Shown here: positions 1 through 38,268 of the stretch, in pieces
How the letters are laid out: each line of letters starts with the position of its first letter
Numbering within the stretch: position 1 is the stretch's first letter
Source of the DNA: Spirogloea muscicola
Lineage: Eukaryota; Streptophyta; Zygnematophyceae; Spirogloeales; Spirogloeaceae
DNA length: 38,268 bases
Assembly (NCBI GenBank): GCA_009602725.1
Contig: WELB01000029.1
Location: 905,848 to 944,115, forward strand
Direction of reading: 5' to 3'
Program-made: the position numbers and the translations under genes
The notes under the pieces: model-generated
Database searches by the model: none
Seen by the model: the letters and a program-made list of their open reading frames with translations, nothing else
Told to the model about the DNA's origin: nothing

Positions 1-12
1 TGGAACAGACGG

Positions 13-107
<95 letters not shown>
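13..107. repeat. Poly(A) run of 95 nt joined to GC-rich DNA
   Basis: An uninterrupted A run of 95 nt joins directly to a C/G-rich stretch with a GCC trinucleotide repeat (about 132-170) just upstream of the LHY-like first exon. No retrocopy precedes it inside the window. It could be a genuine homopolymer, but an assembly or gap-filling artefact is more likely, because a similar A-run/GC junction occurs at 14128-14163. Sequence on its left (12 nt) is too short to interpret. Confidence 0.7.
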
Positions 108-108
<1 letters not shown>

Positions 109-246
109 GCCCCTCGCCCCCCGCTCGCCCGCCATGCCGCCGCCGCCGCCGCCGCCGCCGCCGGCACCGCCGCCGCTTCTGGAGCTTGGCGGCCCGTAGA
201 CCGCGGCGCCGGTGTAGCCGCGCACTCGGTCGACGCCCCGGGCGGG

Positions 247-3200
247 ATGCAGGGCCCTTACTGCAGCCCGGGAGCGGGCGGCCGCGACCTCATGTTGAGG
301 GCGCTCGTGCAGACGACGCCGCCAGCGAGCCTCGCGGTGCCCTTCTTCGAGCCCCTGCGGGGCGCCTCCCCCCGCGTCGGCACTGGCGATGGCAGCCCCG
401 TGACAGACGAGGCTGGCAGCAAGGTGGGACCCCCGGCCTCGCCCATCTGTTGGCCCGCTGACACCGCCCCCGCCCGAGTGCCCTGGCCCCTCCCCTCTCC
501 CTTGTGATGGCTGGAGCTCCCACAATCACATCGACGGGGCACATCGACGGGACAGATCCGTGTCCAGGTCGTGGCCCCGCAGCCTGTGTTGTTTGACGGC
601 TGCTCCCTGGCCTGGTCTAGGTGCACGACTCCTGGCTGCTGACCCCGTTCCGTGCCGCTGTGTCCTGGTCAAAGAGGCCCTCTGGTCGTGGTCAGACAGG
701 ATGACGATGCCTATGCAGCCATGTATCTGTCCTGCACTGAGGCGCTAGTCACGGTTGCTGTCCCTTCCCTTAGGTCTGCATTTTCGCTTGCAGCAAGGGT
801 GCTGCTGTCCTTGCACGGGTTTCTTGCTTGGGTGAGACATGAGGACGAGGAGGAGTAGTAGTTGGTTTGTGATTTTGGGGGGGAGAGGGGGTCTAGCATG
901 CATGGTCTCCTCATATCAGCAGGCTATGCCTCGTCTCGTCTCGTCTCGTCTCAGAAGTATCGTGCGGATTGTGTGAGCTTTGGAAAAGTGATGGGGCATT
1001 GTCAGACGGATGGGTGCGCACCCTATCTGCGGAGTGGGCTTGCGCTGATGTCAGGTGCCTCTCTGCACATGGCCTGCTCGTGGCAGGTTCGCAAGCCGTA
1101 CACTATCACCAAGCAGAGGGAGCGGTGGACTGAAGAGGAGCACCAGAAGTTCTTGGAAGCTCTCAAGCTCTATGGTCGAGCTTGGCGCAGAATTGAAGGT
1201 ATGCCGCATGTGTTCCTAGGCTGGGTCGTGTTGCACCAGAACATATTGGCTGTCCACCTTGTGTACATCATGGCTGACCATTCTCTGGCCCCACGCTTTG
1301 CTTTCACTAGATTGTGTTCTGCCAATTGTGCTAATCTCTGGTTCGCTTTTGAGTTGTCGCCACTCAATATGCCTTACCTTGGTGCCAGTGTGTGACTTGT
1401 CGAGCTGTGGTTTGAGATCATGTGTTGTTTAAGGGGTTGGAAGCACCTGTTGTATAGCACCTTGCTGACAAGAGACAGCTTGATGATCTGTATTGGCCTC
1501 TGCAGAGCACATAGGAACCAAGACTGCTGTTCAAATACGGAGTCACGCTCAAAAGTTCTTTTCCAAGGTCTCACTTCTGATCATCAGTCAACCCCCTTTT
1601 CCCTCTCCCACCCTACTGTTTTCCCCTTTCCTTCACTCCAATATCTTCCCCCTTCTTGGTTTTTGGCCACGCGTGGCTTGCTACCTCTGCGGAGTGGGGG
1701 GCTATCCCACTTTAGGAGCCGTCTGGCTCATGGAGAGCTAAGGCTGTTATTGCTAGCACCTGCATCTGGTTGCCCTGCGTGGGGCACATGTGGGTATTGT
1801 GCACAGCGCACGTGCCGGAGCCCCACAAGACGACATTCGTCTAGACTTCCTTATGTCTTCCCTTTCTAGTACTCCCTTCTTTGCTTACCATCAGTGCAGA
1901 TGGTCATTCGCCCTCAGATAGCGGTCCCTTGCTTCGTGTTGTCTGGCATGCAACTGTCCTGTGGTATGCTCATCGTAACTGGCTTTGTCAAGGCAGGGGC
2001 CTGTGTATCGCACTCATGATCTCAGTCCCTTGTCCTGCAATGTTTGCAGCTTGAGAGGAGTGCCAGGGTGCCAGGCAGCAACATGGCCTCCCCAGTGGCT
2101 GCTGACATTGACATCCCCCCTCCGCGCCCCAAAAGGAAGCCCTCTCACCCGTATCCACGCAAGGCCGGGCCGTACGCAGTGGGGCAAGGTGCCGAAGACG
2201 AGAGCAGCGGAGGTGAGAGGGGAGGTTACGTCCTGGTGCACAGCCTGAGCGCACCTGCAGGCCACCTCGACAGCGCGCTTGCAGCAGTTGTACTCAACGA
2301 TGTACCTGCCAAGGTACTGGCATCTGGCTTCTGTTCTTGTATCGTGTTGCCTCAGCACCTTCTGGGGTGCTGAAAATCATATGTTGTTGTCGATTGTTGT
2401 GGCTCGTCTCTGCTCATGCCATATCTATGGGCCTCAAGAAACAGCGACCAATTGCTCTGGGGCTACCCAGCCGCAAGAATATCGCTGGCTCCTATTGTGC
2501 CGCATGTGAGTCAAGACCATGCCGTACATCAGCATACTTATTGTAGATGCTGCTCAACATGACGCAGGTGCAGAGGCAGCACATTTCGCCATTTCCACCC
2601 CTCCCCATGCATGCTGGGAAAGTTCCTGCCCCCCTGCCTGATCACTTGGCTCACCCCGGGCTCTCGCTAAGGCCGCCTGGTATGGCCGCGGAGGCTGCTC
2701 CACCCTCCAGCCTCAAGCTCTTCGGGCAGACAGTCACACTCCCATTGGCCCACTGTACGGGCCCCTCTGCTAGTCTTGCTGGCCAGCTTGACAGAAGCGA
2801 CAGCAGGAGCACTGCTTTCGAGCGGGCGGAATCGAGCACCTCCATCGGCCTCGATACGCAAGGATGGCAGGAGGCAGGGGCAGGCAGCGGCGAGTGCGGC
2901 AGGCCAATCTGAGCCATCTATACTTGAGTCTGAGCTGAGCACGGAGGGAGGTGCACTTCTGAAGGGCGATGCTTCGTCACGCCACACCCCGCATGGTTGG
3001 CATTGGCGTGAGGATGGCCACGCAGATGATGGCAAGCCATCTTGCGGTCCCATTGCCAGGGCCTACAGGTGCTTTTCCTTCACAAGCTCACACTGCTGCC
3101 CGCAAATTGACATGTATTGCTGCCATCTGCTGGTTCCAGGATGTCAAGAGGCAGCATGCTCTGCAAGCTGTGGACAGTTTGCCATATCTTGATAGGATAG

Positions 3201-6200
3201 CATACATTCTGTGACATTGACTGAGGCATGTTCCCTCCTCTTCCATGCAGTGTTGAATCAAGTGCAATCAACAGTACCGCGTCACCTCCCACTGGAGGGC
3301 ACCTGGCCACCACGATGTCTCTTAAGCCGGCGAATGCATACGAGCGACACCCGTACGAGGCGTCCGGCGGGCCGGTGTACTGGCACGAGGCTGCAGCTGT
3401 GGCCCATGCTCAGGCGGTTGCCGTTGCTGCCGCGGATGCAGCTGCAGCCGTGCACCAGACTGGTGCCTTTCCGCCCTGGATGCACCCCAGCTACGGGTTC
3501 CTGCCGCCTGCAGCATTTGTTCACGGGCCCTACGAGGCGGGCGTGGCGTGGGAGAGACGCCAGCAGGAATCGCTCAGTGCGCAGCCCGGCGCCCGTGCTG
3601 AGGAACGGGGTTTTACTCCATGGAGTATGGCTCCCAGCAATCAGCAGGCTGCGCTGGCCGCTGCAGCAGCCTCGCACCTCTGGCCTACTCTGCAGGGCTC
3701 CATGCCTTGTGGCGCTCCAGGTGCGCTTGGGCGAGGGCTCAATGATGGCAAGAAGGAAGAAGCTGAGGGCGCTGCGGCTGCCATGGCAGCCACACTGGCT
3801 GCTGCTTCTGCCTGGTGGGCACTGCAAGGCCAGGCGCCACCTCCCGGTTTGCTTCCACCTGGCGCGTTCGTGCTGCCCCCCCCTGGCTGTCCTCCCTCTG
3901 CTGGAGGTCCTGTGCTCGGCAGCAACGTCGGCCCTGGAGTGGTGCCGCCTTTGCAGTCACAGATGGATGTCAAAGACAAAGGCCAGGCTCGGGAGAGAAT
4001 GGCTGCAGCATATCCAGATGGGGAGGGCGCCAGCCTGGGAGGGGTGAAGGAGTCGAAGAGTGCAGAGGTGGAGGCCAGCAAGGCGAGGGAAACAGCAGAC
4101 AGCCGTCGACCCCTCTCTGCCCTTGGGGCCAAGGGCGAGGCTGGTCAAGTGGTGGCAGCTCCGCTGGCTCTGGACGAGGACAACCATGCGGTGCTGCGGC
4201 TGGCCAAGCCTAGCGCTGTCCGTAGGGCAGAGCGTGCGTCAAGGCTGAGGGAGCTGAAAATACGGCGAGCACCTTCTACAGCGGCCGGGGCTGGTAAGTA
4301 GACTGGAGGAGTTCTGATGGCTCTGAAGCACGGGGACGAATGCCCTGTCATGCTCCATTGCATGCGCTCTACCTCTGCATGCTGTCAGACTGACGGGTTC
4401 CTCCCTCAGGTTGCAGCAAGGTGCAACTTTTGTAGCGAGATTGTCTTCAGGCACTTCGGCTCTCCCATTGACTTTCTGCAATATGTGCCAATATTGCAGG
4501 TCAAGCATGGCTGCCAACCTCGGACAACTTGACCATTAGGTCCAGTGCAGAACCAGCAGACAAGTCAGCGGAGCTTGGAGCTGCTGCCGGCTGCAAGGAC
4601 AGGAGTAATAGAGCTGATCCGGCGGCAGCAAATCATTGTGGGGATGCTGGCAGGACCAAGGGGTCAGCTGCGGCAGGAGCGGATGGCAGCTCACAGGAAG
4701 ATGAGCCGCTTTGCGCAGCCGGGAGCAACACTTTGCCTTCTCCGACATCCTTGTTAAGAGATAAGCAGCAGCCAGCCTTGGGTCCTAAGAAGCCCAGTGA
4801 TCCCAGGTCGTCGAGCCCCTCGAGTGAGGAGGGCAGTGGCGAGGATGGCGAGCAGATGGAGGGCCCCAGCTCGAACTCATCGGCGTGTGGAGAACGGCAG
4901 GTGATGCGCTCGGGCTCCTCTGATGGCAACTCGTCGGACGGGCACGGCGGAAGCGGCCCCTCCGATCGGAACAGCATGGACAGGTTGGAGCCTGGCAAAA
5001 GGCAGGAGCAAGAGGATGAGGGCAAGGTGACACCAGGTTCTGCAGCAGATAAGTGTGTGCTGCAGAGACGAGAGAGGCGGGAGAGGGCAAAGAGCGACGG
5101 CGCGAGTGGGAGGCAGAGCAAGTCGGGCAGCTGCGACCCTCAGGAGCAGGGTGCAGAGAGGCAGGACAGAGGTGGCAGCAGCAACCAGGTGCCAGAGCCA
5201 AAAGGCGATGCACACGATACATCGTTTCCAAGCATGCATGGGCGCTCCTCCTCCCCCTCCCTCGCCGAGGATGACCGCATGTACTCGTCACAAACGCAGG
5301 AGGCGCGCTCGCCTACGAGGGTGCTGCCTGGCAGCACTAAGGCTGTGCACCTGCACTACCATTGCCACTATTACAGCACCAGGAGGAGGCTTGCTGGGCC
5401 AAGGAAGACTGTCACGCAGCAGCTAATTGACATCTCTTGCAAAACAGTTGTGGAGGCTACCGAGGAGCTGGTGGAAGCCTCTAGCGGGGGAGATGATCGA
5501 GACAGAGCCCCTTCATGGATGGAGAAGGGAGGGGGCTTGAAGCCAGCCTCTAGGGATGGCGGGCTCCCATCTGGTCTCATGGATACTGAGATTCCAGAAG
5601 GAAGAAAGTCAATTGCTATCCTAGGTGACAGTCAAGCGTTTGGGTGCGTCCCCGCTGCAATGCCTGCAAGCCCTAAAGAGACCCCAAGGGATTTGAAGGT
5701 GGGTAGTAGTCTGTGTCTAACAAGCTTAGAAAAGATGCCTGTATGTTGCTGCTCATCAGGCTTATTTGAGCTGATGTGGCTTCTGCACCGCATGGTGCTT
5801 TTGCTTTTCTGCAGAGTAACTCTATTGCATGCGTGACTTGCGGGCTTTCCTCCAGCCAATATTCCTGCTTTCTGAGGCTGTGCTCCTTTCATCTGTCTCT
5901 GCAGCAAACAGCTGCGACTGTAACTCCTACAGAGTTGCATCATGCTGCTGGCTTGTCAAGCCCAGAGCTGGGGTCTGTGCAAGCGCCCTCGACAAGCAGC
6001 CCCAGATCAGGCGGTGGAGGCGGGTTCGTGCCGTATTTGCAGAGTTTCAGCAATGGGAGCCAATCACCTGTCGGAAGCTCTGGGGATGGTCCTTGCAAAA
6101 GAGATGGCAAGAGAGATAGAGAAGTACCAAGCAATGAAGCTGAAGTTGGATGTGAAATTTCAGATCACGAACGACACATAACTGTACTAGATTCAGATTC

Positions 6201-6267
6201 ACATCTAGGATTAGGGTCGTCATGCTTGGGTCCTCCCAAGAAAAGGCATTGCCACCAAAGGGTGTAG
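247..6267 (+). CDS. LHY: LHY/CCA1-type single-MYB circadian clock transcription factor
   Basis: Nuclear DNA-binding factor of the morning loop of the plant clock; the family binds evening-element-like promoters. Proposed exons: 247-423, 1087-1198, 1506-1567, 2050-2313, 2547-~2893, 3251-4293, 4500-5698, 5905-6267 (about 1188 aa). Exons 2-3 encode the REVEILLE/LHY MYB repeat at residues ~60-117, starting [18 protein letters not shown] and ending in the diagnostic SHAQKFF. Exon 4 carries the LHY-specific block [18 protein letters not shown]. Exon 5 has SLKLFGQTV, and exon 6 has an Ala-rich [18 protein letters not shown] block, both typical of LHY/CCA1 rather than other REVEILLE proteins. Exon 7 is Ser/Gly/Asp-rich and long, making the protein nearly twice angiosperm length. 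The donor of exon 5 (~2893) is the weakest junction; it was chosen because it keeps phase with exon 6. The start is the first ATG in frame with the exon 1 donor. The promoter lies outside the window. Confidence 0.9.
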
Positions 6268-6667
6268 GTTTTGCATGGGTTTTGAAACCCTGCATAGCAT
6301 GTAGCACTACCTGGTGTCATCTGCTATCATTCCACTCCTGCCGCAGTCCTCAGCCACTTGTGTATACTTGCGAAGAAAGCCGTCTCAGCCGGTTTTCATA
6401 GTTGTCTTAATTAGACCCAAGGCACAGCACCACTTGTATGTTCAGATCTAGCTGCTTTGCCAATCTTTGTTGTGCGAAGCCCAAGAACTTAAAATACATG
6501 TGTGAGTACCTCAAAGGTGTTGCTTTGCATACAGATGAGAGGCAGGATGCAGCGAAGCAAAGTCAATTACACGTATGTCTCGAGGCTGTAAGGATAAGTA
6601 GGGCATGAGTAGGGCATGAAGAATACATTACACATGGTAAGGGCTCTGTTGGCCTGCTGCATTTTGA
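6268..6667. other. Convergent intergenic region, LHY and xylosidase 3' ends
   Basis: About 400 bp between the stop codons of the LHY-like gene (+) and the GH3 gene (-). It should hold both 3' UTRs. I see no open frame with family similarity, no RNA gene and no transposon tail here. Confidence 0.6.
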
Positions 6668-9600
6668 CTACTTCTCTGGAGCTTGAAGGATGTCATTGTC
6701 ACAACCATCATTGCAATCGCTACTGCATACTTCAATCTCCCCAGTAGCATCTCCGGCCGAGAATTTATGAGGGCCAGCCAATACTGCCCTCTTACCGTCT
6801 GAATCGACGGTGCTAAGATCTATGCAGATGCTTATTGAGAACTTGATCTGAGCAGTCATCCTAGCTGCTACTTCAGTGACTTGGAATGCCACAAGCCTTT
6901 TCCCCTCGCTGGCAAAGGGTAATTGTTTGCAATGACCAGAAGGAGCAGGAGGCTGGACATACAGAAGGACAGCCTCATGACCGTAAGTCTCACCTGTATT
7001 TCTGACAGATACGACCACTTCAAAGGATGAAGTGCACGACTTCACTGCACCTGGTGACCAGATGCTGTTGGGGAAGTGTGCTCCACTACAGCAGCAGGCT
7101 TGCACTTCCTTTGGAACAGAAAGAGCGTACTGATAGGCATTGTAGGACAGCCCGTGCCCAAAGGGGAAAACTACTTCTCCTGTGTAGAAGCGGTAGGACC
7201 TTCCGGGGTAGGCTCTCGAGGAATTTGCTCTCATATGCATATCCACCATCCCGACCTGCTCTGCAAAACTCTGTGGGTACCAAGTAACTGGCAGACGCCC
7301 TCCTGCAGGCAGGGTTCAGCAGCTGATAGGTTGTAAGCAGACAAGTGGTTTGGGAGACTCAGCCCTGCCCTGAAGCTGCCCTCCTGGGCACGTTAAGGCT
7401 GTGGAAAGCCACTACTGACGGCAGACTTTGCTGATAAGATTTGGAATGTCCGTCTCAGTCAGGTACCTGGGTTGTAATCTCCGAAGATTGCTTCAGCAAT
7501 GGCCTGCCCTCCAGATTGGCCCGGATAACCAGCCCAGATGATGGCATCAATGTCATCACTATCTCGGGCAAATGAGATATCAATGGGACCTCCCGATAGG
7601 ATAACAAGGACGACAGGGCCCCTTGATGCTAGTCCGACCTCTTTTACCAGCTTCTCCTGCTGTCCTGCATGAAGAAGCACACACGGAAAGCTTGACCACA
7701 ATGTCATACAGGCCGATGGACTCCTTTCTTATCATCAAAATGCGCGGCACTCTCAGCAGGACGAGGCGGAAGCAGTCTGAGTTGGTGGGAGCCAGTTTTA
7801 AAGAGGACCTGGCAGTAACAGCGAGGTCCTGTCGCTGCCCTCTCCTTCCTGAGTCTGGTCAAGGCCAACCAGGAGAATGGTGGCGTCTGCCAATCGGGAT
7901 GCCGATCTTGCACTTTCAAAACCATCTGTTGACTCGCACTCAACATCGAGACAACCAGGCTCCAAGATGGTGTTCACATATCGCGTCAAACCCACCCATG
8001 GCGATGTTATGGTGCAAGGAATTCCTGCAATAGCAGTGCAAGGTGCAACTCAGTGACGCCACTCTATGAATGTGGGCTACAAATCTCCACGTGACGATGA
8101 ACGATGGTGAGAAGACATTCGTTTCAGAAGAGAAGCACTCTGGCAAATAGCATGGCAGCTCTGTTGCTGGTCACCTGCATAGTTGGCCAGCATTGCCTGA
8201 GTGGCATTTGCGTGTGGCCCAATGACAGCCAAAGTTCCAATGTCCACTTTGTCGAGCGGCAATGCATCTCTCAGTCGTGAAGTAAGATGTGCTGCCAAAC
8301 GCTGGTTCTTCATGAGCACAAGGCTTTGGCGAGCCGCCTGCAACGCAAGTGCCTGATGTGACAGTGAGGCAATGGCTGATGGTCTTATGTGACCCCAAGG
8401 ACCTTGTTGAGGATCTCCGTCAAAAAGCCCCAAACGCATTTGCACTTGGTAGAGAGCAAAGAGGGCTCGGTCTATTGTGCCTTCTGCAACAACACAGTAA
8501 TTCCAAGAAGAACATGCATCAGTGCATTGCACGTCATATCTAAGTACACCTGACGCACTGGTGCAGTCGTTGATCATCAGCTTTCAGTTAAGGCAAAATT
8601 GGACTAACATCAATACAACCTCAAGTAGGACTTGATCATGTACTCATTTTAAGCCTTATCCTACCACTTAAGATGCCTTTGCCAACAGCCTCTTGTGCGA
8701 AGCGACTGACATATGTTCCACACTCAATGTCCATCCCAGCGTTCAAGGTGATAGCAACAGCCTCTTCTGGGGAGGAGACGTAGTGGATCCAGTCATCAAT
8801 TACAGCAACTGCCCCACAGTCCGAAGTGACGTAGCTGAAGGAAGGTGACACAAAGCAAAGCAGTATGACAGATGAGCATGTGCATCAGAGAGGCGCACTA
8901 GGTGAGCTAGCAAAAGGTAGGTTGGCTTGCACAGACAGTGGGGTGCCCAATTAGCAGCATGACCTCAGGGAAAATGTACAACGTAATTGAAGAGGGGGCT
9001 TCTTGGGACAGGCTTCATAAACGTACCCTTCAAATTTCCAGTCACCTCGTGCTGTCTTGTTGAGTAGCTCCACACTGGCGCATGCAGGCACCCCATTGAT
9101 TCTGTTGTAAGCACACATGATGCCAGTGGCATGGCCTTTCTCAACACAGGCCCGAAACGGTGGCTGGAAGGTATCTTCCATGTCCTGCACACTCACCTGC
9201 ATTGCGCAAGCGCCTGACAGCCTGTTCATGTTCCACTTATGAAATCTTGCAATCTTAGTATCAGATGACACCTGCTATACATCAGCAAGCAACTGGCACA
9301 GCTGGAAAGTTATGGCAAAAGAACAGCAGATGCTGCGAGACTTCAGACCTTGGCATCAAAGTGGTAACGATCTGTACCACCCCACGCCTCAAGGTCATAC
9401 GCAGTCAAATGCTTGCAGGTGCCAGAGGCCTTCAGCGGTTGGTCAGATGTTGAGAGTCCAGCTGCGAATTCCTCCTCACCCTGCAAGTTGTTGCAGCTAC
9501 GTGAGACAATCACAAAGCAAACCTAGCAGAGGTGCCCAGAAGCTAGCAGAGACACGCAATGGCGCTTCAGCTGCCATCTGTGTCATCATATAAGAACGAC

Positions 9601-10615
9601 ACATTCTCCTGCATTTGCACTCCCTTGAGTCTCTCCTAATGACCAGCATTGTGGTCAGAAGGACACAGAGCGGGAGGAAAGCTGGATGGTAAGAAGCTGG
9701 GGGTAAGATGCGAGGGGCTTGGCAGAGGCGAGCTGCACATCAAGCCAAGAGCAGCGGGGTTACAGCGAGGGCCTCAGGGAGGATGCCAAGCTCTGCCTGC
9801 CTGAGGCCAGACCTGCAAGCCGCGCACGAATGCCACGGCAAATGCAGCTGAGAGGGTGGGGTCTTCTCCAGGGGTCTCCTGGCCCCTGCCCCAGCGGGGG
9901 TCGCGGAAGATGTTGATGTTGGGCGACCAGAAGGTGAGGCCCGCCCTGCCCACCGAGTGCATGGCTCTGGCCTCCGTCGAGATGGCCTGAGCACAGCAAG
10001 TGGCAGCCCTTGTGGGGGAGACGGGTGGAAGGGCTACCGAGACTGCGTGACGTGGTAGCGACCAGGACGGCCGAGTTTCACCGCAACGCTGCCACATGAC
10101 GTGCCTTGCGGTGGGGCAGTGGTGTGCTCAGAGCCCGAGTGTCTCAGCCGGCCTGTCACAGACTCCAGTGCGGCTCAGGAGGCGGAGAACGCAGAGTGTG
10201 GGGAGGAAGACGGACCTCGCCAATGGCATACCAGAGGGACGCGTTGAAGGAGGCTGCCTGGCCGATGACCTGCGGGAAGCTGGTGGCGCACGGCGCGCTG
10301 CCCCCAAAGGTGACGCCCGGCGACGCCGCCACGCCGTGCAGGGCCTCGCTCCACCACTGTGGCGGCGGAGAGCCCCAGGTGAAGGTGGGGGCGCCATGGC
10401 GCAGTGCTGTGTGGGCACCGTACAAAGCCGCAGGAGCTGGAGCTGCGTGCCCTGGCCTTGTGTGGCCAGCGCACCTGATAGGGCGGGACGCTGAGGCGCG
10501 GCACCCCTGCGGCGGCGTTGCCGAGCTGCGCGACCTTCTCGGCCAGGCTGAGGCGCGCCACCAGGTCTGCGGCGGCGCCGGGCGCGCGGTGAGAGGCGAG
10601 CCCGCGGCCGCGCCC
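6668..10615 (-). CDS. BXL: GH3 beta-D-xylosidase / alpha-L-arabinofuranosidase, N-terminus in gap
   Basis: Plant-type GH3 enzyme expected to trim xylose or arabinose from cell-wall polysaccharides in the apoplast. Exons on the minus strand: 10615(partial)-10475, 10356-10216, 9986-9813, 9480-9349, 9196-9027, 8834-8665, 8483-8175, 8024-7809, 7664-7467, 7302-6668; all junctions are GT-AG and in phase, giving about 762 codons, so only the signal peptide and a few residues are missing. Visible blocks in order: [59 protein letters not shown]; the nucleophile Asp in YVTSDC (exon 8834-8665); [37 protein letters not shown]; then a C-terminal fibronectin III-like domain. It lies head to head with the aldo-keto reductase gene. 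Xylosidase versus arabinofuranosidase preference cannot be read from sequence. Confidence 0.93.
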
Positions 10616-10966
10616 NNNNNNNNNNNNNNNNNNNNNNNNNNNNNNNNNNNNNNNNNNNNNNNNNNNNNNNNNNNNNNNNNNNNNNNNNNNNNNNNNNNNN
10701 NNNNNNNNNNNNNNNNNNNNNNNNNNNNNNNNNNNNNNNNNNNNNNNNNNNNNNNNNNNNNNNNNNNNNNNNNNNNNNNNNNNNNNNNNNNNNNNNNNNN
10801 NNNNNNNNNNNNNNNNNNNNNNNNNNNNNNNNNNNNNNNNNNNNNNNNNNNNNNNNNNNNNNNNNNNNNNNNNNNNNNNNNNNNNNNNNNNNNNNNNNNN
10901 NNNNNNNNNNNNNNNNNNNNNNNNNNNNNNNNNNNNNNNNNNNNNNNNNNNNNNNNNNNNNNNNNN
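10616..10966. other. Assembly gap of 351 N
   Basis: A run of 351 N, flanked on both sides by very GC-rich sequence. It removes the 5' ends of two divergently transcribed genes, the xylosidase on the left and the aldo-keto reductase on the right, together with their shared promoter region. The true length is unknown. Confidence 0.99.
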
Positions 10967-11029
10967 GCCGCCGCCCGCGGCGCCGCGCGCGGCGGGCCTG
11001 ACGGCCGGGCTTGGCCGCCGTTGGCGCAG

Positions 11030-12521
11030 CGGACTACGGGAACGAGAAGGACGTTGGCGCTGCGCTGGCGGAGTTGCTGGCCTCGGGCGCCGTGTCGCGC
11101 TCCGAGCTCTTCATCACCACCAAGGCCAGCCTCTGCCGCTGCCCGCAAGCTCTGCGCCCCGCGGCCGAGCTGCCTCCCGGGCTGATCGGCCGTCGCCGGC
11201 GCTCGTCTCTGCGGCTGCTGCCGGCAGCTGTGGAACTCGGACCACGGGCACGTGCGGGAGGCGTGCGAGGACAGCCTGCGCAACCTGCAGCTGGACTACC
11301 TCGACCTCTACCTCGTGCACTTTCCCATCGCCACGCGCCACACCGGTGCGCCCCACCTTCTGCCCCCGCCTGCGGCTGCGGCGCTCCCAAGCTCTTCTCC
11401 TTGGCTATGGACTGTTGCCTGGTGCCAGCGACCCCGGCACTCGCCACTGTTCTTGCTCTTGCCGATGCTCATGAGCACCTGCTTGCAACCCTCTGACGCT
11501 CCCCCAGCTCTCCTCTGCTGGGCTAGACAGGCGTGGGCACCACGAGCAGCGCCATGGGGCCAGATGGCGTGCTCGACATTGACGTCACCATCTCGCTCGA
11601 GTCCACCTGGCACGACATGGAGGCTCTTGTGGAGTCTGGGCTCGTCCGCAGCATCGGGATCAGGTCTGCGCCACTTCTCCACCCAGGCGGTACCCATTCT
11701 ATGCGTTGGGCTGAACAAGAATTTGCTTATAGCAAGGAGCATCACAGGAGGAATTGCGACACTGAACAGGCTACATTGTTGGAGGTGCATGTTGGACTGC
11801 TTGTGCGAGCCTGCCCCTCGCCACTGCTTGACCTGGCGGTGGAAGGCAGGCTGTCAGCCCCAGTAAGGAGGGGTCCTTCTTGCCGCTTGCGTACGCAGCG
11901 TGGGTGATCATCTTCTTTCCATGTGTGCTTGCATTTCCTGCAGTAACTATGACATTTTTCTCACGAGAGATGCATTGGCCTACTCCAAAATCAAGCCAGC
12001 TGTGAACCAAATTGAGACGCACCCGTACTTCCAGCGCAAGTCGCTAGTCACGTTTTGTCAGAAGCACGGGATTGTCGTGACAGCACACACTCCCCTAGGT
12101 GGTGGTGCTGCTAACTTGGAATGGTTCAAATACAAAGCGCCCTTAGAGGATCCCGTTATCCTGGTAAGCCCCAGGGCAGCAGGTTCCCTCGACTACAGTG
12201 GCAGCGTGCTATGTGACTCAATCGTGTGCTGGGCAGACCACAGACGTGCAGCTCTGTCCTTGATGCATAATATTTGTGGGCCTCCTGCAGGAAATTGGCA
12301 AGAAACACGGAAAGACTGCTGCACAAGTCATCCTTCGGTGGGGAATCCAGAGGAACACGGTGGTTATCCCCAAGTCAGACAAGCTTGAACGCCTAGAGGA
12401 GAATTTTTCCATCTTTGATTTTGAGTTATCTGCTGATGAGATGGACCAAATCTACAATCTCGATCGTGGAGCGCGGAGCAATCAACCAGCTGAATTCTGG
12501 GGCATCGACCTCTATGCCTGA
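11030..12521 (+). CDS. Aldo-keto reductase, mannose-6-phosphate / sorbitol-6-phosphate reductase type, 5' partial
   Basis: NADPH-dependent reductase of the aldo-keto reductase superfamily, closest by motif to plant mannose-6-phosphate reductase and sorbitol-6-phosphate dehydrogenase, which make mannitol or sorbitol phosphates in the cytosol. Exons: ~11030-11124, 11228-11345, 11531-11663, 11944-12163, 12291-12521 (about 265 codons; family about 310, so roughly 45 residues lie in the gap). Tetrad residues visible: Tyr in ADYGNEKDVG, Lys in FITTK, His in LDLYLVHFP; the Asp falls in the gap. The blocks GVGTTSSAMGPDGVLDIDVT, SKIKPAVNQIETHPYFQRKS and C-terminal EFWGIDLYA are those of the sugar-phosphate reductase subgroup. 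Intron 1 (11125-11227) appears to have a GC donor. Substrate is inferred, not shown. Confidence 0.9.
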
Positions 12522-14127
12522 CTTCTTTGTCAGTATACCAAGAACTATTCGCTGTATCATCATGCCGCTATGCACTTCAGATATGATCTTGTCAGGTTGA
12601 CATCAATGAGGAATCGGACTACAGTGACAAAGAAACAAGCAGCTATAGTTGTTGATCAAGGTGTAGGTCAAAGGCAGACAGATAGGACATCTGTGTTATC
12701 GCCCTTCACTGTACAAGCTTACTCAAGATACAGCAGCTATTTCTAGATAGCACCGTGACTTCAAAAGCGGCAACCACCCTCCACCGAGTTCCAGATGGAG
12801 CTGAAACTCATGGCACTGGCATTCTCAAGAGAGACTGAAACATGTTTTGACCAATTCATGACGCTTTTTGTCACTCTATCATGAGCAGCTGACTGAACTG
12901 TTTGTCAAAGCTTGGCCCTGCCCACGATATTTGCAACCTCGGACAGCCTACTGTGGGACGAAGTTGATATCAGTTTATGGTGTCCCTGTGACTGGACGGC
13001 GACCTTGTCACACACTCCAAAAATTGCCAATACTCTCGTAAGAGCAGGGTGGCTACATCAGAGCAGAGGCTACAGTACTGGAGAATGTCCAAAGATTTCT
13101 CCTTCTATAGCACCAGCACTGACATGCCTCACGATGGCAACAAACTTGGGCTATTTCTGTCACGACCCCCAAGCATCCATCGCTTTGAGGGCCCACTTTG
13201 TACAGGAGGTAGCGCATACACCTCCACTGCTTGATTCACCTTAGTATCAGGTGGTCAGAACTGCTGACAATATCCCAGCTTTCAGTTCTGTCGCCATGAC
13301 TAATTATCTTAAAGGGGCGAGACAAGGAAGCCAATCATTCTCGCTCACGCAAGATACACTCAAGCTCTTTATCGCTTGCATCTTTTACACCTCCATTCAA
13401 GATATTACCAAGTTCTGATATCACCATTGCAGTATGGTCCATCTCCTAGATCTTAGCACATTTACTACATGCCAAATGAAGAATAACATGTCAGATATGC
13501 GCATTTCCGCACTGTATGACGATCAACAGCCCAAAGTATCGTATTGGACAATGCAGACTGGATGGATTTGCCAAGTAAATTATGACAGAATGCAGTTGTG
13601 AGTATTGACAGAATAACACCACAAACAATCCGGGCATGATAAAAGACTGTATCCTAAAATTTCTGCGTAAATTTCTGCAACCTCAAAGCCACTGAGCTAC
13701 ATCAGAGAGATACATCAGGCTAGCGACTGCAGTAACCTTGGAAAAATCTAACTGACAGCCAGGAAGCCTGCCTTCCTCTGGGTGTCAAAGTTGGTAGTGG
13801 ACAAAACCTTGTAAATGGGCCTATCCTAGCCAAAAGACAAGGACCATACTGCATTTCTGCTGGATTGCCACTATGCTGACTGGTGAAACCTACATGTTAC
13901 AAAAACTGCACATAATACTGAGGTGCAAGCTGGGGAAAGGGAGCAACAGAGCAACAAGAGGTGCACACCAGGCGCATGAAAGGACGGGAGGAGTTGCGAG
14001 CGCCGGCTTGCAACTCAAGGCTCAGCAAAGGCACTTAACGCTGAAGAGTGCAGACCATAGCCAGTGAAAGATAGATTCAGCAGAAGGACATAAGAGTAGC
14101 TTTGAGTGCTTAAAAGAGGAGAAGGGG
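12522..14127. other. Gene-free interval downstream of aldo-keto reductase
   Basis: About 1.6 kb between the reductase stop and a poly(A) run. Its start should be the reductase 3' UTR. Short open frames exist (for example 12912-13244) but have no recognisable motif and are interrupted in alternative frames. No transposon tail hairpin, tRNA-like fold or long repeat was seen. Composition is more AT-rich than the flanking exons. Confidence 0.5.

Positions 14128-14163
<36 letters not shown>
14128..14163. repeat. Poly(A) run of 36 nt followed by G-runs
   Basis: A 36-nt A run followed by a purine-rich stretch with several G homopolymers (about 14164-14260). It lies just past the 3' end of the minus-strand BPM gene, on which it reads as poly(T), so it is not that gene's poly(A) tail. 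The unusual composition suggests low-quality gap-filled sequence. Confidence 0.6.
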
Positions 14164-14167
<4 letters not shown>

Positions 14168-14272
14168 GGGGGTGAATTTTGGAGAGGAGGGGCTCCCCGA
14201 GGGGGGGGCCTGATTAAGATGTGGTGGATGGGCAGGAAGGGCAAGGGGTTTTCACAGAGACAAGGGGGTGTC

Positions 14273-16548
14273 TCAGTGACGTGGGCGAACTCTGCGGCCT
14301 GAGGCATCACTGCCGTCACCAAGGTCATCCCATACACCGTCAATGCTTCTCCGACTGAATCCAGCGCCACCATCCTTGCTGTCCATTCCGGCTACTACTC
14401 GCAGGAGTTCAGCCTGCAATGTTGGGCAGCTCTCTCGAAGGTGCTCGAAACCCTCTGACTGCATCACAGCTGTAGAAGAAGGAACAGAAATTACGGACGG
14501 AAACATGACAAGCAGGAAGCAATACAACTGTATCATCCAACTCAGTCCTGGATGGATGGAGGATGTCAGGCAGGATCTGCATCACATAAGAACTTTAGCA
14601 AAGGGGTTGCTTGGCTTGCGAAGTGGAGGCAGCAATGCTAAGTATGTCATTGTCATTACCTGCAAGGTTGTGTGCTGCGTAACGTAAGCACACTGTCTTC
14701 AGTTGGGATGCATTGTGCTGCTCTGCCAACGCCAGAGTTGTGGCCACAGTCTCTGCGTCCACTGTTTCGCAAAGCTTTGCCTCACACATGACTCGGAGGC
14801 GATCGAGGCCGTACCGATCGGCTGCAGCAAGAAGATGTTGCGCCATAATTGCAGACAAAGCATTCTGGCCTTCCTCTGGAAGCGAGTCCGTGTACATGTA
14901 GTGGAGAAGTGCTCGGAAGACAGGAGCCTCAACGTCAGTGATTGAGAATTTTCCATCCCGTTTCTCTCTCATGGGCCCGTAAAAGAGAGCCTGCCAACCA
15001 AGCAAGTGACAGGTCTCACAGGACCAATGTATAAGACGGGTTATGGATTATAAAACGACATGAAAGAACAAGGGCAGAGGGAAGACTTTCACATTCAAGC
15101 AGCATGCAGACAACAACAGGAGACCTAAGCATCACTCTGTCAGCAACTCACGACAAGCCAACAAGGACAGTTGTGGTGGCAGACAGTACCTTGAATACAG
15201 GTGAACGAGTTGACAGTATGAGCTTGTGGGCCTTTACAACTTCCGTGCCAACCTCAAATACTACATCTGTGTACTCTTCTACATCCAAAAGCTTTCCCCA
15301 GTCTGAACCAATCTGCGTGCCCACCCCATGTGCACTTTGAATCGGTCAGAGGGGAATGCGTAGCTAAGACAACAAGGCCATCAAATTATGTTCTACATCT
15401 GGCAGTGACCATAGTCTCGCCCATATTCCTAGCACCAAACCCTGTGCATCTCCAATTTGCTTAGCGCACAGGTGACTGATAAGGTGCAGTAGTTCCTCAA
15501 AACTGCAAGATATGCTACCATGCCTTGAACCATCAGATGTACTTAAAGTGATGCGCGATCGCAGCTCTGCAGTCATTGATTCGATACGCCTGATCATACA
15601 GGAGGGCTGATATGAATTTCCAGTATTATGTGGTAACGTATAATAAGTGGGAGTTTGAGAGTTCAAGCTTGTCTGGCTGTCTGGCATGCTACGAACCTGA
15701 GGAGGCGGCACGGGGATGCTGATCTGTCGGGGGCCTTCCGTTTCGCTGACAACCACGCCCACGGTACAAGTGATGTTGAGTGTGTCGTCCTTGAGGTAGT
15801 CGGATGTCTCCAATGCAGCCCGCCGGAAGAAGCGCTTGTAGCCCCACATGCTGCCAACCGCATGAACAGCCGAATGTCATGTATGAGTGCCCGGCTGTAA
15901 CTCTCTACACCTCCCCTTCTAGATGACTCAGAGCTTGACTTGACCGGATGCCAGTGAACAAAGCAGACCTATGCAGTTTTCTGTGCTCGCAGAGTCAAGG
16001 TGGTCATTCTCACAGGCACGTAAAATCGGCAACTGAGCCCGGTAGGCTGTCCTCATCATTGCCAAGCAGATGGCGATGACGCGATTGCAAGAACAATCTG
16101 TATCAACACTTATTAAAATTCAGAGAGGCAGCACATACCTGCCACGGTATTTGAGGGTGTACGGCCCCGACTCCAGGGAGCGGTCAAAGTGGGAGTGGAC
16201 CTTGTGCTTGTCCTTGCCGCTCATGTCGAGCATGGTGAGCTCGAAGAGAGCGCGCACGTCAGTGCCCTCGCTGGCGAGGGCAATGAAGAGCGAGACATAC
16301 TGCGAGCTGTCCTCGGCGTTCTTGCCGTCGGGGTAGAAGTACACGGCCCACTTGTAGCCACCGACCGAGAAGGTGTCGCTGGCGATGTACTTGCCGACGC
16401 CCATGCCCTTGGCCAGCGAGTATCCCGTGATGGTGAAATTGTGGCTGCCGTTCACCGTGCGGGTCACGTTCTTGGAGCTGCTGGGGCTCAGCGGCGCACC
16501 GGACGTCGCCGCCTGCAAGGGCTGGGCGGCCGCCACGCAGGCGGGCAT
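14273..16548 (-). CDS. BPM: MATH-BTB adaptor of CUL3 ubiquitin ligase, BPM type
   Basis: Substrate adaptor: the MATH domain holds the target and the BTB domain binds cullin 3. Exons on the minus strand: 16548-16139, 15850-15697, 15312-15190, 14990-14660, 14469-14273, giving 404 aa, close to the family's usual ~400. Exons 1-2 encode the MATH domain (about residues 25-185), with [31 protein letters not shown] and [19 protein letters not shown]. Exon 3 starts the BTB domain ([24 protein letters not shown]), continued in exon 4 ([27 protein letters not shown]). Exon 5 carries the C-terminal helix [18 protein letters not shown]. All junctions are GT-AG and in phase. The 404-aa length supports the start at 16548. 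A single N at 16645 lies in the presumed 5' UTR. Confidence 0.94.
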
Positions 16549-16644
16549 GGTGTCGTCGGCCAGCCTGAGGCGGAGCCGGGTGGCGAGCGCCGCCGCCGCC
16601 TCCGGCGCCTCGCCCGCGTCGTCGCGCTCCGTGGCAGCGGCGGC

Positions 16645-16645
16645 N
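16645..16645. other. Single-N joint in GC-rich 5' flank of BPM gene
   Basis: One unresolved base within about 150 bp of very GC-rich sequence, about 97 bp upstream of the BPM start codon. Similar lone Ns occur at 23379 and 30803, each just upstream of a gene, so this may mark a collapsed or over-joined gap rather than one ambiguous base. Confidence 0.6.
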
Positions 16646-16769
16646 CGATCGCCCGCGGCGCGCTGGGGGGATGCGATTGAGCGCCGCCGGGCCCGCTGCG
16701 TGCCTTTGGCGGGCCCAGGCCGGCCCCCCCGGGGGCGGCCCCCCCCTCCCCCGGTCTACAGCGCTCCCC

Positions 16770-16853
16770 ACTGAGCATCCATGTGCACCATTTCGTGTCT
16801 TGGTGTGTAGTTTGGTCTTTCCTGGCACTGTTTTGTGGCCTTTTGAGGCCTTT
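16770..16853 (+). mobile_element. Non-LTR retroelement 3' tail fragment (tail A)
   Basis: Begins CTGAGCATCC and runs through GTCTTGGTGTGTAGTT to TTTTGAGGCC, matching the post-stop tail of the copy at 28214-28300. It lacks the hairpin part of the tail because it is fused at 16854 to another copy. It lies close upstream of the BPM gene. Confidence 0.75.
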
Positions 16854-17087
16854 TCGCTGCGGCCTCCGGCTTTCGTCAGGGGGATAGTTTACCGGCAGCT
16901 AGTCTGTCGGATGTGAGGCTCCTCACTCGTAACTACGAAGTGGTCCATCCTCCCCCGTTCTGCCATAGCCTCTTCAGGCCCCGCAGTCGCTGCTTAGCTC
17001 GTACTTTGGCCCCTTCGAACCTTGTCAATTCTTTTCGGGCTGGCTTCTCACAGCCCTTGCCCTCATTGGGAGAGCCACTTCTTCTTC
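16854..17087 (+). mobile_element. Truncated retroelement copy (ORF end plus tail B)
   Basis: Encodes the last ~30 residues of the element ORF (AAASGFRQG through LLTRNY). The stop seen in related copies is lost: here the last codon is followed by GAA instead of TGA. Tail B follows (GTGGTCCATCCTCCCCCGTT), with its hairpin at 17039-17058 and the terminus at about GAGAGCCACTT. Bases 16854-16978 form the left arm of a 125-bp inverted repeat with the minus-strand copy at 17167-17291. Confidence 0.85.
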
Positions 17088-17165
17088 TTTTGAGGCCTGC
17101 TGACGATGTCCATTCTTTTGGGCTGGCCTCTCCCAGCCACCAGTTAATCTGGCCGCGCTTGCTTC
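17088..17165 (+). mobile_element. Retroelement 3' tail fragment (tail C)
   Basis: Carries GATGTCCATTCTTTTG, hairpin 17120-17138, then CCACCAGTTAATCTGGCCGC ending in GCTTGCTT, the 3' end of tail C seen again at 25332-25380 and, inverted, at 23565 and 27674. It separates the two arms of the large inverted repeat. Confidence 0.8.
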
Positions 17166-17368
17166 GCCTGAAGAGGCTATGGCAGAACGGGGGAGGATGG
17201 ACCACTCAGTAATTACGAGTGAGGAGCCTCAAATCCGACAGACTAGCTGCCGGAAAACTATCCCCCTGACGAAAGCCGGAGGCCGCAGCGAGAGCACGGC
17301 CAGCACGCAGATGCAAGGCGTGGGCCATGGACCGCTGAAGGGAGACGGACAATCGCATCGTAGGAGAA
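17166..17368 (-). mobile_element. Truncated retroelement copy, minus strand (tail B type)
   Basis: Minus-strand reading gives MRLSVSLQRSMAHALHLRAG, then GRALAAASGFRQGDSFPAAS and LLTRNY with an intact stop near 17206, followed by the start of tail B. The rest of its tail is missing because it abuts the plus-strand tail C fragment. Bases 17167-17291 are the right arm of the inverted repeat. Confidence 0.85.
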
Positions 17369-17518
17369 GGGGGCCAGGGGAAGCGCTCAGAAAAACAAGC
17401 ACAACAAGAAACAAAGCAGCTACGCATTACTCAGTAACCCCTGCTAACACAGCCTCAAGTCAGAGAAGCTAGGCTCCTGGAAGTTAAGTCCCCTGGCGAG
17501 AGCCAGAGGCAGAAGCCC

Positions 17519-17550
17519 CTGCTAGCCCCTCCTTTTCTATGGGCGAGCTC
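17519..17550 (+). mobile_element. Terminal piece of retroelement tail A
   Basis: GCTAGCCCCTCCTTTTCTAT followed by GGGCGAGC, the right hairpin arm and terminus of tail A. It is only about 32 bp, so it is a relic. Confidence 0.6.
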
Positions 17551-17809
17551 CTCCCAGGCACTCGCGATACACCAGCGTGCTGGTCGTGCATTTGCCCATG
17601 CTAATGGCTTCCGTGGTGGTGGTTTGGCGCCTCAGTATAGCTAGTCAGATATGCATGTGCTCACTCGGGGATGTTTAGTGTCCCCCTTACCCACTTAATA
17701 GGACATTTGTAAGGCTAGAGCTGGCCTCCCTTTCAAATTCACGCGCACTGCGCCTTCCCTTCCTGGTGCTGCAGCCCCTCTGCAGCCCGCATGGAAAGGC
17801 AGCTCATCC
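17551..17809. other. Unassigned interval between retroelement relics
   Basis: About 260 bp with no recognisable coding motif or tail hairpin. It may be older, more diverged element sequence. Confidence 0.4.
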
Positions 17810-18090
17810 AACAGGGTGAGTGCTGGACAAAGAAAGGCGCGGCCAGATCGACTGGTGGACGAAGCAAGCCTGAGAAGAGTTGACAAGGTCCGCAAAGTGC
17901 TGAAACACACGACTGAGCAAGTACCATGTGGAGACTCCTTCGTAACCTCTGGTTGGCAGCCGCATGTCAGAAAGCTTAGCCTTTCGGAATGCAGTCCCCT
18001 CGACGAAAGCCAGCGGCTGCAGCTAGAGCATGGCCAGCGCGCAGATTCAAGGCGTGAGCCATGGACCGCTGGAGGATAATCTGTCTGGGC
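17810..18090 (-). mobile_element. Diverged retroelement copy, minus strand (tail C type)
   Basis: Minus-strand reading begins with SMAHALNLRAGHALAAAAG, followed by frame breaks. A diverged tail C follows: GACCTTGTCAACTCTTCTCA, then a form of CACCAGTCGATCTGGCCGC near 17840. The hairpin is no longer intact. It is an older copy than those at 23565-30600. Confidence 0.7.
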
Positions 18091-18548
18091 TGGCAATCGT
18101 CTCTTCAATTGCCGCCATACTGCCTCGGGTCCTTCTGTTTCCAATAAGGCTTGCTACTACAGCCACTATCCATTGTGAACAGCAATCTCCTCAGCCGCCT
18201 GCAGCAACAGCTCCAGCCAGCTCACGCCTTGCCCTACTCAATTGCCATGCAACCACTGCCCACCTCTGTGCACTCTTGACTTTGCCTTCACGGCAGAACT
18301 GCTCACCCTGGCCGGCCATGGACCCGCCCTTGCAGCTCGTCGCTGCCTCCCCATGCCCCTATTTTCTAAACAGGCGCCCGTGCTTAGCCCTGGAGCACAC
18401 ACTGTCGGCTTGCCACATCGACTCCGGATCCATTCTCAAGCTACAGGCAGCGCACACCCTTACAAGAACCCAAAACCCTCTACAAAACTGCGAGAGGAGG
18501 ATCAAGCAGCGGCCCTCCCTCCCAACCTACCGTGAAGTTCGGGCTTGT
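18091..18548. other. Intergenic interval with FZL 3' flank
   Basis: About 460 bp downstream of the FZL stop codon, holding its 3' UTR on the minus strand. A plus-strand open frame crosses it (18030-18554), but it has no known motif and runs through transposon sequence into the FZL exon, so I do not call it a gene. Confidence 0.5.
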
Positions 18549-21500
18549 CTATGAGCCCAAACTCTCAACTGTCTGAGTTAGCCTGTTCAGCTGGGATGTC
18601 AGAGCCTGCAATCGGGTCTGAAAAGAGGCCACACATTGGCCCTCCTCCTGTGTTGCATGCGCATAAGGTCTAATGAGCTTCTCTACCTGCAGATGCAGAG
18701 TATCAAGGGACTCGCTCAACTCCACCTGCAGACCTTCTTCCAAGCCACGCGCCACGGCATCAGCGGCTCTCCTCACCTTGGCTTTGACCTCCCCTCGTCT
18801 CAATGGGAGATTGAGGACCCCAACGTACCTGCAGAACCAGAGCGATAAAAATTAGACTTCACAATAGTCAAATCTTTGCCAAGCTCTGTACAAGAGTGTG
18901 TGTGGAGTCGATACGTATTTGAACTTAGGCCTGACGAGGAAAAGCTTTAAGTGCTTGCAGATTCAGAAGGTTGTAGTGAGAAAGCTGCACTGCTGCAACA
19001 TACCGACGAGGAAAAGCTTAAAGTGCTTGCAGATTTAGAAGGTTGTAGTGAGAAAGCTGCACTGCTGCAACATACCCTCCAGCTGAGCACAAAGCAAGCG
19101 CCAGCAGGTCCTCCAATGTGGTGGGCAAGATCGTGGTGAGTACTGATGCCGACACGCCTGCTGCGCTCACTCCAGCAAATGTGCCAAGCACCTGCAGCAG
19201 AACCTCCCCAAAACCTACTCAGTAAAATACGAACGCATCACAGGGAGCTCATATGCAGCAGCTTGCAGTGCCCATGCAAGTGACACTGGAGTCTGACACA
19301 CCAACATTGATGTAGCGATTGCAATTTCAAGATATGGACACATTCCAATCATCTACCTACATCCAGATGTCTGAGGCCATCACCCGAGGTTGTGTGAGAT
19401 CAATCATGATGCACTGCAAGCTACAAAAGCAGTCAAGATTCTCACAACTTGGCGCAGCTCTTCCTCCAGGACAAGAGCAGCAGCGTGGGGATTAAAGCTT
19501 TCTAACAGCTCCATTGTTTTTGGCTGCTTCATTGTCTCATCCACGTCTTCAGTGACCGCAATGACCTCATGCACTTCTGATGTCAAATGAGCAAGGTCGG
19601 GCCACCGTTCCTTCGTAAAATCTTTGTAGTTGCGGAGCTGGCGTGCGATGTTGGAAGACAACCACTGACCGTGCTCCTCCAGTGCTCTCTGGACCCAGTT
19701 GAGACCACAAATTGTTTCTCACAATTACCCCATTGCGCCCAAGACTCACTCACATTCTTGCATGGCGTATCTTATAACAAGCAGGGACAGAAGTTGAGGC
19801 TGCACCTTCACATCTGCAGAAGTTGACCCCATGATCTCCTTCTCAAAGTTGGATCCTACAGGCAGTGAGGAGCTGGAGCTCGACCCAAGGACGTAGCCTG
19901 CCAGTGCTTGCACATTGGAAAGGGACAACGTCCTGTCCACAAGCCGCTCTGCTCGCGTTTTCGCAGCATCAACCTGCTCAATGTCACTCGGTCAATCTAC
20001 AGATTCCAGCAAGACAACACCAAGTAGCATGCCTGCACCAGCCTGCCTTATTGAGGCAAAACTCCTGCCTCGTAGCATCGGCATTTGTGCTGCTGAAGGC
20101 ATTCCATCTCACCATGGAAAATATGCGCTGCCGCTGGACCAATGCATCCTTGCGCATGGCATCCTCGTACCGGGCCATCTGCGCTCCGACGCTCTCGATG
20201 GCCTGCCGGTCCTGCGTGGCCTGCTCCGCTCGCTCTGCCAGCTGCCGGGAGCAGGCGCTCAGCAGGACGGACCCAACCCCCAAGGGCGTACCCAACTTCA
20301 GCCTCATGCGCTCAGCACCAGCATCAGTGCTGCCTCCCAAGAAGCCGAAGATAAAGTCCTCCAGCTCTTGAAAGCCGCTGGACCTCCACCCCTGGTCCTG
20401 CTCTAGTCTGGTCTTGCTCGTGCCGAGCTTTGCTTTCAAGGCTCTTCGAGCTGAGACAGGATAAACGGGTACTGGCGACACCCCGAGGAGCTTCTCTGCA
20501 TTCACCTGCACAAACTGGAGGACCTCCTGAACCTGCAATGTCGTACAGGGGAACATAACTGTCAGCCGCAAAATTAAGCACAAATGTTGAGGACAGTTGT
20601 CGAAGTGGACAACTCTGGAGGCTGATTGAAGTGCAGGTACAGCAGCCTCATCATGGCTTGTTTTCGAAGAGATGCCAACCAACCTCAGAAACCTCGGTCA
20701 AAACATCAGCCTTGTTGAGGATGAAGATGACCTTCTTGCCCCACTGTCTGATATATCGCAAGAAGGATACCTGCATCATCCAACATTCCAGGTGCATGAC
20801 ATTCACAAGCACAAAGATGTCACTAAAATGTGCCTGATAGCTAGTGCAGGCTTGGGTCTCACTCGGCAACTCCACCATGAGTCCTTCTTTGTGTGTGTAA
20901 GCAGATATGAGCTGCTTGTCACAAGAACCGAAGCACATTAAAACCATTAGACAATTCTGCGTACCTCAGACTCTGTCAGTGGTCGATCAGCGGAGAGGAC
21001 AAAGAGCACAAGGTCTGCCCTAGGAACAAACTCCTCTGTCAATCTTTGCTGCCTTTCCAGGATGACATTTGTCCCAGGCGTGTCCACCAGATTCATCTGC
21101 ACAACTCAAGACTTGATTATTGTTGCTGTCCTTCTCCATTTCAAAGTGCTAATCTGAAGCCGAGGTGACTGTATCTGGAAGCTAGACTAGAGCTTCATGA
21201 GCTCTGACTTTAAATTGCCATTACTGAGGGTGGCAATCAGCCACCAACCTGCTTTAGGAGGTTGGCTGGCAGATACTTCAGAAAGTGGCCATCCGGATGC
21301 CGCTCAGCTTGCTCCTCCTCTCCTTCCTTGTCGCTATGCTTCAGCATGGTAATCTCGTTTGTTGTCGGCACAACACCCTCCTTCAAATACTTCTCTCCAA
21401 GGAGGGCATTGATCACCGACGACTTGCCCGAGTTGAACTCCCCCTGCAGTCACACAATAGCGGTCTCTACGGGTTGTCGGAAGCTGCAAACCCAGAGCCA

Positions 21501-23360
21501 TCCTGAGAAAGACATGAGCAACTTCAATTGAAGCAGGCCCAAATACATTGCAGCAAGCATGTTGGTCACCTGTGGCCCTTGTATCTATGGACCACATTCT
21601 GTACTTATGAGACTGACTGAGTCAACCAAATGACTTACAACAATCACAAGGAGGAAGAGGTCGTCAAGCTGCGCCAGCGCGTCCTCCAGCAAAGAGACTT
21701 CCGCCATCTGCCAAATGAGGGCCCACTGAGAGAGGCAATAAACATGGAGGCCACTGTACAGTCAACCTATTTGGGGCTTGACGTGCTCGTGCAACTTCCC
21801 ATGAAGCAAGAATGAACACTCAGTAAAATCTGACGGGATGCCTATGATTGCTAGTTGATCCTTGCATGTTCCGAAGAGAGAAACAGGCATTGCACTTGCC
21901 TGCGGGCAAGCAACTTGGAGCAGGTCCAGCATGTCCTTGAGCAATGAGCGCTCATCCTCAAGAAGGAGCTTTGCCTGATTGTCTAAGATCTGCGCCACAC
22001 TGCCGTTGGTTGTTGAGTTCCTTCCGCCCCCTCCTTTGTCCCCAGCCTTCTCCTGCTTCACCCTTGCAGACTCCTCAGCTTGCTGCACAGAAGATGAAGT
22101 GTGCCTGTCCCGCTGTGACGCGAGGCCGATGGCACTGAGCACGGCTTCTGCATATGCCTTAGCTGCCCCTCTGGGATCTGAGCTCCCGCCAGCAGCCTCC
22201 TCCAGACTCTGCCAAACATCAGAGAGGCGGAGTACTAGCCCGTCTGCCCCAAGGTGGACAGGGTAGAAGGTAATGCTATCGGCCGCCAGATCTCCTGGGG
22301 TAGGAGCTGCAGACTCGCAGACGACCGGTATGCTGACTTGCCGCCTTACAGCGGCCACCAGCTCCTCCATGGATGCCCGCCTCTCACCGGCACCTCTCCT
22401 GGCCAGGACCAGGAGGTCTGCGCCCTCCCCTGAGCTGGCAAACTCTGCCATCTGTGCCGTGCCGACAGAGCGGGCCACTAGTGGGAGCACGGGTGCATCC
22501 ACGCCTGTCGCGCTCTGCATCATCCGGCGGGCTACCACCGCCGACAAGCCTGCAGAGTGGCCAATTTTGCGGAAAGAGGGCAGCGGGTGACACAGAGTGA
22601 GGGGTGCCTGCGGATGCTTGCTGAGGCAGAGGACTAGGTCCCCTGCATCACCCTGCCAACCAGTGTCGACTACAATGAGGAGCTTTGCTCGTTAGAGACA
22701 ACTCCTCCACAGTGGCAGCACGGCAAAGCGCGTCGGCCGTAGGAGCAATGGATGCCCACAGCAGAGTGCCTTGACAGTCTTGCCGTCAGTACCTCTGTCG
22801 GCGAGCAACAGCCCGTCGGCAGAAGCAGCGGCAGCGATGTCCGCGCGCTCCACGACGAGGAGCTGGGCGCGGCCGCGGAGCAGGCCGCGCAGCGACAGCG
22901 CGGCGTCGTAGAGCTCCTCGCCGCCGGACCCTCCGGCATCCAGTAGGACCAGGCCCACGCCGCCGGCCACCAGGTCGCTCAGGACCTGCCACGTGGCGTC
23001 GCCAGACAGGCCTGGCAGGCCGCGCTGGACCTCCTCCGCCGTGACGCGCAGCGCCAGCGCCGGGATGCGCACTTGAGCTCGCCGCTGGCCCGCCCGGAAC
23101 ACCGACGGCTCCGCCGCAGCTGGAGGGACGTCCGTGGCGCTGCCGTCCGGCAGCTTGGCTCGTGCGCATCGGAGGCACTTGGAGCTCAGCTGCAGCGGCG
23201 GCGCCGGAGCCGGCAGCGAGGCCCCGCGCTGGCGGCCCGGGCGCTGCGCTCGCAAACTGGCATAAGACACAGGGAGCACCGGCCTCCGCGCCCCCCTCGA
23301 CCAGCTGCCGTCGCAGAGGTGCAGCGGAGCGGCGGGCCCGGCGCCCGCCAAGGCCGCCAT
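18549..23360 (-). CDS. FZL: FZL: plastid FZO-like dynamin-family GTPase with thiamine-phosphate-synthase-like domain
   Basis: Chloroplast membrane-remodelling GTPase involved in thylakoid organisation in plants. Eleven exons on the minus strand: 23360-22793, 22549-21900, 21707-21639, 21443-21249, 21096-20965, 20770-20684, 20532-20113, 19973-19806, 19688-19449, 19191-19076, 18828-18549. They add up to 2925 bp, 974 aa, all in phase. Order: Ala/Arg-rich transit-peptide-like N-terminus; TPS-like domain (~65-330) with GVGLVLLDAGG, LLVVERADIAAA and GEGADLLVLARRG; GTPase with P-loop GEFNSGKSS, switch GVVPTTNEIT, G3 NLVDTPGTNV, G4 FILNKADV and YPVSARRALKAKL; a helical stalk; the membrane segment GVSAAGVSASVLTTILPTTL; and a C-terminal coiled coil. 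The intron at 21708-21899 is GC-AG. The start is the first ATG before the transit-like region; a lone N lies 19 bp upstream. Confidence 0.95.
18933..19076. repeat. 72-bp tandem duplication in FZL intron
   Basis: Two 72-bp copies, 18933-19004 and 19005-19076, differing at about three positions. The right edge coincides with the last base of FZL exon 19191-19076, so on the minus strand each copy starts with GGTATGTTGCAG and the donor site is present twice. Use of the second donor would add intronic sequence to the mRNA. Confidence 0.9.
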
Positions 23361-23378
23361 GGCGCAAGCGCGCCGCGC

Positions 23379-23379
23379 N
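23379..23379. other. Single-N joint in 5' flank of FZL
   Basis: One unresolved base 19 bp upstream of the FZL start codon in a GC-rich context; same pattern as 16645 and 30803. Confidence 0.6.
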
Positions 23380-23564
23380 CGGCGGGCACGAGCCGAGCTC
23401 GCGCCCGCGGGCGCGAGGGACTGGCGGCGCAGGGCCAGGGCAGGATGCTCCCCCGACGGAACGGGGACGTCGCTCACGCTGGTCCGTTGCCGTTGGCGGA
23501 CAGGCGTGGGCGGGGGTATAGGGGTAGTCGGAACAGCGCTTCCAAGTTGACAAATAGAAAGCAA

Positions 23565-23780
23565 GCGCGGCCAGATTAACTGGTGGCTGGGAGAGGCCAG
23601 TCCAAAAGAATGGACAAGGTCTGACAGCAGTGGCTGCGAGGATGAGTGGCTCTCCCAATGAAGAAGGGCTCGCCGATTGAGAATAGGTGCTGGAAAAAGC
23701 CAGCCCAAAAAAGAATGAACAAAGGACGAGAAATGTGGCTGTGAGAGGCCAGCCCAAAGGAGTCCTAGACAAGGTCTAGG
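23565..23780 (-). mobile_element. Three inverted retroelement tails in series
   Basis: On the minus strand there are three tail modules. Tail C has its terminus AGCAAGCGCGGCCAG and hairpin at 23585-23603. A tail D module (hairpin 23689-23706) has the TTTGTTCATTCTTTTTTGGG box. A third module has its hairpin at 23737-23755. None has ORF sequence, so all are extreme 5' truncations. They lie directly upstream of FZL. Confidence 0.8.
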
Positions 23781-23854
23781 AGCGCCCTGTCTGCCTAGCC
23801 TGTGGTTCCGCTCCGCTAATGTGGTCATGAACACCCTCTGTATGCACCTGGCTG

Positions 23855-24000
23855 GTTACTGAGTGCTTCGTAGCTGCTTCGTTTCTTTTCTGTGCTTGTT
23901 GTTCTTCGTACTTCCCCTGGCCCCTTCTCGTCCTTTGTTCATTCTTTTCTGGGCTGGCTTTTTCCAGCCCCTATCCTCAATGGGCGAGCCCTTCTCTCTT
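23855..24000 (+). mobile_element. Retroelement tail D
   Basis: Begins TACTGAGTGCTTCGTAGC, followed by CCCCTGGCCCCTTCTCGTCC, the TTTGTTCATTCTTTTCTGGG box, hairpin 23951-23970 and the terminus CAATGGGCGAGCCCTTC. A close relative lies at 26843-26950. Confidence 0.8.
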
Positions 24001-24250
24001 TTACAGCAGCTCCATTATAATCAGCAGCCGCATTCTTTCTAGGCCGTCGGCTCTAGAAAAGAAAGAAGTTAGTGAACTCTGCCAGAGGGGGCGGGGGCTG
24101 TGAATGGCTAGCCTGTGTCTATTTGTGTAGGTTTTCCTTTCGGCACCTCTTCTGGCTTTGAAATTTGTCCATTCTTTTTGGGCCACTTCTTCTTTTGGGC
24201 TGGCGTTGCCAGCCGCTCTTCTCAAGGGCGAGCCCTTCTCTCTTCTCTAA
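24001..24250 (+). mobile_element. Diverged retroelement tail
   Basis: Holds TTTGTCCATTCTTTTTGGGC, then a short duplication of the box before the hairpin at 24197-24215 and the terminus AAGGGCGAGCCCTTCTC. The upstream 150 bp has no recognisable element ORF. Confidence 0.65.
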
Positions 24251-24289
24251 GGGCGAGCCACTTGCTCTGGCCCTAGCCAGGGAAACCGC

Positions 24290-24450
24290 TACCAGGAGAC
24301 CAGAGTCTCCGACCTGCGGCTGCTTAGTAGGTGCTTCCTGAGTGTTTTGTAGCTCTTTGGTTCCGTGTGTGTCTTAGCGTTTCCCTGGCCCCTTCGCACT
24401 TTGTTCATTTAATCTGGACTGGCCTCTCCCAACTACCGCCCTCTCCGCCC
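24290..24450 (+). mobile_element. Diverged retroelement tail D fragment
   Basis: GCTTAGTAGGTGCTTCCTGA, then CCCTGGCCCCTTCGCACTTT and GTTCATTTAATCTGGACTGG. The hairpin at 24416-24433 is decayed. Confidence 0.6.
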
Positions 24451-24479
24451 TCTCCAGGAACCCAGTCTCGGCGAAGTGC

Positions 24480-24695
24480 CTCTTTCCAGCTTCTGACTTG
24501 CCGTTATTCTGACTTGCTGTTGCTCACTCGTGGAAACTGAGCATTCCTCTGCATCACTGCGTGTCCTGTTGTGTAGTATTTTCTTTTCAGCACCGTTTTG
24601 TGGCCTTTGGATATTGTCCATTCTTTTGTGGGCTAGCGTCGCTAGCCCCTCTTTTTCTATTGGCAAGCAGTTTCTCCTGGAAGCGCCTTTCTTCT
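24480..24695 (+). mobile_element. Truncated retroelement copy (ORF end plus tail A)
   Basis: ORF remnant ends DLLLLTRGN with a stop at about 24540. Tail A follows with GGATATTGTCCATTCTTTTG and the hairpin at 24630-24648, which reads GGGCTAGC-GTC-GCTAGCCC: both arms changed together relative to the common GGGCTGGC form. Confidence 0.8.
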
Positions 24696-24774
24696 TCTCT
24701 TACTAGTCACAGCCCACGCCCCTTGCGGAAGAGCTGCTTCTTCTCCTCTTTTTATGGGCAGGCAAAATTCTTTC

Positions 24775-25244
24775 TGCGCTGGCGATTGACGTGCACGGGG
24801 CCTTGGCATGCTCGCCGGGCACGCGGTCGCTTTGGCGGCTCGGAGTAAGGAGGAAGTGCTCGCCCATAGAGAAGACGGGCTGGCAAAGCCAGCCCAAAAA
24901 GAATGGACAATGTCCACAGCCAAAAAACGAGGTGCCGACAAAGGACTACGCCACGGAACACTACAAAACACAAGGCGATGCAGAGGGAAGCTCAGTACCC
25001 TCGAGTGAGCGGGTAAGGAGTAAGGAGCGCAAGTACGCTGACCACCCTCCAGGCGATGTCTACGCGGCCCTGGCCATTGACGTTCACGGGGCCTTCGGCA
25101 GTGGGCTGGTTGGATCTCCTCCAACGGCTTGCCCGGCAGGCTATTGAGCGGCGGCCGGGTTTGCAAGGCTTCAATGCAAACCCCCGACCTGCGGGCCCAG
25201 ACCCGGTTCACTGCGCTCGTGGACAAAGCGGCCTATGATTTCCC
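24775..25244 (+). mobile_element. Retroelement ORF fragment, interrupted by a tail insertion
   Basis: A short LAIDVHGA piece is fused to LAGHAVALAARSKE. After the insertion at 24853-25016 the ORF resumes as KYADHPPGDVYAALAIDVHG and then decays. The sibling copy at 27430-27540 has the same ORF without the insertion and acts as an empty-site control. Confidence 0.85.
24853..25016 (-). mobile_element. 164-bp tail-A insertion with 11-bp target-site duplication
   Basis: The direct repeat GGAGTAAGGAG flanks it at 24842-24852 and 25017-25027. On the minus strand the insert reads from the end of an ORF remnant (CTCACTCGAGGGTACTGAGC) through the FZL-side box TTGTCCATTCTTTTTGGGC, hairpin 24877-24895 and GGGCGAGCACTT at its 3' end. 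There is no poly(A) tail. It interrupts the ORF of another copy. Confidence 0.9.
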
Positions 25245-25381
25245 ATCTACTGACTAGAGGTTACTGAGAGTTCGCTTACTGCTGTCTCAGTCCTTAGCAC
25301 TCCGGCTCCTTCAGACCTTGTCCATTCTTTTGGGCTGGCCTCTCCCAGCCACCAGTCAATCTGGCCGCGCTTGCTTGCTTG
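25245..25381 (+). mobile_element. Retroelement tail C
   Basis: GAGGTTACTGAGAGTTCGCT, then CTGTCTCAGTCCTTAGCACT, a GACCTTGTCCATTCTTTTGG box, hairpin 25332-25350, CCACCAGTCAATCTGGCCGC and GCTTGCTTGCTT. The same tail occurs inverted in the insertion at 27674-27787. Confidence 0.85.
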
Positions 25382-25398
25382 CTATGATCAGGTGGTGG

Positions 25399-25540
25399 GT
25401 ACTGAGCTTCCCTCTGCATCGTATGTGTTCTGCAGTGTTTTGTAGTGTAGTCCTTTCTCCGGCTCCTCTTTCTTTGGCTTTGGACGTTGTCCATTCTTTG
25501 TTGAGCTGGCTTAGCCCCTCTTCTCTATGGGCGCGCACTT
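25399..25540 (+). mobile_element. 142-bp tail-A insertion with 17-bp target-site duplication
   Basis: The 17-bp direct repeat CTATGATCAGGTGGTGG flanks it at 25382-25398 and 25541-25557. The insert begins GTACTGAGCTTCCCTCTGC and ends GGGCGCGCACTT. It contains a shortened hairpin (25503-25517) and no ORF. The duplicated target lies in the ORF of the copy that continues at 25541. Confidence 0.9.
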
Positions 25541-26600
25541 CTATGATCAGGTGGTGGAGCTCCTCCCGCCGCGCGACCTTCGAGGGCGCGCCCGGATCCT
25601 CTCCGCCTCCTACCCCGGGGCAGCGGCGTGGTAATCAGCGCTCTCAATCTACGCGGCGCTCACAGTACCCGACGAGGTTTTCAGGACGGCGGTCCACGGG
25701 CTCCTGGGCCCCCCCTCCCTGCTTCGTCAAGGAGCAAGCGCGGCCAGATTAACTGGTGGCTGGGTGCGGTGTTTTGTAGAGTAGTCCTTTCTCCGGCTCC
25801 TCTTTCTTTGGCTTTGGACTGTCCATTCTTTTTTGGGCTGGCTTTGCCAGCCCCTCTTCTGTATGGGCGCGCACTTCTCTCGCCCCCCCTCCTCACCATC
25901 CACAACCTCCTCCGTGATGCTCTGGCGGGTTTGATGCGCGACGCCGGGTACCGTGCGGTCGTGGAAGTGAACAACATCATGCCTATCACCACGGATGCCC
26001 AGGGACGTCATCATCTCCGCACACTTGACATTGTGGGCGTGCAACCTGGTGGAGGACCAAGGGCTTTGGTCGATATTGTGGTTACGGAGGCCTATAAAGG
26101 TCCAGCATCGACACACATCGCTGGCCACGCAGTGGGCAGTGCTGAACAAAGAAAGGTGCAGCACTACTCCGATTACCCCCGATGTGATCAGCTCTTGCCA
26201 GCAGCAATCGACATCTTTGGCTGCTTAGGTCCTCGTTTCCTTACTCTCCTTCAAAACATAGCCAATCTAGGCTACACACGACATGCAGATGTGTTCCCGG
26301 CTGAGATGGGCTTGCCAGCTGCTTATCTGTCGTTGTTGCGACGACGAGTTTCGGCCTGTTTGCAGCGTGCTCAGGCTAATGCTTTGCACCAGAAAGCTGG
26401 GCGAGCTCTAGTTGGTAGCAGAAGGGCTTCGTATCTGCCATCTAGTATCCAGGCATCGGTTAGCGACCTTTATGTTTTGACCCGTGGTTTCTGAGCGGGT
26501 CAATCTACTGTAGGTTATGTAGGTCTTAAGATGTGCTTGCCTTTGTACTTGGCCATTTGGCCTTCGTTTGTTTCAAATACACGAAACCTTCCTCACCCCG
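25541..26600 (+). mobile_element. Longest low-decay ORF fragment of the non-LTR retroelement family
   Basis: The ORF reads DQVVELLPPRDLRGRARILS and SYPGAAAW, then one in-frame stop (about 25632) and VPDEVFRTAVHGLLG: the linker after the reverse transcriptase in this kind of element. It is interrupted at 25735-25875, then resumes HNLLRDALAGLMRDAGYRAV. Next come LDIVGVQPGGGPRALVDIVV (an aspartate pair spaced as in restriction-like endonucleases), DQLLPAAIDIFGCLGPRFL and the end SVSDLYVLTRGF with a stop at 26494. Reverse transcriptase and the zinc knuckle are absent. The ORF is more diverged from the other copies than they are from each other, and its 3' tail differs, running into telomeric repeats. 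Confidence 0.8.
25735..25875. mobile_element. Composite insertion: inverted tail C joined to forward tail A
   Basis: 25735-25766 is an inverted tail C end (GCAAGCGCGGCCAGATTAAC). 25767-25875 is a forward tail A (TGCGGTGTTTTGTAGAGTAG, hairpin 25835-25853, GGGCGCGCACTT). Together they interrupt the ORF of the surrounding copy and replace its zinc knuckle. Confidence 0.75.
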
Positions 26601-26637
26601 GGTTTAGGGTTTAGGGTTCAACCCCAAACCCAAACCC
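26598..26637. repeat. Inverted pair of interstitial telomere-type repeats
   Basis: GGGTTTAGGGTTTAGGGTT is followed after two bases by a C-rich run, CCCCAAACCCAAACCCT. The first arm is exact plant-type TTTAGGG; the second is slightly degenerate. It directly follows the 3' tail of the copy ending at 26600. Confidence 0.85.
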
Positions 26638-26654
26638 TGATACTCAGACCTGAT

Positions 26655-26815
26655 GTTGCTCACTCGTGGGTACTGAGCTTCCCTCTGCATCGTTTCTGTG
26701 TTCTGCAGTGTTTTGTAGTGTAGTCCTTTCTCCGGCTCCTCTTTCTTTGGCTTTGGACATTGTCCATTCTTTTTGGGCTGGCTTTGCCAGCCCCTCTTCT
26801 CTATGGGCGCGCACT
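26655..26815 (+). mobile_element. Retroelement tail A
   Basis: ORF-end remnant GTTGCTCACTCGTGGGTAC, then GAGCTTCCCTCTGCATCG, a GGACATTGTCCATTC box, perfect hairpin 26775-26793 and GGGCGCGCACTT. The 13-bp repeat TCCTCACCCCGGG lies on both sides of the telomeric repeat plus this tail (26590-26602 and 26830-26842). Confidence 0.85.
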
Positions 26816-26842
26816 TCTCTCGCTCCCCCTCCTCACCCCGGG

Positions 26843-26950
26843 AACTCTGCCGCCTCCGTCTCTTAGCGCTTCCCCTGGCACCCTTCTCGTACTTTGTTCA
26901 TTCTTTTTTGGGCTGGCTTTTCCAGCCCCTAACCTCAATGGGCGAGCCCT
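26843..26950 (+). mobile_element. Retroelement tail D
   Basis: CTTAGCGCTTCCCCTGGCAC, TTTGTTCATTCTTTTTTGGG, hairpin 26910-26928 and CAATGGGCGAGCCCTTCC. No ORF sequence. Confidence 0.8.
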
Positions 26951-27062
26951 TCCTTTGTAGTGTAGTCCTTTTTCCGGCTCCTCTTTCTTTGGCTTTGGAC
27001 ACTGTCCATGCTTTTTTGGGCTGGCTTTGCCAGCCCCTCTTCTCTATGGGCGCGCGCTTCTT
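26951..27062 (+). mobile_element. Retroelement tail A, short
   Basis: GTAGTGTAGTCCTTTTTCCG, an ACTGTCCATGC box, perfect hairpin 27018-27036 and GGGCGCGCGCTTC. It starts abruptly after a tail D terminus. Confidence 0.8.
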
Positions 27063-27105
27063 CTGCTGGGAGAGGCCAGCCCAAAGGAAAGGACAAGGCC
27101 TCCCT
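27063..27105 (-). mobile_element. Inverted retroelement tail fragment
   Basis: On the minus strand: GGAGGCCTTGTCCTTTCCTT, then the hairpin GGGCTGGCCTCTCCCAGC (27065-27082). Only this 43-bp piece is present. Confidence 0.65.
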
Positions 27106-28365
27106 GCCTCGTTGGGGTCCAACAGTGCGAAAGCTGTACCCGCCACGATGACCCTGCGGCGCTGGCTGCCCATATGCTCCGCTGCGCGCACGGAGGCGAG
27201 CGGACCGGTACACACGACCTCCTGCGCGACGCCATGCAGGGTGTGTTCCTGGAGGCCGGCTACAAGGTGGCAGTGGAAAACACGACAATTATGCCCATCC
27301 AGCGCGGCGCCGACGGACTGCTTCACAACCGACGCACTGACCTAGTTGCCATCCCGCCCGGCGGAGGTCCGCATATCATCGCAGATGTGGTGACTGCAAA
27401 TTGCCGATGCCGCCAACCCCGTAAAATCGGCGACGCTCGCCGGGCACGCGGTCGCTTTGGCGGCTCGGAGTTAGTAGCGCAAGTATATTGACCACCCTCC
27501 AGGCGATGACTTCGCGGCCCTGGCCATTGACGTTCACGGGGCCTTTGGCAGCGGCTGGTTGGATCTCCTCCAGCGGCTTGCCCGGCAGGCCATCGAGCGG
27601 CGGCCGGGTTCCCCCAATGCCGCCGGCTCCCTTGCTCAGGTATTTCGAATGAGGCTGGCGGTCTCGCTCCAGCCTAAAAAGCAAGCGCGGCCAGATGAAC
27701 TGGTAGCTGGGAGAGGCCAGCCCAAAAGAATGGACAAGGTCTGAAGGAGTCGGAGTGCTAAGGACTGAGACAGCAATAAGCGAACTCTCAGTAATCTCTC
27801 GTCAGTAGATGCAAATCTGAATAGCTAGCAGGCGGAAAGACGTCGCCCTGACGGAAGCCGGAGGCCGCCGCCAGAGCGCGGCCTGCGCGCAAGTGGACCG
27901 CAGAAGCTAGGGACCGCTGCAAAGAGACGGCCAGGCGCATCCGGAAAACTTGGGCGAGGGACCCGGCGACATGGAAGCCAGGCTGCTCGCCCTGCTGCCC
28001 GTGGCGGCGGGCCGCTGCTCGCCACGCAAGGCGGTGAAGTTGGTCAAGCCATTTGCGGCCAAAGGCGCCGTGTACGTCGAAATCCAGCGCTCTTTGGCTC
28101 ATGCGTTCGACACGCGCGCTGGCCGCGCTATGGCTGCTGCCTCAGGGTCTCGGCAGAGCGCCGCTTTTCCTGCTTCGACTTATTCTGATTTGCTGTTGCT
28201 CACTCGTGGCTACTGAGCATCCACCTGCATCGTTTCGTGTCTTGGTGTGTAGTTCTGTTTTTCCGGGCGTTGTTTTGTGGCCCTTGAGGCCTGCGGGCAT
28301 TGTCCAATCTTTTCTGGGCTGGCTTTGCTAGCCCCTCTTTTTCTATGGGCGAGCCTTCTCTTTCT
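27106..28365 (+). mobile_element. Retroelement copy with zinc knuckle and endonuclease-like region, split by a nested copy
   Basis: ORF order: QQCESCTRHDDPAALAAHML followed by RC (a C-x2-C-x11-H-x3-C knuckle); HDLLRDAMQGVFLEAGYKVA; RRTDLVAIPPGGGPHIIADV (Asp pair of a restriction-like endonuclease). After a frameshift near 27420 the ORF continues LAGHAVALAARS, DDFAALAIDVHGAFG and LAQVFRMRLAVSLQ. A minus-strand copy then interrupts it (27674-28087). The frame resumes RSLAHAFDTRAGRAMAAASG and ends LLLLTRGY with a stop at 28216. Tail A follows with hairpin 28316-28334. This copy gives the best view of the family's domain order; the reverse transcriptase is truncated away. Confidence 0.85.
27674..28087 (-). 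mobile_element. Nested retroelement copy, minus strand (tail C type)
   Basis: Minus-strand reading begins FDVHGAFGRKWLDQLHRLA, then LAQVFRMRLAVSLQRSLASA and LRAGRALAAASGFRQGDVF, ending LLTRDY with a stop near 27788. A full tail C follows with hairpin 27705-27723 and ending GCCGCGCTTGCTTTTTAGG. It splits the host ORF between VSLQ and RSLAHA, with TCCAG at both borders. The ORF is open and close to its host in sequence, so it is a recent insertion. Confidence 0.88.
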
Positions 28366-29125
28366 TCAATGCTGTCGGCCCTCGCCCAGGTATTTCATAT
28401 GAGGCTGGCGGTCTCGTTCCAGCGCTCTTTGGCGAAATTATAGATCATCTCCACCAGAGATTGCCAAGCATTTGGGACTAAATACCCTCCATGTAGAGTT
28501 ACTAAAGGAAATAGAAGTAGAGCTACTGTGATAGCGAGTAATTTGAATGAAGGTGATTTGGTAAAAGAAAGGTGAAAATTTCCAATACCAAAAGGGATAA
28601 TAGATAGAATGGCAAATTGCTCCAATGGACTCAAATCATGAGAATGTGATTTTTTGCTTTACTGTTACCACCAACTATAGTGAGAAATCCACGATTTGCT
28701 TCTGCAAGCTTGTGAAGATCATCTCTTCTCTTAAGCGCAGCGCTGCTTTTATTGGCAGCATCCAAAATTTCGACTTTAATCATTGTTCTAAGCTTAAAGA
28801 CTTTTTTGTCCTTTTAATAGCTGCTTCACGAATCCAACGAACTTGCTAAGCTTTCTTGGCGCTGTGCTGAGATGATAGACTGTGAGCTCTTTGGCTCACG
28901 CGGTTCACACGCGCGCTGGCCGCGCTATGGCTGCTGCCTCAGGGTCTCGGCGGAATGCCACTTTTCAATGCTTCGAGTTACTCTGATTTGTTGTTGCTCA
29001 CTCGTGGTTACTGAGCATTCCTCTGCATCATTTCTGGTGTGTAGTTTTTATCTTTTTCTTCGGATTTGGACATTGTCCATTCTTTTTTGGGCTGGCTTTG
29101 CTAGCCCCCCTTCTCTCAGGGCGAG
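28366..29125 (+). mobile_element. Truncated retroelement copy split by mitochondrial DNA
   Basis: The left part, 28366-28433, encodes QVFHMRLAVSFQRSLA. The right part, 28886 onward, resumes in the same conserved stretch (LAHAVHTRAGRAMAAASGS-like, with a frame break). It ends LLLLTRGY at about 29010, followed by tail A with hairpin 29089-29107 and GGGCGAGCACTT. The mitochondrial piece sits between. Confidence 0.85.
28434..28885 (-). pseudogene. Nuclear mitochondrial insertion: rps7 3' end and atp6 5' part
   Basis: 452 bp, AT-rich unlike its surroundings. On the minus strand, from about 28840 to 28670, there is a decayed C-terminus of mitochondrial ribosomal protein S7: RWIREAAIKRTKKSLSLEQ, a TGA, a frameshift, then LKRRDDLHKLAEANRGF. 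A one-base deletion removes the ending, which otherwise would read HYSWW and stop. From about 28634 to 28434 the start of ATP synthase subunit 6 follows: SPLEQFAILSIIPFGIGNFH, then VTLHGGYLVPNAWQSLVEMI. It is flanked by the 10-bp repeat GCTCTTTGGC at 28424-28433 and 28886-28895. Not functional. Confidence 0.9.
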
Positions 29126-30385
29126 CACTTTCTCTTTCTCTTTCTCCATGATGGGCGGCCGATGCTACAGCTGGCTTTGGCGGAGGTGGCGACGGGATCG
29201 TGGCGTTTTCAGGTGGCGCTCCGCTCAGCTCAAGACGAGTTACTTGCGGAGCACCCTGCCTTGCAGAGAGCGTGGTCCCGTTTGCCCGCCTTGCCCACTC
29301 CACCGACTCGCAAGCGCAGGCGCGGTGCATGGCGCCAGTCGACACGGCGTCCGTCACGGCCACGCTGCAGCTCCTCCCTCCCACAGACGTGCGCGGCCAT
29401 GCTCGGCTGCTGTCGGCCGCCTCCCCTGGCGCGGCAGCCTGGCTCTGCGCGCCCCCCCTGTACGATGCCCCTCAGGAAGCCGGATTTACTTTTCCGTACG
29501 GCCACCCATCGCCTGTTGGGTCTCCCCCCGCCCTGTCCGCTTGCCGTGCTGCAGTGTGAGTGTGGGGAGCGGTCGACGGACCTGGCGGATCTGGCGGCGC
29601 TTATCCTCCGCTGCGCCACTGGAGGCGAACGTACAGCTGCTCACGACCTCATCCGAGACGCAATGTTCGGCATCTTCCAGTAGGCCGGAAAACGGTTGCG
29701 ATGGAGAATACGTCTGTCATGCCAATCCTCCAGAGGGCCGACGAACTCCACACGCGTCCACGCCGGGCGGCGGCGCGCGCATCATTGCGGATGTGGTCAC
29801 CACTGTTGTCGTCGACCGCTCGGGGCTCTCTGCCTCGCGGGCTGGCCACGCTGCGGCGAAGGCCGCTCGCAGCAAGGCGGCCAAACACGCCGGCCACCCG
29901 GCTGCAGATGAGTTCGTCCCCCTGGCTGTGGACGTGCACGGGGCTCTCGGGTCCCAGTGGCTCGACCTGCTGGCCAGGCTTGCGCGATGCGCCGTGTCAC
30001 GCAGGCGCGGTGAAGCCGGCTGACTCCAACGCCGCTGGCTCGTGGGCCCAGGTATACCGCATGCCATTGTCAGTCTCCCTTCGGCGGTCCATGGCCCAGG
30101 CCTTGCATCTGCGTGCTGGCCGTGCTCTCGCTGCGGCCTCAGGCTTTCGGCAGGGGGATAGTTCTCCGGCAGCTAGTTTGTCGGATTTGAGGCTCCTCAC
30201 TCGTAACTACTGAGTGGTCCATCATCCCCCGTTCTGACATGGCATCTTCAGGCCCCTTCATAGCTGCTTAGCGCTTTTTAGGCCCCTCCGTCATTTGGCC
30301 CCTTCGAACCTTTGTCAATTCTTTTTCGGGCTGGCTTATCACAGCCCTGCCCCCATTGGGAGTGCCACTTTTCTCTTGGGCAGTC
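29126..30385 (+). mobile_element. Longest retroelement copy in extent, with frameshifts (tail B type)
   Basis: Reaches furthest 5': LQLALAEVATGSWRFQVALR and LAEHPALQRAWSRLPALPTP, then (shifted) TATLQLLPPTDVRGHARLLS and SPGAAAWLCAPPLYD, then HRLLGLPPPCPLAVLQCECG (knuckle region, with its His replaced) and AAHDLIRDAMFGIF plus a stop. After further shifts it continues STPGGGARIIADVVTTVVVD, FVPLAVDVHGALGSQWLDLL and YRMPLSVSLRRSMAQALHLR, ending LLTRNY with a stop at 30212. Tail B follows, with hairpin 30328-30347. At least four frame breaks make it a pseudogene. Confidence 0.85.
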
Positions 30386-30600
30386 GGTGGCAGGACCTTC
30401 TGCTACCCGGCTTCGACTTGCTGCTGCTGACTCGGGTTATCAAGCTCCCATTCGCCGTGGTTTCTTGACGTGGCTGTGTGATTTGGCGCCTTCCGGCCCT
30501 TTTTGGATGGAGTCTCGTGCATAGTTGTGTGATTAAGAGGCGCTTTTCGGCTCAATGGACCTCGTCCACTCTTTTTCAGCCCCCGCCGCATTCGGAACAG
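30386..30600 (+). mobile_element. Diverged retroelement ORF end and tail
   Basis: CTTCGACTTGCTGCTGCTGA reads as the DLLLLTRGY ending of the ORF (about 30409-30442), followed by a diverged tail (GTGTGATTTGGCGCCTTCCG) with a GTCCACTCTTTTTCAGCCCC remnant of the box and hairpin. It abuts the 5' flank of the DA2-like gene. Confidence 0.6.
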
Positions 30601-30802
30601 CTCACTGCTTATCTTCCTCCTCGTTTCTGCCAAGGGGACGGGGGGGGGCTCGGCCGCCTTCGGATCCTCTGCAGCATATCGCGGCGTCGCTTACTCCGGT
30701 ACTGCTTCTCGGGCCCGCTGCCCCTGCGCCCTCGCAGAGGCCTCGGGCGGCCCGCGCCCCCGCCGCCGGCCCCGCCGGGGCTCCCCCCCCCGCCGCGGCC
30801 CC

Positions 30803-30803
30803 N
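30803..30803. other. Single-N joint in 5' flank of DA2-like gene
   Basis: One unresolved base 94 bp upstream of the DA2-like start codon in nearly pure G/C sequence; same pattern as 16645 and 23379. Confidence 0.6.
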
Positions 30804-30896
30804 GGCCGCCGAGGCCGCCTGCGTGCCAGAGCTGCGGCGGCGCGCCACGCCGCTCCCTAGTGGCTTCCTCGCGCCCCGCGGCGCCGCCGCGCTGCC

Positions 30897-33800
30897 ATGG
30901 GCAACAAGCTGACAAAGCGTAGGCACTGCGTCGACGAGCGCCTCACTCGCCCGCAGGTGCTGTGCCGCCGCCAGACTTCTGCCTGGTTCCATATCCATCG
31001 CTTAGCATGCTCCGCTTAGTTGCCGTCAAAGCACGCAGCCGTTATGAAGGGGCGCGCTATTCTCCTCTCTCACAAACGTGTCTACAGCGAGCACCCTGAG
31101 CCGGGCCTATTGGAAAAGGACACAAATCAGCTCTCGCAATGGCTGCGAGAGGCCAGCGCAAAGGACTGTACGAGGCCTAGTAAGCCTGGCCAGAAAGTGC
31201 TGTGACCTGCTCGCAGCGAGCAACAGGGTTATCCGACGGTTGAGGTCGAGCACACAGCAGGCAGCTCTCATTGCCAGTATGTCTCAGCAGGCTGGACTGA
31301 GGAGCTATAGCTTTCAGAGCATCCCGCTTGACTGTCGTCGCTGCTGCGGGGCTTCCGCGCAGGGGCTGTACCTCTACAGGGATCTGGACCACAGGAAGCT
31401 CCGGAAGCTCATCCTGGACGGCAAGCTGGCACCCTGCTACTTAGGCTCGGAAGAGCCTGCGCTCGACCTGGAAGAGTGCCCCATCTGCTTCCTGGTGAGT
31501 GCTGGCATGTAGGCTACCAGGGCAGTACCTGCAGGGATAGGTGTGCAGAGTATGCCACACCCTCGGGAGTTGTTGTTCAGGTCCTGCCTGCAAGATTGGT
31601 CCCATGTCAGCGACTCCTCCTGTCACTCCTTTGCCACGAGCCCTGTGTAGTCTGAAAGTTGTAGTCGTGACAGGCTTGTCTGCATGATGTGCAGCTGTAA
31701 GTCTGGCCTCTCCGCCTTCAGCAGTCATTGCCACTCAATTCGCTCACAACATGCCGCTGCTCTTCTTGTTTGAGCTTTTGATGAGTGAGGCTTGATAGAG
31801 GACTAGGCCGCCTGTGCGCCAGGCGGTGGCTGGGGTAGGAGAGTTTCTTGTGTGAGTGCTGGCTTATGGTGTCAATGAGTTGTGGCTGGGTGCAGCAATA
31901 TCCCAGCCTGAACAGGTCAAGGTGCTGCTGCAAGGCCATCTGTACAGGTCAGTATCTGCCCCCGCCTGCACTCTGTCTATTTGAGCCTTGTGCTTGCACT
32001 TGAGGACTGATGGCTGCCCTGTGTAATACGTTACACTGCTTTTGGTGACCATGCCCTTAGCTTGACTTGTCCACACACGGACACTTTGGATGAAGAATCT
32101 CAGGGTACACTTCTGTCTGCTGATGGCAACAACGGCTCTCCACTGTCTATGGTCGATACAGAATGCTTCCTCCAGATGAAGCCGCCACAAGTTGCAAAGC
32201 CTACACAGTATGCATCAGGCCTTCTCCTTGAAGCCTTTCATGAAAGATGGCCTATTAGGCATCATGAGCTCTCGATATCCTTTGATGGAAGGGCTGTTTG
32301 CAGAGAAGTCAGCATAGAACATTGCTTTCAAGGGAGCAACACATATTCCTGCTGTCCAATTCTGCATATTGTTGGCACTGTTTGTAGCCAAGATTGCGGA
32401 TAGTGCCTGCTTCAGGTGCCCATTCTGCAAAGCGCCTGGATATGCTGTGGAGTATAGAGGAGCGCAGACGCAAGAAGAGAAGGGTGTAGAGCAGCTAGTA
32501 AGCACCTGCCCTGAACCTAGAAGGTGGCTTCTTGTGCCCGTTATGAGGGCCGGCTGCAAGGTTCTGTGTTCTGCATCCATGGGGCCAAGAGCTAGGCAGG
32601 CAAGATGGGCCACTCGTTTGACTGGCCACTTTATCTGCAGGAGGAGCAGAAGGTGATCGAGGCTAAGATCAGGATGCGGCAGCAGGAGCTCGACGAGGAC
32701 AAGGAGAGGGCCCGAACAAGAACAGACAGTGCTTCATCCATCCTGCCTATGCCACCAGTGCTCTCTGACAACCCTACCACTGCTCCAACTTCTGAGGCCG
32801 CACCCCACAGCCCTGCTCAGCTTGTGTTGGAAGCATCTCGCTCGGCCTCAGGCCCCGCCTGGGGCCTGTGGTCGAGCTCTCCCAACCGTGGTGGAGCTGC
32901 AAGTGCTACTGGGGGCGGTGGGCCTCACAACCCGCATCCTGTGGCACGTGGAGTGGAGCCGGACTCGGTGTGGTCCAGATCTGGCTTAAGAGCATCTGCT
33001 GGGGAAGTAAGGAACCCATCGGGGTCTGGCATCCAACCGAGCCAGCTTCTCACGCAGGTTATGACTTCGCCCCGCCAAGTTGCAGCCTGCTAGCTCCCTC
33101 AGCCTGTGAGGTGGCGCGTACACTGTGCTTGAGCCACTCTTTGACAAACTTGTCCGTCATGTCTCGTGGCTGCCTCGTGGCTGAGGCGCATTCTGCTGCC
33201 CTGCACTCCAGAGCCACGCAATGGCTGGCTCCCATGCGGCAGCAGCTAGGATGCAGTTTGGGCCTGGTGCACCTGCTGGAGGCGTGCTGAGCTCTCTAAC
33301 TGGCAGCCATCGGCAGCGAGCGGCGTCCGTATCACAATCATTGCAGGAAGGCACCAGGACAGGTGCCAACAATAACACAAGTCTTAGCAGCTTCTTTATC
33401 TATGCCACAGGGTGCTACCAAGCTATCTGCTGTCTATCAAAGAGCTTAATGTACAGCCGATGACGCCATATGTGTTTCAGAGGGGCAAGCCTCTGTGGTG
33501 GATGACCCTGACTCTTCAACTGGCATTGAGGGACAGTCACAGAGGAGGTCAGTGTGAGGCAGCTATATTTACAGTCTAGTTTTCAGTAGGACTTTTAGCA
33601 CAGCGGTGCTCCCCCTTGTCTTCATCTTCACGTTAGCCTCCATATTCCCATGCTGCTTGCTATACCTATCAGGAGCTATGGTAGCTATCAGAATTGCACT
33701 GTCAGCTGTCTCCTTTTTAAGGACCAGGTCAAGTGCTGTGAGGGCTTCATGGTAAGGAGGTGGCTTTGACAAGGAGTCGACCAAGTCCAGCTCTGATTGA

Positions 33801-35035
33801 CTACTTGTCTTGTGCACAGGTCAGAGGTATTCGACCTTGACTTTGACGATATTATGCTAATGGAAGCTATCTGGCAATCCTTAAGGGTACTCTCACTTTA
33901 CTGTGCCCACATGCCCTTCTCCTGTGCATCGTATGGACTTTGCATTCACTTTGGAGCTCAAGTTGTGGACTTTTGGCATCTCAGATGCGCTTTGAGATGA
34001 CAAGCGGATTGAGAATGAAGGCTGTTTGTGACTTGTGCAATTTCATTGTTTGATGTGACTCTTACTTGGCCAGGAGTCCAGTAGCACGCTGACCCAGAGA
34101 CTTTCCATCAATGTGCTGATTACTTTCAGGAGCAGGAGCTGCAAAGGCACGTACACACCGAGCAAGCATCACCAGCCAGTGTGCGGACTGGTGCTGGTCT
34201 TGCACGCGCAGATATACTGGTTGGCAGTAAGCCGTTGTATGCCGAGCCTGGCAGGAGTTCAGTCACAGGGGGATTGGCAGAAGCAATTGCAGCTCTTGCC
34301 GAGCGAAGAGCAGTTCCAGCAGCCGAGGTTGCAGATTCAAGACCACAGCACTTGAGCTCCAGCTTGCATGCGGCGCAAGGACATGATTTACCCGCATTCT
34401 CATGTGCACCTGACGCTCCTTCAGCAGCCAGTAGCAGTGGGAGAGGCCAGAGCAATGTCTCCGAGTCCATGGCCGAGTGGATGAGGGAGAGAGAGATGCT
34501 GGCGAGATCCAGCGTTGACGACCTGGTCCCGTCCAACCTGAGAAGAAGCCAATCGAGGGGCAATCTGACAGGCTTGCCTGGGTCTCAGCAATCAATTGGT
34601 GCTCCATTGGAAAAGGTGGAGCGCTCAGGAGCCAGCAGCAGTAGCATGAAGGAAAGCATGGAGATGTCTGTGGAGCTGCATGGAGAATATGCTTCCCAAC
34701 CTCGGCCTCCTGCCATCGTTGCCGAGCTTTTCGCCTCTTCTTCTCTAGCTGCGGAAGGTTCGGAAGATGCTGCATCAGACAGTCATCCAAGTGAAGTTCC
34801 ACTGTCGAGGTTGGCTTTTCAAGAAGCAGAATCTCGATCGGAGGAGGTTGATGGAGGATGTGTGTCATCCAGCACCATCCTTACGGGCCTTGCAGCACCG
34901 TCGGAGACATTTGAAGAGCAGATGTGTAGAGCCCTAGCCTTGTCACTCCTTGAAGCTGATGTGTTGAGCACAGCAGGATGCTCTGGAGGAGGACAGGCAC
35001 CAACTTTATCAGCAGAGGAGTTGGACTTGGCGTAG
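30897..35035 (+). CDS. DA2: DA2/GW2-type RING E3 ubiquitin ligase
   Basis: RING ligase of the DA2/GW2 family, which limits organ and seed size in angiosperms. Exons: 30897-30956, 31363-31494, 31896-31947, 32162-32207, 32416-32497, 32641-33057, 33212-33362, 33481-33547, 33820-33886, 34130-35035 (1980 bp, 659 aa, all GT-AG and in phase). Exon 1 is the family N-terminus [20 protein letters not shown]. Exon 2 has [17 protein letters not shown] and DLEECPICF. The unusual RING (~59-101) is split over four exons: [29 protein letters not shown] and [15 protein letters not shown]. Exon 6 has [20 protein letters not shown]. Exon 9 has the family motif [15 protein letters not shown]. The last exon has a Ser-rich tail with [17 protein letters not shown], matching the C-terminal block of GW2. 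The tail is longer than in angiosperms. Intron 1 holds a retroelement relic. Confidence 0.94.
31120..31200 (-). mobile_element. Retroelement tail relic inside DA2 intron 1
   Basis: GGCTGCGAGAGGCCAGCGC (31140-31158) followed by AAAGGACTGTACGAGGCC is an inverted, diverged form of the tail box and hairpin. It lies within the intron 30957-31362, so does not affect the coding sequence. Confidence 0.55.
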
Positions 35036-36549
35036 TTATATTGAGCCGTGACTTTGAGCGAGCCACTTTGTGCTGGTGGGCCTTCATGGCTACAAGATCC
35101 CGGGGTGATCCCAAGCAGAGCCTCCCTTTCGGCGCTGGGGCAGTAGGTTGGTTGATATGACATGTCGTTGTTAATGCCCGTCAACTTCTTGAGGACGTAC
35201 TCCTGTCACTTCATGTCTTATCTAGTGAGGACTTTTGCATTTTGGCCACGAACAGTTGATTGTCGTTTGATCCTTAATGGATGACATCATGGTCAGAGCA
35301 ATGTGCCAATCGGTGCTGTTGCTGTAACAGGTCATCCAGAGACTTCAGACAGACATGTTCTTATCCTGCAAACAGCTTTGTGGTGACAGACGCAATGTTG
35401 TATGTCATCACTTGGTACATATGCACTTCGGCATATGCAACTACGGGATCATCTGCGCACTTCTGCTTCACAGCAAAGTTGGTTACCTGAGCCATCATCT
35501 GACCTGCAAAATTCTTTGGAAATGATGTCGATAGCCCTGTCGCTGAGGTCAATCAAAGTCAAAGTCGAGCTCTTGCTCACAAACAGGAGGCCTTGGTGAA
35601 TACAGGTAGACAGTATCAGGTGGAGACGAACAGCCAATTCTCGGTGTCTTGCTTCTGATTTTCTCATCTTTCGGTTTGCCATGCACTTGCCGGTTGGGCG
35701 AAGCACAGCCAAGGGTTGACAGATTCATAGGGTCTAATCAGCAATTAGTATGTGCAAACCTAGCTTTGACATGCAAAAGTTCCCTGCAAGCAAGCCCTTG
35801 GAGTACATATCATTCTATGCGTCTGATCCAGCTCCAAGACATTTCTTAGTGGAGTAGCACTACCAACAGTGCTTTGTCACCATTATGCAAGGCATGAGCA
35901 CGCGTGCCAAGCGTGCAAGCAAGGAGCAATTAAGTATGGCCGGCAGTTGTGGACCGTCGAGAAGAGGCAGCATGGCTATCTCGCATTGCTTGTTCTTGTT
36001 TCAGCTTGATTGATGCTGATCAGTGATTGCCTCGTCAGACAAGCAAAGGATTGGCATGTGGCCCTCTAACAAGCCCCCTTGTTAGTCAAAACAATAGAGA
36101 GGACTTACTGATTCAAGTCATCGCAGATGAGGATGACAATGTGCTCTCTGAGCACAACAAGCAAGGAAACTCATTGCTTGTGTGTGCCTTCATGACCTTT
36201 GCTACTTTCTCATGAAACCTAGGTATATCTGACATTTGAAGAGAAGCAACAGCAGTATACAAAAGAAAAGCGCACATACTAACGTTCACTCGGTGTTTTC
36301 TGTACTCAGACTCGGAGCTCAATCTCGTCGCCAATACAACCCAATACTGGGTCTCCCCACGGCAAAAGCTACCAGACAATGAGCTCCATGCTCGTGAGGG
36401 GTGCTCAGTCGAGCACCTGTCAACAATAATACAAGCTCTAAACGCCACGTCGCCGTGAACGAGGTGCTGGGTGGGTAGGCTTGTCATACATCACCGCCGG
36501 TCTTCCACGAGCCCTGCTGACGCTCACAATGAGCAGCAGGCAGTGCAGG
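35036..36549. other. Convergent intergenic region between DA2 and WOX genes
   Basis: About 1.5 kb with both 3' UTRs. Minus-strand frames around 35361-35560 (including QMMAQVTNFAVKQKCADDPV) and 36113-36487 read smoothly but resemble no family I know and have no convincing joined exon structure. They could be parts of an unrecognised small gene; I do not call one. No tail hairpin or RNA gene seen. Confidence 0.4.
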
Positions 36550-38206
36550 CTACAGTGATGAGCAACTGTACCAGCAGTTTATGGTATTGTTTTGCCCAGT
36601 ACGAGAATGACCATCATGACATGAGATAATTGGGTTGCGGGGGAGCAATCTGCCACAGCTGGAGTGGAGCAGGGATGCGTGAGGGGAAATACCTGTATGT
36701 CCATAGCCATTCCCAAGTGCAACCCCCATGGCATAGCGCAGCCCAGTGTGCTGCGAGTCATCCAAGGCCTGAGGCAGCGTCGCCACCGAGGCCGTGCTCG
36801 CCTGGTGCTCCAGCCTTGAATGCCTCTCCATCCTGGATGCCCTGTCCTCCCCTTCTCCTCTGTTCTGCAGATCCTCCTCATCGTCCCCGTCCGCATCTGC
36901 GTCTGTTCTCCTCAGCTTCTTTTCCCTCTCCTCTTCGGCGTCAACGTCCACCTCCTGGTCTGATCCCCCTCCATCGGTATGAGCTGAGCTCTGTTTCCTT
37001 TTGGCCCGGGCCTTGCGGTTCTGCAGCCGCAAGTGGACATAGGCTGCTGTGAGATTGCAGAACAACCTCGCCTGCCCTGCTCCCAGGAAGCAGGGGGCTG
37101 CACCTCTACGCCCCTGCACTAGCACGCTCTGCACAGTCATCGACAGAGCGACCTACTTTGCATTGACATGATGGCCAAGGCACTGCACGGTGCAGACTGC
37201 ATATCATGAGGTGCACAGCCCGCATGGGCAATCTGGATAGCACACCTGGAACCAGTTGTACACGTTCGTCTCTTCTATCCTGCCGTGCTGGCGGAGGTCG
37301 TCCGTGATCTCCTTGATGCGGTGCTTGTTGGGCGTTCCATTGCCCTGCACAAAGAGCTTCTCGAGAACTTGCAGTTGCGCAGGGCTTGGCGTCCACCTCT
37401 GACGTGACTTGCTGTGCGCCATGCTTCCCGAGTATTGCACCGGCTCGTACCCAGCCATGATGTGGTGGCCTGCACGCAGCAATCGTGCGGCTCAGCAGGT
37501 GCAGCACGTGGAGGCAATGGAGGGCCAAGCATCCACCAGCCCACCACCTCTGAGGCTCTCTTGAGAGTGGCGTCACAAGCCGCAGGTAGCCAGCCCTTTG
37601 ACAGCCGCCAATGGCATACGCATGCAATCAGGGCCGCATGGTGCCCACAACTGGTGGCCAAACTGCATGGCCACTCGTCAGTAAGGCAGCGCTGCATGGC
37701 TCCAGCGCCCCTGGAGCAATGCGACCGGGGCACATGCGCTGCACAGGGGCTCGGGCCCTCATTGCCTTGCCAGTCCCCGTGCGCCACATTCACTGAGCAA
37801 GGCCAGTGGCTTGGGGGGCCAGCGGACTCGAGGCAGTGCCACGGCTGCACGCTCCAGGGGCAAGGGAAGGGGCAGGCGATGGGCAGCCCAGCACGGCGCT
37901 GCGCAATGCCGGTCGCCCTGCTGCGGGCTCGTGGCCTGCCGGCCGCCGTGGCCCCAGGCTCTCAACACCGAGCCCTCATGCGAACCAGGAGCCAGCCTCG
38001 ACGAGAGAAGCAGCGAGGCACGGGCGGGGGGGCTCACTTGGCGCCGCCATTTGCGGCTGCACGGCGTGCTGGGCGTGCTGCGCCGCCGCCGCCGCCTGCT
38101 GGTGCTGCGCGTGGGTCATGGCCTGGTGCATGGCCACCAGCTGCTGGCAAATGGCGCTGTACACCGAGATCTGGCGCCGCAGCAGGTCCAGCTGCTCCGC
38201 CGTCAT
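36550..38206 (-). CDS. WOX13: WUSCHEL-related homeobox protein, WOX13 (T1) clade
   Basis: Nuclear homeodomain transcription factor of the oldest WOX clade. Exons on the minus strand: 38206-38038, 37469-37246, 37020-36550 (287 aa). Exon 1 encodes the clade's N-terminal helix MTAEQLDLLRRQISVYSAIC and QLVAMHQA, then a Gln/Ala-rich run. Exon 2 has SRQRWTPSPAQLQVLEKLF, GNGTPNKHRIKEIT and ETNVYNWFQ. Exon 3 completes helix 3 with NRKARAKRKQ, then a strongly acidic stretch (VDVDAEEER to DADGDDEEDL). The homeodomain is about residues 70-135, with the larger WOX loop. Both introns are GT-AG and in phase; the second splits WFQ from NRK. The C-terminus past about 36700 is uncertain, since an extra donor (GTATTT, about 36693) may be used. 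No WUS-box or EAR motif seen, as expected for this clade. Confidence 0.92.
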
Positions 38207-38268
38207 GGCGGGCGCGGCGCCCGGCCCCGGCCCCGGCCCCGGGCCCGGTCGCAGGCTCGCCGGCGGGG

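Follow-up and report, generated by a model that had tools for sequence, protein, structure and literature searches.

LINEs with a restriction-like endonuclease (RLE LINEs) are chiefly known as elements with fixed targets in the host, such as rDNA, U2 genes and microsatellites (PMC4640811). The same paper describes Utopia as an RLE LINE that targets U2 snRNA and is laid out as zinc finger, reverse transcriptase (RT), zinc finger and RLE. HERO and the non-site-specific R2-like elements are RLE elements too, and many of them lack a fixed target (PMC4640811; cf. PMC7650587). A KX2KY residue motif and a knuckle spacing of CX2-3CX7-8HX4C are given for RLE LINEs in PMC5678591. Nested arrays are described for LINEs of green algae: Zepp is an L1-type LINE, which in Coccomyxa forms a single cluster on each chromosome (PMC3446292), and Zepp and ZeppL of Coccomyxa, Chlorella and Chlamydomonas form nests of 5′-truncated copies through insertion into existing copies (PMC8226300).

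The DNA analysed here, called the window, is a stretch of 38,268 nucleotides from Spirogloea muscicola (C29:905848-944115 of a 153.1 Mb assembly in 471 contigs). TTTAGGG repeats and the gene content would fit a green-algal host. The window holds a cluster of broken copies of an R2-related non-LTR retroelement family, many of them inside one another. The window was compared with 20 fetched stretches, L009-L028, of which L022 covers only 2 kb at a contig end. We assign the family to the RLE LINEs, as a variant whose clade is unplaced, and we hold this identity to be much surer than the proposal, developed below, that the family seeds itself. In the open text of PMC we found no description of the family, and none of an RLE LINE with repeated use of sites inside its own copies, most subscription papers lying outside that text.

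The assignment was examined at the protein level. Pfam returned RVT_1 matches with E values of 9.6e-12 and 8.6e-11, indicating a LINE-type RT. Long RT-bearing copies were found in L027 (frame of 847 aa) and L028 (765 aa; L028:4501-6795), and in the latter frame, where the element's 5′ end is not established, RVT_1 was the only family above the Pfam cut-off. Pfam reported no endonuclease or zinc-finger family. A single-sequence search of PDB gave no match at E 1, and R2 proteins were reached by profile only, over the RT region (E 4e-4). The C-terminal part has a restriction-like endonuclease fold whose best fold and sequence matches are R2 and other RLE LINEs; R2 is matched structurally in part (Foldseek TM by query 0.33-0.46), and the predicted structure of the 847-aa frame is poor (mean pLDDT 46). 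The D...D and KX2KY residues are present as RADLVAIPPGGGPRIIADV and KERKY in the alignment, and an N-terminal finger was read by eye. A Cys/His motif lies at the right place with the spacing C-x1-C-x12-H-x3-C, which differs from the published knuckle, and its H reads L in one D-type frame of the window. We read this departure, from the sequence, as a probable variation of the Cys/His motif; the RLE-LINE assignment thus rests on the RT and the endonuclease, not on the knuckle. Copies are 5′ truncated and flanked by target-site duplications, as in RLE LINEs. An earlier note on this DNA had recognized an RT protein with a restriction-type endonuclease, which these matches bear out, and a Cys/His knuckle, which is there in an unusual spacing. 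In the longest RT copy, the open frame starts inside another member's endonuclease region, in frame, at L027:6283-6558.

The family thus resembles R2 and other RLE LINEs in its RT, Cys/His motif, restriction-like endonuclease with KX2KY and N-terminal finger, whereas it differs in the Cys/His spacing and in inserting into its own copies as well as elsewhere. With Utopia it shares the order zinc finger, RT, zinc finger and RLE, but no U2 snRNA match was found in 14 of the 20 loci or in the window. Likewise, no rRNA match (28S is the target of R2 proper) was found in the same 14 loci (138,614 bases) or in the window, and an Rfam scan of the window gave no match. HERO and the non-site-specific R2-like elements, with which the family was compared by description only, are also RLE elements, many of them without a fixed target; we are aware of none that use sites in their own copies repeatedly. 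Dualen/RandI elements carry an apurinic-type plus a restriction-like endonuclease.

The tail subfamilies, at least five when sorted by eye (A-E), share GTCCATTCTTTT-GGGCTGGC-loop-GCCAGCCC, followed by short CTT-rich terminal runs. RNAalifold gave a nearly invariant 5-bp stem, and covariation was weak, with a two-sided change in 1 of 40 aligned tails, mostly taken from 65 representatives. By analogy with R2-type elements, the 3′ hairpin may be the recognition signal for reverse transcription. The hairpin tail lacking poly(A) that the earlier note described was recovered, and its statement that the tail is kept in every piece that reaches the end holds broadly, although some tails are themselves cut. 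One tail, 17087-17164, is a mosaic that looks like A-type before the box and like E-type once the hairpin begins, perhaps through template switching or recombination. The exact tail box occurs 3203 times genome-wide, compared with 0 for the reversed box; the window has 7 of these boxes, against an expectation of 0.8 from the genome mean. The window and the 20 loci contain 25 exact boxes, and 98 tails when the pattern is relaxed, so that rough scaling allows about 12,000 tails in the genome, an estimate from loci that had been picked for family copies. With copies in the thousands within one genome, site choice becomes directly testable.

In the dense part of the window, 23565-30600, the two strands together carry 15 distinct hairpin tails (14 from one pattern scan and 1 more from a second). 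BLAST added damaged tails, for example 27065-27101 and 25733-25764, and tblastn gave 13 reading-frame rows, in line with the count of more than 20 pieces in the earlier note; the further pieces it placed at 16770-18090 are also present. The 5′ cuts were likewise confirmed: start positions vary, collinearity with other copies beginning between -44 and about -2830 relative to window 27106, and no copy with a proven 5′ end, nor any full-length copy with both ends proven, was found in the 20 stretches. The traced features are given in Table 1.

Table 1. Pieces of the family and their nesting in the window (window coordinates)
Feature	Positions	Strand	Remarks
A0, outermost traced copy, reading-frame piece	24810..25177	+	interrupted 24862-25016; resumes 28364
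5′-truncated copy with hairpin tail, in A0	24862..25016	-	target duplication CTCCTTACTCC
A1 with all that is nested in it, inserted in A0	25178..28363	+	CTTCAATGC duplicated, 25169-25177 / 28364-28372
Tail-subfamily E copy in A1, site i	25239..25381	+	followed by CTATGATCAGGTGGTGG (25382-25398)
Tail-subfamily B copy, site i in A1	25399..25540	+	17-bp duplication CTATGATCAGGTGGTGG
A1 reading frame, continued	25541..25728	+	
Short E copy in A1, 3′ half	25729..25764	-	duplication CCTCCCTGC(T/C)TCGTC; other half 27065-27098
Composite block (B, C and F pieces) within hairpin of short E copy	25765..27064	+	duplication GCTGGG, by eye
Element F piece, related endonuclease frame, different 3′ end	25903..26592	+	40% aa identity; possible duplication CCTCACC
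Short E copy, 5′ half	27065..27098	-	split from 3′ half by 25765-27064
A1 reading frame with Cys/His motif and a portion of the endonuclease domain	27099..27673	+	
E-type copy in A1	27674..28082	-	duplication TCCAGC
A1 reading-frame end and 3′ tail with hairpin	28083..28363	+	
A0 resumed	28364..28433	+	
Further 5′-truncated copy with tail	28886..29139	+	
Tail-subfamily D copy: reading-frame pieces and tail	29141..30374	+	
Outlying cluster, A-type 3′ region	16770..17164	+	16770-16851 and 17087-17127, split by D copy
D copy in A-type 3′ region of outlying cluster	16852..17086		duplication CTTTTGAGGCCT

We found that the nesting is at least four deep, through A0, A1, the short E copy and the composite block. 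A1 holds the E and B copies at CTATGATCAGG, the short E copy at 25729/27098, and 27674-28082. Three nestings had been proposed in the earlier note. The minus-strand copy in A0 is enclosed by host sequence on both sides (24810-24861 and 25017-25177), its duplication being 11 bp long. The copy at 25399-25540 does lie within a host (25176-25238 and 25541-25728). This host does not extend to the proposed 26600, since 25903-26592 is a piece of a related element whose 3′ end is different. The third, 27674-28082, is a 409-bp interruption of a copy that is mostly uninterrupted elsewhere: 37 of the 41 listed matches to query 1-568 continue directly with a match starting at 978-992. Just after element F, within the nest, inverted telomere-like repeats, GGGTTTAGGGTTTAGGG...CCCAAACCCAAACCC, occupy 26600-26637. 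Across the window and L009-L028 there were 37 candidate nested insertions, of which 20 remained after filtering by flank length and for a 4-24 bp duplication. Inspection by eye left several of these 20 in doubt, among them L018 at 1504, and window 25320 and 26896. Of the 37 candidates, 13 were judged clear by eye, and about 13 nested events have host on both sides and a duplicated target. Orientation was sense in 12 and antisense in 6 of 18 nested events, a count that would not surprise from coin tosses. The search for duplications around single copies was noisy (59/210, vs 40/205 in shuffled pairs).

Particular sites were used repeatedly. Site i, CTATGAYCAGG in the reading frame, received five insertions, taken as separate events since the copies inserted there, so far as they were seen, are of different subfamilies or lengths. 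Three have host on both sides (L015, L025 and window 25489), the fourth is window 25239-25381, and the fifth, on C241, was seen at its 3′ join alone. The four genome matches to the site-i join were L015, L025, C241 and one that breaks 15 bases away. The site-i 13-mer occurs 74 times and its control 12 times, and a neighbouring 13-mer showed one tail join. Site ii, CTTCAATGC, received two insertions. Furthermore, 175 joins genome-wide link a tail with another hairpin's right arm, compared with 67 joins near the box (reversed controls, 0 and 0), and right-arm and box words are equally common in the window and 20 loci (54 and 51). Among the 100 of these 175 joins that were listed, 86 break in the loop, 10 retain one left-arm base (one of them looking unrelated by eye), 2 retain three or more and 2 are of other kinds; a break at CTT is seen by eye in many of the box joins as well. 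In 196 flanks of the fetched sequence, such joins fell 16 times in the left arm or the loop, about ten of them looking genuine, 4 times upstream of the box, 5 times within it and 3 times nearer the end. The short target motif suggested in the earlier note was not established: optimisation gave a C-T-N-T-G-like best fit that 1 of 30 controls equalled, hence no significant motif.

We propose, with a probability of roughly 0.6 for the reading as a whole, an R2-type family that inserts by target-primed reverse transcription and has its own copies as renewing landing sites, with tolerant regions and RT jumping adding to the nests. The order of steps is taken over from R2, which we presume to apply. 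The protein would recognise the 3′ hairpin of its own RNA and the endonuclease would nick the target DNA; the CTT-rich RNA 3′ end may pair with the nicked target, which would give many insertions at sites starting with CT; and target-primed reverse transcription would follow, with frequent early stops. Since the hairpin loop (GGCTTT), the 3′ end and some frame sites contain such sequences and the duplication copies the site, nests would grow. Shared insertion-tolerant regions and RT jumps between templates probably add to the pile-ups. The narrower proposal, that this is a self-seeding RLE LINE for which its own hairpin loop, CTT-rich end and a few frame sites are the preferred landing sites, is put forward tentatively, as one that could well prove wrong. 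If it holds, each insertion multiplies the targets, and the family builds up safe havens for itself without relying on a host target such as rDNA. A family reusing sites in its own copies would show how target specificity can pass from host DNA to the element itself; it would also be an independent instance of Zepp-like nesting, with another endonuclease.

How far chance and tolerance account for the nests was gauged from the sequence directly downstream of tails. In 19 of 40 tails (28 with a broader database) the next 40 bases were family DNA, leaving 21 (12) outside family-database DNA, whereas 59 of 615 non-N random slots on C1 (9.6%, bootstrap 2-19%; 91 with the broader database) fell in family DNA. 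With the strict database the excess has P = 8e-10 if the mean is taken as background, and 3e-5 if the upper bootstrap bound is taken. The 40 tails were taken in listing order (36 on C1, 4 on C2), the background consisted of 30 usable stretches, all on C1, after 10 of 40 random 850-base stretches proved to be wholly N, being gaps or withheld sequence, and both databases were built from the same window and 20 loci. Self-insertion is thus about five times average occupancy, a figure that does not separate choice from tolerance. Near-random insertion with survival only in gene-poor stretches, which then fill into nests, would sit well with the 21 insertions outside family-database DNA, with a family occupancy of random sequence already near 10%, and with a moderate clustering of exact boxes at short range: 4 neighbour pairs within 2 kb on C1 against 1.4 expected (96 of 2000 simulations as high) and 12 against 3.7 on C2 (1 of 2000), these being the two of 471 contigs with fully listed box positions. 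Tolerance on its own does not predict that the same nucleotide in a dead reading frame is hit five times, nor that the hairpin loop gathers more joins than the box region, and we consider it unlikely. Of the own-copy preference inferred in the earlier note, the excess over average occupancy and the reused sites stand, and a preference for the family as such is not supported. That note had staked its reading on an insertion excess and on copies with an RT; both were found, the long RT copies with both ends unproven.

The RT of R2 is known for template jumps, and an RT that switches to the 3′ end of another RNA within one event would leave head-to-tail chains resembling nests. Consistent with this, 7 of 20 tail-to-right-arm joins in the fetched sequence lack a listed orphan left half within 3 kb, several of the remaining left-half listings look like chance matches by eye, the mosaic A/E tail is of the kind expected, and orphan right hairpin halves (10/145) outnumber the genuine-looking left ones (about five by eye among 12/219). 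Such orphan halves are as expected from copies that start in the loop or from template jumping, and not every loop join is a loop insertion; some loop joins do have both hairpin halves around the insert, so that they are a mixture. Jumping as the whole explanation is at odds with the roughly 13 two-sided nested events with duplicated targets, which include insertions into hairpins (window 25765-27064; L015, L017 and L018), and we regard it as improbable. Much less probable still are Zepp-like centromere or telomere clusters of an L1-type LINE targeting its own copies. The general picture of nested 5′-truncated copies is the same (PMC8226300), and telomere-like repeats do occur in the nest. The family nevertheless has a restriction-like endonuclease and CTT-rich ends, and its boxes are spread along C1 and C2 rather than gathered in one cluster per chromosome. 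Zepp, as an L1-type element, has an apurinic-type endonuclease and a poly(A) end. Membership in Zepp was rejected on the restriction-like endonuclease, and the likeness drawn in the earlier note holds as an analogy in nesting, not in element type or single clusters. The renewing use of own copies by an R2-type family remains our preferred reading.

Other features were observed in passing. A group-II-D1D4-6 intron match (Rfam, E 4.5e-18) lies at L009:799-990 on the minus strand, contig C16, and a tRNA match at L015:4510-4583, also minus, is in a locus full of family pieces. The window has A runs of 95 at 13-107 and 36 at 14128-14163, and two tandem 72-bp units, 97% alike, at 18933-19076.
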